DNA from: Vibrio astriarenae
GTDB lineage: Bacteria > Pseudomonadota > Gammaproteobacteria > Enterobacterales > Vibrionaceae
Length of the DNA stretch: 64,000 bases
Direction of reading: 5' to 3'
Assembly (NCBI RefSeq): GCF_010587385.1
Contig: NZ_CP047476.1
Span: 558,001-622,000, forward strand
Shown: piece after piece, positions 1-64,000 of the stretch
Numbering within the stretch: the first letter of the stretch is position 1
Layout of the letters: every line of letters starts with the position of its first letter
Position numbers and translations under genes: made by a program
The notes under the pieces: generated by a model
What the model was told of the DNA's origin: nothing
The model's input: the letters and a program-made list of their open reading frames with translations, nothing else
Database searches by the model: none

Positions 1-641
1 ACAAAGTACTTTGAACTGAGCAACGTCTTATATTGATTGAACATCTCTTTAAGCGAGGGCACCTTAGCTCGTTGAGTTCGAGTCTCATCAAAAAAGCCCA
101 ACAGTAACAGCCAAGCAATTAATACATAACCAAACAACGAGATAAAAACCATCATCCAACCAAAGTGATGGTTGATAAAGCCGCCAATAACGGGGGCAAA
201 CAGCGGGGTAATAGAAGCGGCCATCGCAATATAGGCCAGTGCTTTTGCCAACTGGTCACCACTGTGACTGTCACGAATGGTTGCACGTGCTAACACGGCG
301 CAACAGCCTGTACCAACGCCTTGCAATAGGCGCCCTAAAACAAGGGCCTCAAACGAATCGTGAAAAAAGATGATACTCATCAACCCTGCCAGGGCGACAG
401 CCAAACCAAATAGGAGTACTTTCTTGCGGCCTAGCGCGTCAGAGATTGGGCCGTAAATAAACTGCGATGGACCAAAACCAAGCAGATAGATACTAACGAG
501 CAACTGAGCTTGATCTAGGGTGACTGAAAAATCTTTGGCGATCCAAGGTAGAGAAGGGAACACTAATCCCATTGAGAGTTGACCAATGCTGATGATCAAC
601 ACACACAGTGCGAGGACACGATAATGGAGCTTGGAAGACAT
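1..641 (-). CDS. MFS multidrug transporter, Bcr/CflA-EmrD type (3' end outside window)
   Basis: This is the N-terminal half of a major facilitator superfamily drug/proton antiporter; the gene runs off the left edge. The translation begins MSSKLHYRVLALC and shows repeated hydrophobic helices. It contains the MFS motif A stretch GPISDALGRKK between TM2 and TM3, and LGRLLQGVGTG in TM4, typical of the 12-TM Bcr/CflA drug exporters. It should act in the inner membrane to export small toxic compounds; the substrate cannot be told. The ATG at 639-641 is the first in-frame start, with no clear Shine-Dalgarno. It lies on the same strand and downstream of the MATE exporter, about 160 bp away. Confidence 0.85.
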   Translation of the reverse strand, partial: MSSKLHYRVLALCVLIISIGQLSMGLVFPSLPWIAKDFSVTLDQAQLLVSIYLLGFGPSQFIYGPISDALGRKKVLLFGLAVALAGLMSIIFFHDSFEALVLGRLLQGVGTGCCAVLARATIRDSHSGDQLAKALAYIAMAASITPLFAPVIGGFINHHFGWMMVFISLFGYVLIAWLLLLGFFDETRTQRAKVPSLKEMFNQYKTLLSSKYF

Positions 642-737
642 GATACTAATGAGCTAATGACGAATTGTCTTAGAATACCACTATTAACGCCAAGGATGTA
701 TCTCAGTTCTTTCAATTGAATTATCAAGATACAAAAT

Positions 738-794
738 AGCTCTCTTAACAATTATCCGCCGTGGTAGACAAGTACACGACATATTAAGAGAGCT
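738..794 (-). terminator. Inverted repeat between MATE and MFS genes, possible terminator
   Basis: A perfect 10-bp inverted repeat, AGCTCTCTTA at 738-747 and TAAGAGAGCT at 785-794, flanks a 37-nt spacer directly after the MATE stop codon. Read on the minus strand it is followed by ATTTTGTAT. It could be a weak intrinsic terminator for the MATE gene or an operator near the MFS gene; the long loop makes either role uncertain. Confidence 0.35.
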
Positions 795-800
795 TGTGTT

Positions 801-2180
801 TTACGCTTTGACGGTATCAGAGCCTAAGGTTAGATCTTTAACCCAAATAAATTGGCGGTATCGATAGTAGCAAAGAGATAACTTAACTATCTCCTCACAC
901 AACATCGCGACGTATACCAAATGGAATGGCAAACCTAATATAAAGGCGGCGATGGCAGTGAAGGGCAAACCCACCACCCACATGGCAATAAAATCCATAC
1001 GCAAGCAAAAGGCGTTTTCGCCACCCGCTCTTAAAATACCATTGATGATCATTAAGTTACTCATACGAAGCCATAAACCCCAGCAAACAACAACAATTGC
1101 AGGCGCTGAAAGCGGCAAATATTGATCTGTGTCTAGGCTTAACCAACTTAAGACCTCGCCTCTAAAAACAAACATCAAAGTACTCATTGCGAAGCCAACA
1201 GCGATGTTGCATTTTAGAAATGTCTTCGCGGTCTCTTTTGCTTCTTCGAAATCACGCTGCCCCAATGACTGACCAATAATGACAGAACAGGCGACCGATA
1301 AACCAAAAAACACCGAATAACAGAGTGACTCAAAAGGGCCAAACATGCTAAACACAGCAAGCTCCGTGGTGCCCATGTGACCAAATATAATTTGGTATAC
1401 CAGTGTTCCTGCGCCCCAAAGTACGGCATTACTTACGCCAGGTATCGCGAGTTTGATAAACGAACGCTCGACTGCCGTATCACGCTGTTCAAATTTCAGC
1501 TTCTTGAGCCAATGATTACGCTTATTAAGATAAATGACGAATACGAGTACCTGAAAAACTCTAGCAATGGTCGTTGCCAATGCTGCCCCGGCAACCCCCA
1601 TCGCTGGAAAGCCAAAATTGCCTTGTATCAAGCAGTAGTTCAGGAAGATGTTTACCCCAATCGTCACCGCTGCAATATTCAGTGGCGTAACCGCATTGCC
1701 CGTTGAGCGCATGCTTGATTCAAACATGATGATGATATGCGTTAGCAACAATACAGGCGCAGCATAAAGTAAATAATCTTTACCCAACGCGATGACATTC
1801 ATATCAGGCGTTTGAAGTTGCATAATCGACTCAGCGAACACCACGATGGCAATTGAGATAGGCACCAACAACACCAGTCCAGCCGTAATAGCGAAACGTG
1901 TGATTTTCCGGCATCGGCTGATATCACCTTTGCCCCAATATTGAGCGATGAGTATACCGTTTGCCATGCCTAAACCTGCCATCACCATAATCGCGACAAA
2001 GTGCCACTTCGATGCAATACCCACAGATGCTGTTGCTGCTTCACCAAAACTACTGACCATCAGTACGTCCGCCAAAGCCAGTATTGAAACCAAAGCACTT
2101 TGAACTGCCACAGGGATACCCAGCTTAAGTGTGCGACTGATTAAAGAACGTGACTTTGACGTTAGGGAAAGACTTTTCAT
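801..2180 (-). CDS. MATE family efflux transporter
   Basis: A 459-residue polytopic inner-membrane protein with the two pseudo-symmetric six-helix bundles of MATE (NorM/DinF) exporters. These use a Na+ or H+ gradient to extrude cationic drugs and metabolites. Family-like segments include VSILALADVLMVSSFG near the N-terminus, the GMANGILIAQYWGKG region and VACSVIIGQSLGQRD in the second half. Length fits the family (about 450-480). The start at 2180 has AGGAG about 9 nt upstream. It diverges from the AraC-type regulator at 2243 across a 62-bp gap, so the regulator probably controls it. The substrate is unknown. Confidence 0.9.
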   Translation of the reverse strand: MKSLSLTSKSRSLISRTLKLGIPVAVQSALVSILALADVLMVSSFGEAATASVGIASKWHFVAIMVMAGLGMANGILIAQYWGKGDISRCRKITRFAITAGLVLLVPISIAIVVFAESIMQLQTPDMNVIALGKDYLLYAAPVLLLTHIIIMFESSMRSTGNAVTPLNIAAVTIGVNIFLNYCLIQGNFGFPAMGVAGAALATTIARVFQVLVFVIYLNKRNHWLKKLKFEQRDTAVERSFIKLAIPGVSNAVLWGAGTLVYQIIFGHMGTTELAVFSMFGPFESLCYSVFFGLSVACSVIIGQSLGQRDFEEAKETAKTFLKCNIAVGFAMSTLMFVFRGEVLSWLSLDTDQYLPLSAPAIVVVCWGLWLRMSNLMIINGILRAGGENAFCLRMDFIAMWVVGLPFTAIAAFILGLPFHLVYVAMLCEEIVKLSLCYYRYRQFIWVKDLTLGSDTVKA

Positions 2181-2242
2181 AGTGGTACTTCTCCTGTCTA
2201 ATGGAATGGTCGCTACTTTAAAGCCATCAGCTGGAAGTTAAC

Positions 2243-3127
2243 ATGTTCAAACAAGAGATAAACCTGTGCGAATCCGTCATCGACAAAAGCAACATCAACA
2301 GAGATTGGCAAGATGGTGTCTTTCTGAGCCCAGCTTGTTATGAACGATTCCTAGTAGACAGCGATATTCCCGAAATGAAGGAGTTTGGTATCCACATGGC
2401 TGGGATGGCAGAGCTCAAAGAAGAGTATTGGGTAGAACGCACTCAGCCTGAGATACACACCATTTTGATAACGATTGAAGGGGAAGGGCAGTTGATTACC
2501 GATAGCGGATCAGAGCGAATCCTGCCAAACACCATAACCGTACTTCCGGCGAAATCTCCGTTTCGCTTTGAGCTTGCGCCTTTGGTGTCGTCTTGGAAAA
2601 TGATCTGGATTCTGTTTAAAGATACCGACTCTTGGAGTAGTTGGTACGATGGTGTGAAACGGGTAACAAATTTTGACGATGCAGAACGAACCTGGTCGAC
2701 GGTGCAATTACTGCATTCTGAGATAGGCGGCCGAAGAACCTTCAGGCGCATATTGCTTTCAGAGCTAATTAGAGGTTTAACGCGGGTTGATACCAGTAAC
2801 TACGACACACCAACGAGAGTAATGGCTGTCTATAATTTGGTAGAATCACAATTGCACCTTGACTGGCGCGTCTCTGAAGTCGCGAAGCGTAGTTTCTTAA
2901 GTGAAGAACAATTAAATCGGGTGACACTGTCACTTTATGGAGTAAACCCGCGCTCATACTTGGTAAAGCTGAGAATGACCCGTGCTGCAGCGTTGCTATT
3001 GAACACTGACTGGTCGATAAAAATGATCAGCTCACGTCTTGGTTATCAAGACCCCAATAATTTTTCTCACCGTTTTAGAAAATACCACGGAATATCACCC
3101 AAGCGCTTCAGAAGCTCGAAAGCCTAA
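2243..3127 (+). CDS. AraC-family transcriptional regulator
   Basis: A 294-residue regulator with an N-terminal cupin-like effector domain (about 1-170; TILITIEGEGQLIT and LPAKSPFRFEL resemble AraC_binding) and a C-terminal double helix-turn-helix (about 190-290). The final signature reads ISSRLGYQDPNNFSHRFRKY followed by GISPKRFR, the hallmark of AraC/XylS proteins. It is divergent from the MATE exporter and upstream of the sulfatase on its own strand, so either could be its target. GGAAG precedes the ATG. The inducer is not predictable. Confidence 0.9.
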   Translation: MFKQEINLCESVIDKSNINRDWQDGVFLSPACYERFLVDSDIPEMKEFGIHMAGMAELKEEYWVERTQPEIHTILITIEGEGQLITDSGSERILPNTITVLPAKSPFRFELAPLVSSWKMIWILFKDTDSWSSWYDGVKRVTNFDDAERTWSTVQLLHSEIGGRRTFRRILLSELIRGLTRVDTSNYDTPTRVMAVYNLVESQLHLDWRVSEVAKRSFLSEEQLNRVTLSLYGVNPRSYLVKLRMTRAAALLLNTDWSIKMISSRLGYQDPNNFSHRFRKYHGISPKRFRSSKA

Positions 3128-3266
3128 AAGATCACTGTACATTTTCAAACTATGAAATGAGTTTAGGTTTCTGAAAAAGAAACTAAAACTACTGGTTAGA
3201 ATTCGCACTATTAGCCGCCCTGTCCTATATCTGTAAAGGCATAATGCTCTAACAAAGGATATAGAG

Positions 3267-4820
3267 GTGCGTATGATAACGAAATATGGCGTTAAACGTC
3301 GCTTGGCTATTCTCACCGCTGCCATGATAGGCGCATCGTCAGCAGTATACGCTGCTGACAAACCGAACATTCTCGTGATTTGGGGGGATGATATAGGGCA
3401 ATCCAATCTCAGTGCCTACACATTTGGCTTGATGGGTTATCAAACTCCAAATATCGACAGTATCGCAAAAGAAGGCATGATGTTTACCGACTATTACGGC
3501 GAACAGTCTTGTACAGCTGGCCGCTCAACCTTCATTACTGGTCAGAGTGTTCTTCGAACGGGTTTGAGTAAAGTTGGCTTACCGGGTGCTGAGCTAGGTT
3601 TACAAGTTGAAGATGCCACCATTGCAAGCCTACTTAAACCCATGGGTTATATGACAGGGCAGTTCGGCAAAAACCACCTGGGCGATAAAGATGAACATCT
3701 TCCTACCAATCACGGTTTTGATGAGTTTTTTGGCAACCTTTATCACTTGAATGCGGAAGAAGAGCCGGAAAACGTAGACTATCCAAAAGATCCAAAGTTC
3801 CGCAAGAAGTTCGGTCCACGCGGCGTTATTCGGTCATATGCTGATGGCAAGATTGAAGATACCGGCCCGTTAACTCGTAAACGAATGGAAACGGTGGATG
3901 AAGAGACGCTTGATGCTGCGATTGACTTTATGGATCGCGCAGTCAAAGCGGATAAGCCGTTCTTTGTTTGGTGGAATGCCACCCGCATGCACTTCCGTAC
4001 CCATGTGAAAGACGAGAACCTTGGAAAAACAGGCATCAGTTTTTATGCCGATGCGATGGTTGAACACGACAGTCATGTTGGGGCACTTCTTGAAAAAGTC
4101 GATGATTTAGGCGTGAAAGACAACACGATCGTCTTCTATTCAACGGACAATGGCCCGCACATGAATACATGGCCTGATGCAGGTCTGACTCCTTTCCGTG
4201 GTGAGAAAAACACCAACTGGGAAGGCGCTTATCGTGTTCCAGCCATGGTTCGCTGGCCTGGCAAAATCGAGGCGGGTTCAGTCTCCAATGAGATCATGCA
4301 CCACATGGATTGGTTGCCAACCTTTGTTGCTGCAGCAGGTGACACTGATATCAAGCAGAAGCTGCTAGACGGATATACTGCGGGTGATCGCTCCTACAAA
4401 AACCATTTAGATGGCTATAACTTCTTGCCTTATTTGACTGGCGAAACGGAGGAAGCGCCGCGAGAGGAGATCTTCTACTTCTCTGATGATGGTGATTTGA
4501 CCGCGCTGCGATACAACAAGTGGAAAATCGTGTTTATGGAACAACGAGCTGAAGGTACTCTTCGTATATGGGCAGAACCTTTCACACCGCTGCGCGTTCC
4601 GAAGATCTTCAATCTACGCATGGACCCTTACGAAATCGCAGATGTCACATCGAATACTTATTATGACTGGATGCTTGATAGGGCATATATGCTTGTCCCA
4701 GCGCAGGCCTATGTGGGTCAGTTCTTGGAGACATTTAAAGAGTATCCACCTCGTCAAAAAGCAGCAAGTTTCAGTTTGGATGATGTGATGATCAAGCTGC
4801 AAGAGCCGCAGAATAAGTAG
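3267..4820 (+). CDS. Secreted sulfatase (arylsulfatase-type)
   Basis: A 517-residue type I sulfatase hydrolysing sulfate esters, probably periplasmic. A signal peptide (about residues 1-30, ending VYAA) precedes KPNILVIWGDDIG, which supplies the metal-binding aspartates. The maturation motif C82-T-A-G-R86 fits C-x-[P/A]-x-R, whose cysteine is converted to formylglycine. Further family segments are GKNHLGD and YSTDNGPH. Start: GTG at 3267 with AAAGGAT 6-7 nt upstream; ATG at 3273 is an alternative. It stands alone, ending in a strong terminator. No formylglycine-generating enzyme (FGE or anSME) is encoded in the window, so activation must come from elsewhere. The C-terminal part (about 450-517) resembles sulfatases acting on choline or aryl sulfates, but the substrate cannot be fixed. 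Confidence 0.88.
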   Translation: MRMITKYGVKRRLAILTAAMIGASSAVYAADKPNILVIWGDDIGQSNLSAYTFGLMGYQTPNIDSIAKEGMMFTDYYGEQSCTAGRSTFITGQSVLRTGLSKVGLPGAELGLQVEDATIASLLKPMGYMTGQFGKNHLGDKDEHLPTNHGFDEFFGNLYHLNAEEEPENVDYPKDPKFRKKFGPRGVIRSYADGKIEDTGPLTRKRMETVDEETLDAAIDFMDRAVKADKPFFVWWNATRMHFRTHVKDENLGKTGISFYADAMVEHDSHVGALLEKVDDLGVKDNTIVFYSTDNGPHMNTWPDAGLTPFRGEKNTNWEGAYRVPAMVRWPGKIEAGSVSNEIMHHMDWLPTFVAAAGDTDIKQKLLDGYTAGDRSYKNHLDGYNFLPYLTGETEEAPREEIFYFSDDGDLTALRYNKWKIVFMEQRAEGTLRIWAEPFTPLRVPKIFNLRMDPYEIADVTSNTYYDWMLDRAYMLVPAQAYVGQFLETFKEYPPRQKAASFSLDDVMIKLQEPQNK

Positions 4821-4837
4821 TAGGCTGTCGCACTCAC

Positions 4838-4866
4838 AAAAAAAGGGACTTTCGAGTCCCTTTTTT
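4838..4866 (+). terminator. Rho-independent terminator after sulfatase
   Basis: A perfect 10-bp stem AAAAGGGACT / AGTCCCTTTT closes a UUCG tetraloop and runs into a T tract. It lies 20 nt past the sulfatase stop and isolates it from the next gene. Confidence 0.9.
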
Positions 4867-4952
4867 AATCATCCGTTAGGAATAGTTATTATTCCAAAAT
4901 TACAGAGTATTGCGCGTATCCTGCTTACCTCAAATAACAAGGTAAAGGTCCT

Positions 4953-5612
4953 ATGCGTTGCTCAACTCTCATTTTCTCCTCACTTGGACTATTGATGTCC
5001 AGCACACACGCTTTTGCTTCACCAGGTCAAAGTAATATCTATCTCAACACGGTGCAAAACCGAGTTAGTCATGACGGATTTCAAGATTACTTTGGCCCAA
5101 TCTATAACAATCAAGGCAGCAAGAAGCTCTATGGTTTAAATATTGGGGGAACCTATGTAAGCCAGTCTAATGTTTATCTGAATCTCGACTACGAATGGAC
5201 AACAAGAGGCTCAACTACTCAAGAGCTATTCCAATGGACGGCGGGGATCATTTACAGCCTGAACGATGAGACATCACTGTCGATGGGGGCTGGGCTTAGA
5301 CGTAGTGAAAATAAAAGACGCTCTTCTTGCCGAAAGGATAAACCCATAGAGCAGTGTCAGTATGAATATCAAACAACCAAAGGCACTGGCCCGGTAATAG
5401 AGACAGGCGTGATTTGGTCTGTAGCAAACAATCTGTCATTCAAACCTAATTATGCTTATAGCCGTTTATTCGATAAGCGCTTTCATACGTTCGGTATTAG
5501 TGGTGAATACCAACTGTTTTCAAAGCTTGCTGTGACCATCGATTACGACCATACAGCGAGTTCAAACCTAAGCCAGAACATCATTAATTGGGGCTTTACG
5601 TACTATCTGTAA
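4953..5612 (+). CDS. Putative outer-membrane beta-barrel protein, unknown
   Basis: A 219-residue exported protein I cannot assign to a named family. A signal peptide of about 22 residues (ending HAFASP) is followed by alternating hydrophobic/aromatic strands (INIGGTYVSQSNVYLNLDYEW, GIIYSLNDETSLSMGAGL, FGISGEYQLFSKLAVTIDY). It ends in NWGFTYYL; the aromatic-rich C-terminal strand is typical of small porin-like barrels. Two cysteines (SSCRKDKPIEQCQYE) sit in a predicted loop and could form a disulfide. AAAGGTCCT precedes the ATG. It lies between the sulfatase terminator and the cytochrome operon and is probably monocistronic. Confidence 0.7.
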   Translation: MRCSTLIFSSLGLLMSSTHAFASPGQSNIYLNTVQNRVSHDGFQDYFGPIYNNQGSKKLYGLNIGGTYVSQSNVYLNLDYEWTTRGSTTQELFQWTAGIIYSLNDETSLSMGAGLRRSENKRRSSCRKDKPIEQCQYEYQTTKGTGPVIETGVIWSVANNLSFKPNYAYSRLFDKRFHTFGISGEYQLFSKLAVTIDYDHTASSNLSQNIINWGFTYYL

Positions 5613-5695
5613 CTTTTGAACAGCGATAAACACCTTCCACTGTGACGCAAAACCGCTTTTGTTGGTTTGAACTGGTTAAAGAAACTACTTGTACT

Positions 5696-5719
5696 ACAGT
5701 TAGTTATAATCATAACTGT
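5696..5719. promoter_or_regulatory. Inverted repeat overlapping a -10 box upstream of the cytochrome/Bat operon
   Basis: ACAGTTA (5696-5702) and TAACTGT (5713-5719) form a perfect 7-bp inverted repeat. The 10-nt centre contains TATAAT (5705-5710), a perfect sigma-70 -10 box, 33 nt before the ATG at 5743. No good -35 box is seen 17 nt upstream. The geometry is that of an operator covering a core promoter; the regulator is unknown. Confidence 0.5.
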
Positions 5720-5742
5720 GCAGCATTCATACAAGGAATAGT

Positions 5743-8028
5743 ATGAAAGTAGTGTTCAAGCTCATGGGATTGACCACTTTACTAAGTAATGTGCTAGTCT
5801 CATTTTCCTTATTAGCTTCAAACGCGACCTTTATTGGCTCTGAGTCATGTATTGACTGTCACTCCGAACAAGTTAGCGCCTGGCAAGGTTCTCATCACGA
5901 CATGGCAATGCGGCATGCCACATCAGATGCTGTTTTAGGCGATTTTAATGACGCAGTGTTCTCTCATAACGGTGAAGACAACCGATTTTATCGCAAAGAT
6001 AACGAGTACTGGGTAAATATACAGGAGCCTAATGATGGGTATTCCGATTATAAAATCAGCTACACCTTTGGCTTTGAACCGCTTCAACAGTATATGGTCG
6101 AGTTTCCAGATGGACGTATACAGCTAATTCCGTTTGCATGGGATAGTCGCGATAAAAAAGAGGGAGGTCAACGTTGGTTCCACCTATATCCTGATCAAAC
6201 AATTCACGATGAGTTCTATTGGACTAATACGGGTCAAAACTGGAATTTCATGTGTGCTGACTGTCATTCAACAAACTTACAAAAGAATTACGATATTGAA
6301 TCTGACACTTATCAAACTAGTTGGAGCGAAATCAATGTGTCATGCGAGGCTTGTCATGGCCCCGCAGAGCATCACGTAAAGTGGGCGAACAACGACCAAA
6401 ACCAGCGGATTAATCATTTCGGTTTTGACCGAGACTTATCACAAGCGGTGGAAGAGTGGGTAATTAAGGAAGGGCACAGCACCCTGCAACCGAAAAATAT
6501 CCGACAAACTCATCAAGTACAAACGTGCGCTCAATGCCACAGCCGCAGAACACAGCTTACCGATTCACGTGACTATGATCATGTCCAAGGGAGTTTTTTC
6601 GATCGTTATCGTTTGAATTTAGTATCGAGCGAGCTCTACTACCATGACGGACAGATCTACGATGAGAACTACGTCTATGGCTCTTTTCTACAGTCGCAAA
6701 TGGCAGAAAAAGGGGTGACTTGCACCAACTGCCACGACCCACACACCGCAAAACTCAAAATTCCCCAAGAAGCGGTTTGCTTGCAGTGTCACGTCGCGAG
6801 CGAGTACCACTCTCCAAAACATACGATGCATAAAATGGGTACTGAAGCTGCGCAGTGCACGACTTGTCACATGCCCGAAACGACCTATATGCAGGTTGAC
6901 CCACGACGAGATCATAGTTGGCACGTGCCACGACCAGACTTGAGCCAGCACATCAACACACCTAACGTTTGCTTAGACTGCCATCAAAGTGAGGGCAAGG
7001 ACAACCAATGGGCAACTAAAAAACTAATCGAGCATTTCCCAAATTCTAAATACCTCAACCAACAACACTTTGCCGTCGCATTTTATGCCGATGCCATTGG
7101 GCATAGAGGCGCTGAAGGTGCTTTATCAATGATTGCCCAAGACCACTCTCAAGCACCGATCATTCGAGCATCAGCTCTTGAGCGAATGGCAGGCAATGCT
7201 GGCAATAATACAACCGTTGCGTTAGCGCGTGCGGTAAAAAACGACGACGAGATGTTAAGAGTTGCAAGTATAGCGGGGAGCGCGGGATACGATTGGCAAG
7301 ATCGCTGGAAAATGCTTTCACCTTTGCTCGATGATCCAGTGCTTGCTGTTCGCTCCGATGCCGCTGGCGCTTTGGTCTTCTATTGGTCACAGTTAAGTTC
7401 TGAGCAGAAAGCACAGCTTACCCCCGCACTCAATGATTACATCATGATTCAAGAGTTCAATGCAGACCGAGGGTTTGGTCGCACCAATCTTGGTAATGTG
7501 TACGCCTCTCAAGGCGATTACCAGACAGCGATCAATTGGTACAAAGGTTCAATCATAATCGAACCGTATTTTGAGAACGCTTACGTCAATTTAGCCGATG
7601 TATATCGACGCTTATCTGATGAAGATATGGTGATATCTACGCTTCAACAGGGCGTTACAAATCAACCTAACTCTCATGCTATTCGTTACAGTCTTGGTCT
7701 AAGCTATATGAGACAGGATGATTATAAGAACGCGGCCGAACAAATTGGCCAAGCCGCTGAAATGGCTCAGCATAATCCTCAATATTGGTATCTATATGGA
7801 CTCTTGTTAGAGCAAACTAATGTAAAACAAGCTGATGATGCCTTAAGCAAGAGTTATGCATTAAGCAATAATCCGGAAATGCTCTACGCCCGCTGTGAAG
7901 TGCTCGCAAGAAACTATTCGCAAGCCGGCATAAGCACACGCTATCAAACATGTTTAAGTGAGTTATCGAAAATAGCGCCGAAAAATGTCATTGACCAACT
8001 TGAGTCGACCAGAGCGACGAGTCAGTAA
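5743..8028 (+). CDS. Octaheme cytochrome c with HEAT-like and TPR region
   Basis: A 761-residue periplasmic or membrane-anchored protein. After a signal sequence (about 1-27) come eight CxxCH heme-c motifs, at C36, C171, C201, C262, C327, C346, C372 and C410, all in the first 415 residues. This resembles the cytochrome c554/multiheme nitrite-reductase-like folds. Residues about 440-560 look like alpha-helical HEAT-type repeats (ASALERMAGNAGN, ASIAGSAGYDWQDRW). About 575-740 contain TPRs (NLGNVYASQGDYQTAINWYK, RYSLGLSYMRQDDYKNAAEQ). It should carry electrons or reduce a small substrate while binding partner proteins through the TPRs. AAGGA precedes the ATG. MoxR follows after 32 bp with no terminator, so I infer one operon. 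The substrate is unknown. Confidence 0.88.
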   Translation: MKVVFKLMGLTTLLSNVLVSFSLLASNATFIGSESCIDCHSEQVSAWQGSHHDMAMRHATSDAVLGDFNDAVFSHNGEDNRFYRKDNEYWVNIQEPNDGYSDYKISYTFGFEPLQQYMVEFPDGRIQLIPFAWDSRDKKEGGQRWFHLYPDQTIHDEFYWTNTGQNWNFMCADCHSTNLQKNYDIESDTYQTSWSEINVSCEACHGPAEHHVKWANNDQNQRINHFGFDRDLSQAVEEWVIKEGHSTLQPKNIRQTHQVQTCAQCHSRRTQLTDSRDYDHVQGSFFDRYRLNLVSSELYYHDGQIYDENYVYGSFLQSQMAEKGVTCTNCHDPHTAKLKIPQEAVCLQCHVASEYHSPKHTMHKMGTEAAQCTTCHMPETTYMQVDPRRDHSWHVPRPDLSQHINTPNVCLDCHQSEGKDNQWATKKLIEHFPNSKYLNQQHFAVAFYADAIGHRGAEGALSMIAQDHSQAPIIRASALERMAGNAGNNTTVALARAVKNDDEMLRVASIAGSAGYDWQDRWKMLSPLLDDPVLAVRSDAAGALVFYWSQLSSEQKAQLTPALNDYIMIQEFNADRGFGRTNLGNVYASQGDYQTAINWYKGSIIIEPYFENAYVNLADVYRRLSDEDMVISTLQQGVTNQPNSHAIRYSLGLSYMRQDDYKNAAEQIGQAAEMAQHNPQYWYLYGLLLEQTNVKQADDALSKSYALSNNPEMLYARCEVLARNYSQAGISTRYQTCLSELSKIAPKNVIDQLESTRATSQ

Positions 8029-8060
8029 CCCATTGGAATTGAGTTCGAAAGGATAGCGAA

Positions 8061-9044
8061 ATGAACCCGTGTCAAATAGCCATCAACCAACTGATTGACC
8101 AAACACAGCAAACTGTGATCGGTCAGCGTCATGTGATTAAAGCCCTTGCGATAGCACTGCTAACCAACAGCCATGTTCTGTTAGAAGGGCTACCTGGTAC
8201 CGCTAAAACTCGTTCGGTTAAATCACTCGCAATGCTGCTAAATGCGCCTTTCGGACGAATTCAATTTACGCCCGACCTTCTTCCTTCAGATGTTACTGGT
8301 ACTGATGTCTACCAAGAGGTCGACGGAAAGCCTCAGTTGAATTTTCAACCTGGCCCTATTTTTAACAGTATTGTACTTGCAGATGAAGTAAACCGCGCGC
8401 CGGCTAAAGTTCAAGCTGCTCTATTGGAAGCGATGGCGGAAGGAACCATCACGGTTGGCAAGCAGACTCACGTTTTACCCGATGTTTTCATGGTGTTAGC
8501 GACCCAAAACCCAATAGAACAGGAGGGGACGTATCCACTACCAGAAGCGCAAATGGATAGATTCATCATGAAGGTCACAGTTGACTATCCAGATGAAGAA
8601 GCTGAAAAAGAGATTGTGAGATTAGTTAGGATGGAAGAGATTGGCGCGAGTATCGACCAATCCCAGCCTGCGTTAGAAAATATTGCTACAGAAATGATAC
8701 TAGAAGCAAGAAGAGAGTTACCTCTCGTGGAAGTTTCCGACATGGTTGAGTCGTATATCGTCGCGCTCGTTATGGCAACAAGAAACCCCCAACGCTACAG
8801 TGATGTCAATCTCGCACAATGGATTCAAATCGGATCGAGCCCTAGGGCATCAATTTCATTGGATAAATGTGCACGTGCCAATGCTTGGTTAAATGGACGA
8901 AACTATGTAGAAATTGATGATGTCAGAGAAGTCGTGCCCTATGTTTTGGGTCATCGATTTACCTTGAGTTATGATGCGCTTGCAGACGGCGTGACCCATG
9001 AAAAAGTCATCGAAACACTTTTGAACGTTGTTGAGATAGGCTAA
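8061..9044 (+). CDS. MoxR-family AAA+ ATPase
   Basis: A 327-residue cytoplasmic MoxR ATPase. Walker A is GLPGTAKT (43-50), Walker B IVLADE (104-109) and sensor 1 VLATQNP (145-151). PLPEAQMDRF follows with the arginine finger, and a C-terminal lid domain completes it. MoxR proteins work with von Willebrand factor A partners as chaperones that insert cofactors or activate enzyme complexes (as in mxaR for methanol dehydrogenase and RavA-ViaA). AAAGGATAGCGAA gives the ribosome site. The DUF58 gene starts 9 nt after its stop. The likely client here is the multiheme cytochrome upstream or another envelope complex; that is inference. Confidence 0.93.
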   Translation: MNPCQIAINQLIDQTQQTVIGQRHVIKALAIALLTNSHVLLEGLPGTAKTRSVKSLAMLLNAPFGRIQFTPDLLPSDVTGTDVYQEVDGKPQLNFQPGPIFNSIVLADEVNRAPAKVQAALLEAMAEGTITVGKQTHVLPDVFMVLATQNPIEQEGTYPLPEAQMDRFIMKVTVDYPDEEAEKEIVRLVRMEEIGASIDQSQPALENIATEMILEARRELPLVEVSDMVESYIVALVMATRNPQRYSDVNLAQWIQIGSSPRASISLDKCARANAWLNGRNYVEIDDVREVVPYVLGHRFTLSYDALADGVTHEKVIETLLNVVEIG

Positions 9045-9053
9045 GGCAAGCTT

Positions 9054-9989
9054 ATGCAAAGCCATGATGCAAGAATCCATACCTCTTATGCAGATTTAGT
9101 GAGACTGCAAAACCACGCTTTGTCATTTACTTTATTACCGCACCTGCATGCTTCGAACTCGATGTCCGGCAGGCACCTGTCACTCTTTCGTGGCCGAGGG
9201 CTCAATTTTGAAGAATTACGCCACTATCAGCTAGGCGATGACATTCGTAGCCTAGATTGGAAAGTCACCATGCGCACGGGTAAACCTCATGTAAGAGTTT
9301 ACAGTGAAGAGAAAGATCGACACTGCCTGATCCTAGTGGACCAACGAAGCAGTATGTTCTTTTCATCACAGCATTGCATGAAATCTGTTGTTGCAGCTGA
9401 AGTCGCCGCTTTGAGTGCTTGGCGTGTTCTGCGTGATGGAGATAGAGTCGGTGTTTGCATTGCTGATACAGACAAAACCCAATGGCAGGTTGCTTCGCGC
9501 GCTCAACCTAAATTACTAGAGCAACTGAAACAGGTTGCTAAAGCGAATCAACAGCTCTCGGCCTTAAGCGCGGATGATGAAAAGCTCACCTTTTCAAGGT
9601 GGATAAATGAGTTGTCCCGACGGGCGTTAAAGCAATCAACCATCATTATCGTTTCTGACTGGAGTGGCTGTAGCGCAGATGATATTAACCGTCTAAAGCA
9701 GCTTCAACGACAGAACGACGTGCTTGCTATTATGGTTGTCGATCCTTTTGAAACTGAACTGCCAGAAAAGATAGCCAAACAGGGCTGGGTTGTTGGAGAC
9801 GGAACCCACCAGATCATGTTGGATAGCCAACATAAAGTCGCGAAAGCTAGCCAGTTTTTGTTAACAGAGAAACAACAACAAATTGTCCAGCTACAGCGCC
9901 TAATGGCGGCTAAACGCCTACCTTGTATCCTTCTTTCAACGACAGGGGATCACATCTCACAATACAAACAGGCTGTTGGAGGTGGATAA
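9054..9989 (+). CDS. DUF58 domain protein (VWA-like), Bat/MoxR partner
   Basis: A 311-residue protein of the DUF58 family. It has the typical N-terminal block SGRHLSLFRGRGLNFEELR, then DDIRSLDWKVTMRTGKPHVR and the VWA-like core LILVDQRSSMFFS. These are the standard second gene in MoxR operons (equivalent position to mxaS). The MIDAS-like site is D-x-R-S-S rather than DxSxS. There are no membrane helices, so a cytoplasmic adaptor is likely. It lies 9 nt after moxR and abuts the next gene directly (TAA then ATG). Confidence 0.88.
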   Translation: MQSHDARIHTSYADLVRLQNHALSFTLLPHLHASNSMSGRHLSLFRGRGLNFEELRHYQLGDDIRSLDWKVTMRTGKPHVRVYSEEKDRHCLILVDQRSSMFFSSQHCMKSVVAAEVAALSAWRVLRDGDRVGVCIADTDKTQWQVASRAQPKLLEQLKQVAKANQQLSALSADDEKLTFSRWINELSRRALKQSTIIIVSDWSGCSADDINRLKQLQRQNDVLAIMVVDPFETELPEKIAKQGWVVGDGTHQIMLDSQHKVAKASQFLLTEKQQQIVQLQRLMAAKRLPCILLSTTGDHISQYKQAVGGG

Positions 9990-10499
9990 ATGGGATTTGC
10001 GAATGCACAACATGAGGTACCTACCTCTTATATTTTGCGAGAACTGCAGGACATCGTCCCTGCAGAAAGTGTGAGTTGGTTTCCCCAAACGATAGGATGG
10101 AAGGTTGTTGCCATTATCATCATTACTTGGCTTCTCTACCTTCTATTCAGAAGGTTAACTACTTGGTGGCATAACCGCTATCGAACCGAGGCGCTCGGTT
10201 ATCTCCGATCAATAAGTATTGAATTGGAGCAGTTTGAATACGAGACATTTAGACTGATAAAAATTGTCCTTAATCGCTGCTCTAACCGATACAGAGTGAT
10301 TCATGGCCTTGACTTCATAACAACACTCGATGAAACAGGGCAACATCTCACACTCGACCGAAGTGTCAGTATTCAGTGGGTGAATTGCCTCAATAGAAGC
10401 GATCTAAGACTCAGTTTAGAACAACGAAAGGAATTAAAAGCCTATCTAGAGCAGTGGTTACTGCAGCACGTCGTCCCCAAAGAGGGAGAGGTGAAATGA
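9990..10499 (+). CDS. DUF4381 membrane protein
   Basis: A 169-residue protein with one transmembrane helix at about 38-54 (VVAIIIITWLLYLLF) followed by a basic, helical cytoplasmic or periplasmic tail. Family segments SYILRELQDIVPAESVSWFPQTIGWK match DUF4381, which occurs almost only between DUF58 and VWA genes of Bat operons. Its molecular role is unknown. Its ATG immediately follows the previous stop and its TGA overlaps the next start (ATGA at 10496-10499), so translation is coupled. Confidence 0.85.
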   Translation: MGFANAQHEVPTSYILRELQDIVPAESVSWFPQTIGWKVVAIIIITWLLYLLFRRLTTWWHNRYRTEALGYLRSISIELEQFEYETFRLIKIVLNRCSNRYRVIHGLDFITTLDETGQHLTLDRSVSIQWVNCLNRSDLRLSLEQRKELKAYLEQWLLQHVVPKEGEVK

Positions 10500-11536
10500 T
10501 CAATCAATGGCTAAGTGGTTTAGAAATTACGTACCCTTATTGGCTACTGATATTGCCAATACCTCTATTACTCGTATTCGTTCCCGCCTATAAAACCAAA
10601 CAACTAGCGATTAAAGTGCCTTTTTTCCAACAGCTCGTCACCGCTACGGGCAATAAGCCATCAGAGGGCGTAGTTGAACTTAAACCACAATGGTGGCAAC
10701 GTATAATCTTAGTCGTTTCGTGGATGCTGGTTGTGTTTGCACTCACAAAGCCCGTTGTGCTGGACGTCCCACAAATCAAAGAGAGTATCGGACGAGACCT
10801 AATGGTCGCAGTGGATTTATCAGGCTCAATGCAAGAAACCGACTTTACCAGTGAACAAGGGGAACGAATAAGCCGACTTGATGCCACCAAGTCGGTATTA
10901 GAGTCCTTCATTTCTCAGCGAGAAGGGGATCGCGTTGGGTTAATCCTATTTGGTGATGCCGCCTTTGTTCAAGCCCCTTTTACCGCTGATAAAGAGGCTT
11001 GGTTAGCGCTGCTCAATGAAACACAAGTAGGAATGGCGGGCCAAAGTACCCATCTAGGCGATGCGATTGGATTAGCGATCAAGTCATTCAACGACCAGCT
11101 CAGCTTGGACAATGGCTTACAAGATAAAGAAAGAGTGGTGATTGTACTAACCGATGGCAACGATACGGGTAGCTTTGTCGATCCAATTGAAGCGGCAAAA
11201 GTCGCTAAAGCGAAACAAGTGCGGATACATGTCATTGCGATAGGCGATCCAACGACAGTGGGTGAGACCGCTATTGATCTACAAGTTATAGACCGCATCG
11301 CACAAGCATCTGGAGGACAATCGTTCCAGGCCCTTGATCGCGACCAGCTTGCTCAAGTTTATCGTACGATTGACGAACTTGAGCCTCAGCTTTATGAAAG
11401 CACTACCTACTATCCGAAAAAATCATTTCATCACTACTTCATTTATACCGTACTTGTTCTCTATATTTTGGCCTTCTCAATAGCAACCTTTAAACGCATT
11501 CTTCAACACAATCTCTTTGTCAAAGGAGAGACATGA
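10496..11536 (+). CDS. BatA-like VWA membrane protein
   Basis: A 346-residue aerotolerance-operon (BatA-type) protein. There are two N-terminal TM helices (about 15-30 and 75-95), then a VWA domain with MIDAS motif D107-L-S-G-S111, the later threonine in GQSTHLGDA and VLTDGND, and a C-terminal TM helix (about 315-335). The VWA face is presumably periplasmic or cytoplasmic beside the MoxR chaperone. Start chosen at 10496 (ATGA overlap, GAGAGG just upstream); the longer reading from 10454 lies inside the previous gene. All MIDAS residues are intact, so metal-dependent protein binding is expected. Confidence 0.9.
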   Translation: MINQWLSGLEITYPYWLLILPIPLLLVFVPAYKTKQLAIKVPFFQQLVTATGNKPSEGVVELKPQWWQRIILVVSWMLVVFALTKPVVLDVPQIKESIGRDLMVAVDLSGSMQETDFTSEQGERISRLDATKSVLESFISQREGDRVGLILFGDAAFVQAPFTADKEAWLALLNETQVGMAGQSTHLGDAIGLAIKSFNDQLSLDNGLQDKERVVIVLTDGNDTGSFVDPIEAAKVAKAKQVRIHVIAIGDPTTVGETAIDLQVIDRIAQASGGQSFQALDRDQLAQVYRTIDELEPQLYESTTYYPKKSFHHYFIYTVLVLYILAFSIATFKRILQHNLFVKGET

Positions 11537-13194
11537 TGAATGATGCTTTACTGACTCAATTTCATTTTCTACGCCCTGAATGGCTTTGGGCGCTATTGCC
11601 TATTTCTTTGTTAGTTGCTTATCGATTCCGAATGTCTACTCAACCCAAATGGATCGACATTTTACCGACGCATCTTAGAAAGGCGTTAACCATAGGGGAG
11701 CAGGGCTGGAAACGTCAACTTCCTCTGAAACTTCTCGCACTACTGATGAGTTTAGCCACAATAATTGCTGCAGGGCCAACGTGGCAAAGAGAGCCATCGC
11801 CCTTCGGCGAAGATAAAGCGGCATTGGTTATCGTTTTAGATGTCAGTGAGTCAATGTTAGAGACTGATGTTGCGCCTAGTAGACTGACGAGAGCCAAGCA
11901 AAAGATTCGTGATCTACTCGCGATTAGAGGTGGTGGGAGAAATGCCCTTGTGGTTTATGCTGGTTCAGCCCATTTGACCATGCCACTGACTCAAGATATC
12001 GCAGTGTTCACGCCTTTTCTCGATGCAATAGAACCTAGTATCATGCCCGTTGCCGGAAAGAATCTGATAGCAACTTTGCCCATCGTCCAAGAGATAATTC
12101 AACGAGAATCAGGTGGTAGCGTGCTAGTCGTTACCGATCAAGTGTCCGAATCGACTATCCGTAGCCTAGAAGCGAGCGGACTTTCGGCAAATAATCAAGT
12201 TATCGCTCTTGGTATCGGGAACCCCAATTCAGTCTCCCAAAACCCTGCAAATTTGGACTCGTTAAAGCAACTATCATCTGCTCTTGGAGGCCACTACCTT
12301 GAAGTCTCTATCGATGATTCAGACATCAGGCAGTTCAATCGCTACATCGAACGTAATATGGCCCTAAATGGTGATTCTGCGATGCCTTGGAAAGATATGG
12401 GTTACTACCTCGTTTATCCATTAGCTTTGCTCATGCTGCTTTGGTTTCGCAAAGGTTGGTTGGTTCAATGGAGCTGGGCACTCGTTCTGTTACCTACAAT
12501 ACTCATCACACAGCAAGTTAAGGCTGAATCAGTGAGTTTGAAGGCACAAAATACAGAAATCATAAAAGAAAGAGCGTTGTTAGAACAGGCACAGCAGTGG
12601 TGGATCTCTTTGTGGTTAACACCAGACCAACAAGCTCAATGGTTATTTAAAGACAAACAATACCTAGCGGCAGCAGCACGATTTGAAGAGCCTTTACGTA
12701 AAGGTATCGCATTCTATTATGGCAATGACTATCAACGGGCATATAACGAGTTTGTTCAACTAGAGACGCCACGCGCGCGCATCTATGCGGCTAATGCACT
12801 GGCAAGGCAGCGAGAGTACGATAAAGCACGGGATAGCTTGAAGGCACTTTTGGAACAAACAGACTTATCTAATGAATTAAGACAGCAAGCAGAAGTCAAC
12901 TATCAGGTTATTAGCAGCATTGTCGATGAGGTGAATCGGATGAGTGAGAGCCAGATAGGTACGCCAGACGGGCCTGAGCAATCAACAGAGCTGGCTGATG
13001 ATGAGCCTCAAACTGGCGATGGCGTAGACGAGGAGACCACGAGTGATTTCATAGACCAGCAAACATTAAGCGCGGAACAAATCCTTAGTGATGGTGAAAT
13101 TGCTGACAAATGGCTAAAAGGTGTAGAGGCGGACCCTAAACGATTCTTACGTGCTAAGTTCCAGATTCAACATCTTCAGCGGGAGGAGTTATGA
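11533..13194 (+). CDS. BatB-like VWA protein fused to TPR region
   Basis: A 553-residue protein with two N-terminal TM helices, a VWA domain with MIDAS DVSES (IVLDVSESMLETD) and LVVTDQV, and further TM helices at about 293-330. A C-terminal TPR-like segment follows (about 360-470; YLAAAARFEEPLRKGIAFYYGN, ANALARQREYDKARDSLK), then an acidic low-complexity tail (EDEPQTG-type, about 475-505). It combines BatB and BatC functions in one chain. It overlaps BatA by ATGA and BatD by ATGA. It probably assembles a hetero-VWA complex in the inner membrane. Confidence 0.9.
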   Translation: MMNDALLTQFHFLRPEWLWALLPISLLVAYRFRMSTQPKWIDILPTHLRKALTIGEQGWKRQLPLKLLALLMSLATIIAAGPTWQREPSPFGEDKAALVIVLDVSESMLETDVAPSRLTRAKQKIRDLLAIRGGGRNALVVYAGSAHLTMPLTQDIAVFTPFLDAIEPSIMPVAGKNLIATLPIVQEIIQRESGGSVLVVTDQVSESTIRSLEASGLSANNQVIALGIGNPNSVSQNPANLDSLKQLSSALGGHYLEVSIDDSDIRQFNRYIERNMALNGDSAMPWKDMGYYLVYPLALLMLLWFRKGWLVQWSWALVLLPTILITQQVKAESVSLKAQNTEIIKERALLEQAQQWWISLWLTPDQQAQWLFKDKQYLAAAARFEEPLRKGIAFYYGNDYQRAYNEFVQLETPRARIYAANALARQREYDKARDSLKALLEQTDLSNELRQQAEVNYQVISSIVDEVNRMSESQIGTPDGPEQSTELADDEPQTGDGVDEETTSDFIDQQTLSAEQILSDGEIADKWLKGVEADPKRFLRAKFQIQHLQREEL

Positions 13195-14465
13195 CGATGA
13201 TAAGTCGTTGGTGGCGAATGGTTCTCTTCTTGCTAGCAGTTAGCAACATTAGCTATTCATTGGCCAGTGAAATGACTGTACAGGAACTTGTGCGCGATAA
13301 GCAACTTCGCGTGAAAGCATGGGTGGGGGCATCAGCAAATAACCCCAGTGAAAACTTTATCGTTAATCAGCAAGTCACGCTCTTTATTGAGATAGGCACA
13401 TCAACGTGGTTTTCAGCGGGAACACGTTTGGCTTACCTCGACTTGGCCAACGCCATCGTCAAGCAGCGCTCATCGACAGCGACAAATTATTCTGAACAGG
13501 TATCGGGTGAAACTTGGTCTATGCAACTATGGGAGATTCAGATCTACCCACAGCAAGAGGGCAAATATACGATACCCACATTGGACATTTATGTTTCCAT
13601 TGCTCAGTCATCACGCCACTCTGTTACTGGTGAAATATCAATACAACCATTACATTTCAATGCATCCTTACCATCACCCAAACCCCAATATGCCTGGTTT
13701 GCTGGCAAGAATTTAGTGGTAGAACAAGAGTGGCAGCTCAGTTCAGAGTCACCTAAAGTAGGTGACAGCGTCAACAGAAGCATTTCAATCAGCGCTAACG
13801 ATACGCTGTCTATATTGATGCCCAAGTTTGAACAAACATCAGAGAAAGCAGGATACGTAAGCTACCTCAACCCAGCTAAAAGGTCGGACAAATATGATCG
13901 AGGAGATTTCACCTCAAATCTAACCCAAAGCCAATCTAATATCCTTCAAGTGGGTGGAGAGGTGACATTTCCTGAGTTCAGCTTCCAGTTTTGGGACACT
14001 GAGCGTCAAGAGTTACGCACGGTGCTCATTGAAGGTCAACAATATAACGTGACTCACACATTTAAATCTTTTGTTCATCTACATCAGACTCCATTGCTGT
14101 TGTTCGCGTTGTTCATCACATCATTGTGTCTAATAATTTACTTAGCCCGAAGGTATAAACTCGATTTAGCAACACCTAACCGTTGGTTATTTGAAAAGAG
14201 CCTGTTTGGAAAAGACTTTAAAAAGGCTAGGCTACTTATTTATCAAAGAAACAAGCAATCGATGAAACATGAGACTTTAACAAGTTCAAAGACTGTTTTA
14301 TCACCAGAAGAGCGTAAAGAGTTTCAAACAAAAGATACGAGCAGCCAAGTATATCGAAAGCTGTGGCGCTCTTTAGCTAGGCCTCTTTTGCCTAAACTAC
14401 GTTTACCGAAAGCACTTCCTCAGCTCGAACAGAGAACAAAGGGCAGAGTAGTACAGCAAAAATAA
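13191..14465 (+). CDS. BatD-like periplasmic/membrane protein
   Basis: A 424-residue protein with a signal peptide (about 1-25, ending YSLASE), then beta-rich Ig-like domains and one TM helix at about 300-320 (LLLFALFITSLCLIIYL). A basic cytoplasmic tail of about 100 residues follows. This architecture is that of BatD, the large periplasmic member of Bat operons. Sequence similarity visible by eye is low, so the assignment leans on operon position and topology. It is the last gene of the run; its ATG overlaps the BatB-like stop. Confidence 0.78.
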   Translation: MTMISRWWRMVLFLLAVSNISYSLASEMTVQELVRDKQLRVKAWVGASANNPSENFIVNQQVTLFIEIGTSTWFSAGTRLAYLDLANAIVKQRSSTATNYSEQVSGETWSMQLWEIQIYPQQEGKYTIPTLDIYVSIAQSSRHSVTGEISIQPLHFNASLPSPKPQYAWFAGKNLVVEQEWQLSSESPKVGDSVNRSISISANDTLSILMPKFEQTSEKAGYVSYLNPAKRSDKYDRGDFTSNLTQSQSNILQVGGEVTFPEFSFQFWDTERQELRTVLIEGQQYNVTHTFKSFVHLHQTPLLLFALFITSLCLIIYLARRYKLDLATPNRWLFEKSLFGKDFKKARLLIYQRNKQSMKHETLTSSKTVLSPEERKEFQTKDTSSQVYRKLWRSLARPLLPKLRLPKALPQLEQRTKGRVVQQK

Positions 14466-14492
14466 AAAAGGGCCACGAATGTGACCCTTAGG
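14460..14492 (-). terminator. Terminator downstream of transketolase (minus strand)
   Basis: On the minus strand, AAGGGTCAC-ATTC-GTGGCCCTT (one mismatch) runs into TTTTTTATTTTT. It starts about 20 nt after the tkt stop. On the plus strand it immediately follows the BatD-like gene but lacks a T tract there. Confidence 0.85.
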
Positions 14493-14512
14493 ATAACAAA
14501 GCTTAACCAGAC

Positions 14513-16504
14513 TTAGGCAAGCAGCTCTTGTGCTGTTTCAACCACATTTTCAACCGTGAAGCCGAACATCTTGAATAGCTCACCAGCAGGTGCTGATTCA
14601 CCGAAGGTCGTCATACCGATAATGCGACCATCAAAGCCTACATACTTGTACCAGAAGTCTGCAATACCTGCTTCTACAGCGATACGCGCTGTTACGTCAG
14701 ATGGAAGTACAGATTCACGGTACTCAGCGTCTTGCTTGTCGAATGCATCAGTTGCAGGCATAGAGACTACGCGTACCTTTTTGCCTTCAGCTGTCAGTTC
14801 AGCCGCAGCGTTAACCGCGAGCTCAACTTCAGAACCTGTAGCGATAAAGATTAGCTCTGGCTTGCCTTCACAATCTATCAGGATGTAACCACCCTTCGCG
14901 ATGTTAGCGACTTGCTCTTCGCTACGCTCTTGTTGTGCAAGATTTTGACGAGAGAAGATGAGAGACGTTGGACCGTCTTTGCGTTCAATAGCCAGTTTCC
15001 AAGCGACAGCAGACTCAACTTGGTCACATGGACGCCATGTGCTCATGTTTGGAGTTAGACGTAGAGAAGCCATTTGCTCAACGGGTTGGTGAGTTGGACC
15101 ATCTTCGCCAAGACCGATAGAATCGTGCGTGTAAACTTGAATGTTCTGAACTTTCATCAGAGCAGCCATACGCATTGCGTTACGAGCGTATTCCATGAAC
15201 ATTAGGAACGTTGCGCCGTATGGTACGAAACCACCGTGCAGAGCAATACCGTTCATGATCGCAGTCATACCGAATTCACGTACACCGTAGTGGATGTAGT
15301 TACCTGCTGGATCTTCAGCAGAAACAGACTTCGAACCAGACCACATAGTTAGGTTAGAAGGTGCAAGGTCAGCAGAGCCACCTAGGAACTCAGGTAGCAT
15401 AGCACCGAACGCTTCTAGTGCGTTTTGAGAAGCTTTGCGTGATGCGATGTTTGCTGGATTAGCTTGAAGATCAGCAATGATTTGGTTTGCTTTCTCTTCC
15501 CACTGCGCAGGAAGTTCACCGTTTACTCGTCTCTTAAACTCAGCCGCCAACTCGGGGTGTGCTGCTTCATAAGCAGAAAGTTTCTCGTTCCACGCTGCTT
15601 CCTTAGCTGCGCCTGCTTCTTTCGCATCCCACTCTGCGTAGACTTCCGACGGAATTTCAAAAGGACCGTACTCCCAACCAAGTTGTTTACGTGTCGCTAC
15701 AATTTCTTCAGCGCCTAGTGGTGCACCGTGACAGTCATGTGAACCAGATTTGTTTGGAGAACCAAAACCGATGATCGTCTTAGTACAGATTAGAGTAGGA
15801 CGTGGATCCGCTTTCGCTGCAATGATAGCTGCATTGATCGCTTCAGCGTTGTGACCGTCTACTGCTGGGATTACGTGCCAGCCGTAAGCTTCAAAACGCT
15901 TAGGCGTATCGTCAGAGAACCAACCTTCAACTTCACCATCGATAGAGATGCCGTTGTCATCCCAGAAAGCGATAAGCTTACCAAGACCTAGCGTACCCGC
16001 TAGAGAACATGCTTCGTGAGAGATACCTTCCATCAGACAGCCGTCACCCATGAATGCATAAGTGAAGTGGTCAACGATGTCGTGGCCTTCTTTGTTAAAT
16101 TGTGCTGCTAGCGTTTTCTCGGCAAGCGCCATACCAACAGCGTTTGTGATACCTTGACCTAGAGGGCCAGTGGTTGTTTCGATACCCGGTGCGTAACCGT
16201 ACTCTGGGTGACCTGGAGTCTTAGAATGCAGTTGACGGAAGTTCTTAAGATCTTCGATTGATAGCTCGTAGCCTGCTAAGTGAAGCAGAGAGTAAATCAG
16301 CATAGAGCCGTGGCCATTTGAAAGAACGAAACGGTCACGGTCAGCCCACTCTGGGTTTGACGGGTTGTGGTTCAGGTGGTCACGCCAAAGAACTTCAGCG
16401 ATGTCAGCCATACCCATTGGTGCGCCTGGGTGGCCAGAGTTTGCTTGTTGTACGCCGTCCATGCTCAAAGCACGGATTGCATTTGCTAGGTTTTTACGAT
16501 CCAT
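14513..16504 (-). CDS. tktB: Transketolase
   Basis: A 663-residue thiamine-diphosphate enzyme transferring two-carbon ketol units between pentose-phosphate sugars. It has the full three-domain layout. The TPP motif begins [18 protein letters not shown] (about 154-171) with the downstream FWDDN. The N-terminal block reads [21 protein letters not shown] and the pyrimidine domain has [17 protein letters not shown]. Length equals E. coli TktA/TktB (663-667). It is the downstream gene of a tal-tkt pair with 77 bp between. A terminator hairpin in that gap suggests the second gene may be expressed less or from its own promoter. The symbol follows Vibrio/E. coli tal-tkt usage; a second tkt probably exists elsewhere. 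Confidence 0.95.
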
Positions 16505-16542
16505 AATAAATACCGTATATGAATAAAATGATTTAGTAGATA

Positions 16543-16569
16543 GAAAAAGGGGAACGCAAACGTTCCCCT
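16543..16569 (-). terminator. Hairpin with T tract between tal and tkt
   Basis: On the minus strand AGGGGAACG-TTTG-CGTTCCCCT is followed by TTTTTCTA. The stem of 9 perfect pairs lies about 12 nt after the tal stop. It would terminate part of the tal transcript before tkt. Confidence 0.8.
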
Positions 16570-16581
16570 AAAATATTGTTA

Positions 16582-17532
16582 TTAAAGTTTTGCTTCGATC
16601 ATGCTTTCAAGTTTGCCTTGGTCAACGGCGAAGTTGCGGATACCTTCTGCAACTTTCTCAACAGCCATCGCGTCAAGGTTGTGCTCCCATAGGAACTCAG
16701 CGTGAGTCATTGGAGCAGGGCGCTCTTTAGAGCCATTAGAGTCGACTAGCTTCTCTACCACTTCACCTTCAGCCGCTTCTAGTTCAGCAAGAAGAGCAGG
16801 AGCGATAGTCAGACGGTCGCAACCAGCAAGTTCTAAGATCTCGCCGATGTTACGGAAGCTTGCGCCCATAACAACCGTGTTGTATCCGTAGTCTTTGTAG
16901 TAGTTGTAGATGTCCGTTACTGAGATTACGCCTGGGTCTTCTTGAGCTTCGAATTCACGGCCTTCTTTTGCTTTGTACCAGTCCATGATACGACCAACGA
17001 ATGGAGAGATTAGGAATACGCCAGCTTCAGCACACGCACGAGCTTGAGCAAATGAGAATAGAAGTGTTAGGTTACAGTTGATGCCTTCTTTTTCTAGAAT
17101 TTCAGCAGCGCGAATACCTTCCCAAGTAGAAGCTAGTTTGATTAGGATGCGATCGTTAGTGATGCCAGCATCGTTGTACATTTTTACTAGCTGACGCGCT
17201 TTAGCAACGCTACCTTCTGTGTCATAAGAAAGGCGAGCATCAACTTCAGTTGAGATACGACCAGGAATAGTCTTCAGGATTTCTTTACCGATGTTTACAG
17301 CCAACATGTCGCATGTATCTTGGACTTGTTGAGCTTTGTCGCTGCTTTGAGATTTCGCATACTCAATAGAGGCATCGATCAAAGGGGCGTATTCAGCGAT
17401 TTGCGCTGCTTTCAAAATCAGTGAAGGGTTAGTCGTTGCATCTTCAGGCTGGTACTTCTTGATTGCATCAATTTCACCAGTGTCTGCTACTACTGTTGTC
17501 AGTTTACGAAGTTGCTCTAGCTTATTACTCAT
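16582..17532 (-). CDS. talB: Transaldolase
   Basis: A 316-residue class I aldolase of the non-oxidative pentose phosphate pathway, swapping a dihydroxyacetone unit between sedoheptulose-7-P and glyceraldehyde-3-P. Recognisable blocks are [10 protein letters not shown], the [12 protein letters not shown] signature, and the Schiff-base lysine in [13 protein letters not shown]. Length matches E. coli TalB (317). Start chosen at 17532 (MSNKLEQL), with AGGATG 8 nt upstream; the longer in-frame reading to 17556 would place the Shine-Dalgarno inside the gene. It is cotranscribed with tkt and divergent from the SorC-type regulator. Confidence 0.95.
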
Positions 17533-17839
17533 TGTGTTCATCCTATCTCTTTGCAACGAAGCGGTCGCGGGCAGTAATTTCTATCCGTGTGCGGCCTCTG
17601 CCGAACACCGAAACTTGTTATTTTGTACGTTCACTCACTGCTCTTGAGCATTTGCTCTTGGCTTGAGTAATTGATAAATCCATATTTATATCAACCAAAA
17701 ATATTGTCAACGCTTGATTAGCAAAACCGAGCCATTTTTAGTATTTAACGAAAAAAAATAACTCACTTAGCCGATATGTAGTAAAAATTATGATATTTAG
17801 TCATGACTAAGGGTAAAAAGTGAATGTAAAACCGTCTGA

Positions 17840-17866
17840 ACATTTGTAATAATGACGAGCAAATGT
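17840..17866. promoter_or_regulatory. Inverted repeat in the tal/SorC divergent region
   Basis: ACATTTG (17840-17846) and CAAATGT (17860-17866) form a 7-bp inverted repeat with a 13-nt spacer in the 435-bp divergent intergenic region, about 100 bp before the regulator. It could be an operator for the SorC-type protein. The rest of this AT-rich gap shows no other clear element. Confidence 0.3.
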
Positions 17867-17967
17867 ATCAAATGGCGCATGGCGTTACAGATGCTTACTC
17901 ATTGAGCAGTTGTATGAAACATAGGCTACTTGTTGTTTTGTAAACTATAAATTAGTTAGGAAAATTG

Positions 17968-18939
17968 ATGTCGACACCTGAACACAATAACACAGACCTC
18001 CTCACTGAGATTGCCGTTGCTTACTATCAAGATGGTGCAACTCAAGAAGAGATTTCTAAAAAGTTTGCCGTCTCACGAGCAAAAGTCGGACGTATGCTGA
18101 AGATGGCTAGGGACGAAGGCATCGTTGAAATCACGGTAAAGTATCACCCAGTATTCAGTGCCAAGATTGAACAGCGATTGATAGAGCGATTTGGCATTAA
18201 GCGCGCTTTAATCGCATTGGACCAACCTTCAGAGGATAAACAGCGTGAGCTTGTGGCAGGGTTGGTGTCCAGTTATCTCGATTCCACCCTAAAAAACGGC
18301 ATGGTCGTCACCGTAGGGCAAGGACGCAACGTATCTTCGATTGCGCATCACGTTGGAGTTAACACCCAAAAGGACTGTAAGTTCGTCTGTGGTATCGGTG
18401 GGATACACCCGAAAGGAGGGATGTATAACGCTGATCATATCTGTCGCCAATTTGCCAAAAAATATGGCGGTAGCTCCGAAACTCTTTATGCCCCCGCTTA
18501 TGCAGAGAATAAAGAGCAGAAAAACGCTTTTTTGCACAACTCGACCATCAAACAAACCTTAGATATTGCACGTAAAGCGGATGTGGCTCTTGTCGGCGTT
18601 GGTGATATGAGTGAAAACAGCTATATGGTGGATTTAGGGTGGTTCACACCTGAAGAGGTCGTTCAATCGAGACTTCACCAAGGTGTAGTAGGTGATTTTG
18701 CAGGATACGACTTCTTCACTATCGATGGCCAAATTGCCGATACGGTGATGAATGATCGCGTTATTGGGTTGGGTATTGAAGAATATACGTCTATCTCTGA
18801 AGTCATCGCAATTGCTGCCGAAAACAGTAAACCACTTGCTATGCTTGGCGCACTTCGTACCGGAGCCATTGATGTTATCGCGACAAGTGTAAGTAACGCA
18901 TTAACTGTGCTTAACCTTGATGAGCAAATGAAAAGTTAA
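17968..18939 (+). CDS. SorC-family sugar-binding transcriptional regulator
   Basis: A 323-residue regulator. It has an N-terminal helix-turn-helix (about 12-55; YYQDGATQEEISKKFAVSRAKVGRML) and a C-terminal sugar-phosphate-binding domain (about 60-320) with the SorC/DeoR-type segment VGVGDMSENSYMVDLGWF and GLGIEEYTSI. Such proteins sense phosphorylated sugars and control pentose or polyol genes. Its divergence from tal-tkt suggests it regulates them. Start taken as ATG 17968 with AGGA 6-7 nt upstream; TTG at 17965 is one codon earlier. Confidence 0.88.
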   Translation: MSTPEHNNTDLLTEIAVAYYQDGATQEEISKKFAVSRAKVGRMLKMARDEGIVEITVKYHPVFSAKIEQRLIERFGIKRALIALDQPSEDKQRELVAGLVSSYLDSTLKNGMVVTVGQGRNVSSIAHHVGVNTQKDCKFVCGIGGIHPKGGMYNADHICRQFAKKYGGSSETLYAPAYAENKEQKNAFLHNSTIKQTLDIARKADVALVGVGDMSENSYMVDLGWFTPEEVVQSRLHQGVVGDFAGYDFFTIDGQIADTVMNDRVIGLGIEEYTSISEVIAIAAENSKPLAMLGALRTGAIDVIATSVSNALTVLNLDEQMKS

Positions 18940-18940
18940 A

Positions 18941-18984
18941 GGCTGGGGAAATCTTTATCACTAGATATAGATTCAGGCCCAGCC
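18941..18984. terminator. Convergent hairpin between SorC regulator and sulfurtransferase
   Basis: GGCTGGG (18941-18947) pairs with CCCAGCC (18978-18984) across a 30-nt loop, between two converging genes. On the minus strand it is followed by TTTAACTTTT. A weak bidirectional terminator is plausible. Confidence 0.4.
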
Positions 18985-18992
18985 CCTTACAC

Positions 18993-19829
18993 CTAACCTA
19001 TGGAAATCGGTCTATTGGTATCTTGTCCCCACTCAGTCCAAGAGCCATCATAGACCGACAGGTTGTGATATCCACACAACTCAGCGGCTAAGGCAAGGAT
19101 ACAAGCCGTCACTCCCGAGCCACACGAAAATATGTATTGGCTGTGTTGTTCACCAAGGACGGCTTTCACGACATCATTTAGCGCTTCAATGGGTTTGATT
19201 CGATGACCATCCATCAAAGTAGCAAAAGGTAAACACACAGAACTAGGAATATGACCGCTTCTTACACCTGGCCTAGGCTCAGGAACTTGTGCTAAGAATC
19301 GCGCTAGCCCTCTAGCATCAATGGTGAGATTTGAGGTATTACCTATCTGGCGCTCTACAAAGTCAGCATCGACAAAATAACTTGGATTTAATACGCCGGT
19401 GAAATTGCCAAGCTGCTTAGCCACTTCGTAGCTTTGAACCACCGGATATCCGCAGAGTTTCCATTCCGTTAAACCACCGTCAAGTATGTAGACTTGCTGA
19501 TGACCCATCGCTTTAAACATCCAATAAGCACGAGGTGAGGCAAACGTTCCCGAGTTATCATAAACCACGATAATCGAGTCTTGGTTAATACCAAGCGCTT
19601 GTACGCGTTGATTAAACTCAGCGTCGGTTGGCATCATATGGGGCAGAGCTGAGCTCTGATCACAAACAATCTTGTCGTAATCAAAGCGCTGACTTCCGGG
19701 AATAAGGTTTTCCGTGTCTTTGTCTGTTTCTGCGGGTATTTGAAACTCAATGCTGGCATCTAAAATCACCAAATTTGGCGCTTCGCTATGCTCATATAAC
19801 CAGGCTGCGGAAACGAGTGGACTGTTCAT
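18993..19829 (-). CDS. sseA: Rhodanese-type sulfurtransferase (SseA-like 3-mercaptopyruvate sulfurtransferase)
   Basis: A 278-residue protein with two rhodanese domains (about 1-130 and 150-275). The active-site loop in the second domain is C236-G-S-G-V-T-A, the motif of 3-mercaptopyruvate sulfurtransferases rather than CRKGVTA thiosulfate sulfurtransferases. VYDGSWTEWG is also family typical. It transfers sulfane sulfur, probably to cyanide or thiol acceptors. Start taken at 19829 with AAAGGAAA 6 nt upstream; an in-frame extension to 19859 would overlap the upstream gene. It is followed on the same strand by no gene and preceded by a small membrane protein, then moeBA. Confidence 0.9.
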   Translation of the reverse strand: MNSPLVSAAWLYEHSEAPNLVILDASIEFQIPAETDKDTENLIPGSQRFDYDKIVCDQSSALPHMMPTDAEFNQRVQALGINQDSIIVVYDNSGTFASPRAYWMFKAMGHQQVYILDGGLTEWKLCGYPVVQSYEVAKQLGNFTGVLNPSYFVDADFVERQIGNTSNLTIDARGLARFLAQVPEPRPGVRSGHIPSSVCLPFATLMDGHRIKPIEALNDVVKAVLGEQHSQYIFSCGSGVTACILALAAELCGYHNLSVYDGSWTEWGQDTNRPISIG

Positions 19830-19849
19830 GACACTTTCCTTTGTGTTAA

Positions 19850-20146
19850 TTATCGACAAGAAACGAATTGATAGTGAGGGCGATTTGAATTGCTCACGCC
19901 CTTGATGATTTGTGCGTGGCTAGCGTGACTGCAATCTTTTGCCATAGGAATAGGGACAACGAAAGGTTCACCTTGATCATCAAACAAGGTCAAAAAACGG
20001 CGATTACCATCAAGTGACTGAGTGGATGTTTGACCAACGATAGGGAAAGTCATTGTCTGCTCAGACCGCTGACTCACCATCAACAAAACGAGCAAGACTA
20101 AACCCATCAAAATCAGTGCAATAATAAATACTTTCGGTTTATCCAT
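19850..20146 (-). CDS. Small single-TM protein, unknown
   Basis: A 98-residue protein with an N-terminal membrane helix (about 6-26; VFIIALILMGLVLLVLLM) and a polar exported tail containing RRFLTLFDDQGEPFVVPIPM and two cysteines (DCSHAS, SCR at the end). I do not recognise a family. It sits 20 nt upstream of sseA and 59 nt after moeB on the same strand, so it may belong to the moeA-moeB-sseA transcript. Confidence 0.65.
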   Translation of the reverse strand: MDKPKVFIIALILMGLVLLVLLMVSQRSEQTMTFPIVGQTSTQSLDGNRRFLTLFDDQGEPFVVPIPMAKDCSHASHAQIIKGVSNSNRPHYQFVSCR

Positions 20147-20205
20147 TTACCATTCGCTCTTTATTGATAGCCTTCAGTACGAAATCTAAGGGCTATCCAG
20201 CTAGA

Positions 20206-20955
20206 TCAGCCGCAAACCGGGCATTGAGGCATCTTCATCAGCTTCATTTCACGCCAAGACATACTCAGTGCATCAAGAATCAGTATTTTTCCTTGTTTAG
20301 GTTGCCCGTATTGAGCGATCACTTTAATCGCTTCCATGGCTTGCACCGCCCCAACAATACCCACTACTGGCGCCATAACACCCGCCTCAACACAACTGAG
20401 GGTGGTATCGCCAAATAGAGCACTTAAGCACTGATAACAAGGCTGACTTTCATCTTGATAAGTAAACACACTGATCTGGCCTTCCATACGGATCGCCGCA
20501 CCAGATACCAGTGGAATCTTGTGTTGAAAACACAACCGATTGAGCTGGTTGCGCGTTTCAACATTATCAGAGGCGTCTAATACTAGTGTATGAGAACTCA
20601 CATAGGCTTCAAGTTCTTGGTCATTAAGACGACCTTTAATCGTGTTAACTTCAATATGAGGGTTCAGCTCGCGAAGTGCTTCTGAGGCTGAGTCGACTTT
20701 TGCACGGCCAACGTCTCGGTCATGGTGTAACACCTGACGTTGTAGATTCGATAGTTCGACAACATCGTCATCAATCAAAGTCATTTTACCAACACCCGCG
20801 GTTGCAAGGTATTGAGAAGATGCGCAACCTAAACCGCCAGCGCCCAGCACTAAGACTGAGCTCTGCTTTAGTGCTTCTTGACCTTCAAAGTCGAAGTCTC
20901 GCAACACAATTTGACGGTTGTAACGCATCATTTCTTGGTTTGAAAGAATATCCAC
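20206..20955 (-). CDS. moeB: Molybdopterin-synthase adenylyltransferase MoeB
   Basis: A 249-residue E1-like enzyme that adenylates the C-terminal glycine of MoaD so that sulfur can be loaded for molybdopterin synthesis. The ATP/Rossmann motif is VLVLGAGGLGCASSQYLATA, then LIDDDVVELSNLQRQ with the conserved aspartate and arginine. Zinc is held by CYQC and the terminal CPVCG. The length equals E. coli MoeB (249). It is 9 nt after moeA on the same strand, the usual moeAB arrangement. Confidence 0.93.
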   Translation of the reverse strand: MDILSNQEMMRYNRQIVLRDFDFEGQEALKQSSVLVLGAGGLGCASSQYLATAGVGKMTLIDDDVVELSNLQRQVLHHDRDVGRAKVDSASEALRELNPHIEVNTIKGRLNDQELEAYVSSHTLVLDASDNVETRNQLNRLCFQHKIPLVSGAAIRMEGQISVFTYQDESQPCYQCLSALFGDTTLSCVEAGVMAPVVGIVGAVQAMEAIKVIAQYGQPKQGKILILDALSMSWREMKLMKMPQCPVCG

Positions 20956-20964
20956 ACAGACGTC

Positions 20965-22200
20965 CTAGTAAAGTGTGTTGTTAAATAGCTGAATCTGTAC
21001 AGTCTCACCAGCCTCAACACGCCCACGCTCGCGCTCCAAGACCACGAAACAGTTAGCAAGGCTCATAGAACGGAAAGCACCGGAGCTTTGATTTCCGGTG
21101 CTTTCTACGACGAACTGACCATTTTCAATGCTGTAAATCCCGCGTTGGTAGTCAGTACGACCTGGTGATTTTTTGAAACCTTGCTTGGTAACGGCAGGAA
21201 TCATCGGTTCAGGTTTCCATTCAGTGCAACCGGCAAGTTTAGCAAGCAAAGGCTGTACAAGAACGTACATCGTCAACATTGCCGATACAGGATTGCCCGG
21301 CAAACCACAGAATAGGGCAGAATCAAGTTGACCATATGCAAACGGTTTACCCGGTTTAATCGCTAACTTCCAAAAGCCTATTTGACCGAGCTGCTCGAGA
21401 ATGTCTTTGGTGTAATCAGCTTCACCGACACTCACACCGCCTGACGTAACCACGACATCTGACATCGACTGGGCTTGTTCAAATGTGGCTTTCAACGTTT
21501 CAGGGCAATCAGGGATAATGCCTAAATCGAACGGCTCACAACCAAAGTTTTCGATCAATGCGGCGATACCATAGCGGTTACTATCATAAATATCACCAGC
21601 GCCAAGTGGCTCACCCAAAGAACGAAGCTCATCACCTGTAGAGAAGAACGCTACCTTTGGCTTACGATACACTGTCACTTCTGCAATGCCCAATGAAGCA
21701 ATCATTGGAATATCACGAGGCGTCAAACGTGCGCCTTTTGGCAGCACCTGAGCGCCTTGCTTAATATCATCGCCAGTCGGGCGAATATTCTGATTTGGCT
21801 TAATCTTGTCTGCTAGAAATTGGACACCATTCTCTGTGACCTTAGTTTGCTCTTGCATGATCACCGCATCACAGTCTTGCGGAATCTTTGCACCCGTCAT
21901 AATGCGAATGCAGGTGCCTTGCGGCCAATCACCCTCAAAAGGCTGCCCTGCAAAGGATTTACCGGCGACGGGCAACGTATCGGTGTTAGATAAATCTGCT
22001 AATCGAACGGCATAACCATCCATCGCGGAGTTGTCGAAAGGAGGCACAAAGATAGGAGAGGTGATTTCGTCTGCAAGTACATAGCCTAGCGCGTCTGGCA
22101 AAGATAAGCTAAGTGTTGTCGTTATTGGGGTTACAGACTCAAGCATTTTGAATAGCGCGTCTTCAATTGGCATAAGGCCAGGGGCATCACAGCATCCCAT
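20965..22200 (-). CDS. moeA: Molybdopterin molybdenumtransferase MoeA
   Basis: A 411-residue enzyme inserting molybdenum into adenylylated molybdopterin. Key blocks are FDNSAMDGYAV, RIMTGAKIPQDCDAVIMQE, the MPT-binding FFSTGDEL and the VVTSGGVSVGEADY loop, then KPGKPFAYG and GLPGNPVSAM. It has the same length as E. coli MoeA. It is the promoter-proximal gene of moeAB and divergent from folE. ModBC at 37.9 kb could supply molybdate. Confidence 0.94.
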   Translation of the reverse strand: MGCCDAPGLMPIEDALFKMLESVTPITTTLSLSLPDALGYVLADEITSPIFVPPFDNSAMDGYAVRLADLSNTDTLPVAGKSFAGQPFEGDWPQGTCIRIMTGAKIPQDCDAVIMQEQTKVTENGVQFLADKIKPNQNIRPTGDDIKQGAQVLPKGARLTPRDIPMIASLGIAEVTVYRKPKVAFFSTGDELRSLGEPLGAGDIYDSNRYGIAALIENFGCEPFDLGIIPDCPETLKATFEQAQSMSDVVVTSGGVSVGEADYTKDILEQLGQIGFWKLAIKPGKPFAYGQLDSALFCGLPGNPVSAMLTMYVLVQPLLAKLAGCTEWKPEPMIPAVTKQGFKKSPGRTDYQRGIYSIENGQFVVESTGNQSSGAFRSMSLANCFVVLERERGRVEAGETVQIQLFNNTLY

Positions 22201-22359
22201 TGGAAATCCTATTTTCTAGTTATATTGGCGACAACTTTACCACTCGGCTTCATTTAGCACAAAGAAAGCATCACCACAGGCAATTTGTGGGTGTAATTAT
22301 GGGAAAATCCAAGTATTCTTGTCAGCCATCCGAAAGGGGTAATATCAAGAGGTAGTGGA

Positions 22360-23013
22360 ATGACAGGTCTAAGTGAATCGGCAAAACTCGTAAAAGCAGC
22401 TCTAGAAGAGAGAGGGCTAGAAACACCAATGAGTGCCAATTCTTTCAGCCGTGATGAGAAGAAAGAAAAAATCCAACATCATATGCGCGAGATTTTGTCA
22501 CTGCTTGAACTTGATCTTACTGACGACTCTTTAGAGGAAACACCTCATCGCATTGCAAAAATGTACGTTGATGAGATCTTCTCTGGACTTGATTACCACA
22601 ACTTTCCAAAGATTACGGTCATCGAAAACAAGATGAACGTAAGCGAGATGGTTCGTGTTAAAGATATTACGCTCACCAGCACTTGTGAACACCACTTGGT
22701 TACGATTGATGGCACGGCAGCAGTTGCGTATATTCCACGCGGCAAAATTATTGGCCTTTCCAAGATCAACCGTATCGTGAGGTTCTTCGCACAGCGCCCA
22801 CAAGTACAAGAGCGCATGACACAGCAAATTCTTGTTGCGCTGCAGACTCTACTTGAGTCTGATGATGTCGCTGTCACCATTGATGCCACACATTACTGCG
22901 TGAAATCTCGCGGAGTGATGGACGCGACTAGCGCAACGACAACGACTGCGCTGGGGGGGATTTTTAAGTCAAACTCCGCAACGCGACATGAATTTTTACA
23001 CGGTTTGCGCTAA
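22360..23013 (+). CDS. folE: GTP cyclohydrolase I
   Basis: A 217-residue enzyme converting GTP to dihydroneopterin triphosphate, the first step of folate synthesis. Zinc ligands are visible in [13 protein letters not shown] (Cys, His) and [14 protein letters not shown] (Cys). [20 protein letters not shown] and [20 protein letters not shown] are near-identical to E. coli FolE. It is monocistronic with its own terminator. Confidence 0.95.
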
Positions 23014-23040
23014 GCGAGTTCGTAAACCTATTCAACTTTC

Positions 23041-23068
23041 AAGCCGCTTCCATTGAAGCGGTTTTTGA
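23041..23068 (+). terminator. Terminator after folE
   Basis: CCGCTTC-CATT-GAAGCGG (23044-23061) followed by TTTTTGATTT, 30 nt after the folE stop. Confidence 0.88.
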
Positions 23069-23121
23069 TTTCTATGCTAAGTTAAAATGCATTAACTTGG
23101 TTTTCCTTAAAGGAACTGATT

Positions 23122-24507
23122 TTGAGCACTTCATTCAAAACATTGAATCTTCGCCCAGAGCTTCTTGAAACGCTTGACTCTCTTGGTTACACCGATATGA
23201 CTCCAATCCAGCAGCAAGCACTACCTCAAGTGTTGGCAGGCAAGGATGTGATTGGGCAGGGCAAAACCGGCTCAGGTAAAACAGCAACCTTCTCACTAGG
23301 CTTACTGTCTAACCTAAACGTGAAACGCTTTCGTGTACAAACATTAGTGCTTTGCCCGACGCGTGAGCTGGCAGACCAAGTCGCGAAAGAGATCCGTACT
23401 CTTGCACGCGGTATCCACAATATCAAAGTGCTCACTCTGTGCGGCGGAATGCCAATGGGTCCTCAAATCGGCTCGCTAGAGCACGGCGCGCACATTTTAG
23501 TCGGTACTCCGGGACGTATTCTTGACCACCTAACGAAAGGTCGTATCAATTTGGATGAGCTAAACACGCTCGTATTAGATGAAGCCGACCGTATGCTTGA
23601 TATGGGCTTTGAAGACGCGATTGATGCGATCATTGAACAAGCACCACAAGATCGTCAAACACTGCTATTCAGTGCGACGTTCCCAGAAAATATTGAAGCT
23701 CTCTCTGGCAAGGTTCTGAAAGACCCTCAAATGGTGAAAGTAGAATCCACGCATCAAGGCTCTACCATCGAGCAGCGTTTCTATCGCTTAGAGACTACAC
23801 AAGATCGTGACGACGCGCTGGAAACACTGCTGCTTACTCATAAACCTGAATCATCGGTTGTATTCTGTAACACCAAAAAAGAAGTGCAAAATGTCACTGA
23901 CGAATTGATGCACCGCGGTTTCAGTGTTATTGAACTGCATGGTGATATGGAGCAACGTGAGCGCGAACGTGCATTAACCATGTTCGCCAACAAGAGCATC
24001 TCTATCCTAGTGGCAACAGATGTAGCTGCACGTGGTTTGGATGTTGATAACCTAGACGCTGTATTTAACTTTGAACTATCACGCGACCCTGAAGTTCACG
24101 TGCACCGTATCGGTCGTACTGGCCGTGCTGGCTCAAAAGGCTGTGCGTTTAGTTTCTACAGTGAGAAAGAAGAATACCGCGTTGCTCGTATTGATGAGTA
24201 CATGGACATTGCAATTACCGCTTCAGAACTACCAGAGAAACCGGTAGAACGACCTTTCTATCCGAAAATGCAAACCATTCAGATCCTTGGTGGTAAAAAG
24301 CAGAAGGTGCGAGCAGGCGATATTCTTGGCGCTCTTACCAAACAGGCAGGTATTGATGGCAAACGCATCGGTAAGATCAATATCCTTGCGATGGTGTCTT
24401 ATGTTGCCGTTGAGCATGATGTCGTTAAACCAGCATTGAAACAGCTGCAAAATGGCAAGATGAAAGGACGTCAGTTCAAGGCTCGAGTGATGAAATCTAG
24501 CGTATAA
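23122..24507 (+). CDS. dbpA: ATP-dependent RNA helicase DbpA
   Basis: A 461-residue DEAD-box helicase for large ribosomal subunit assembly. Motifs in order: Q (TPIQQQALP), I (GQGKTGSGKT), Ia (PTRELADQ), II (DEAD), III (SAT), V (DVAARGLD), VI (HRIGRTGRAG). The C-terminal DbpA RRM-like domain (about 385-461; ILGGKKQKVRAGDILGALTK, GKINILAMVSYVAV) binds hairpin 92 of 23S rRNA and fixes the identity. The start is TTG with TAAAGGA 8-9 nt upstream. It converges on the FAD dehydrogenase. Confidence 0.94.
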   Translation: MSTSFKTLNLRPELLETLDSLGYTDMTPIQQQALPQVLAGKDVIGQGKTGSGKTATFSLGLLSNLNVKRFRVQTLVLCPTRELADQVAKEIRTLARGIHNIKVLTLCGGMPMGPQIGSLEHGAHILVGTPGRILDHLTKGRINLDELNTLVLDEADRMLDMGFEDAIDAIIEQAPQDRQTLLFSATFPENIEALSGKVLKDPQMVKVESTHQGSTIEQRFYRLETTQDRDDALETLLLTHKPESSVVFCNTKKEVQNVTDELMHRGFSVIELHGDMEQRERERALTMFANKSISILVATDVAARGLDVDNLDAVFNFELSRDPEVHVHRIGRTGRAGSKGCAFSFYSEKEEYRVARIDEYMDIAITASELPEKPVERPFYPKMQTIQILGGKKQKVRAGDILGALTKQAGIDGKRIGKINILAMVSYVAVEHDVVKPALKQLQNGKMKGRQFKARVMKSSV

Positions 24508-24540
24508 TTTCATTCCAAAACAAGAACTTTTGATAATGCA

Positions 24541-24574
24541 AAAAGGGGCGTTAGTGTTTTCACTAACGCCCCTT
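24541..24574 (-). terminator. Strong convergent terminator dbpA / FAD dehydrogenase
   Basis: A 14-bp perfect stem, AAGGGGCGTTAGTG at 24543-24556 and its complement at 24561-24574, with a 4-nt loop. The T tract is on the minus strand (CCCCTTTTTGC), so it mainly ends the FAD dehydrogenase gene but could also stop dbpA. Confidence 0.9.
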
Positions 24575-24599
24575 GAACATTTATCCGAAAGAAACGGCT

Positions 24600-26216
24600 T
24601 TACGCATTCTCTGCCTGCTCAACCATTGATAGAGCCAGCGCCTCAGCGACTTTAATGCCATCAATACCCGCAGACAAAATCCCGCCAGCATAACCTGCAC
24701 CTTCACCCGCAGGGAAGAAGCCTTTTAAGTTAACACTCTGGTAGTCTTTGCCACGCTTAATAGACACAGGGGAAGACGTACGTGTCTCAACACCAGTCAG
24801 TAGACCATCTGCATCAGCAAAACCTTTGATCTTCTTATCAAACGCTGGGATTGCTTCACGAATTGCTTCAATCGCGAAATCAGGTAGTGCTTTAGAAAGA
24901 TCGGTCAGCTTGATACCCGGAGTGAAAGAAGGCTCTACATCACCAAGCGCACTTGGATCACTGCCTTTTAGGAAGTCGCCAATCTTCTGTGCTGGCGCAT
25001 CATAGTTTTCGCCACCCAACACGTAAGCGCCTTTTTCGAGCTCACGCTGCAAGCGGATACCTGCGAGTACATCACCCGGGTAATCCGTCTCAGGCGAAAT
25101 ACCAACCACGATAGCACTGTTTGCATTACGCTCTGCACGAGAGTATTGGCTCATACCGTTAGTCACAACTTGACCTTCTTCAGAGGTTGCCGCCACAACC
25201 GTACCACCAGGGCACATACAGAAGCTGTATACTGTACGACCATTCTTACAGTGGTGGACCAGTTTGTAATCCGCTGCACCCAGAATAGGGTTACCAGCGT
25301 TTGGACCAAAGCGAGCTTCGTCAATCACTGACTGCTTGTGCTCAACACGGAAACCGACGGAGAATGGTTTCGCTTCCATGTAGACGCCACGCTCGTGCAG
25401 CATTTCAAAGGTATCACGAGCACTGTGACCAACAGCAAGTACAACGTGACGCGATTTAATCTCTTCACCGTTAGAAAGTGTAAGACCTGTGATTTGGCCG
25501 TCTTCCATATGAATATCGTCAACACGAGTACTGAAACGGATTTCACCGCCAAGCTCAATGATCTTTGCACGCATCTTTTCAATCATTGTCACTAGCTTGA
25601 AGGTACCGATATGTGGTTTGCTCACATAGCGAATTTCTTCAGGAGCGCCAGAGGCGACAAACTCTTCAATCACTTTACGTCCGTAGTGTTTTGGATCTTT
25701 AACTTGGCTGTACAGCTTGCCATCAGAGAATGTACCAGCGCCGCCTTCACCAAACTGAACATTCGACTCTGGGTTCAGGGCACGCTTACGCCAAAAGCCG
25801 AACGTATCTTTGGTACGCTCACGCACTTCTTTGCCACGCTCAAGAACGATAGGCTTGAATCCCATCTGAGCAAGCACCAACGCAGCAAACAGACCACAAG
25901 GACCAAAACCGATCACCACTGGGCGCTCAGTCAGATTCTCAGGTGCTTTTGCTACAAACTTGTATTCCATGTCCGGTGTTTCGCGTACATGAGGGTCATT
26001 AGCAAATTTCTCTAGAAGTTCAGCTTCGTTATCCACTACTACGTCTAATGTGTAAATAAGAAGGATCTTGGTTTTCTTACGAGCATCATAGCCACGTTTA
26101 AACATATTAAATGAAAGGACTTCTTCAGCGGCTATACCTAGTTTTTTGGCAATAGCATCAAGGATTGCGCCTTCTTCGTGATCAAGAGGCAGCTTAATTT
26201 CGGTTAAACGTATCAT
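24600..26216 (-). CDS. FAD-dependent dehydrogenase, COG2509 type
   Basis: A 538-residue flavoprotein of the uncharacterised NAD(FAD)-utilising dehydrogenase family. A small N-terminal alpha/beta domain (MIRLTEIKLPLDHEE onward) precedes the dinucleotide-binding Rossmann motif VIGFGPCGLFAALVLAQMG (about 100) and FGEGGAGTFSDGKLYS. The C-terminal signature is GFFPAGEGAGYAGGILSAGIDG. The oxidised substrate is unknown. Start taken at 26216 because family members begin with this domain; the longer reading to 26318 encodes an implausible leader. Shine-Dalgarno is weak (GAGA). The gene diverges from fdxA. Confidence 0.85.
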   Translation of the reverse strand: MIRLTEIKLPLDHEEGAILDAIAKKLGIAAEEVLSFNMFKRGYDARKKTKILLIYTLDVVVDNEAELLEKFANDPHVRETPDMEYKFVAKAPENLTERPVVIGFGPCGLFAALVLAQMGFKPIVLERGKEVRERTKDTFGFWRKRALNPESNVQFGEGGAGTFSDGKLYSQVKDPKHYGRKVIEEFVASGAPEEIRYVSKPHIGTFKLVTMIEKMRAKIIELGGEIRFSTRVDDIHMEDGQITGLTLSNGEEIKSRHVVLAVGHSARDTFEMLHERGVYMEAKPFSVGFRVEHKQSVIDEARFGPNAGNPILGAADYKLVHHCKNGRTVYSFCMCPGGTVVAATSEEGQVVTNGMSQYSRAERNANSAIVVGISPETDYPGDVLAGIRLQRELEKGAYVLGGENYDAPAQKIGDFLKGSDPSALGDVEPSFTPGIKLTDLSKALPDFAIEAIREAIPAFDKKIKGFADADGLLTGVETRTSSPVSIKRGKDYQSVNLKGFFPAGEGAGYAGGILSAGIDGIKVAEALALSMVEQAENA

Positions 26217-26453
26217 AGAGGATGTCTCGTGTTTTACTTGGTGTCTTAGCAACAACCGTCCTTCTCCCCATATCAGAATGAATAGAAAGAAGAGATTACC
26301 GCTCACAATGGCGCGCATTTTACGTTAACTTGAATTGTCTGTCATACTTAATTAGCAAGGGAAGGGAGATAAAGGCTTGGCGCATATTGAAATTTGCCGC
26401 TGAATCAGTAATATCGCCCATCCACAATTTTAGCTAACCAAGAGTTGATGACC

Positions 26454-26777
26454 ATGGCGTTTGTCGTAACCGATAATTGTATACAGTGTAAGTACACCGA
26501 CTGCGTAGCAGTATGCCCAGCCGATGCTTTTCATGAAGGCCCGAACTTCATGGTAATCAACCCAATTGAGTGTATTGACTGTGGTCTATGTGAGCCTGAG
26601 TGTGATGCGCAAGCCATCTTCCAAGAAGATGAGTTAACGGACGATCAGCAAGTATTCATCGAACTTAATGCCGAGCTTGCTGAAGAGTGGCCAGTATTAA
26701 CCGAAGTGAAGCCTGCTATGGAAGAGGCTGAAAAGTGGAACGGTGTGCCGAATAAGATTGATATGTTGGAACGTTAA
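26454..26777 (+). CDS. fdxA: 7Fe ferredoxin FdxA
   Basis: A 107-residue [3Fe-4S][4Fe-4S] ferredoxin resembling Azotobacter FdI. Cysteines in the N-terminal half are C9, C12, C17, C21, C40, C43, C46 and C50, enough for both clusters. The second cluster reads [12 protein letters not shown], with aspartate where proline is usual. The C-terminal extension (about 60-107) is typical. ATG at 26454 has AAGAG 9 nt upstream; ATG 26448 and TTG 26445 are too close to it. It is monocistronic with a bidirectional terminator. Confidence 0.92.
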
Positions 26778-26794
26778 GCTCCTAACCAAACATT

Positions 26795-26830
26795 AAAAAA
26801 GCGCAGTCCATATAGAAACTGCGCTTTTTT
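26795..26830. terminator. Bidirectional terminator fdxA / TrmH-like gene
   Basis: AAAAAAGCGCAGT (26795-26807) pairs with ACTGCGCTTTTTT across a 10-nt loop between converging genes. Both strands have a T tract. Confidence 0.88.
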
Positions 26831-26847
26831 GTATCAACCTTCTCGCT

Positions 26848-27588
26848 CTATACGTCACTATGCTGACGGCGCAAGTTATCCAATATAATCCCCGTTGCCA
26901 TCGCCACGTTTAGCGATTCAGCCCCGCCAAAGGCCGGTATCGTGATCTTATCCGTCACAAACTGCTCAGCTTCTTTGCGAACTCCGTGAGACTCGCTGCC
27001 CATCAGTAAAATCCCTTGTGGAGAGAATTTGGTTTTGTGAACGCTTTCACCTTCAAGAAATGCGCCATAGACTGGAATATTCGCTTGGTCTAAATACTCT
27101 GGCAAATCCAATAGGGAAACCGTAACACGAGCAAAACTGCCCATGGTGGCGCGAATCGTCTTAGGGTTATAAGGGTCAGCACAATCACGGCTCGCGACAA
27201 TATGTTTAATGCCATACCAGTCAGCTAAGCGAATAATGGTACCTAGGTTGCCGGGATCAGAAACGCCATCAAGAGCAATCATTAAACCTTGCGCCTTCGG
27301 TGTATGATTTTTCGGCATTTCTACCACAGCAACCGCAGCATTATTACTGACTAAGCTACTTGCTTTAGTCAAATCATCAAGTGAAGCCTCTACACACTCA
27401 TACGCTGCTAGCTTTGTTTGGTACTCTGATAAAAACTCACCTGTCGCAAACACCTGTTTCACCACCAAACTGGTCTCTAGTAACTCTAGAACGTTTTTCT
27501 CGCCTTCAACCAGAAAAAGGCCATGAGCTTTACGCTGTTTTTTCTGACCGAGGGCACGTAACAGTTTGAGTTGGTTTTTTGAAATCAT
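26848..27588 (-). CDS. TrmH/SpoU-family RNA 2'-O-methyltransferase
   Basis: A 246-residue SPOUT methyltransferase. There is an N-terminal substrate-binding domain (about 1-85; LLRALGQKKQRKAHGLFLVEGEK). The knotted catalytic core has motif 1 ALDGVSDPGNLGTIIRLADW, motif 2 LLMGSESHGV and motif 3 IPAFGGAESLNVAMATGIIL. It methylates ribose in rRNA or tRNA using S-adenosylmethionine. It resembles RlmB-like paralogs more than TrmH itself, but the target nucleotide is unclear. Confidence 0.88.
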   Translation of the reverse strand: MISKNQLKLLRALGQKKQRKAHGLFLVEGEKNVLELLETSLVVKQVFATGEFLSEYQTKLAAYECVEASLDDLTKASSLVSNNAAVAVVEMPKNHTPKAQGLMIALDGVSDPGNLGTIIRLADWYGIKHIVASRDCADPYNPKTIRATMGSFARVTVSLLDLPEYLDQANIPVYGAFLEGESVHKTKFSPQGILLMGSESHGVRKEAEQFVTDKITIPAFGGAESLNVAMATGIILDNLRRQHSDV

Positions 27589-27693
27589 AGGTCTCTATTA
27601 TCGTAAGACAACGTGTTGGAGCACACATTGTAGTAGGTGAAAATCGCGCTGTATTATATACCTAAGCGACTTGTAGATGCGAGTTGTTCCAGA

Positions 27694-27745
27694 AAAACAA
27701 AAAGCCTAAATTCCTAGATAGCGCTTTATCAAGAAACTCAGGCTT
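27694..27745 (-). terminator. Terminator after msrAB
   Basis: On the minus strand a long hairpin of about 19 pairs (with a few G-U pairs and one mismatch) starts AAGCCTGAG, ends TTTAGGCTT and runs into TTTGTTTTT. It lies 24 nt downstream of the msrAB stop. Confidence 0.82.
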
Positions 27746-27768
27746 AAAGACATTAAGCAATTAACAGT

Positions 27769-28896
27769 TTAGCCGTTGAACAAGAAAAGGTATTGGCCGT
27801 AACCCATCTTCTCCATATCCTTTTTAGCGACAAACTTCATGGCTGCCGAGTTCATGCAGTAACGTAACCCAGTAGGCGCAGGGCCGTCTTTAAACACATG
27901 CCCAAGGTGCGAATCACCATATTTACTGCGCACTTCTGTGCGTGGGTATATTAATTTGTAATCGGTTTTTGTGACAACGTAATGTTCATCTATGGGTTTG
28001 GTAAAGCTCGGCCACCCAGTGCCAGACTTATATTTATCAGTTGAGGAAAATAGCGGCTCACCAGAGACAATATCGATATAAATGCCTTCTTGTTTGTTGT
28101 CCCAATACTCGTTGTTGAAGGCGCGCTCTGTGCCATCTTCTTGTGTCACGTAGTACTGCAACTCTGTCAACTGCTCTTTAATGATCGAGTCACTCGGGCG
28201 AGAGTAACGCATTCTTGTCACGCCATTACTCTCATCGATCATCTGACGCAGCGTCACAGGGTTGTCTTCACGATCTTCACCGAACACTTCATCTAGGTAG
28301 CGGTCACGACCAGAGGCGTTGCGGTAGTATTTGTAGCGGAGTTTATTTCTCTTGTAATAGTCTTGATGATAGTCCTCAGCCTCATAAAAGTCGGTGTAAG
28401 CAATTAGCTCGGTTTTAAGCGGCTTGGGAAACACACCCAATGCATCAATTTCCTGCATAAACGACTGAGCGATCTGTTTCTGTTCTTCATTGTGATAGAA
28501 GACAGCAGGGCGGTAATGGCGGCCTCTATCCACAAACGAACCTTGATCATCGGTTGGATCGATATGTCTAAATAGCTGATCCAATACCTGTTCATAACTG
28601 ACTTTATTAGGGTCGTAAGTGACCTGTATAACTTCAATATGCTCAGTTTTACCCGAAGAGACTTGCTTGTAGGTAGGGTTTTCTAACTGGCCACCCGCAT
28701 AGCCAGACACGACATCAATGACGCCCGGCAGTTTCTCTAAGTCTGATTCAGTACACCAAAAACAACCACCAGCGAGTGTCGCAATCTCAACTTTACCATT
28801 GGAGGGGGCTTTCATATCATCATCAGCGTTAACGTTTAGCAGCACGCTACTTAACGCTAAAGTACAGAAGGCGAGTAGGGCGTATATTCGTTTCAT
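27769..28896 (-). CDS. msrAB: Bifunctional peptide methionine sulfoxide reductase MsrA-MsrB, exported
   Basis: A 375-residue fusion that repairs both diastereomers of methionine sulfoxide. A signal peptide (about 1-24) directs it to the periplasm. The MsrA domain (about 35-200) has G-C45-F-W-C48. The MsrB domain (about 225-370) has [12 protein letters not shown] and the catalytic cysteine in RYCMNSAA. The zinc-binding CxxC pairs of many MsrB proteins are absent (YVTQ in place of the first), as in the non-zinc subgroup. It is monocistronic with a strong terminator, downstream of fhs. Confidence 0.94.
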
Positions 28897-29002
28897 TGTG
28901 TCACTCCTTCACATTGGCTCTACTGATAAGAACGAGCCACAAGGGATTTCATTTCAAAAACTTTTATACGTTGTTGATTTGCAAGATTGGTTAAATAAAA
29001 CG

Positions 29003-29028
29003 AAAAAAGCTCAGCCGAGGCTGAGCTT
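29003..29028 (-). terminator. Terminator after fhs
   Basis: AAGCTCAGCC (29007-29016) and GGCTGAGCTT (29019-29028) form a 10-bp stem. On the minus strand it runs into TTTTTTCG, 23 nt after the fhs stop. Confidence 0.9.
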
Positions 29029-29050
29029 CAAAATCAGAGAAGGTATTTTG

Positions 29051-30796
29051 TTAGCTCAAGCCAACAATATTGCCGTCTTCATCAATATCCAAGTTCATGA
29101 ACGCTGGTTTGTCAGGAAGACCTGGCATCGTCATTACGCTACCACTCAGTGCATAGATGAAACCCGCACCCGCACACAGTTTAAGTTCACGGATAGGCAC
29201 ATCGAAGCCAGAAGGAGCGCCTTTTACCGAGCCATCTGTTGTGATCGACATTGGTGTTTTCGCAAAGCACACTGCTAGATTGTCAAAGCCATGCTTTTTC
29301 AGAGCAGTTAGGTGTTGTTGAGCCTTATAGCTCATTACCACGCTACCGCCGTAACCGACTTCCGCAATCGTAGATAGCTTAGATTCTAGTGAATCGTCGA
29401 CTGAATAAAGAGGCTTAAAATTATTCTCTTTTTCACATTGTGCGACAACTTTGTTTGCAAGCTCAACGGCGCCTTCACCGCCTTTACCAAACGCTTCACT
29501 AATTGCAACTTCAACACCATTTGGCAGTGCTTCGATCATCGCTTTCAGTGCATCAAGCTCTTGCTGAGAGTCTTGAGGGAAGCGGTTGATCGCAACCACC
29601 GCAGGCACACCGTATTTACTGACATTATTAATATGCCATTTTAGGTTCTCAAAACCCGCTACGAGTGCTTTCTCATCAGCATCAAACATTGACTCAGGAA
29701 TTGGCTGACCTGGTTTGAGGTCATACAGGCCAGAGTTGGCTTTTAGGCCACGCAAAGTTGCGACAATTACAGCACAGTCAGGCGCTTGTTGAGACGCTTG
29801 CGCTTTAATGTTACATGCCTTTTCAAAGCCCATATCAGAACCAAAACCACCTTCAGTCACGGTATAATCGGCTAGGTGAGTGGCAACGCGATCGGCAATA
29901 ATTGAAGAGTTACCATGGGCAATGTTGGCAAAAGGACCTGCGTGAATAAGCGTAGGGACACCTTCCAGCGTTTGCATCAACGTTGGCTCAATCGCATCTT
30001 TCATGCTAACCGTCATTGCTCCTGCAACATCAAGATCTTCAGCCGTTACTGGTTCACCGTCCAAGTTATACGCCACAACAATGCGACCGATACGTTTACG
30101 TAGGTCTTGCAGATCGTCTGCAAGAGCAAGGATCGCCATCAACTCAGAAGCGGCAGAAATATCGAAGCCGTCTTCACGCTCAAAACCATTAATCGTTTTG
30201 TTGTGTTCGTTCTTACCCACTGTAATCATGCGCAAAGAGCGATCGTTGTGGTCAATGACACGCTTCCACACGACATTTTTAGGATCGATACGCAATGCTT
30301 TCAGACCTGTACGCTCTTCAAACGCATCGTAACCCTGACGCTGCTCATGATAAATACGCGCATCAATCGCCGCAGAAGCGAGGTTGTGTGCCGCCGTTAC
30401 GGAGTGGATATCGCCGGTTAGATGAAGATTGAGCTCTTCCATTGGCGCAACTTGAGAAAAACCACCGCCCGCAGCGCCGCCTTTAACGCCAAAAACCGGA
30501 CCCATAGAGGGCTGGCGGATACATGCCGCAGCATTTAGACCGATTTTCTTTAAACCTTGCGATAGACCGATCGTTGTTACGGTCTTGCCTTCACCCAATG
30601 GAGTGGGTGTAATGGCTGTGACAAAAATCAGCTTCCCTGTTTTATTGCCTTTAGTCCTTTTAAGGCTTGAGAGTGACACTTTAGCTTTATGTTTACCAAG
30701 TGCTTGGAACTCATCATCGAGTAATCCAAACTCTTTAGCAACCTGGTTAATTGACAACAGTTCTGTCTGACGACAAATCTCAATATCTGGCAGCAT
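29051..30796 (-). CDS. fhs: Formate-tetrahydrofolate ligase
   Basis: A 581-residue enzyme making 10-formyl-tetrahydrofolate from formate, THF and ATP for purine and fMet-tRNA synthesis. The ATP P-loop is [10 protein letters not shown] (about 63-72). FTHFS signature segments are [23 protein letters not shown] and [21 protein letters not shown] with [12 protein letters not shown]. Length is slightly longer than bacterial Fhs (about 556). A near-perfect PurR operator 30 bp upstream implies repression by purines. Confidence 0.95.
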
Positions 30797-30825
30797 AATA
30801 TCTCTTTAACTAGCAATTTTGACCA

Positions 30826-30841
30826 AGGAAAACGTTTGCGT
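30826..30841. promoter_or_regulatory. PurR-like operator upstream of fhs
   Basis: AGGAAAACGTTTGCGT matches the 16-bp PurR palindrome ACGCAAACGTTTGCGT at 14 of 16 positions, including the central AAACGTTT. It lies 30-45 bp before the fhs ATG, where it would block transcription. PurR regulation of one-carbon genes is established in enterics; at this gene it is inferred. Confidence 0.7.
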
Positions 30842-30896
30842 GAGCATAATACGAGGATTTTTCGTGATGTAAAGCAAATCATTGTTGGCGAATTGT

Positions 30897-30923
30897 AAAC
30901 AAAAACGCACCCCGAGAGGTGCG
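30897..30923 (-). terminator. Terminator after yqhD-like gene
   Basis: CGCACC (30906-30911) and GGTGCG (30918-30923) form a hairpin. On the minus strand it is followed by TTTTTGTTT, about 30 nt past the alcohol dehydrogenase stop. Confidence 0.85.
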
Positions 30924-30951
30924 CTGTTGAATGATCACTCAATAGTGTCGG

Positions 30952-32100
30952 TTAAGCAATAGCTTGCTCAAGAATTTGCTGACTCGTTTCTAAGGAGATC
31001 GCTTGGTTTTCACCCAGTGCAACCATGCCGTGTTGTTCAAGCTGCGACAACACCTGTTTAACGGCTGCGTCTTTAGTTTCACCGTGCTCTTTAAAGACAG
31101 TCGCAACCTCTAAGTGGTGATAGAAGAGTTCGATTGAATCAATCGTACGCTCTGCCAAGTCCGCCGATGCATCTAGACCAAATACATTCTTACCCATCTG
31201 CTCTAGTTTACTACGCTTCGCCTCGATTTGATTACGAAGTAGGGAAGGCTGCACAATCGCGAGTGAACGCGCGTGATCAACACCCCAAAGAGCCGTAAAT
31301 TCATGTCCAATCATATGCGTTGCCCAGTCTTGTGGAACGCCGCTACCAATCAGGCCATTCAGCGCTTGGTTAGCGGTCCACATTAGGTTAGCGCGCCACT
31401 CATCACTATCACGCTCTGCATAGCCTTCGCCCAAACGTTTTAAGTTACGCAATAGCGCTTCCGCATAACCCTCTTGAACCCAGGCGTCCGTCGCAGTCGT
31501 TAGATACTGCTCACAAACATGAACCCAAGCGTCCACGACGCCATTGATTAACTGACGTTCAGGCAATGTTTTCATTGTGTCTGGATCCAGTACGGCAAAC
31601 TTTGGTTGGACAAATGGGCTAAGGAACGGAAGTTTGTCTTGTGTCTCAGCCTTAGTGATGACGGCACCTGAGTTAGACTCAGACCCCGTTGCTGGCAGCG
31701 TGAGAATTGCCCCTAAAGGCAAGGCTTTATCAACAATGTATTTGCCAATCAAAATATCCCAGCCGTCACCGTCATAGAGAGCGGCAGCAGCGACGTATTT
31801 AGAGCCATCAATCACAGAGCCACCACCGACAGCTAAGATGTAGTCGATGCCTTCTTGCTTAATTTTCGCAACAGCTTTATCCAGTGTCTCTTTAGTTGGG
31901 TTCGGTTCAACGCCAGAGAATTCAGACCAACGATGCTCGCTTAACGCTGATTCAATCTGTTCGTACACACCGTTACGCTTGATAGAGCCTCCGCCGTAAA
32001 TCACCAATACATGGCTATCTTTTGGAATAGCACCAGCGACAGCAGCAATCTGACCTTGCCCGAAATGAATTTGTGTAGGATTCGAGTAGCTAAATTTCAT
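30952..32100 (-). CDS. yqhD: Iron-containing alcohol dehydrogenase / aldehyde reductase, YqhD type
   Basis: A 382-residue NADPH-dependent aldehyde reductase of the Fe-ADH family. The NADP loop is VYGGGSIKRNG and the central block LAVGGGSVIDGSKYVAAAA. Metal ligands lie in VDAWVHVCEQY and DWATHMIGHEFTALWGVDHARS. It should detoxify short aldehydes; length equals E. coli YqhD (387). Start taken at 32100 with AAGGAAATAACA before it; the in-frame extension to 32136 is not supported. It is transcribed alone. Confidence 0.92.
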   Translation of the reverse strand: MKFSYSNPTQIHFGQGQIAAVAGAIPKDSHVLVIYGGGSIKRNGVYEQIESALSEHRWSEFSGVEPNPTKETLDKAVAKIKQEGIDYILAVGGGSVIDGSKYVAAAALYDGDGWDILIGKYIVDKALPLGAILTLPATGSESNSGAVITKAETQDKLPFLSPFVQPKFAVLDPDTMKTLPERQLINGVVDAWVHVCEQYLTTATDAWVQEGYAEALLRNLKRLGEGYAERDSDEWRANLMWTANQALNGLIGSGVPQDWATHMIGHEFTALWGVDHARSLAIVQPSLLRNQIEAKRSKLEQMGKNVFGLDASADLAERTIDSIELFYHHLEVATVFKEHGETKDAAVKQVLSQLEQHGMVALGENQAISLETSQQILEQAIA

Positions 32101-32396
32101 TGTTATTTCCTTTTGAACACTATGTGTTCTGCTCATTCATCGCACCAACCTTGTGATAGTTTTTTGCAACGAATATTCCAGTGACCTTATCAATATGCGA
32201 ACGCTATTTATAAAGATCAATCTATACACCAGCAAAATGTCGAATTAATTTAATTAGTGTGAAGGAGTTTCGATGCAACCGACTTAATTACTCACCCCGA
32301 TTTTCCTCAAAAAGACTGGTAAGGCAGCCCACATCATGCAAACAAAGTGTGAATACTATAGAAACCAACCACCGTCTTTAACCCTTCGCATGTTTA

Positions 32397-32426
32397 CTAA
32401 AATGGGCGCTGATTTCAGCGCCCATT
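32397..32426 (-). terminator. Terminator after glgC
   Basis: AATGGGCGCTGA (32401-32412) pairs perfectly with TCAGCGCCCATT (32415-32426). On the minus strand TTTT follows, 20 nt past the glgC stop. The remainder of the gap 32101-32400 (between glgC and the yqhD promoter) shows only AT-rich sequence. Confidence 0.87.
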
Positions 32427-32445
32427 CTTTCTTGATTTGTCTTGT

Positions 32446-33666
32446 CTAATCAGAGAACTGATATTCCTCGGGAACCACGACAATACCTTTATCCGATATT
32501 TTGAAACGCTTTGCATCTTCAACCGCATTGAAACCGATCGTCGTGTGAGGCGGAATTTTGACCTTTTTATCGATGATACAGTTCTTCAGCTGGCAACCTT
32601 CACCGACTTCAACATGATCGAAAATAATACTATCTGTCACCGTCGCGCCATCGTCTATTTTGACGTTTGACGAAATCACAGAGTGGTGGACAGAGCCTCC
32701 TGAGTTAATCACACCCGAAGAAACAATTGAGTTAATAAATATGCCCTCATTGCCAGTTGCTGATGACACCGTTCTTGCAGGTGGTAGCTGACGCTCATAG
32801 GTTCGTACAGCCCAGTTCGACTGATAGACGTTCATCGGGGGTACAGGCTCTAACAGGTCCATATTCGCTTGGTAAAGGGAGTCAATCGTCCCAACGTCTC
32901 GCCAGTAGCAGTCTTTAGCAACGCGCCCTTTATCGTTACAGAAGTTATAGGCGAACACTGAGTTCTTCTCTATCAGCTTAGGTATGATGTCATGACCAAA
33001 ATCATGTGAAGACCCTTCATTGTTTGCATCTTCGTTTAACACCCCAATCAGGGTATCAATGTTAAAGATATAGATACCCATTGAAGCCAAGCTGTTTTCT
33101 GGATCACCCGGCATTGAAGAGGGAGACTCTGGCTTTTCGTCGAATTGGGTAATCTTGTTGTCACCGTCCACTGTCATCACCCCAAACGCACTGGCTTCTG
33201 GTGTTGGAACCGGGATACACGCTATAGACAATTCAGCATTATTCTCGATGTGCTCTGCTAGCATCGCTGCATAATCCATTCGATAAATATGATCACCAGA
33301 CAACACCACCACATATTTTGATGTACTGCGTTCAAGCAGCCACAAATTGTGATAAATGGCGTCCGCTGTCCCTTCATACCAGTTTTCGCCTTTTCGCATT
33401 TGAGGCGGTACGACAGTGATGAACTCACCTAATTCAGGATTGAAGATAGACCAGCCGTCACGTAAGTGTTTGTGCAGTGAGTGAGACTTGTATTGGGTCA
33501 GTACCAATATCTTACGTATACCAGAGTGAAGGCAATTGGTTAAAGTGAAGTCAATAATTCGATATTTACCGCCAAACGGGACCGCTGGCTTTGAGCGGTC
33601 ATCAGTCAGGGGACTTAACCGAGAACCCATGCCACCTGCTAAAACGATGGCGATTGTATCTTCCAT
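32446..33666 (-). CDS. glgC: Glucose-1-phosphate adenylyltransferase
   Basis: A 406-residue ADP-glucose pyrophosphorylase committing glucose-1-P to glycogen. The nucleotidyltransferase signature is VLAGGMGSRLSPLTDDRSKP (about 9-28), with LSGDHIYRMDY, the substrate-binding FDEKP and a C-terminal left-handed beta-helix (about 300-390). Length is slightly shorter than E. coli GlgC (431). It stands alone, with no other glg gene nearby, so it is probably a second copy. Confidence 0.94.
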   Translation of the reverse strand: MEDTIAIVLAGGMGSRLSPLTDDRSKPAVPFGGKYRIIDFTLTNCLHSGIRKILVLTQYKSHSLHKHLRDGWSIFNPELGEFITVVPPQMRKGENWYEGTADAIYHNLWLLERSTSKYVVVLSGDHIYRMDYAAMLAEHIENNAELSIACIPVPTPEASAFGVMTVDGDNKITQFDEKPESPSSMPGDPENSLASMGIYIFNIDTLIGVLNEDANNEGSSHDFGHDIIPKLIEKNSVFAYNFCNDKGRVAKDCYWRDVGTIDSLYQANMDLLEPVPPMNVYQSNWAVRTYERQLPPARTVSSATGNEGIFINSIVSSGVINSGGSVHHSVISSNVKIDDGATVTDSIIFDHVEVGEGCQLKNCIIDKKVKIPPHTTIGFNAVEDAKRFKISDKGIVVVPEEYQFSD

Positions 33667-34214
33667 ATCCTCTATCCTTATTGTGTGTACAAAAGACTAC
33701 CTCGAGCTCAATCACGCTGGGGGGGGGCAGTTCATTGAGCAGTCATAGTTCCATTGCAAAATCCATTTGAATGCGTACGAGAGTACCGATGCATTAATAA
33801 GTCTGTAACAAGAAACAAGCCAAAACGTGTATCTCTATAGAATTTAGGATATTGACGCTAAATGTCGTGAAATGAATTGAGTTTACGTGACCAAGCTATC
33901 GCTTTGGATAATACTCAACAATGGACTTCACCATAACAGTGCATTACATCATCGTTGCGACAAGATAGTGCAAGCCCGCCTATAGCTTCGGTGCGTAAAT
34001 GCAATATCATAAAATATCAAAGCGTACGAAGGTTGTTTTTGGGGTTATGGGTTTAAGACAAACAATGAGTTTCAATGAATGACAATATAATAAAGAGCAA
34101 AGCCCATATAGCACGACTAAGGGCTTCACTCTTACGGTTTAGTTAAACTACTCGGTTAATTCAGTTTACAAACGCTACACTCACCCCTTCCTGATCAACG
34201 GCTTCATCAACCAC
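33667..34214. other. 548-bp non-coding gap with a G9 tract
   Basis: There is no supported ORF. It contains a run of nine G at 33719-33727 in the glgC leader, about 53 bp before the glgC start, and AT-rich sequence beyond. The far end holds the hairpin listed at 34100. It may be the decayed remains of an efflux locus, as the neighbouring gene fragment suggests. Confidence 0.6.
34100..34128 (-). terminator. Hairpin downstream of the efflux-protein remnant
   Basis: AAAGCCC (34100-34106 region) pairs with GGGCTT across a 13-nt loop. On the minus strand TTTGCTCTTT follows, about 90 nt after the pseudogene stop. It is a probable relic terminator. Confidence 0.5.
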
Positions 34215-34664
34215 CTAGTTGCCCCCAATCGCCTTTTGCACAGCAACCGTGGCTTGCGCTGACTGCAAGCGTGCTGCGATTTGTCTATCTCGCAACAGAC
34301 GCTCTTGTCTCTGGGCATCTAGTACGGACAAGTAATCAATGAGGCCAGCCTTATACAAAGACTGCGCTTTAGATACGGCATTTTGTGCTGCGAACACCGC
34401 CTTGTCGATCTGGACTTGATTCTCCTGACTGCGTCCATAAGCAAAGAGGGTGGTATCGACTTCTTTAATTGCAGAATCGACCACCAACTGATAGTTCAAT
34501 GCGGCCGCTTCAAATCTAGCTTCATTCATCTCTACTAATGCTTCCGATCGTCCACCGTCAAATACATTCCAATGCACACCAACCGATCCCGCCCATCCGA
34601 AAGAGTCGCTACTAAACAGATCATCAAAATCGCTTGCGGTTACCCCCGGAGCGCCGCACGACTT
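34215..34664 (-). pseudogene. 3' remnant of a TolC/OprM-type outer-membrane efflux gene
   Basis: The last 150 or so residues of an outer-membrane efflux lipoprotein remain. SDFDDLFSSDSFGWAGSVGVHW, NVFDGGRSEAL, the long helix AALNYQLVVDSAIKEVD, and YKAGLIDYLSVLDAQRQ are all typical of the second helical-barrel repeat of RND outer-membrane factors (normally about 460-480 residues). The N-terminal two thirds are missing. Upstream, this reading frame enters the LysR gene in another frame with no homology, so the deletion end lies near 34660. No RND pump or membrane-fusion gene is present. Confidence 0.85.
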
Positions 34665-35494
34665 GCAGGGTTTAGCGTTTGTCTCGGTGGATATAACAAC
34701 CAACCATCTTCGCTGTACGGGGTTTCAGTCGGAAGTAACTCAATTAACTGGCCGTTTGCCACTTCTTCTAAAATCATTACCCTCGGTAAGTAACTAATAC
34801 CTCGACCTTGCAACGTCGCACTCTTAACGAAACCGATGCTGTCACAAATGATTCTTGGCGTAACTGGCACTAACGTATCATTCATCGGCCACTCTTCTTC
34901 GATATGGCCAGATGGGTGTCGAAAACAAATGGCATCATGAGAGAACAGCTGTGAGTCATCAGCAGGTGTACCTCGACGCTGAATATAGTCTGGTGAAGCC
35001 ACGGCACAGCGTTCAATAGAAAGAAGATGTTTGGCTATAAGATTCGTGTTTCTGAGTGTACCACTATGAAATGCGATGTCTAAACCGTAATCAAACAGAT
35101 CGACTAATCCATTGGTGATGGTTCTGATATCAAGTTGTACTTCTGGGTAAGCATCTTGAAAACGAAAGAGTATGTGCTGAACATGGGTATAAGTAGAAGG
35201 CAACAAGCCGATCTTTACTCGCCCCGTCAAGGATTGGTTATCACGGCTAACACGCTCACCAGCACTATCAATGATATCAATAGCCTTGATGATCTGTTTG
35301 TAGTAAGTCTCTCCATGATTGGTGAGAGAGATTGAACGTGTCGTACGATGAAACAGCTTGGTATTTAACTGCTGTTCCAGTTCACTGACTTTGCGGCTGA
35401 CTTTTCCTCGCGGAATATCAAAGGCCTGTGCAGCGGAAGTAAAGCTACCCAACTCAACCACTTTGGCGAATATTTTAATATCCTCTAATTTCAT
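34640..35494 (-). CDS. LysR-family regulator, C-terminus probably truncated
   Basis: A 284-residue LysR-type regulator. The N-terminal winged helix (IKIFAKVVELGSFTSAAQAF, PRGKVSRKVSELEQQL) is followed by a substrate-binding domain (about 90-284; GRVKIGLLPS, ERCAVASPDYIQRRG). It ends LYPPRQTLNPASRAALRG, some 15-20 residues short of the usual end. The sequence beyond belongs to an efflux-gene remnant, so I infer a deletion that removed the true 3' end and intervening genes. The protein may still fold. It originally may have controlled that efflux operon. Confidence 0.82.
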   Translation of the reverse strand: MKLEDIKIFAKVVELGSFTSAAQAFDIPRGKVSRKVSELEQQLNTKLFHRTTRSISLTNHGETYYKQIIKAIDIIDSAGERVSRDNQSLTGRVKIGLLPSTYTHVQHILFRFQDAYPEVQLDIRTITNGLVDLFDYGLDIAFHSGTLRNTNLIAKHLLSIERCAVASPDYIQRRGTPADDSQLFSHDAICFRHPSGHIEEEWPMNDTLVPVTPRIICDSIGFVKSATLQGRGISYLPRVMILEEVANGQLIELLPTETPYSEDGWLLYPPRQTLNPASRAALRG

Positions 35495-35622
35495 TGTTCT
35501 TCTTATTCCCTAGGGTGTGCTGAAATTGTACGCAGGAAAAAACGCAATAAAAGAGACGGGGTTAGAATAGGGTGGGAGTAATAGCATTGATTTGAGCTAG
35601 AACAATTTATGGTGTGAATATA

Positions 35623-35647
35623 TTGACTCCCAGCGTCAGGGAGTCAA
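35623..35647 (-). terminator. Hairpin after small outer-membrane protein gene
   Basis: TTGACTCCC (35623-35631) pairs with GGGAGTCAA (35639-35647) across a 7-nt loop, 27 nt beyond the stop at 35674. The following minus-strand sequence TATATTCAC is only weakly T-rich. Confidence 0.6.
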
Positions 35648-35673
35648 ACGAATTCGTCAAAAATTTGAGGGAA

Positions 35674-36198
35674 TTAGAACTGGAAACGAACACCGAGTGT
35701 CGGTTGAACACCATAAACGCCATTGTTGCGGATATCCGCAGAAAGAACCAAGGTCTCTGTTGAGTGGAATTTGATACCACCGTGGAAAATCGTTTTGTCT
35801 TTTAACACGCCAATACGACCCGTCGCTTCCATCTGGTTCGTTAACCAAACGCGAAGGCCAACATTCAGCTCGGGTTTAAAATCCGTACCGCTTTTGTTCT
35901 TTTCGCTGATGTTATGAATGAGCATTTGACCATAAATGTCGGCGAACTGATTAAGAGGGCCGTTGAAACCGATACCACCCGCTAAATCCCAATCGCTCTC
36001 CAGCTTAGAATCTATACGTCCTACAAGGTGCAGGTTATCCATAATTTGCGTTCCGCCTTCAAGTCCCATGGTTAGTGGACTCAAACCACTGCGTGCTTCA
36101 ATGTAGTTATAGCTAAAGTTGTTTGTTGCTGAAGCAATAGAGGATACGGCTAATAGACTCACAGCCAGAAATACGGCTTTTGGCTTAACGTTAAACAT
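35674..36198 (-). CDS. Small outer-membrane beta-barrel protein, unknown
   Basis: A 174-residue exported protein. The signal peptide is about 1-24 (FLAVSLLAVSSIASA). About eight amphipathic strands follow (LHLVGRIDSKL, DWDLAGGIGF, ELNVGLRVWL, MEATGRIGVL, TIFHGGIKF, TLVLSADIR) and the chain ends LGVRFQF, with a C-terminal phenylalanine as required for BAM recognition. An eight-strand OmpA/OmpX-like barrel fits the size. I cannot name the family. It is divergent from cobQ. Confidence 0.75.
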   Translation of the reverse strand: MFNVKPKAVFLAVSLLAVSSIASATNNFSYNYIEARSGLSPLTMGLEGGTQIMDNLHLVGRIDSKLESDWDLAGGIGFNGPLNQFADIYGQMLIHNISEKNKSGTDFKPELNVGLRVWLTNQMEATGRIGVLKDKTIFHGGIKFHSTETLVLSADIRNNGVYGVQPTLGVRFQF

Positions 36199-36376
36199 GG
36201 GTAACAGTCACTCCTATGGACAATTTTTTGACGAACTCTGTATTTCAAAAGGATGCAAATTATACGCCACTAAAATTTAATGAAAACCAATTATTTGTCA
36301 TCATTCAGTTATTAAGCACGTTATTAGTGATAGACTATTGATTAGCAGAGCATAATCAATGTTAAACGGACGATAG

Positions 36377-37894
36377 ATGACTTCAATTCCTGCGCAATCT
36401 TCTAAACTCACTCCTCTAATGGTGCAAGGCACGACATCGGATGCCGGAAAAAGTGTCCTAGTGGCAGGGCTTTGCCGTGTCTTAAATCGGCATGGTTTCA
36501 ACATCGCGCCGTTTAAGCCACAGAATATGGCGCTCAATAGCGCAGTGACACCAGAGGGTGGGGAGATAGGTCGTGCTCAAGCGGTTCAAGCGCGAGCCGC
36601 CAAATTGTTGCCTCATACAGATATGAATCCTATCTTGCTTAAACCTTGCACCGACACAGGTGCGCAAGTGATTGTTCAGGGTAAAGCGGTAGGCAACATG
36701 CAAGCAATCGGCTTCAGTGACTACAAATCTTTTGCACTACCCAAAGTTCTAGAATCGTTTCATCGTCTCGCACGCCAATATCAATCCGTGATCGTCGAAG
36801 GCGCTGGCAGCCCAGCGGAAATTAACTTACGTGAAAATGATATTGCCAATATGGGTTTCGCCGAAGAAGCCGATGTGCCCGTCATTATTATCGCTGACAT
36901 CGATAAAGGTGGTGTATTTGCCCATTTGTATGGAACCTTGGCCCTGCTATCGGAAACAGAACAAGCACGAGTTAAGGGTTTTGTTATCAATCGCTTTCGT
37001 GGTGACATAGAGCTACTCAAGCCCGGTTTAGATTGGTTAGAAAAAAAGACCGGAAAGCCCGTGTTGGGTGTACTGCCATACTTGCACGGTTTTAACCTTG
37101 AAGCGGAAGACGCGATTGTTTCTCAGCCAGAGACGACCCAACACCACAAAATGAAAGTTGTTGTTCCGGTACTGCCGCGGATCAGCAACCACACCGATTT
37201 TGATCCGTTGCGCCTACACCCAGAAATCGATTTTCAATATATCGGCAAAGGTGGCAGCTTGGCAGGTGCAGACCTCATCATTTTACCGGGAAGTAAATCG
37301 GTGCGTGCTGACCTCGCTTTTCTCAAAGAGCAGGGTTGGGAGCAAGAGATAAAGCGCCACCTGCGCTTCGGCGGCAAGGTGATTGGTATTTGTGGTGGGT
37401 ACCAAATGCTAGGGCAATCTATCGACGACCCTGAGGGTATCGAGGGAGAGAGCGGAACTAGCTCAGGTCTGAACCTACTCAATCAAACCACAGTGTTACA
37501 ACAAGAAAAAACGCTGACCAATGTGACTGGGACTTTGTTGCTTAACGGTGACGCTGTCACAGTGAAGGGGTATGAGATTCATGTCGGGGAAACCTATGGT
37601 AATGAGGCGCAACCTATTAAATTGGCAGACGAGCGTTTCGACGGTGCCATCAGTCAAGACGATCAAGTATTAGGCACTTATCTCCACGGTTTGTTTGACT
37701 CGCCGGACGTATCAGAGCAGCTTATCTATTGGGCGACAGGTGAAAAGCTCAAGTCTATCGATCATGACCAGGTTCAGGAAAACGCCATCAATCAAATTGC
37801 CGATGCTATTGAGGAACATCTCGACCTGTCTTCAATCTGGCCGCAGCTTTCTAAGCGAACAGTAGCTTCAGAGGAGCGTGGTCTTGTTGACTGA
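36377..37894 (+). CDS. cobQ: Cobyric acid synthase
   Basis: A 505-residue glutamine-dependent amidase adding four amide groups to adenosyl-cobyrinate a,c-diamide. The N-terminal ATP domain has [19 protein letters not shown]. The C-terminal class I-like glutaminase has the nucleophile in [10 protein letters not shown] and the histidine in [12 protein letters not shown]. No other cobalamin genes and no cobalamin riboswitch are visible here, which fits the scattered salvage genes of vibrios. It overlaps modB by about 11 nt, so it is translationally coupled to molybdate uptake genes. Confidence 0.93.
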
Positions 37895-38570
37895 TTATGA
37901 GCTTCAAGCACTGCTGTTGAGTCTAAAAGTGGCGGGCTACGCGCTTGTTTGGCTAGTGCCGTTAGGCATAGCACTTGCGTGGATTCTTAGTCGTAAAGAA
38001 TTTTGGGGCAAGACGATTCTCGACAGTCTTGTCCATTTACCATTAGTGTTACCACCGGTCGTCATTGGTTATTTGCTGCTCATCAGTATGGGCCGTCAAG
38101 GGGCAATTGGAGGTTGGCTATACCAACACTTTAACTTGGTATTTAGTTTCGACTGGAAAGGGGCTGTTCTCGCTTGTATCGTTGTAGCACTGCCTCTAAT
38201 GGTCCGCTCAATACGTTTGAGTCTCGATAATATCGACCGAAAAATTGAGCTTGCCGCCGCGACGCTCGGTGCTTCACCACTCAAAGTGTTTTTTACGATT
38301 ACACTGCCACTCATGCTACCGGGTATTATTACCGGAGCTATGCTCGCATTCGCCCGTAGCTTAGGCGAGTTTGGTGCAACTATTAGTTTTGTATCTAACA
38401 TTCCCGGCGAAACCCAAACTCTACCACTCGCCATGTACAGTTTTATTGAAACACCGGGCGCAGAAGTGGAAGCCGCTCGCCTTTGCGCAATATCTATTGT
38501 TATTGCGCTATTGTCGCTGCTCATTTCAGAGTATATGCAACGTTACTCGACAAGAAGGTTAGGGGTATAG
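37884..38570 (+). CDS. modB: Molybdate ABC transporter permease ModB
   Basis: A 228-residue inner-membrane permease with five or six TM helices. The N-terminal block [17 protein letters not shown] and [16 protein letters not shown] closely resemble E. coli ModB. The ATPase-contact EAA loop reads [47 protein letters not shown] is the ModB hallmark. Start set at TTG 37884, 7 nt after GAGGAG; GTG 37878 is too close to it. It lies inside a cobQ-modB-modC run, yet the usual modA (periplasmic binding protein) is not between cobQ and modB. Confidence 0.92.
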
Positions 38571-38571
38571 A

Positions 38572-39687
38572 ATGTCAGCGTTTACGATTAAAGCGACAAA
38601 GCAACTCGGTGATATTGAATTCAATGTAAACCTGACTCTTCCTAATAGAGGCATTACCGCCATTTTCGGGCGCTCAGGCGCGGGTAAGACCACCCTTATC
38701 AACATGGTTGCAGGTTTGGTAAAACCAAGAGATGGCCATATTTCTATCCGAGACCGGGTCTTGTTCGATAGCTCGTCTCGTACGAACCTACCTGTTCATA
38801 AGCGCAATGTCGGTTACGTATTTCAAGATTCTCGGCTATTCCCACACTACACCGTTGTTGGCAATTTAAAATATGGGCGAAAAAGGGTATCGAAGAGCAA
38901 GCTGGAAGAGATTTGCCAGTTACTCGATATTCAACATCTGCTAGCACGCTATCCTCGTGAGTTATCGGGAGGGGAAAAACAGCGTGTCGCCATCGGTCGA
39001 GCCTTACTCTCAGAGCCTGATCTACTTTTAATGGACGAACCACTTGCATCGCTAGACTTGCCACGTAAAAGGGAGGTGATGCCATATCTGGAGCAATTAG
39101 CTGAAAGCATCAATATCCCAATTCTCTACGTGACACACAGCTTGTCTGAAATCGTACGCCTAGCACAACACATCGTGATGTTAGATAAAGGGCATATTAT
39201 TGAAAACGGTGAACTAACAAAAGTATGGCAATCACATGCAATGCGCCCTTGGCAGTCCTTCACCGATCAAAGCTCTCTGTTTGAAGCGACGGTACTAGAG
39301 CACAACACTCAATATGGTCTGACTCAAGTGGCTCTTTCAAACAACCATACGCTTTGGACACAATATTACAATGCACCGATGGGTGAAAAATTGAGACTGC
39401 AAATTCGTTCGAGTGACGTCTCTTTGACTTTGACGCAACCAAGTGATACTTCAATTCGGAACATTCTCAAGACAACGATCACCTCAATTGAACACTGCCA
39501 GCAAGCACCTGATCGACAAAGTGTTATCGTCGAGCTAAAAATTGATGACGTTAATACCTTAAGTGCCAATATTACCCGCTGGGCACACGATGAACTGAAG
39601 CTAGAGAAGGGGAAAGAGGTATACGCTCAAATAAAAGGGGTAAGTATCAGTCAACGAGATATCTCGCATCCTCACTTACCCCAATAA
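38572..39687 (+). CDS. modC: Molybdate ABC transporter ATP-binding protein ModC
   Basis: A 371-residue ATPase. Walker A is GRSGAGKTT (about 34-42), the Q loop YVFQDSRLFPHYTV, the ABC signature LSGGEKQRVAIGRAL, Walker B LLLMDEPLASLD, and the switch histidine THS. A C-terminal TOBE/Mop domain (about 290-370) senses molybdate. It starts 1 nt after the modB stop and partners ModB for molybdate import. Confidence 0.94.
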   Translation: MSAFTIKATKQLGDIEFNVNLTLPNRGITAIFGRSGAGKTTLINMVAGLVKPRDGHISIRDRVLFDSSSRTNLPVHKRNVGYVFQDSRLFPHYTVVGNLKYGRKRVSKSKLEEICQLLDIQHLLARYPRELSGGEKQRVAIGRALLSEPDLLLMDEPLASLDLPRKREVMPYLEQLAESINIPILYVTHSLSEIVRLAQHIVMLDKGHIIENGELTKVWQSHAMRPWQSFTDQSSLFEATVLEHNTQYGLTQVALSNNHTLWTQYYNAPMGEKLRLQIRSSDVSLTLTQPSDTSIRNILKTTITSIEHCQQAPDRQSVIVELKIDDVNTLSANITRWAHDELKLEKGKEVYAQIKGVSISQRDISHPHLPQ

Positions 39688-39700
39688 ACGATTTATCACT

Positions 39701-39735
39701 CTAACTAGAGAGGGCAATAAACCCTCTCACGTTAG
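39701..39735. terminator. Convergent hairpin modC / DUF3069 gene
   Basis: CTAAC..GAGAGGG (39701-39714) pairs with CCCTCTC..GTTAG (39722-39735) around a 7-nt loop. It sits in the 50-bp gap between converging stops. T tracts are lacking on both strands, so termination strength is uncertain. Confidence 0.5.
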
Positions 39736-39736
39736 A

Positions 39737-40186
39737 TTAACGCGCAAATACGTCTTTAAAGTCTTTCTTTAGCAGTGGATCGCGGCGCGCTTTCTTCATC
39801 TGCTTACACATATCTTTAACGCACTTCATTAGCACTTCATTCAGTAGCTCTGCACGGTAAGCTTCTTGTTGCTCTTCTGTCATATCTTTTGGCAGATCAA
39901 GCGTTGGAAACTCTTCCATAAGGTTTACACCAGCGAAAGCCTGGCTCACCGATACTAACGCATGAAACTGTTCAAAGTTATCTACAATATTTTGTGCGCT
40001 GGCTGGTAGCTCATTCCATGATTCACGAACGGCTTCCTCAGAAACTTCGTGAATTGACACTACCATGTTGTGCATACCTTCTGGCACTTCATCAAATTCA
40101 ATGACTTGACGAAGTTCCGCTGAAACAGTGGATAGATCAACTTTCTGTGTTGCTTGCTCGTTCGCTTGAGTATCAGACATATTCAT
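39737..40186 (-). CDS. DUF3069-like cytoplasmic protein
   Basis: A 149-residue acidic, soluble, helical protein with no signal peptide or TM. It has VDLSTVSAELRQVIEFDEVPEGM near the N-terminus and ends with the basic segment CVKDMCKQMKKARRDPLLKKDFK. I think it is the DUF3069 family found in Vibrio and relatives; the function is unknown. Start could be 40186 or 40180 (MSDTQ). It is convergent with modC and divergent from the response regulator at 40358. Confidence 0.7.
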   Translation of the reverse strand: MNMSDTQANEQATQKVDLSTVSAELRQVIEFDEVPEGMHNMVVSIHEVSEEAVRESWNELPASAQNIVDNFEQFHALVSVSQAFAGVNLMEEFPTLDLPKDMTEEQQEAYRAELLNEVLMKCVKDMCKQMKKARRDPLLKKDFKDVFAR

Positions 40187-40357
40187 ACTTCTATATCGGT
40201 TTAAATCACTGTAGATCCTATGTGTTCAAAGGAAAAAGTCAACAAATAGACCGATTAAGTTGGATATTGAAAATATCTTTCATATACTCGTTAAAAAGTG
40301 GATAAATAATTATCTAAATAGTTAATTCCACACAGAAATTGGAAGTGGGTAGTTTGT

Positions 40358-41320
40358 ATGATGGAAAATAACGCTTCAATGCGTATCTTACTTGTTGATG
40401 ACGTGCAGCTTGATCGAATGCAGCTTGCAATAAGACTCAAACAGCAAGGCCACAATGTTGAAGCGGTTTCGGGTGGTAGAGAGGCCCTCGAAGTTTTCTA
40501 TGATTTCGACCCCGAGCTGGTGTTGTTAGACATTACTATGCCAGAGATGGATGGATTCGAAGTTGCACAGCGAATTCGTGAACAAGATGACGATTGGCGT
40601 CCGATCATTTTCCTTAGCAGCCATGAAGAACCTCACTTTATCTCTAAGGCGATTGATGCTGGTGGTGACGATTATTTGATTAAACCCGTCGACCGGGTGG
40701 TTCTTACGGCCAAGCTGACAGCCATGCAAAGAATCGCAATGATGAGGCGCGAGCTCCAATCAACGTCTTCAGAGCTAGAGCGTGTAAACTATCGATTGAT
40801 GAAGCAAGTCAATGAAGATGGTCTAACTAAACTCTTTAATCGCCGCTTCATGGACGAGCAGCTACAAAAAATCGTTAATTTTCATGGACGCCATGAAATT
40901 CCTTTCTCCCTTATCTTATTCGATGTCGACCACTTTAAACCTTACAATGACAACTATGGTCATATTGAAGGAGACAAATGTTTGATTAAGATTTCAAACG
41001 CCATCAATAATCTATTCACCCGAACTGAAGAGTACGTTGGCCGTTATGGTGGTGAAGAGTTTGTCGTTTTATTGGCAAACACCGACCTAGACAAGCTCGA
41101 ACAGGCCTGTGGAAGGATCCACAAAGCAATTGTCGAGCTAAATATTGAAAATAGTGGTAGTCTAGTGAGTGATATAGTGACAGTGTCACAAGGAGGTATA
41201 ACGTTTATCCCTCATGGCAATGAATCTGTTGATTCTCTGTATGAGCAGGCTGATAAGCTATTATATCAGGCCAAGAAAAATGGCAGAGCGAGCTACGTAA
41301 TTGAGACAATTGATCCTTAA
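40358..41320 (+). CDS. Response regulator with diguanylate cyclase (GGDEF) output
   Basis: A 320-residue cytoplasmic protein. The receiver domain (about 8-125) has the acidic pair LLVDDV, the phospho-acceptor aspartate in LVLLDITMPEMDGF and the conserved lysine in DYLIKPVD. After a short coiled linker (ELQSTSSELERVNYRLMKQ) comes a GGDEF domain (about 150-315) with active-site GGEEF (231-235). It should make cyclic-di-GMP when phosphorylated. The inhibitory I-site RxxD reads RTEE here, so product feedback may be lost. The partner kinase is not adjacent. It converges on another diguanylate cyclase. Confidence 0.93.
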   Translation: MMENNASMRILLVDDVQLDRMQLAIRLKQQGHNVEAVSGGREALEVFYDFDPELVLLDITMPEMDGFEVAQRIREQDDDWRPIIFLSSHEEPHFISKAIDAGGDDYLIKPVDRVVLTAKLTAMQRIAMMRRELQSTSSELERVNYRLMKQVNEDGLTKLFNRRFMDEQLQKIVNFHGRHEIPFSLILFDVDHFKPYNDNYGHIEGDKCLIKISNAINNLFTRTEEYVGRYGGEEFVVLLANTDLDKLEQACGRIHKAIVELNIENSGSLVSDIVTVSQGGITFIPHGNESVDSLYEQADKLLYQAKKNGRASYVIETIDP

Positions 41321-41344
41321 TATCGATAGACAGCCACAACGCAA

Positions 41345-42595
41345 TTAGTGCGTTGGCTTTGCAATTTCGACGCGGTTTCGACCTTTCTTCTTCGCTTTGT
41401 ATAGTGCATCATCCGCCGCTTTAATGACATCAACCGGCTTTTTAGCACACGTTGAGTCTGCAACACCAATACTGATGGTCACTTTTACCACATCTGATTT
41501 GTTCTTTTTACCTTTACGTTGCTTCGAGCCGACTTTGTCGTCATTCGGACGATTGTCTGTGTCGCGCAACTTCATTTCGTAGTTAGCAATGTCTTCTCTT
41601 AATAACTCTAGGTATTCGTGAGTCTGTTTTGCATATTTACGGTTATAAAGCACAGTGAACTCTTCACCACCATAACGGTAAACCTTGGCATTACCCTTTA
41701 CGCGAGTCATCCGACTTGCAACGAGTTTCAAAACATCATCACCAGTATCATGGCCATAAGTATCATTGAACGATTTGAAATGATCGATATCGAGCATCGC
41801 GATAGAGTAACGTCGACTTAATTGCTTCAAATCCATTTCGAGAGCATGTCTTCCAGGGATCCCCGTTAAACCGTCGTTGAAGGCCAGTTGGTAACTTGAA
41901 GAGGCAATATAGAAGAGTAGGAATATCCCTCCGATAGAAAACAGTGTGCTTGAGATATACGGGACATGGAAAAAGGTAAATGCTGCGCTCGTCATTAAAA
42001 TGGAGCTGTATACGATAGCATCAACATTGCGATTATTGTGGATCACTAACATTGCTGTCGACCCGATCAATGCTAGCTGATACATCAAGAGCACGAAGGG
42101 AAGGCGCGAGAGCTGATCAACCGAAAACAAAAACGTGTCGCTAATGTCTTCAAAGCCACCCTCATAAAAATGAGTCAATATGAGATAACACCATATGACG
42201 AACATGGCGATTAACCCAGAATAAACTGCAAATGAGACGCTTGTTACTCGTGAATCAGAAAACACATAAATCATTAAACAAGCAACAGGTAACAAGAAGC
42301 TTAAAAGTGACAGTTCTAAAAGGGTAGTGCCCGACGTTAAGGGAGATTGCAGGCGCGCTTGAATAAAGTAATAAGCCACCAGCATTGCCGTCGCGATCAT
42401 CGCACTACGGCTTTGTTTGAACGCATGAGAAATCGCAATGGCAGAGATAAATAAGACGTAAGGTAAATTAACTGCAACGCCTAAGTTAGCGCCGGTTGCC
42501 TTAATAATGCCACTCATAGTGAATGAGACGATCGTTAAGAAAAAAATCGGCAGGCCGATCTTAAACCAGCTAGAAGAGATAAAAGAGGACGACAT
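41345..42595 (-). CDS. Membrane-bound diguanylate cyclase
   Basis: A 416-residue protein with about seven or eight N-terminal TM helices (residues about 10-235) and a C-terminal GGDEF domain (about 240-412) with active site GGEEF at 309-313. DGLTGIPGRHALEMDL opens the domain. The position of the I-site reads KGNA, not RxxD. An unusual lysine/arginine-rich insert (about 350-366; VGSKQRKGKKNKSD) lies before VKVTISIGVAD. It makes c-di-GMP at the membrane in response to an unknown signal. It is divergent from the ComFB-like gene. Confidence 0.9.
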   Translation of the reverse strand: MSSSFISSSWFKIGLPIFFLTIVSFTMSGIIKATGANLGVAVNLPYVLFISAIAISHAFKQSRSAMIATAMLVAYYFIQARLQSPLTSGTTLLELSLLSFLLPVACLMIYVFSDSRVTSVSFAVYSGLIAMFVIWCYLILTHFYEGGFEDISDTFLFSVDQLSRLPFVLLMYQLALIGSTAMLVIHNNRNVDAIVYSSILMTSAAFTFFHVPYISSTLFSIGGIFLLFYIASSSYQLAFNDGLTGIPGRHALEMDLKQLSRRYSIAMLDIDHFKSFNDTYGHDTGDDVLKLVASRMTRVKGNAKVYRYGGEEFTVLYNRKYAKQTHEYLELLREDIANYEMKLRDTDNRPNDDKVGSKQRKGKKNKSDVVKVTISIGVADSTCAKKPVDVIKAADDALYKAKKKGRNRVEIAKPTH

Positions 42596-42822
42596 AAAAG
42601 TTCTACTTTGCCAACAACTTAACGACAGAATTCGAATGCAATAGGATACGCAAATTTAGTATTATGCCAAGTGATTTCATTCATTTATGGTACTTAGGTA
42701 ATCAATTATTGAAGCTCTGTATACTTAACGGCATAAAATTAAGGTACATTAAGTTGTCTTCACAAAATCTTCAGTTTTAATCTGAAGCAAATCAACAAAC
42801 TTGCTGTGTAAAGGGAATTGAA

Positions 42823-43200
42823 ATGAAAATCAGTGTTGATGTACATAATTATATGGAAACCTTGGTCGGAAAAGCCTTCTTACAGATGGAGCTAGATCAA
42901 AAGTTTAACGATGACCAACTTGCAGATATAGCGTGCATCGCACTCGGTCAGTTGAAACCGCTTTATATTCGCCATGATATTGATTTCTTGTCTTCACTAG
43001 CTGAGGAGCGAATGATTGCACTATCGACTAGCACAGAAGTGGCGATAAATAACGCAGTTGAGTTCATCATCAATGATCGACGTCTCGAAAGAGATGTCTC
43101 TGATCTACCTGCGCACTGCGTTTCACGTTATGCTGACGAAGACCAAGAACTCGAATGGTTTGAGAAACCAATTCTGTCTCGAGCCAAAATAAACAATTAG
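42823..43200 (+). CDS. ComFB-like protein, possible cyclic-dinucleotide receptor
   Basis: A 125-residue soluble protein. ISVDVHNYMETLVGKAF, then QLADIACIALGQLKPLYIRHDIDF, matches the late-competence ComFB pattern (N-Y-M-E-x-L-V, then ALNxLPPRYV). ComFB-type proteins in cyanobacteria have been reported to bind c-di-GMP or c-di-AMP. This, and its place beside two diguanylate cyclases, suggests a c-di-GMP effector. The start at 42823 follows AAAGGGAATTGAA. The gap of 10 nt to the next gene indicates co-translation. Confidence 0.7.
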   Translation: MKISVDVHNYMETLVGKAFLQMELDQKFNDDQLADIACIALGQLKPLYIRHDIDFLSSLAEERMIALSTSTEVAINNAVEFIINDRRLERDVSDLPAHCVSRYADEDQELEWFEKPILSRAKINN

Positions 43201-43210
43201 GAGCATTATT

Positions 43211-43492
43211 GTGGGATTTTTTTCTCGTTTGTTTGGCGGAAAATCTACGACCGAAGATCCAGTCCAAGTAGAAGCGGTTGAATACAAAGGATTCAACATC
43301 TACCAAGAGCCAGTTAAAGAAGGCGGCCAGTATCGTATCGCAGGTCGCATAACCAAAGATTTCGATGGCGAGTTAAAGGAGCATCGCTTCATTCGCTCTG
43401 ATGTCGTGGCTAGCAAAGATGACGCCGATGAACTGATGCTGAACAAGGCAAAAATGTTTATCGATCAGATGGGTGATAACATTTTTGGCTAG
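43211..43492 (+). CDS. HlyU-family protein
   Basis: A 93-residue protein with GFFSRLFGGK at the N-terminus, AVEYKGFNIYQEPVKEGGQYRIAGRI and EHRFIRSDVVASKDDADEL, matching the small HlyU Pfam family (PF10115). This is distinct from the ArsR-type Vibrio HlyU. The function is unclear. GTG start with AGGAG about 6 nt upstream. It is the second gene of a pair with the ComFB-like gene and is followed by a strong terminator. Confidence 0.75.
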   Translation: MGFFSRLFGGKSTTEDPVQVEAVEYKGFNIYQEPVKEGGQYRIAGRITKDFDGELKEHRFIRSDVVASKDDADELMLNKAKMFIDQMGDNIFG

Positions 43493-43524
43493 AATCGATA
43501 ACCTTTGATTATTGTCAATTTAAT

Positions 43525-43562
43525 AAAGAGCTATCAGCCGTTATGCTGATAGCTCTTTTTCT
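43525..43562 (+). terminator. Terminator after ComFB/HlyU pair
   Basis: A 14-bp perfect stem AAAGAGCTATCAGC (43525-43538) / GCTGATAGCTCTTT (43545-43558) with a 6-nt loop and a T tract. The remaining gap to pntA (43563-43810) has no ORF I can support. Confidence 0.93.
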
Positions 43563-43810
43563 TTCTATACGGATAACTCATTGTCATCACAGTCATTTTA
43601 TCCCGGTGGTTCGACCTCTAACTTTGACACTTTTCGTTATAAAGGTTTCATCACTATGGATTATGATGCATTAGGTGTTAACAATCGTGTAGTAGATATT
43701 GAATAGAGCTCAACCAAGGATTTGTACGAGCAGATCATCTATCAGACTTTTCGCTGTTAAGTCATTGGTAGGGTTCAGAATAATAATGCAATAAGTTAAG
43801 GAATAGCTAA

Positions 43811-45370
43811 ATGCAGATAGGTGTACCTAGAGAAACGCTCGCAGGAGAATCGCGAGTCGCTGCTTCACCCAAATCGGTGGAACAGCTCATCAAACTAGGC
43901 TTTGATGTCGTAGTGGAGTCGGGAGCAGGTTCTCTCGCAAGTTTTGAAGACTCGGCATTTGAAGCCTCTGGCGCAAAAATATCGTCGCTAGACGATGTAT
44001 GGAACTCTGAAGTCATTCTTAAAGTGAACGCCCCAATCGTTGACTCTGAACGCAGTATTGACGAGTTCTCACTTCTCAAGGATGGAGCAACGCTTATTAG
44101 CTTCATCTGGCCGGCACAGAATCCAGAGCTAATGGAGAAACTTGCGACCAAGAACATCAACGTTCTCGCGATGGATTCAGTACCTCGAATTTCTCGAGCT
44201 CAAGCTCTGGACGCGCTTTCTTCTATGGCGAATATCGCCGGTTACCGTGCAGTGGTCGAAGCCGCACATGAGTTTGGTCGCTTCTTTACTGGCCAAATCA
44301 CGGCTGCCGGTAAAGTACCACCAGCAAAAGTGTTTGTTGCTGGTGCAGGTGTAGCCGGTCTTGCTGCGATTGGCGCTGCAGGTAGCTTGGGTGCGATCGT
44401 TAGAGCCTTTGACGTACGTCCTGAGGTAGCTGAGCAAGTCGAATCAATGGGCGCTGACTTCCTTAAACTTGATTTTGAGGAGAACTCAGGCTCAGGCGAC
44501 GGTTATGCTAAAGAGATGTCAGATGAGTTCAACAAAAAAGCGGCGGAACTCTACGCAGAACAAGCAAAAGACGTTGATATCATCATCACTACTGCATTGA
44601 TCCCTGGTAGACCTGCTCCAAAACTGGTGACCAAAGAGATGGTCGACAGCATGAAAGCGGGTAGTGTGATTGTCGATCTCGCGGCTGCAAATGGCGGTAA
44701 CTGTGAGTACACCGTCGCTGACCAAGTCATCACGACTGACAATGGTGTGAAGATCATCGGTTACACCGACATGGTAGGGCGACTACCAACTCAATCGTCT
44801 CAACTCTACGCAACCAATTTAGTTAACTTACTAAAACTGCTGTGTAAAGAGAAAGACGGTAATATCAATATTGATTTTGAAGACGTTGTTCAGCGCGGGG
44901 TCACTGTCGTTAAAGAAGGTGAAATCACCTGGCCGGCACCTCCAATCCAAGTATCTGCACAACCAGAGGCGAAACCTGAGCCAGTTCAACCAAAAGCGGA
45001 ACCAAAGCCTGAAGAACCAACCTCTCCAGTTAAAAAACTGGTCGCTGTTGGTGCCGGCCTTGCTGCCTTTGGTTGGATTGCTTCGGTTGCGCCAGCTGCA
45101 TTCCTAGCACATTTTACTGTATTTGTCCTTGCATGTGTTGTGGGCTACTACGTTGTGTGGAATGTCACACACGCACTTCATACTCCGCTCATGTCTGTGA
45201 CCAACGCCATTTCCGGCATCATCATCGTCGGCGCATTGCTGCAAGTAGGACAGGGGAATGGTGTCGTGTCATTCTTAGCATTCATCGCGATTCTCATCGC
45301 GAGTATCAACATCTTCGGTGGCTTCACCGTGACCAAGCGTATGCTTGAGATGTTCCGTAAAGATAAATAA
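43811..45370 (+). CDS. pntA: NAD(P) transhydrogenase subunit alpha
   Basis: A 519-residue subunit of the proton-translocating transhydrogenase that reduces NADP+ with NADH at the expense of the proton gradient. The NAD-binding domain I (about 1-380) has [21 protein letters not shown] and [15 protein letters not shown] proline/glutamate-rich linker (about 385-415) leads to four TM helices at the C-terminus. Length resembles E. coli PntA (510). pntB starts 13 nt later. Confidence 0.95.
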
Positions 45371-45383
45371 TAGGGAGCTAATA

Positions 45384-46778
45384 ATGTCTGCAGGACTAGT
45401 ACAAGCGGCATACATCATTGCTGCAATATTTTTCATCTTTAGCTTAGCGGGTCTTTCTAAACAAGAGTCTGCACGTCAAGGTAACTACTACGGTATCGTC
45501 GGCATGGCGATCGCTTTGATCGCTACGATCTTTAGCCCAGAAGCACAAGGCTTTGGCTGGATCATTGTTGCAATGGCGATTGGTGGTACGATCGGTATTT
45601 TCTACGCTCGCAAAGTAGAAATGACAGAGATGCCAGAGTTGGTCGCGATCCTTCACAGCTTTGTGGGTATGGCAGCCGTCTTGGTAGGCTATAACAGCTA
45701 CATAGAGCCTCCAGCGCCAATATCTGTTGACCTAGTAGAGCAACACGCAGAGCACGTGATCCACTTAGTTGAAGTCTTTTTAGGCGTCTTCATCGGTGCT
45801 GTCACCTTCACGGGTTCAGTGGTTGCTTTCGGAAAACTGCGTGGCGTTATCTCATCATCCCCACTTAATCTGCCACATAAGCACAAAATGAACCTCGCAG
45901 CTGTGGTTGTATCTACACTGTTGATGATTTACTTCGTTAAAGCTGATGGCAGCATGTTTGCTCTGATTGTGATGACGTTGATCGCCTTTGCCTTTGGTTA
46001 TCACTTAGTCGCATCAATTGGTGGCGCTGATATGCCAGTGGTGGTTTCAATGCTGAACTCATACTCTGGTTGGGCAGCAGCAGCAGCCGGTTTTATGTTG
46101 GCGAACGATCTATTGATTGTGACGGGTGCATTAGTCGGTTCATCGGGCGCAATTCTGTCGTACATCATGTGTAAAGCTATGAACCGCTCATTTGTCAGTG
46201 TGATTGCAGGTGGTTTCGGGCAAGAAGTTGAGATTTCATCCGACGTTGAATACGGTGAACACACCGAAATTACCGCAGAAGAAGTGGCTGAATTACTCAA
46301 AGAGTCAAAATCAGTGATTATCACTCCAGGATATGGCATGGCGGTGGCGCAAGCTCAATACCCTGTGCATGAAATCACAGAAAAACTACGAGCAAAAGGC
46401 ATTGATGTTCGCTTTGGTATTCACCCAGTCGCGGGTAGACTTCCAGGGCATATGAACGTCCTTCTAGCCGAAGCCAAAGTACCTTACGATATCGTACTGG
46501 AAATGGATGAGTTGAACGATGACTTCCCTGAAACAGATACCGTCTTGGTTATCGGTGCTAATGACACCGTAAACCCAGCAGCGCTAGAAGATCCAAACAG
46601 CCCAATCGCTGGTATGCCAGTACTTGAAGTTTGGAATGCGAAGAACGTTATCGTGTTCAAACGTTCAATGAACACCGGCTACGCTGGCGTACAAAACCCA
46701 CTGTTCTTCAAAGATAATACATCTATGTTGTTCGGTGATGCTAAAGACAGCGTTGATGCTATTTCCAAGGCAATTTAA
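45384..46778 (+). CDS. pntB: NAD(P) transhydrogenase subunit beta
   Basis: A 464-residue partner of PntA. About nine TM helices occupy residues 1-265. NADP-binding domain III (about 290-464) has [38 protein letters not shown] and [13 protein letters not shown]. coli PntB has 462. Start chosen at ATG 45384 with AGGGAGC upstream; the upstream in-frame extension lies in pntA. Together they supply NADPH. Confidence 0.95.
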
Positions 46779-46812
46779 CGGTATTTAGCAGTAAGAGACA
46801 CGCTTAAAAGTC

Positions 46813-46849
46813 AAAGCCCGCAATACATTTATATTGCGGGCTTTTCTTT
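46813..46849. terminator. Terminator pntB / ParR-like gene
   Basis: AAAGCCCGCAATA (46813-46825) pairs perfectly with TATTGCGGGCTTT (46832-46844). T-rich sequence follows on the plus strand. It lies between converging pntB and the ParR-like gene and could serve both. Confidence 0.88.
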
Positions 46850-46871
46850 GTGCTGAATACGACGAGTAGGG

Positions 46872-47543
46872 CTAAAAAATGCCTTTCTTTTTCACTTTCT
46901 GTACATTACTCATTCGAGCATCGACATCACTGATGGGTTTAATCTCGCTCACATTAGCAACTGGCTTGTGTTCAATAGAACCCGCTTGGTTGATAAGCTG
47001 TTCAATAAGCTTTTGCTGATCTTTAACGAGTGCTCTTAGCCCTTGTAGCTCGGAAATCATTGAGTCATGCTGCGGTGATAGAGCGGTTTTCAAAGCGCTC
47101 ACGATCGTCTCACTATCGACTTCTGCTTTCACTACTTGCTCTATTGTTGCACCACAAATCTCGTCAAGACGATTAACCGACGCTGTAATCATCGAAACTG
47201 AATCTGTAACGCTCTTATCAGCCTGTGGTCGAGCACGGTCGATGACTTGATGGGCTTCTAGCATCGACGTTAATGTCTGGTTATTGATCGTGTCCTGAGT
47301 TAATCCAGAGGCCAACGCTTTCGCTAGCTCGGGTTTCAGTTGATGTAGATACAATCCACTCAGATAAATATCTTTATGAACGTGGATTTGATTATGCAAT
47401 TGGACCGCCGCTTTAGGGTCTTGAGCAAACTGCTTTTGTTGCTGTGCCCAACGCTGCATGATCTTATAGGCAAAATAATCAGACTCGTTCTGCGTTGGGT
47501 CTAAAAAGACCGAATAAGAGACCTTTTTAAGTGCACTATCCAT
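46872..47543 (-). CDS. ParR-like partner of chromosomal ParM (long, coiled-coil)
   Basis: A 223-residue soluble protein, unnamed. Residues 1-70 read like a ribbon-helix-helix adaptor: KKVSYSVFLDPTQNESDYFA gives a beta strand then helix, and KDIYLSGLYLHQLKPELAKA a second helix. This parallels plasmid R1 ParR. Residues about 130-200 are helical, with an amphipathic coiled-coil pattern (MISELQGLRALVKDQQKLIEQL), and the tail is basic (QKVKKKGIF). R1 ParR has about 117 residues, so this is nearly twice as long. It overlaps parM by 8 nt on the same strand. The start at 47543 is chosen over an extension into parM. Role is inferred from position. Confidence 0.6.
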   Translation of the reverse strand: MDSALKKVSYSVFLDPTQNESDYFAYKIMQRWAQQQKQFAQDPKAAVQLHNQIHVHKDIYLSGLYLHQLKPELAKALASGLTQDTINNQTLTSMLEAHQVIDRARPQADKSVTDSVSMITASVNRLDEICGATIEQVVKAEVDSETIVSALKTALSPQHDSMISELQGLRALVKDQQKLIEQLINQAGSIEHKPVANVSEIKPISDVDARMSNVQKVKKKGIF

Positions 47544-48567
47544 TGACGACTTCCGCTTCGATAGACTCACTCTCGTCAGCAAAGTAGAGACACAACTCCT
47601 CTGCTAATGCTGCTTGCGCTTGTTCGACTAAAACCACTCGCTCGCCCAACGTATCATAAGCTTTCTTTAAAGCAGGGTAGATCAATGGAGCACCGCCACC
47701 AACGATGTAAACTCGGTTTGGATTCTTGGCAAACTTTTTCGCCTCATTAGCAACTTGTGCGCCAAGCTCTTCGATTTTCGCTTCAATCTTCTCTTTAACA
47801 GTCTCAATCTTGCTTTCATCGTTCACAACATCACAAATGAACTGATCATCATTGCGTCGCTTGATCAACTCATTGGCCACCAAATAGCTCGAATCACTGT
47901 CTGCGAAAGAGAGGGCTTTACGGGCTGCATCTGTCACCATAGATACACCGATTTCGTTGTTACCATAGATTGAAGATACGTCGTCAAATTCGCCCACGAC
48001 AACGCCCATATCCAGAGTTGTACCACCGATATCGATCACTAATGAGCGAGTAAACTCATTGCAATTTGAGTTCACCAAGGTCGATAGAACGGCTGGTAAA
48101 CTTTCTGGCATGACTTCGACATCAACAATCTCAAACGTCTCTCCCTTATTAAGAGTGATGTCGCGCATTAAATGCTGTCGTTTGCGCTCAATATTAATTT
48201 CATTCTTCTGGCAATCTTCAGGGTTGTAATATTCAGTGATAGGCAGAGTAACAACCAGAGTGACCGACTGCGGTGCAATACCCGTTTGCAGCAAAGCATG
48301 GTGTACAGCTAGCAAATTCAAATCATCATATTGGTAATCAACATGCGTTGTTTCTAGTGCTTTATCTGAGGTCGCATCGTAAGTGTACTTGGTGTCGCCA
48401 ATACTGTAGTTGAAGATCTTTTTATCTTTTCTTAGTGCTGCGCTTTTCCAGTTTTTGCGAAAAGAGTTTGGCGAAACAATAGTTTTAATTTCATTGTTTT
48501 CTAGCCATGCCACTTTTACGTTCGTTGAGCCATCATCAACAGCAATTTTGAGTTTGCGAGAAGTCAT
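47536..48567 (-). CDS. parM: ParM/StbA-family actin-like segregation ATPase
   Basis: A 343-residue bacterial actin close to plasmid R1 ParM. Phosphate-1 motif is VDDGSTNVKVAW (10-21), then IVSPNSFRKNW, LAVHHALLQTG and VTLPITEYYN. Phosphate-2 is IDIGGTTLD (178-186) and the adenosine motif IVGGGAP (288-294). It forms ATP-driven filaments that push DNA or other cargo apart. It lies on a probable chromosome between pntAB and vxrABCDE with no plasmid genes around it. The next gene, overlapping by 8 nt, looks like a ParR-type adaptor. Confidence 0.9.
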   Translation of the reverse strand: MTSRKLKIAVDDGSTNVKVAWLENNEIKTIVSPNSFRKNWKSAALRKDKKIFNYSIGDTKYTYDATSDKALETTHVDYQYDDLNLLAVHHALLQTGIAPQSVTLVVTLPITEYYNPEDCQKNEINIERKRQHLMRDITLNKGETFEIVDVEVMPESLPAVLSTLVNSNCNEFTRSLVIDIGGTTLDMGVVVGEFDDVSSIYGNNEIGVSMVTDAARKALSFADSDSSYLVANELIKRRNDDQFICDVVNDESKIETVKEKIEAKIEELGAQVANEAKKFAKNPNRVYIVGGGAPLIYPALKKAYDTLGERVVLVEQAQAALAEELCLYFADESESIEAEVVNG

Positions 48568-48887
48568 TATAAGCCTTTGGAAATCATATTAAGTTCATTA
48601 TTAACGTGAATTCAAAACCAACTGCTTCGACAAAGCAAAACACTAATCCAAAATTGGACACAGGTTAAAAAAGACAAAAAATTACTACCAAAACATTTAA
48701 GTTTTTGAATACCCCATTTGCTAATTTAAAGTTAATTGCAACTCACACTATGGAAACAATTTTTAACTGACCATTACATCGCGATGCGCATCAATTAGGC
48801 CAATTTGACATACATTTCACACGCGAGAGTGTATTAATAGATGTAAAGGCTATATAGTTAGCGCATGCAAACTGACACTTAGACACC
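48568..48887. other. 320-bp divergent intergenic region parM / vxrA
   Basis: AT-rich, no ORF. I looked for tandem 10-12-bp iterons (a parC centromere) and saw none. TTGACA at 48805-48810 with TGTATT/TATTAA about 19-21 nt downstream is a possible but over-spaced vxrA promoter. CACACGCGAGAGTGT (about 48818-48832) is a short imperfect palindrome that might be a regulator site. Confidence 0.45.
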
Positions 48888-50336
48888 GTGCTGTTACGAA
48901 CTCTTTTACTATCGATCACTAGCCTCGTAAGCCTTAATGCCCACGCAAACTCTTTGCCCGAGCGCTTAGAGGAGTTCAGTGCGATGTTCGATCTCAGCCA
49001 GACTGCTGCATCGTATGACATTCGCATTATTCAAAGTGAATTCCCAAATCGCCTGATTGATCCAGACTACATGTTGCCGCAAACGTCTTCATACCCGCTA
49101 AAAGACATTCAAAAACTCTATCGTTTAGCTGAAACCTGTCGAGGCTCACTACCACTGAGCCCACTTGTGACTGAGCCATTGGTCTTTGTTAGGGCATTAT
49201 GTAAAGGTAATCAACTGAGTGAGCGATGGTTTGCACGAAGTAGCCTTATCCACCCAGGCGGTGGTAGTTACGCGTTCCGTTATTCAAAAGAGTATCCTGA
49301 ATACTATCTTCAGCTAGAGCGCTATATGCACATCAAAGAGCGCCCGCTTGCCCATCCGGATACCTTGTTGGGTCGTATACAAGCGATGAATCACACCGTT
49401 GTTCATTCACTTATTCGTGGTGAATCGATGATGGTAGAAGAAGATGAACTGTGGCTTAAAAAGGGCGACGTTTATTACGTATTTTCGCCTTCTCTTTGGA
49501 AAAGCAATGCAGAGAAAGCCGGTTTAACCTATCAAGTCACTGATAAACGGGGCGAGTGCCTGGTTCAACGTGGCAACATCTGCTGGGAGCTTCAAGACCA
49601 CAGCGATATCCTGCGTGGTGTCATGATTGGTCTAGGTATCGCCAACATTCTCTTGGTGCTTGGCTGGCTTTATTACCGCTGGGATAGCAAACGTAAAGAG
49701 ATGCGCAGCCGAATGCTCATCCTACAAATTTTAACTCATGAGCTTAGAACGCCAATCGCTAGTTTATCCTTAACGGTTGAGGGATTTAGACGCGAGTTTG
49801 AGAACCTACCAGAGTCGGTTTACGACGAGTTCCGCCGCTTATGCCAAGACTCACGCCGTTTAAGACAGCTCGCAGAGGCAAGTAAGGACTACCTGCAATC
49901 GGACTACCAACCACTCGCCACTGAATGGGTCCCTTCAGTGGAGGAGTGGCTTACTTTTAAACTCGAGGAGGAGTTCTCTCAGCCTATTGAGTTTACACTC
50001 AACCAAGATGTTGCTGCTAAACTAAACGTATATTGGTTAGGTAGCTGTATCGACAATTTGATACGCAACGCACTGAAGTATGGTGTGGCTCCTGTTAGTC
50101 TTGATGTTCAATCGACCGAGCTTGGTTTAACCATCAGAGTCATTGACCAAGGCCAACTGACAAGCAAGGACTGGAGCCATGTCAGAAAACCGTTTGTCAG
50201 CCAGGCAGGTCTTGGCTTGGGGCTGACAATTGTAGAGTCGATGGTCGCTAGAATGGGCGGCTCTATGAAGCTTATTGGTCCACCGACGACATTTATACTG
50301 GAGATACCTTGTGAAACAGACACTGCTTCTCGTTGA
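48888..50336 (+). CDS. vxrA: Sensor histidine kinase VxrA (WigK)
   Basis: A 482-residue membrane kinase. After a signal/TM segment (about 1-20), a large periplasmic DUF3404-type sensor (about 22-250) precedes a TM helix (about 252-272). A HisKA domain follows with phospho-acceptor H284 in LTHELRTPIASL. The ATPase domain has N box DNLIRNALKYG and G box GLGLGLTIVESM. In V. cholerae VxrAB (WigKR) responds to cell-wall damage and controls wall synthesis, type VI secretion and biofilm. Start is GTG 48888. The next gene starts inside its 3' end. Confidence 0.92.
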   Translation: MLLRTLLLSITSLVSLNAHANSLPERLEEFSAMFDLSQTAASYDIRIIQSEFPNRLIDPDYMLPQTSSYPLKDIQKLYRLAETCRGSLPLSPLVTEPLVFVRALCKGNQLSERWFARSSLIHPGGGSYAFRYSKEYPEYYLQLERYMHIKERPLAHPDTLLGRIQAMNHTVVHSLIRGESMMVEEDELWLKKGDVYYVFSPSLWKSNAEKAGLTYQVTDKRGECLVQRGNICWELQDHSDILRGVMIGLGIANILLVLGWLYYRWDSKRKEMRSRMLILQILTHELRTPIASLSLTVEGFRREFENLPESVYDEFRRLCQDSRRLRQLAEASKDYLQSDYQPLATEWVPSVEEWLTFKLEEEFSQPIEFTLNQDVAAKLNVYWLGSCIDNLIRNALKYGVAPVSLDVQSTELGLTIRVIDQGQLTSKDWSHVRKPFVSQAGLGLGLTIVESMVARMGGSMKLIGPPTTFILEIPCETDTASR

Positions 50337-50970
50337 AGATGACAAAAACTTAGCTGACGGCTTACTGGTTAGCTTAGAGCAGGCTGGCTACGACTGCTTA
50401 CACTCTGAAACGATCGCAGACGTTGCACCGTTATGGGAGCAAGCCGATCTCGTTATTCTCGATCGCCAACTACCTGATGGCGACTCAATCTCAATGCTGC
50501 CAGAGTGGAAGCAGATCAAAAGTGTCCCTGTGATCGCACTAACCGCACTCGTTACAGTGAAAGACAAAGTAACGGGACTTGATGCCGGCGCTGACGATTA
50601 TCTCACCAAACCCTTTGCTGAAGCGGAACTTTTCGCTCGCATCCGTGCTCAACTGCGCACTCCTGACTCATCTGGCCAAGACGACAGTATCGTAACCACT
50701 GAATGTCTGAGTATCGATAAAAATACACGTGAAGTGACATACAAAGATGAGTTAATCACGTTAACAAGAACTGAGTTCGACTTGTTACTATTCCTAGCGA
50801 GCAATATCGGACGAGTATTTACTCGGGACGAGCTGCTTGACCACGTATGGGGCTACAACCACTTCCCAACAACCAGAACTGTAGACACTCACGTTCTGCA
50901 ACTTCGTCAAAAACTTCCTGGACTGGAAATAGAAACGCTTCGTGGTGTAGGGTACAAACTGAAAGCATGA
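50311..50970 (+). CDS. vxrB: Response regulator VxrB (WigR)
   Basis: A 219-residue OmpR-family regulator. The receiver domain has acidic pair VEDD (8-11), phospho-acceptor D51 in LVILDRQLPDGDS, and KPF at about 100. The C-terminal winged helix has LTRTEFDLLLFLASNIGRVFTRDELLDHVWG and RTVDTHVLQLRQKL. Start is GTG 50311 (TGGAGA 7 nt upstream), overlapping vxrA by 26 nt; the ORF extension to 50275 is not needed. It overlaps vxrC by ATGA. Confidence 0.93.
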   Translation: MKQTLLLVEDDKNLADGLLVSLEQAGYDCLHSETIADVAPLWEQADLVILDRQLPDGDSISMLPEWKQIKSVPVIALTALVTVKDKVTGLDAGADDYLTKPFAEAELFARIRAQLRTPDSSGQDDSIVTTECLSIDKNTREVTYKDELITLTRTEFDLLLFLASNIGRVFTRDELLDHVWGYNHFPTTRTVDTHVLQLRQKLPGLEIETLRGVGYKLKA

Positions 50971-51866
50971 TCCGCCCGCTGATATTGATGGGGGCGCTAA
51001 TCACAGCGCCCATAACTCACGCAGACAATTGGTTTGAGGAAACGACACCTCTAAATCAAGCACACCAACACCTGCTGAAAGGCTCTTTGTCTGAGATGTA
51101 CTCTGTAATGGTTGAGGTGTTACAGCGTAACCAAAATCAAGCACTAAAAGAGCATATCAACGATTTATTAGTGCAGTCCTTTGATGCTGATTGTGGAAAA
51201 TCCTTACACAATGATCCACTACCAGCGTGGCTTCGCAACGTCTCTATTAAAAGGACCAGTATACAAAGCCCCGGAAGAGAGTCGTATCGTCTATTTGTTG
51301 ATGTCACCTCAGCTGAGCCTCTTAAAGATGTCTCGCTAGAACGTTGGGTTAGCTCAAATATCGCCGCAGATACTGCTTTTGGCGAAATCAATGACAAGAA
51401 AACCCGAAACGCTAACCAGGCTTCAGATTATCGTAAGACCTACAACCTCAATAGTCGCTTGCCTATGGGGCTATACCACCTCAAAGTAGAAACGAAAGAC
51501 AGTCAAAGTTATTCCACTTGGGTCATAATAGAGGAGTACAAGGCAAAACAGATTGTTCGTTGGTCTGCTAAAGACCAGTGGAGTATAGAAAAGAATGAAT
51601 TGCTCAATAAATTCTGCCCACTACCTAAACTCTCGGTCCGTGTCTACAACTACCAAGAGGAGCAATACAAAGAGATATGGGGACGTACCTATCAAGCAAA
51701 TTATCCGACGAAATTGGATAAACTCGACATTCCACCAGATCGATATGTCCTGTCCGTTGCTTTAGACAGTCAACGTTGGCAAGGTCCAATCATGATTGAG
51801 CAGTCGCAGATCATTACCAAAACCTACGACGTTTCTGCCGATGAAGGACAACTTACTGAAGAGTAA
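50967..51866 (+). CDS. vxrC: VxrC, DUF2861 periplasmic protein
   Basis: A 299-residue exported protein with a short signal peptide (about 1-19, ending THADNW). Two cysteines, DADCGKSL and NKFCPLP, could form a disulfide. The body is beta-rich (YRLFVDVTSAEPLKDVSLERW, GLYHLKVETKDSQSYSTWV). Position and features match VxrC of the V. cholerae vxrABCDE operon, whose role is undefined. ATG overlaps the vxrB stop; a longer reading into vxrB is rejected. Confidence 0.87.
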   Translation: MIRPLILMGALITAPITHADNWFEETTPLNQAHQHLLKGSLSEMYSVMVEVLQRNQNQALKEHINDLLVQSFDADCGKSLHNDPLPAWLRNVSIKRTSIQSPGRESYRLFVDVTSAEPLKDVSLERWVSSNIAADTAFGEINDKKTRNANQASDYRKTYNLNSRLPMGLYHLKVETKDSQSYSTWVIIEEYKAKQIVRWSAKDQWSIEKNELLNKFCPLPKLSVRVYNYQEEQYKEIWGRTYQANYPTKLDKLDIPPDRYVLSVALDSQRWQGPIMIEQSQIITKTYDVSADEGQLTEE

Positions 51867-51948
51867 GCGATAAAGCAACTTTTCCCTAAAGCCCTTAGAT
51901 TCTTGGTCGATATATTTCGTGTAAATCTATTTTCAACGGAAATGACCT

Positions 51949-53028
51949 ATGAGAACGTCGACGCTACGCTTACTACCCATTGCAATTCTTTTTGCCACCG
52001 CAAGTCATGCAGGCAACTATGCTATAGACGCGCGAGGAGACGCGATGGGTGGAGTGGGAGTCGTTTCAGGAGACTTTCTTACTGCACCCTTTTACAACCC
52101 TGCGCTAACCGCTATTTATCGACGTAGTAATAATGTGGGTATGCTTTTACCTAGCATCGGTTTTAACTACAACGACCAACATAACATGCTGGATGATATC
52201 GATCGCGCGATTAGCGCTACTGATCCCGGTGATATACAAGATGCACTTGATGATCTTGATGGTGATACCGCAGGCGTTACTATTGGTGCTGCTGCTGCGT
52301 TTGCAATCCCTAACCGATATGTCTCAATGAACGCATACGGCAAATTGTATAGTGAAAGCTTCGCTCAGGCGAATGTGGGAGCAAACGTCAATGACTCAAC
52401 CATAGAGGGAGCCGCGATTGGTGTTCTAGAAGGGGGGCTCTCGATTGCAAAATACATGACGTTACTTGGCCATCACTGGTCATTTGGTGTAACACCAAAG
52501 CTTCAGCGGATTTATACATACAGTTACAGCTCAAGCCTGCAAGACTTTAGCCTATCAGACATTCGCGACAACGGAGACGCTGAAACTACTTTCAATTATG
52601 ACTTAGGCGCACTTTGGTTCTACGGTCCCTTGAGAGTAGGTCTCAGTGGAAAAAACATGGTGTCGAGAGACATTACCACAGCAGATGGCAATTATTCATA
52701 TAAAATGCGCCCACAATATACGGTAGGTACAGGCCTGATTGCGGATTTTTGGCAGGTCAGCGTAGACTATGATCTAAACGAAGCAAAAAACTTCACCTTC
52801 GTTGATGATAATAAACAAATGCTGCGAATTGGTGGAGAAGTTGATCTCATGCGCCAATTTAAATTCCGAGCAGGTTACTACACGAACTTAGCCGCAAGTG
52901 ATGATGAAGGTACGGTAACAGCGGGCCTTGGTATATCACCATTAAACATCACACAAATGGACATTGGTGTTAGCTATACTAATGAGAATGCAATGGGCGT
53001 TTACCTCAATTTCTTAAGCTCATACTAA
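51949..53028 (+). CDS. vxrD: VxrD, TraF-like outer-membrane protein
   Basis: A 359-residue protein with a signal peptide (about 1-22, ending SHAGNYAID). A beta-barrel of the TraF_2 ('conjugal transfer protein TraF') family follows: ARGDAMGGVGVVSGDFLTAPFYNPAL and GVTPKLQRIYTYSY. The end is GVYLNFLSSY. Despite the family name it has no conjugation neighbours. It is the fourth gene of the vxr operon, 82 nt after vxrC. Confidence 0.87.
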   Translation: MRTSTLRLLPIAILFATASHAGNYAIDARGDAMGGVGVVSGDFLTAPFYNPALTAIYRRSNNVGMLLPSIGFNYNDQHNMLDDIDRAISATDPGDIQDALDDLDGDTAGVTIGAAAAFAIPNRYVSMNAYGKLYSESFAQANVGANVNDSTIEGAAIGVLEGGLSIAKYMTLLGHHWSFGVTPKLQRIYTYSYSSSLQDFSLSDIRDNGDAETTFNYDLGALWFYGPLRVGLSGKNMVSRDITTADGNYSYKMRPQYTVGTGLIADFWQVSVDYDLNEAKNFTFVDDNKQMLRIGGEVDLMRQFKFRAGYYTNLAASDDEGTVTAGLGISPLNITQMDIGVSYTNENAMGVYLNFLSSY

Positions 53029-53078
53029 GGTGACAGCGTCACGATAGAATTAGACATTTCATTACGTAAAATAGACGT

Positions 53079-53112
53079 TATAATGCCTCGCATTCAACCA
53101 CGGGGCATTTTT
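53079..53112 (+). promoter_or_regulatory. TATAAT box and hairpin abutting the vxrE start
   Basis: A perfect -10 box TATAAT (53079-53084) overlaps a 9-bp stem AATGCCTCG (53082-53090) / CGGGGCATT (53101-53109). A T5 tract ends 1 nt before the vxrE ATG at 53113. The 3' arm contains the GGGG Shine-Dalgarno. Read-through RNA could fold and terminate or hide the ribosome site. RNA starting about 53091 would lack the 5' arm. The -35 is weak. Confidence 0.5.
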
Positions 53113-53256
53113 ATGTTTGATCAATTACCTCCACTTAGTCACGAAGAGCAACAGAAAGCAGTCGAGAAAATTCAAAAGTTGATGGAGCAGGGTATCAGTA
53201 CAGCACAAGCGATAAAGATCGTTGCTGATGAAATACGCAAAGAATACGAAAGCTGA
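53113..53256 (+). CDS. vxrE: VxrE, UPF0181/YoaH-like small protein
   Basis: A 47-residue protein beginning [18 protein letters not shown], with [20 protein letters not shown] and ending in IRKEYES. It closely parallels E. coli YoaH (UPF0181: [21 protein letters not shown]...). The fold is a small helical bundle of unknown function. In V. cholerae the last vxr gene is this family. It is short and easy to miss. It lies 84 nt after vxrD and before a strong terminator. Confidence 0.9.
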
Positions 53257-53302
53257 GAAGACCAATAAGCACAGTACCTTAAGCATCAAGTAAGCACTCA
53301 CT

Positions 53303-53335
53303 AAAAACCAGCACAAAATCGGCTGGTTTTTTAAT
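53303..53335 (+). terminator. Terminator of the vxr operon
   Basis: AAAACCAGC (53304-53312) pairs with GCTGGTTTT (53322-53330) followed by TTAATTTTT, 47 nt after vxrE. Confidence 0.88.
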
Positions 53336-53740
53336 TTTTACGTTACTTTATTTTTAATGAAAAGCAAGATTTAGCCCTAGGCAAAATAAAAGGAAAACCA
53401 ATAATACACATATGTTTCAATGCTTTATGTTAGTAAATTCATCTAGCAGCTTTTCAGTAGGTCTTGGTTTGTAATTAAATTACATGCGCCAACTCATACT
53501 GTAACTTGGCACCTATTAGTGATGGTGTTTAATGCTACCGACGCACGCTGTCACAAATAAGTTGAAAGTGAGGGCAAGTTACGTTCGGAAGGACTATGAC
53601 TATTAGTTACAGGGTAATGAAATAGGTAGAAAGTTGCTGTAGATCACACTTATTGGACGCGTGTTTGAGGGGGGGTATGATGCTATTGTATGATGATTAA
53701 ACTTCATTTTAATAGTTTAACTTTTTTAACAAGGCTCTAT
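53336..53740. other. 405-bp non-coding region
   Basis: No supported gene. AT-rich with scattered short repeats. A 7-G run lies at about 53670. No promoter clear enough to list. Confidence 0.5.
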
Positions 53741-53920
53741 ATGGACATCTGGATGCGCTGGGCGCGAGCAATATTTGCTATCTATGTGATCCTAATGGGG
53801 TCAGCTCTTACTATCATGCTTAGCGAAAATGATATCGAAGAGGCGAACATAGAACTCCCATCTAAGACCAAAAACTACGTAGTACGTGACACCAACGGAT
53901 ACGTTGTCAGCCCACATTAA
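53741..53920 (+). CDS. Small single-TM protein, hypothetical
   Basis: A possible 59-residue protein with one TM helix (WARAIFAIYVILMGSALTIML) and a polar tail, DIEEANIELPSKTKNYVVRD. AAGG lies 6 nt before ATG 53741; the frame is open from 53690. No family recognised. It might be a real Vibrio microprotein or chance; the organised TM followed by a charged tail favours real. Confidence 0.4.
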   Translation: MDIWMRWARAIFAIYVILMGSALTIMLSENDIEEANIELPSKTKNYVVRDTNGYVVSPH

Positions 53921-53988
53921 TCCAATGTTCCTGCTACTTAGGGTCTGCCATTCTGTAGCTATCGTTTTGTTTACCTCACTGTAAAAAG

Positions 53989-54092
53989 AAAAAACCAGCC
54001 ACAAAGCAGTGTGGCTGGGACTTATACGTGTGAACAATAAAATTCACTAACAACGTCAATTGGCTAGGTGACCCTCGGCTTAATAAGGGTCA
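53989..54092 (-). ncRNA. qrr: Qrr-type quorum regulatory small RNA, copy A
   Basis: A 104-nt RNA on the minus strand with all Qrr features. The 5' hairpin is TGACCCT...AGGGTCA, followed by the core CTAGCCAATTGACGTTG then TTAGTGAA. The second stem closes with TTGTTCAC. The Rho-independent terminator is CCAGCCACA/TGTGGCTGG plus TTTTTT. Qrr RNAs are made under LuxO-P and sigma-54, and act with Hfq on luxR/hapR and aphA mRNAs. One core base differs from the canonical GCCAACTGACG (C to T). Confidence 0.93.
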
Positions 54093-54103
54093 GATTAATC
54101 AGA

Positions 54104-54120
54104 GCATGACATATACCAAG
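54104..54120 (-). promoter_or_regulatory. Sigma-54 promoter of qrr copy A
   Basis: On the minus strand CTTGGTATATGTCATGCT has GG and GC separated by exactly 10 nt. They fall at -25/-24 and -13/-12 relative to the TGACCC start at 54092. This is the classical sigma-54 geometry expected for LuxO-activated qrr genes. I did not find a convincing LuxO site (TTGCA-N3-TGCAA) further upstream. Confidence 0.8.
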
Positions 54121-54259
54121 AGTTAGCGCTTGTGTTCGTTTACTATTAATCAATAACTTAGATTGAATTGCCAACTCTATAAATCCCATCGCATCCGACA
54201 GAAGGTGAACTCGTTGATATGCTGAACTGACCCTAGTCTGCATTCCATACACCTACATT

Positions 54260-54362
54260 AAAAAAAAGACCAATCACATCAAAGTGACTGGCCCTAGATA
54301 CTGTGAACAAGTGTATTCACTAACAACGTCAGTTGGCTATATCGACTACATACTGGAGTCGA
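54260..54362 (-). ncRNA. qrr: Qrr-type small RNA, copy B, divergent 5' hairpin and promoter
   Basis: A second Qrr-like RNA on the same strand, 167 nt upstream of copy A. It keeps the exact core TAGCCAACTGACGTTG and GTTAGTGAA, the closing TTGTTCAC, and a terminator CCAGTCAC/GTGATTGG plus T8. The 5' hairpin is different (CGACTCC...AGTCG). No GG-N10-GC occurs within 120 bp upstream. A weak sigma-70-like pair, TTGAAT and TACCCT with 17 nt between, could drive it. Confidence 0.82.
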
Positions 54363-55024
54363 TAAATGTAGGGTATCAATGTAATGGATTACATTCAAGT
54401 TAAGTTATTGATATTTATACAGAACAACACATTGAATAGGATGTAGGTGTAAAGGCTAGGGTAGTTTGATATCGCAAATTATCATTGTGTTGGTGTGACT
54501 TAAGTCACTTGTTAATGTCTAGTTTGTCAATGTTTCACAATTGGTTACATAAGTCAGACCGTAGGATGATTAAATTATGAGCGTTTTCACAAAGTTTCTG
54601 TGTAAAAAACGATAAAGTCAAAATTCCCCAGCAAAAAAAGAAATTTGAATGCAGATGTTGAATCTCTCTAGGACCAAAGCATCGGTTGGGCGCTTTTTGC
54701 TAAAGTTTGGGCCCAACCAGGTTCATTGCTTAAAGTGAAAGTCAAAGCTCTTCCTAGTTTTACGAGTCGTGACTGAGCATCGCTCAACAAAATTCAATTT
54801 CACGTTTCGCTTACTAAATTGAACAGCAGGGATGACTTTCATCTATGGTGCGTGCCATAACAGCCGCTTTGTGACTTGAATCCGATCATTTTAGTTATGG
54901 ATGCCTGAATGAAATATAAGCAACCAGTAACCAAGTTCGAATCGAATAACGCATCTTTTTTCAGTATTTTAGATACGACTAGCTTGTACAAACGCTTATG
55001 CCTCTCTGTCAATCCCAGTTAAAA
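54363..55024. other. 660-bp gene-free region with nested inverted repeats
   Basis: No ORF supported. It contains a 14-bp palindrome GTGACTTAAGTCAC (54495-54508) and a stem GGTTGGGC/GCCCAACC (54684-54718). There is a 9-bp inverted repeat TGAAAGTCA/TGACTTTCA spanning 54736-54841, with TGAGC/GCTCA (54774-54786) and TTCAATTT/AAATTGAA (54793-54823) nested inside. It may be a structured RNA, a miniature element or a regulatory region. Confidence 0.45.
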
Positions 55025-56211
55025 GTGTCCTGTCTTTAGCAAAGTAGAAATGTCCCTTTCAAGGGTGTCTTAACACAGTAGGAGAGTTAGGTCTTCGAGC
55101 TGGATGACTGAAATGATTCTGGGTCGGTGAGGACAGGATTGATTGCTCGGAGTTGCTCTTGCAGGGCGCGTTGCTGGGCTTTGCGTTTTGGGGCCTTTTT
55201 GCTTCGGGTGCGTTTCTGCTGTTGTTCAAATTCTTCCTGTTTTTGCTGAGCGAACTTCAACACATTGCCCAGTCGCTTGTTGTCCACCACTTGAGCCTGG
55301 TTGACGTTATCGAGCTTATCGAAGGTTTTGAAGTTGAGTTTGCGATACCCATATTGGATGGCAATCTCGCCATTGGGGTAATCGAGTACCTTGACATTTT
55401 CATGGATTAATCGGGTATTTTCTTCCGTATCTTCAATCATATAGATGACTTTATCGTATTGAAATGTTAGTGATTTTGAGAGCTTGCGGATCTCTTGCCA
55501 GCTAAAGATATCGTCCAACTCTTGCTCCGTTTCTCGCACGTTTCGATGCATGTCTTTCGGGTATTTGGCCGGCTTGGCAAAGCGTCGATTAAAGTCAGCA
55601 ATGAAGTAGGGAAGCCAAGCATTGGCCTCTTCAATGGTGCTGATCCCTTGCAAGCGCATCTCTTTGACTAAGCGGTCTTGTAGCGTTAAGTTGGCTCGCT
55701 CAACACGGCCTTTGGCTTGCGAGCTGTTCGCACAAATCAGTTCGATACCCAGCTCCTGTAAGACACGCCCATATTGCGTTTGTCCGACTTGTTTTCGTTG
55801 CTCTTGATTGACCCGAAATATCGAGTGCTTATCACTGTAGAGTGCCACGGGCTTGCCGTGCTCGCGCACATACTCTCGAGTCGCGACCATGTAATCAAAC
55901 GCAGATTCGGTCTCACTGAACCTGAGATTCATCAGGCGGCCCGCGGCATCATCAATGAAGACAAGCAAGCAGCACTTGTCGCTGCGTCCTTCAAACCAGT
56001 CATGATGAGAGCCGTCAATTTGAACCAGTTCGCCAAAACAATCTCTACGATAACGAGGCTGATTGACGAAGACGACGATCACGAACATCTTGCAGTACTT
56101 TAAATCGGTTTAGGTCTTGGTTACTCATAGGGATTAACATCGGTTTAGGTCCTCAGCAACGAACATCGAGACTTAATACGAGGACATTTCAATCTGGTCT
56201 AAACCGGACAT
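55025..56211 (-). mobile_element. ISNCY-type insertion sequence, internally deleted
   Basis: Imperfect terminal inverted repeats are visible: the left end starts GTGTCCTGTCTTTAGC with AGAAATGTCC further in. The right end, read inward on the minus strand, starts TGTCCGGTTTAGACC with TGAAATGTCC. The enclosed gene is an ISNCY-family transposase lacking its N-terminal region. Full elements of this type are about 1.5 kb; this one is about 1.19 kb. No target duplication is evident. Confidence 0.75.
55087..56128 (-). pseudogene. ISNCY-family transposase, deletion plus frameshift
   Basis: The true start is 56128 (MSNQDLNRFKVLQDVRDRRL), typical of the family, but that frame stops after 27 codons. The catalytic part resumes in another frame with NQPRYRRDCFGELVQIDGS. 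This continues through the DDE core (LLVFIDDAAGRL, LYSDKHSIFRVN, CANSSQAKGRVERANLTLQ) to a lysine-rich tail. Comparison with the remembered family layout places a deletion of about 110 codons, including the helix-turn-helix, near 56075. It should be inactive. Confidence 0.82.
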
Positions 56212-56609
56212 TACTAAATAGCTCTTACAAATTCAGTGCGCATTATATGTGTTATGTTAAATACCCAGTTTTTTGAAACCAGGGGATTCATCTAAGATGT
56301 GTCTAACCTTCCCTGACATTCAATCAGATTGAACATAATTATATTTACCATAAAATACCTAATAATCAGTTAATTATCTGACGATCATTAACTGATTATC
56401 AGCTACATCGTCACTCTACCTATTAAACAGAAAACGATTTGGTGCAAGCTTATTTTATTGTCTAATGATGGTCTCAAACACTATCTACTTTGTAGTCATA
56501 AACCTTTAAACAAAAAATCCACCCAATACTAGTAGTAAATGGGTGGATCTATTGAGAACTAAGTTAACCTATAACTCTCGTTATCTAGAGAGATACCTAA
56601 GAAACGATG
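56212..56609. other. Intergenic region IS / porin with porin terminator
   Basis: No gene seen. Within it, TCCACCCA (56518-56525) and TGGGTGGA (56540-56547) form a hairpin followed on the minus strand by TTTTTTG. It lies about 60 nt after the porin stop and is its terminator. Confidence 0.75.
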
Positions 56610-57590
56610 TTATAAGAAGAAACGACCACCGATACTCCACTTGTCATCATCATCTTCAATATCAAACTGGTACCCTGCGAACCCAACAAATCTCTGTGTA
56701 AAACTGTGTTCAACTTGGATCGCGCTTTGTTCGAAATCTGTGGTTTTCGGTGTCCCAGATGTTACCTTGCCTTCAACAAACTCATAGTTAACGCTGAACA
56801 CTGTACCAGAAGTTAGGCCGTAAGCGATAATTGCTTCATATTGCTGAGATTCATAGTAACCAGGATAAAAGTTATCATTGTCTGCATAGACAAGTGCGCC
56901 AAATATTCCATCTGCATATTTACCGTAACTCAGTGCAACGCCGTGTGATTCTGCATCTTCATTGTCGACTTCGCCGCCATTGTATACATACCCTAAGGTC
57001 GCTCCCAGTGCTGAGAAAGCAATGGATATTTGCCCGCGGTCGTCATAATCAACCAACATGTCAGTTTTCTGACCCTGCCAACCCAACCCAAAGTCGAGTG
57101 ACATATCGTTGGCGAAGCTAAACCCGTTACGATAAGTGACCATTTTGTCACCACGTGCTACGCCAAGGTTGCCCTGATTCGCATATAAAAAGTCATTAGC
57201 AAATGCAATTGGCTGGTCTGCCACACCTAAGATATCGTAGTACGGTGTCCATTGCGTACCTACCACCAGTCTACCGGCAGTTTCATGTGTTGCGCCGATA
57301 TATCCTAATCGAGTTGTGAATGAATTATCGCCACCATTCAAATAGTTTATTGCCCATTCACCCTTTGCATCGACTGTAACACCATTGCCGATATCGTGTG
57401 TCCCTTCGATATTAAGTCTTGGGGAAACCTGATGAACTTCAACTTCAGTGCTATCACCATATTCACCGACACCAACATCAACGTAACCACCGATCGAAAA
57501 GGTTGAAGAGTTATCCTCATATACTTGAACTGCAAAGGAAGGTGCGCCAAATGTTGTTGCCACTGCTAAGGTTAGTAATTTTATTTTCAT
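56610..57590 (-). CDS. Gram-negative porin (OmpU/Porin_4-like)
   Basis: A 326-residue outer-membrane porin with a 20-residue signal peptide (ending APSFAVQ). A 16-strand pattern begins STFSIGGYVDVGVGEYG, with RLGYIGATHETAGRLVVG, the loop-3 region YYDILGVADQP, and a C-terminal strand ending GGRFFL (terminal Leu after Phe-Phe). It allows diffusion of small solutes. It is monocistronic, with a CRP-like site about 225 bp upstream. Confidence 0.88.
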   Translation of the reverse strand: MKIKLLTLAVATTFGAPSFAVQVYEDNSSTFSIGGYVDVGVGEYGDSTEVEVHQVSPRLNIEGTHDIGNGVTVDAKGEWAINYLNGGDNSFTTRLGYIGATHETAGRLVVGTQWTPYYDILGVADQPIAFANDFLYANQGNLGVARGDKMVTYRNGFSFANDMSLDFGLGWQGQKTDMLVDYDDRGQISIAFSALGATLGYVYNGGEVDNEDAESHGVALSYGKYADGIFGALVYADNDNFYPGYYESQQYEAIIAYGLTSGTVFSVNYEFVEGKVTSGTPKTTDFEQSAIQVEHSFTQRFVGFAGYQFDIEDDDDKWSIGGRFFL

Positions 57591-57811
57591 AATGTTGTAT
57601 CCGTACTAGTTGTTAAGCCATGCCCGTGTTAGTAATTATTACTAAAACACCCACGAACAACTTAAACTTAGTCGTGATATGAAAAATAGAAATGTGGCAT
57701 TTGTAAATAATTTGTCAATAAATGCAATTTCACTCTAGCAAGCCAGTTGAAATTTTTTCTAACTAACTAATTATCCGTACTATTTCTCTTTTTAGCATTC
57801 CCCGAAAACTT

Positions 57812-57831
57812 AGCGTGATACAGATCACAAT
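57812..57831. promoter_or_regulatory. CRP-like binding site upstream of porin
   Basis: CGTGATACAGATCACAA has half-sites GTGAT and ATCAC with a 4-nt centre, close to TGTGA-N6-TCACA. It lies about 225 bp before the porin start, far for class I activation but plausible for a distal promoter. Confidence 0.5.
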
Positions 57832-58017
57832 AACAAAAAGTCGATGGAACTTTTACTAAGTTGGGCCTGAACGCACGTTGATATTGAAACCAGACTAGAC
57901 TCTTTGAGCTGCATATAACCTAAATTTGGACCTTGAGTCTCAAACAATAATCAAACATCATGCAAAGCCATCAGGGTCCAAACGGCACACCATCAATAAA
58001 AGAACTTTTAGCCCAAA

Positions 58018-58050
58018 TAAAAAAGCGACTTGAATAACAAGTCGCTTTCT
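58018..58050 (-). terminator. Terminator after yciH
   Basis: AAAGCGACTTG (58022-58032) pairs with CAAGTCGCTTT (58038-58048). On the minus strand TTTTTTATTTG follows, about 22 nt after the yciH stop. Confidence 0.9.
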
Positions 58051-58070
58051 TCATTTAATGCTGCGGTTGA

Positions 58071-58382
58071 TTAACCACCAGCCAACTTCACAGTCATTCC
58101 CTTCTTTTCAAGGTGTGCTTTGATTTTATCGCGATTATCACCTTGAATTTCAATCATTCCATCTTTAACAGAACCACCACATCCACACACTTTTTTAAGT
58201 TCAGCGGCCAGTAACTTTATTGGCGCATCATCAAGATCTAAACCTTTAACAATACACACACCTTTACCTTTACGCCCTTTTGTCTCTCGCTGGATACGGA
58301 CGATGCCGTCACCTTTTACGCGTTCAACTTTTTTTTCTTCAGGTTTAATGCGACCTGTTTCTGTTGAATATACTAATGTCAT
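58071..58382 (-). CDS. yciH: YciH, SUI1/eIF1-family translation factor
   Basis: A 103-residue SUI1-domain protein with GDGIVRIQRETKGRKGKGV, KKVCGCGGSVKDGMIEIQGD and a C-terminal LEKKGMTVKLAGG. In E. coli YciH influences initiation fidelity by disfavouring weak initiation complexes. It follows the DUF3319 gene by 3 nt on the same strand and has its own terminator. Confidence 0.93.
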   Translation of the reverse strand: MTLVYSTETGRIKPEEKKVERVKGDGIVRIQRETKGRKGKGVCIVKGLDLDDAPIKLLAAELKKVCGCGGSVKDGMIEIQGDNRDKIKAHLEKKGMTVKLAGG

Positions 58383-58385
58383 TAT

Positions 58386-58766
58386 CTATTTCTTTAATTG
58401 CTGCGCTGCTTGATGCTTTTTCATCGCAAGCAACGTTTGCTCAATATGTTTTTGAATTGCGGATTTCGCGCCTTTTAATAGCCGGCCATTAAACATGCAA
58501 TACCAACCGTTAACATCGCCTGTATCATTTTGAATCACAAATCCGTTAAATTTCTCTGCTGTGCCTTTTACTACTTGTCGTTTGGGCTCAAACGAAGAAA
58601 ACTCGGATGGTTCAATAATTGAGGCCGTATCGCAAAACCAATCAACACTCTTCTTTATTCCTGCAAGCTTGCCTTGTAAAACACGATTCTTGATCTGAAC
58701 CTGCCACTGATCGTTCTCACGACTTAAGAGTTTCAAATTAAAACCTCGATAATTACTAAACGCCAT
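58386..58766 (-). CDS. DUF3319-like small protein
   Basis: A 126-residue soluble protein with AFSNYRGFNLKLLSREN, QVQIKNRVLQGKLAGIKKSVDWFCD and a second half repeating the motif FNGFVIQNDTGDVNGWYCMFNGRLLKG. The two halves look like a duplicated small beta domain. I believe it is DUF3319, common in Vibrio; the function is unknown. Start set at 58766, since the extension to 58787 crosses the palindrome. It is cotranscribed with yciH. Confidence 0.72.
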   Translation of the reverse strand: MAFSNYRGFNLKLLSRENDQWQVQIKNRVLQGKLAGIKKSVDWFCDTASIIEPSEFSSFEPKRQVVKGTAEKFNGFVIQNDTGDVNGWYCMFNGRLLKGAKSAIQKHIEQTLLAMKKHQAAQQLKK

Positions 58767-58790
58767 AAAACACCGCTTTATTATCACTTG

Positions 58791-58834
58791 CTCCCTACTA
58801 TAGGGAGAGTTTCAACCTATTTTGATCAAAATAG
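58791..58834. promoter_or_regulatory. Two palindromes upstream of DUF3319-yciH
   Basis: CTCCCTA-CTA-TAGGGAG (58791-58807) sits about 25 nt before the DUF3319 start. CTATTTTGATCAAAATAG (58817-58834) is a perfect 18-bp palindrome next to it. They resemble paired operators or an mRNA-leader hairpin. Confidence 0.5.
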
Positions 58835-58972
58835 CTCCCAACAAGGTTTATACCAAGCTCAAACTCCAAATGGAAGCCTTTCAACGGCGAAAATAGCCCT
58901 CTTTGTTACCGTTTTGAGACATCTAATTCAATGACCAAGATTACTCATTCAAGAAACAATGGGTTACCCAAC

Positions 58973-59971
58973 TCAAGCAAAACTAGTATTAATGCAATCT
59001 GTTAAAAAGTCGCTAAAACTCACCCCTGAATGTTCTACCATTTTTGGGAACATAGAAATTGGGGTCATACCTGGGAACGTGTTGACCTCATTGAGGTAAA
59101 TTTCATTATCTTCCGTTAGAAAGAAATCGATTCTAGATAAGTGTCTTAGGCCCATATGTTTAAATACTGTGGCAGAGTACTTTTTAATTGCTGCAATTTG
59201 ATCCTTTGAAAGATCTGTTGCTTCCACATCTGTGGTCGAATGACTATCAGTACCGTACTTTTCCTCGTAAGTGTAGAAGACATCGCTCGGTGCTTTTACC
59301 TCGCCAGGGACTGTGATCACTAACTCGCCCTTGTATTCATAAGCGGCGACTTCGAGCTCACGAGGTTTAACCGCTTTCTCGACCAAAACCTGCTTCGAGT
59401 ACCCGAATGCATCCTGAACTGCCTTTGACACCTCTTGCCTTGATGTTACCTTGTAACATCCGATCGATGAACCTTGGCACGCGGCTTTGACAAAGATAGT
59501 GCCCCATTTGTCAAATGCTTGCTCTGCATGTTCCACCGCATCGGCACTATTTTCAGTTAAGAAAACATAGGGTGTGTTTGGTACGCCTAATGCGTCGTAC
59601 CACAATTTCGAGGTGATTTTGTTGAAACTATTTGCGCTGGCTTCGGCGCCACAACCCAAGAACGGAATGTTTGCCATAGAAAATAGAGACTGAATATCTC
59701 CCGTTTCTCCTGGGTAACCGTGAATACATGGCACGACATAGTCGACGTTCCAACATTTATTCTCGCCCACCAGTGTTTTGTTTGCTGTGTCTAAATAGAC
59801 AATTTCTTTTGACTCATTGATCCAAACGCCATCTTTTATCTCTACCACACAAATGGTGTAATTATCGTTCTGGCTTAGCTGTGCTTTAAGATAAGCTGCG
59901 GAAACTAACGACACCTCATGCTCCGAAGAGTCACCGCCGCATAAAAGTAATATTGTTTTCTGCTCAGTCAT
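58973..59971 (-). CDS. ddl: D-alanine-D-alanine ligase
   Basis: A 332-residue ATP-grasp ligase joining two D-alanines for peptidoglycan. The N-terminal loop is LLCGGDSSEHEVSLVSA. The ATP-grasp has VKAACQGSSIGCYKV and PRELEVAAYEY. The metal and product site is DFFLTEDNEIYLNEVNTFPGMTP. It is a bit different from the 306-residue DdlB of the division cluster and is probably a second copy. It lies near the wall-stress vxr operon, though separate. Confidence 0.93.
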   Translation of the reverse strand: MTEQKTILLLCGGDSSEHEVSLVSAAYLKAQLSQNDNYTICVVEIKDGVWINESKEIVYLDTANKTLVGENKCWNVDYVVPCIHGYPGETGDIQSLFSMANIPFLGCGAEASANSFNKITSKLWYDALGVPNTPYVFLTENSADAVEHAEQAFDKWGTIFVKAACQGSSIGCYKVTSRQEVSKAVQDAFGYSKQVLVEKAVKPRELEVAAYEYKGELVITVPGEVKAPSDVFYTYEEKYGTDSHSTTDVEATDLSKDQIAAIKKYSATVFKHMGLRHLSRIDFFLTEDNEIYLNEVNTFPGMTPISMFPKMVEHSGVSFSDFLTDCINTSFA

Positions 59972-60104
59972 AATTCAATCTAGTCAATGCTATTGTTCGT
60001 CTATGATAATAGGGATTTTAGGCCAAAGGTATGTCAGATAGTGATTAAAATCCAACTCTCTTGAGAGTGTGGCTGTTTTATCACCACTTCTCGGGCTTAA
60101 AATA

Positions 60105-60130
60105 CAACAAAGGGCCCGCAGGCCCTTAAT
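60105..60130 (-). terminator. Terminator after SPOR lipoprotein
   Basis: AAGGGCC-CGCA-GGCCCTT (60110-60127). On the minus strand TTGTTGTATTTT follows, 20 nt past the stop at 60147. Confidence 0.75.
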
Positions 60131-60146
60131 CTTTCAACTCTCAGTA

Positions 60147-60710
60147 TCAGTTTAACTTGTTCAATGTCGGATAAGCGGAATTCTTAATCTCATCGATGCT
60201 TTTCACGAAAGGTTTTAGTGAGCGAATACCACTCGGCAATTGTGACGCGGCTTTCGCTGCATCTTTTCTTGTCGCGTAGTCACCGTAAAGCACGGTGTAC
60301 CACTTCGTACCGTTTACGACTTTGTAGTTCTCCCAAACAGGCTGTCCCGTTGCTGGAAGTTGACGTGCAAATTCGTCCACTTTTGCCTGAGTACCCACCG
60401 CTGCAACTTGAATAGTAAAACCATATCTTGGGTTCATCGCCTTTTGCTTTTCGCTTGGCGCTGTAATCACAACTGGCTTTTTCTGCTGCTCAGGCTGCAT
60501 TTTAACAACTTTCTTCTGCTCTTGCTGAGCCGGAGCCATTTTAACCACTCGCTCTTCGTTGGCAGACTTCGCTTCTACTTCTTTGATCGCGACTTCTTTG
60601 GATACCGTGTAGTCCTCTTTAAATGACTCAGACTTAACATCCGTCATATAAGTATCAGATGCACACGCAGCTAGCAAAGAGGTCAAACTTATCAGTAGAA
60701 TTTTTTTCAT
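60147..60710 (-). CDS. SPOR-domain lipoprotein
   Basis: A 187-residue lipoprotein. The signal peptide ends in lipobox LAAC (C16). A charged, low-complexity linker of about 60 residues (QQEQKKVVKMQPEQQKK) precedes a C-terminal SPOR domain (about 92-170; YGFTIQVAAVGTQAKVDEFARQL, WYTVLYGDYATRKDAAKAASQL). SPOR domains bind glycan strands stripped of stem peptides at division sites. The residue after the lipobox cysteine is A, so outer-membrane sorting is expected. Confidence 0.9.
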   Translation of the reverse strand: MKKILLISLTSLLAACASDTYMTDVKSESFKEDYTVSKEVAIKEVEAKSANEERVVKMAPAQQEQKKVVKMQPEQQKKPVVITAPSEKQKAMNPRYGFTIQVAAVGTQAKVDEFARQLPATGQPVWENYKVVNGTKWYTVLYGDYATRKDAAKAASQLPSGIRSLKPFVKSIDEIKNSAYPTLNKLN

Positions 60711-60898
60711 GGGAAAACTCGAATAACTATCCTTTTCAGTGCCCTAATCATGCCCCTCTAACGTGACAGAATCAAGGAAACTATTTTATTAAATAACAAT
60801 AGATTGTGAACTAACACACATTGCTCAGTGTAATGATAGCGAGGGGTCGCATTAGCGCTTATTCTTCATACAAACTATGGGGCAAATAAGAGGTCATT

Positions 60899-63589
60899 AT
60901 GCATTCAATGGAGAGTTTATTACGCCCAAACACCATTGCGGTTATCGGTGCTTCAAACACGCCAGGACGTGCTGGTTATATTGTTATGAGTAACCTGCTC
61001 TCAGCCGGATTTAAGGGCGTTATTCTTCCGGTTTCAAATAAGCACAAATCTGTGCAGGGTGTTCTCGCCTATTCCTCTATTGACGACCTGCCCTTTGAAC
61101 CTGACCTCGCCATCATGTGCACAAAAAACAGCATCAACGTAGAGCTTGTCCCAAAACTCGCAGTAAAAAACACCAAGTGTATGGTCATTCTGGCCACCAG
61201 CTTTAATGACAATGATTCAGCGTTGGTGGAGACACTTAAAAAAGAGACTCAACGACATAACATTCGTGTTCTTGGTCCAAATAGCCTTGGTATTATTCTA
61301 CCTTGGCTTGGCATCAACGCGTCCTTCTCCCCCATACCAGCACAAAGGGGCTCTATTGCATTTATCTCTCAATCTGCAGGGATTTGTACCACGATTCTCG
61401 ATTGGGCCAATGCACAATCCATTGGATTTTCGGCATTTATCTCATTAGGTAATGGCTCTGATATAGGATTTGACGAACTGCTTGATACCCTGTCGATTGA
61501 TAGCAAAACCCAGGCAATTATTCTCTATATCGATAGCATTACTGATGCACGCCGTTTCATCTCTGCGGCTCGCGCGGCCTCAAGAAACCGTAGAATACTG
61601 GTTCTTAAAGGCGGAAAAACGCCTGAAGGGTTAGAGCTTGCTAAAGCCCACAACCAAGGGCATGTATCATTAGATATCATTTACGACTCCGCTATCAAAC
61701 GCTCAGGCATGCTGCGCGTGAATAGTACACACGAGCTTTTTGCTGCCGTGGAAACGCTCACTCACCCTACTCCGTTACGTGGAGAGAGACTACTCATCGT
61801 AACGAATAGCGGCGGTCCTTCAATCATCGCAACCGACAAACTCATGCTGCTTGGTGGTAAGTTAGCAAACATAACCGATTCATCGATTGTCGAACGCTTG
61901 AACAAGCATGTTCCAGGATGGAACGGTGCCAATCCTATCGATATTCACGGCGACGCCAGTGTCCAGCGCTTAAAAAATGTCCTTGAGGTGCTCATCGATA
62001 GCCACGAGCTTGATGCGCTTCTAATTATCCATAGTCCCTCCGCCGCCTGTGACAGCGAATTAGCCGCACAAGCGGTAATCGGGCTTATCCAACAAAACAA
62101 GAACAAACTGCGCCGCCTCAATATATTCACAAACTGGACCGGAGAATTAACAGCGAAACCAGCTCGTGATCTTTTCACTCAAGCCAAGATCCCAACCTAC
62201 CGAACTCCCGAAAGTGCCGTAACTGCATTCATGCATTTGGTGGAATACCGTCGAAATCAGAAACAACTGATGCAGACACCTACGTCTATCGAAATGCGCA
62301 GTGACGTCTCATTGCAGCAAGCACGTCAGTGGTTTGCTAACAAACTAAAAGACAATCAACGGGTCTCTTTGGACAGTTACCACTTGGGTGATATTTTCGC
62401 TTTTTATAACCTAGATATGTTAGATACATGGTTAGCGTCGGATGCCAGTGAGGCCACACATATTGCCGAAACCATTGGCTATCCTGTCGCCGTTAAGCTT
62501 CATTCGGATGACATTCCCCACAAGTCAGATGTTCAAGGAATCATGCTATCTCTGCGCACTGCTGAAGAGGTTTTTAGCGCAACCAATGCCATTTTAGACC
62601 GTGTAAAACTCACCTTTCCCTCCGCTCGTATAGATGGCGTTTTGGTACAAGCTATGGCCGATTCAGCTGGAGCAGAAGAGATACGTGTAAAAATACACAG
62701 TGACTCGGTGTTTGGGCCTGTACTCCTAATGGGACAAGGGGGCTCAGAATGGGATCCCGCGACAGATTCAGTGTGTGCGTTGCCACCATTAAATAGCGCG
62801 TTGGCTAGATACTTTATCATTCGTGCGATAAAAGCGGGCGTCGTTAAATTGCAAAAGCGCCCAATACCTTTCGATATTGATGCGTTTGCAAACTTTCTTG
62901 CGACACTGTCACAGATGGTCGTTGACAACCCTGAACTTGAAGAACTGGACATCCATCCAGTAATGGTAAAAGGACGCCAAATTACAATCGTTGATGCAGA
63001 TTTAGTGATTAAGCAAACCAATCTGAAATCAGCTCAAAGGCTCGCCATCGCTCCCTATCCAAGCCAACTTGAACAAATCGCCACGACTAAGGATGGCCGT
63101 GAAATATTAATCCGCCCAATTAGGCCGGAAGATGAGCCCAAACACGCAGATTTTATCCACCAAGTCTCCAAAGAAGATCTTTATAAACGCTTCTTTACTG
63201 ATGTCGGTGAGTTTAACCATGAAGCGCTGGCCGCTTTTACGCAAATCGACTATGACCGTGAGATGGCATTTGTTGCTCAAGAAAACACCGGTGACATCAT
63301 TGGCGTTGCACGCGCGATGATCACGCCAGATAACAGTGATGCCGAGTTTGCTGTGTTGATTCGGTCGGATCAAAAAGGTATGGGGCTGGGTAAGCAGCTA
63401 ATGATGAAAGTCATCGACTATTGCCGCAAACGGAAAACATCACAAATCAGTGGTATGACGATGCCCTCCAATCAGGGCATGCTCAATCTAGCGCGAGGGC
63501 TGGGTTTCAAGACAGCGATTGACTTTGAAGATGGTACCGCTGATATGGTATTAAAGCTGTCGGCTCTTAATTATACAGCAGATTCATAA
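60899..63589 (+). CDS. pka: Protein lysine acetyltransferase, Pka/PatZ (YfiQ) type
   Basis: An 896-residue protein combining an acyl-CoA-synthetase-like ADP-forming half and a GNAT domain. The CoA-binding domain (about 10-135) has TIAVIGASNTPGRAGYI. The ligase domains (about 150-470) have FISQSAGICTTILDWA, with ILVLKGGKTPEGLELAKAHN. The ATP-grasp (about 495-710) has VAVKLHSDDIPHKSDVQGI. The C-terminal GNAT domain (about 725-880) contains REILIRPIRPEDEPKHADFI and SDQKGMGLGKQLMMKVIDY. E. coli PatZ is 886 residues and acetylates acetyl-CoA synthetase and other lysines. It is monocistronic, with AGAGG before the ATG. Confidence 0.93.
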   Translation: MHSMESLLRPNTIAVIGASNTPGRAGYIVMSNLLSAGFKGVILPVSNKHKSVQGVLAYSSIDDLPFEPDLAIMCTKNSINVELVPKLAVKNTKCMVILATSFNDNDSALVETLKKETQRHNIRVLGPNSLGIILPWLGINASFSPIPAQRGSIAFISQSAGICTTILDWANAQSIGFSAFISLGNGSDIGFDELLDTLSIDSKTQAIILYIDSITDARRFISAARAASRNRRILVLKGGKTPEGLELAKAHNQGHVSLDIIYDSAIKRSGMLRVNSTHELFAAVETLTHPTPLRGERLLIVTNSGGPSIIATDKLMLLGGKLANITDSSIVERLNKHVPGWNGANPIDIHGDASVQRLKNVLEVLIDSHELDALLIIHSPSAACDSELAAQAVIGLIQQNKNKLRRLNIFTNWTGELTAKPARDLFTQAKIPTYRTPESAVTAFMHLVEYRRNQKQLMQTPTSIEMRSDVSLQQARQWFANKLKDNQRVSLDSYHLGDIFAFYNLDMLDTWLASDASEATHIAETIGYPVAVKLHSDDIPHKSDVQGIMLSLRTAEEVFSATNAILDRVKLTFPSARIDGVLVQAMADSAGAEEIRVKIHSDSVFGPVLLMGQGGSEWDPATDSVCALPPLNSALARYFIIRAIKAGVVKLQKRPIPFDIDAFANFLATLSQMVVDNPELEELDIHPVMVKGRQITIVDADLVIKQTNLKSAQRLAIAPYPSQLEQIATTKDGREILIRPIRPEDEPKHADFIHQVSKEDLYKRFFTDVGEFNHEALAAFTQIDYDREMAFVAQENTGDIIGVARAMITPDNSDAEFAVLIRSDQKGMGLGKQLMMKVIDYCRKRKTSQISGMTMPSNQGMLNLARGLGFKTAIDFEDGTADMVLKLSALNYTADS

Positions 63590-63592
63590 ATT

Positions 63593-63620
63593 TAGGGCTT
63601 CACTTGAGCTAGAAGCCCTA
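63593..63620. terminator. Convergent hairpin pka / LysR
   Basis: TAGGGCTTC (63593-63601) pairs with GAAGCCCTA (63612-63620), overlapping the stop codon of the LysR gene. T tracts are poor on both strands, so it is a possible but weak bidirectional terminator. Confidence 0.45.
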
Positions 63621-64000
63621 GCGCAGCAGCCAGTGTTTCGTAAGATATTTGATGACCCAAGACTTAGCTTTGCCCATTTGATTTCGCTTCCATGCCATAA
63701 CAATATCGAGTGGTTGAGAAGCTGCGCCATCAATATAAGACAGCACACCGTCTTCAACCAGTTGTATTGCGATGTGCTCTGGAAGCGTACCAATGCCCAA
63801 ACCAGCCTTCAGCGCCTCAACCTTCCCGGCGAAATTAGTCACGGTTAAACGAGACTGCTTATCCAATACGTTAATGCTCATCGTCGGTTGTTCTCTCGCA
63901 GTATCTGATATCGCTATCACACGATGTTTCTGACGGGTCTCTTCGTTAAAGTCAGCATTACGCTTATGTATTGAGTGTTCAGGTGCGGCGACCCAAATCA
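63618..64000 (-). CDS. LysR-family regulator, C-terminal part (5' end outside window)
   Basis: The frame is open from the window edge. It encodes IWVAAPEHSIHKRNADFNEETRQKHRVIAIS..., then LDKQSRLTVTNFAGKVEALKAGLGIGTLPEHIA and the C-terminal WVIKYLTKHWLLR, the end of a LysR substrate-binding domain. The helix-turn-helix lies beyond the right edge. It converges on pka. Confidence 0.88.
   Translation of the reverse strand, partial: IWVAAPEHSIHKRNADFNEETRQKHRVIAISDTAREQPTMSINVLDKQSRLTVTNFAGKVEALKAGLGIGTLPEHIAIQLVEDGVLSYIDGAASQPLDIVMAWKRNQMGKAKSWVIKYLTKHWLLR

Follow-up and report, generated by a model that had tools for sequence, protein, structure and literature searches.

Two genes for Qrr small RNAs, here copies A and B, lie next to each other on one strand of the Vibrio astriarenae genome; both lack a LuxO site, and copy B lacks a sigma-54 promoter as well. 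The pair is real and unusual. Qrr RNAs serve the sensing of cell density (crowding) in vibrios, and in the textbook circuit phosphorylated LuxO, acting with sigma-54, is the gate for their synthesis. The RNAs of the two copies are ordinary Qrr RNAs, and the novelty lies in their control.

The tandem pair and its genomic setting

The window, the whole stretch of 64,000 nucleotides analysed, corresponds to positions 558001-622000 of contig 2 in a 4.80-Mb genome of two contigs. It contains two matches to the Rfam Qrr family (RF00378), both full length and on the minus strand: copy A at 53985..54092 (5′ end 54092; 96.1 bits, E 4.5e-17) and copy B at 54260..54362 (5′ end 54362; 71.3 bits, E 3.2e-11). 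Both scores exceed the curated gathering score of 50 bits, and the covariance model thus agrees with the initial annotation, which had described two Qrr-like RNAs from the letters alone. Copy B lies upstream of copy A on the same strand, across a gap of 167 nt (54093-54259). The target-pairing core TAGCCAA[CT]TGACGTTGTTAGTGAA is present in both, and a terminator scan detected an intrinsic terminator, a hairpin followed by a T run, in each, so that the core, terminators, shared strand and spacing first proposed are all borne out. Both RNAs also fold better than shuffled sequences (z -3.18 for A and -2.80 for B). Copies A and B are both real Qrr genes.

The 5′ hairpin of copy B had been singled out as different, and its sequence does differ (stem UCGACU/AGUCGA versus the usual UGACCC/GGGUCA), though its pairing is retained, as the pairs form in the Rfam alignment. 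In a ten-sequence Qrr alignment, where L142 is misaligned at its 5′ end, three pairs of the 5′ stem have both sides changed, in one sequence each, a number reached by 6 of 500 shuffles. Counted over its 103 nt, the identity of copy B to the 194 other Qrr genes in our working set nowhere exceeds 84%; it is therefore no recent duplicate of A.

The genome holds five Qrr matches in all: A, B, one at position 1532188 of contig 2 (116.1 bits), and two on contig 1, at 2189080 (91.2 bits) and at 1766886 (44.5 bits, under the threshold). The gene at 2189080 adjoins, divergently, a LuxO-like ORF (427 aa read), which we take to be luxO, also in view of the UvrB-like ORF beside it. LuxO-like sites were scored as a 13-mer (TTGCA-N3-TGCAA, maximum 10); the three Qrr genes other than A and B score 10/10 each, and the four of the relative G297 score 9, 9, 10 and 10. 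One of these four (L036:1773-1881) occupies the place of copy A, flanked by the same two genes, TraF_2 and SUI1. Copy B is absent from this orthologous locus and was found in no other of the searched genomes. The fifth RNA of V. astriarenae, at 1766886 (L005:1501-1598; 44.5 bits), has an altered core end, GTTTAAGAA, together with a sigma-54 box and a perfect LuxO site. It is likely orthologous to L114 of G297, which has the same neighbour gene, and the two would make up a divergent Qrr subgroup.

The initial annotation held that qrr genes are dispersed and that a tandem pair is unusual. At this spacing the pair does stand alone: of 227 genomes of the genus, this is the only one with two exact cores separated by 241-301 nt. 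Other pairs and clusters do exist, however. Among the 42 genomes for which Qrr positions were listed, mostly those with five or more, same-strand pairs are 405 nt (G136) and 395 nt (G274) apart, and wider spacings comprise a pair at 893 nt (G201), distances of 1.4-3.5 kb in G151, G153, G168, G181, G208 and G293, and a cluster in G110 with three genes inside 8 kb. In the pairs of G136 (L104, G136:C26) and G274 (L105, G274:C2) both genes have sigma-54 boxes, and LuxO-like sites lie between the genes with none in the 330 nt ahead of the first, as if one enhancer were shared. The three genes of G110 (L107, G110:C68:20000-28900), all without a sigma-54 element, lie near ORFs that by eye resemble a partial integrase and a LexA-like repressor, and the 126 nt around two of the copies are 87% identical. 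The number of Qrr genes usually quoted per genome is four to five; G151, G153, G168, G208 and G293 have eight or nine Qrr matches each.

Tandem sibling small RNAs are familiar from the PrrF1/PrrF2 locus, which also gives a read-through product, PrrH. A review presents PrrF1 and PrrF2 as two siblings in tandem, which is also the arrangement of A and B here, and describes Qrr genes as 'distal' (PMC4211561). Our literature search, with most subscription journals outside its scope, returned no report of tandem qrr genes.

Upstream regions of the two copies

Upstream of copy A, a -24/-12-like element, TTGGTATATGTCATGCT (54103..54119, minus strand), has the form GG-N10-GC with the TGGT variant of TGGC, scores 11.5 of 15.5 and sits at the position usual for other Qrr genes. 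The initial annotation was right about its distance, but the element is not a clean one, given its rare -24 box and a best LuxO-like score of 6/10 for copy A. The other genes with TGGT boxes (L195, L202 and L203) all have perfect LuxO sites. An IHF-like site (54148..54160, minus strand; AATCAATAACTTA on the plus strand) matches the consensus and includes TATTGAT, the left half of a LuxR-type site. Judged by its sequence, copy A appears to keep a weakened sigma-54-like promoter and to have lost its LuxO site.

Considering that copy A has a sigma-54-like box and no LuxO site, it may be driven by sigma-54 together with another enhancer-binding protein, a tentative possibility compatible with any reading of copy B. 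A precedent is SypG, which activates qrr1 of V. fischeri independently of LuxO, still with sigma-54 and through sites that overlap the LuxO sites (PMC10162802). Against this, the SypG motif has no match with up to one mismatch between 53260 and 58134.

For copy B, the absence of a -24/-12 element within 120 bp was correctly noted at the outset and extends further, as no GG-N10-GC occurs on its strand between 54362 and 55090, about 730 nt upstream. Its best LuxO-like score is 7/10. The whole window has 36 LuxO-like sites scoring 8/10 or more, none of them in the 5.2 kb from 53001 to 58200. Given that A and B both lack such a site, the pair as a whole, and not B alone, would be without LuxO input. 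The proposal that one copy has left the LuxO/sigma-54 circuit therefore stands for B, which has neither element, but has to be widened: with its TGGT box and its LuxO-like score, A looks detached from LuxO as well.

A sigma-70-type candidate ahead of copy B consists of a weak -35 element, TTGAAT (54393..54398, minus strand), and, 17 nt from it, a weak -10 element, TACCCT (54370..54375, minus strand). In a simple sigma-70 scheme, used for all -35/-10 scores given here, it reaches 6.5, a value attained at the same place by 43 of 161 ordinary sigma-54 Qrr genes and equalled by 7.6% of shuffles (11.7% in another run). A sigma-70 consensus scan of 53940-55090 returned no site, the shuffles having a mean of 3.2. 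On these figures, the candidate is not convincing as copy B's own promoter. Sequences related to the upstream region of copy B occur in 27 of the 227 genomes (its own included) at E up to 0.01, in stretches of about 20-50 nt only; since the promoter region has no longer relatives in the 226 other genomes, conservation cannot vouch for it.

A perfect palindrome, AATGTAAT-CC-ATTACATT (54378..54395), overlies the candidate promoter. It is the sole exact copy in the genome, with one other place matching at one mismatch, and it could conceivably be a repressor or activator site; a MerR-like reading found no support. Another perfect palindrome, GTGACTTAAGTCAC, lies upstream at 54495-54508. Between the two, an IHF-like site, TATCAATAACTTA (54401..54413, minus strand), matches the consensus and falls inside a stretch of 41 nt that resembles (80%, E 0.002) the sequence ahead of the fifth Qrr gene (contig 1, 1766803-1766843). 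This site and the one at 54148..54160 are called IHF-like by their match to the IHF consensus. The element TAAGTTATTGAT, shared by the regions ahead of A, B and the fifth Qrr gene, fits by eye only the left half of the published LuxR consensus (PMC2680268), and fits an IHF site equally well.

A repeat search showed copy B to be bracketed by a perfect inverted repeat with arms of 11 bp (54248..54258, plus strand, and 54441..54451, minus strand). An origin of copy B as a small transposon was rejected, because the genome contains this stretch only once and by eye no target duplication could be made out. Further upstream, and sharing the strand of the pair, lies an N-terminally incomplete ISNCY transposase remnant (55087..56088, minus strand; NCBIfam NF033594, 371 bits, profile positions 116-366 of 368), for which Pfam gave no match.

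Qrr promoters across the genus

The exact 16-nt Qrr core occurs 781 times in 211 of the 227 genomes, a count that misses variant cores. The 16 genomes without it include some that are near-complete (3.4-4.2 Mb), and one of them (G128) still has an Rfam Qrr match. The promoter comparison drew on 195 distinct Qrr genes. This working set is not a random sample: it consists of the best matches, every match listed for 19 genomes, and the outliers, after removal of four non-Qrr cores. In 177 of the 195, TGGC-N8-TG is in place. The LuxO-like 13-mer, whose scoring replaced an earlier regular-expression count (127 of 169), reaches at least 8/10 in 172 of these 177 genes, at least 9 in 147 and 10 in 97; shuffled sequence reaches 8 in 32.5% of cases, 9 in 4.9% and 10 in 0.1%. 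IHF-like sites are also enriched: 31 of the 195 genes carry one, whereas 20 shuffles averaged 5.85 and never exceeded 12.

Comparing two count lists by eye, we found 24 cores without TGGC-N8-TG in 18 genomes. Reading 23 of them as sequence (the core of G322 starts at base 29 of its contig) divided the 24 into two at contig edges, four read as non-Qrr, six, including copy A, with variant -24 boxes, and 12 Qrr genes lacking a sigma-54 element. These 12 belong to nine genomes: copy B, four genes in G110, and one each in G201, G182, G289, G143, G196, G313 and G058. The gene of G058 (L218) is counted here but may have a decayed sigma-54 promoter, and L143 and one gene of L107, which have GG-N10-GC away from the usual position, are counted as lacking the element. 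Beyond 60 nt from the core, LuxO-like scores stay below 8/10 in all 12; one (L191) scores 8 when the search reaches to 27 nt from the core, as do about a third of shuffles. The sigma-54/LuxO architecture that the initial annotation expected of all qrr genes is present in nearly all of them.

In three places (L217, G265:C2:952621; L219, G231:C2:936114; L194, G225:C1:2102766), a core of 16-19 nt is followed at once by a terminator-like hairpin of another kind, and the 5′ and middle hairpins of Qrr are missing; L217 and L219 are alike. These may be truncated Qrr genes or 3′UTR RNAs with a Qrr seed.

Seven of the 12 genes without a sigma-54 element share one locus in seven species, namely V. thalassae, V. 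mediterranei, V. barjaei, V. hangzhouensis, V. methylphosphonaticus, V. qingdaonensis and Vibrio sp. 10N.286.49.B1. A scan of named genomes gave these names, and each Qrr region matches its counterpart in the genus set letter for letter. A DUF445-type gene is nearby in all seven and a neighbouring sensor kinase in five; the kinase did not show in the stretches read for V. methylphosphonaticus and V. hangzhouensis (L225, L230). Four species share a conserved promoter-like sequence TTGAAT-18-TAGAAT (the V. mediterranei group), which scores 10.3, and 2 of 161 ordinary Qrr genes and 0.2-1.0% of shuffles score as high or higher; the other three share TTGC(G/A)G-18-TA(G/A)AAT (the V. methylphosphonaticus group), which scores 8.4, as L191 does, and is reached by 14 of 161 ordinary genes and 1.6-3.0% of shuffles. 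The predicted sigma-70-like promoters are thus clear in four species and moderate in three. The same locus in two further species, G275 and G260, carries an ordinary sigma-54 box with LuxO sites of 9/10 (L087, L089), so a switch of promoter type would be the simplest history.

We propose a class of Qrr genes with sigma-70-type promoters for such cases. The genes at the DUF445 locus resemble copy B in having an intact Qrr RNA and no sigma-54 or LuxO elements. They differ from it in their locus and in their conserved sigma-70-like promoter, with scores of 10.3 or 8.4 against 6.5 for B. Among the five genes without a sigma-54 element outside that locus, one (L107, G110) scores 9.9 and the other four, copy B included, 5.1-6.5.

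Readings of the locus and their meaning

Copies A and B have the core, hairpin plan and terminator of Qrr1-5 of V. harveyi and Qrr1-4 of V. cholerae; they differ in having no LuxO site and, for B, in the missing sigma-54 promoter and the unusual 5′ arm. A published case close to copy B is qrr5 of V. harveyi, which is reported as outside quorum-sensing control (PMC2680268) and, in a review, as undetected in the wild type (PMC4211561). In a later paper, however, qrr5 responds to a LuxO-P mimic in E. coli and, as a higher reporter signal, in V. harveyi, and each V. harveyi qrr gene has predicted sigma-54 and LuxO-P sites upstream (PMC8043402). Copy B differs from qrr5 in having neither. We met no report of a Qrr gene free of sigma-54 in the literature covered, which had most subscription journals outside its scope and included the accessible portions of PMC4211561, PMC2628434, PMC2680268, PMC8043402 and PMC10162802.

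We give an even chance to the reading that copy B is an intact Qrr gene cut off from LuxO and sigma-54 and transcribed by another route. It would have kept its RNA, with core, terminator and paired 5′ stem, while having no sigma-54 promoter or LuxO enhancer site. Transcription would most likely start from a sigma-70-type promoter near 54363-54400, with another regulator possibly acting at the palindrome at 54378-54395, and the Qrr RNA made at the locus would then be uncoupled from LuxO phosphorylation. Through its unchanged core, copy B would pair with the usual targets (LuxR/HapR-type mRNA) regardless of cell density, and its unusual 5′ arm may spare targets that need that arm. In other vibrios, Qrr1 spares aphA through its 5′ arm (PMC4211561).

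The main rival, which we consider rather unlikely, is that copy B is a silent relic whose promoter was lost and whose RNA is not made, with too little time elapsed for decay. The want of a convincing promoter of any type for copy B fits this view, as do the transposase remnant in the neighbourhood and the degenerate promoter of copy A. Yet the 24-nt core of copy B is intact while its 5′ stem, changed on both sides of three pairs, still forms, and a gene at most 84% identical to other Qrr genes is no fresh copy, though its terminator hairpin and T run are intact.

It is improbable that B and A instead arise by read-through from an upstream promoter, such as that of the ISNCY remnant, with processing to Qrr size. 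The transposase ORF (56088-55087) does point towards B, and no terminator-like site was found on the minus strand between 54363 and 55090, but the ORF lacks about 115 N-terminal profile positions, so that its promoter may be gone, and the terminator of copy B would be expected to stop most transcription into A. Least probable of all is that both copies remain LuxO/sigma-54 genes whose degenerate sites or distant enhancer escaped consensus scans: copy A does retain GG-N10-GC and an IHF-like site, and L195, L202 and L203, with TGGT boxes and perfect LuxO sites, are presumably active, but the 5.2 kb around the pair hold no LuxO-like site that reaches 8/10 and B has no GG-N10-GC in its upstream 730 nt.

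The new wiring of quorum sensing that the initial annotation suggested is a fair inference from the sequence. More broadly, and with the chances about evenly balanced, individual Qrr genes may have been cut from LuxO and sigma-54 repeatedly in vibrios and put under other promoters or inputs, as at the DUF445 locus, in the three-gene cluster and in copy B, so that Qrr levels and the master regulator would be set partly by signals other than density. Considering that relatives with an ordinary promoter exist at the same locus, the conserved Qrr genes of V. mediterranei and its relatives are the better test case. A Qrr gene without the LuxO/sigma-54 gate would keep the master regulator down at any density, or tie it to another signal, and would offer a testable reason why vibrios keep several near-identical Qrr genes.
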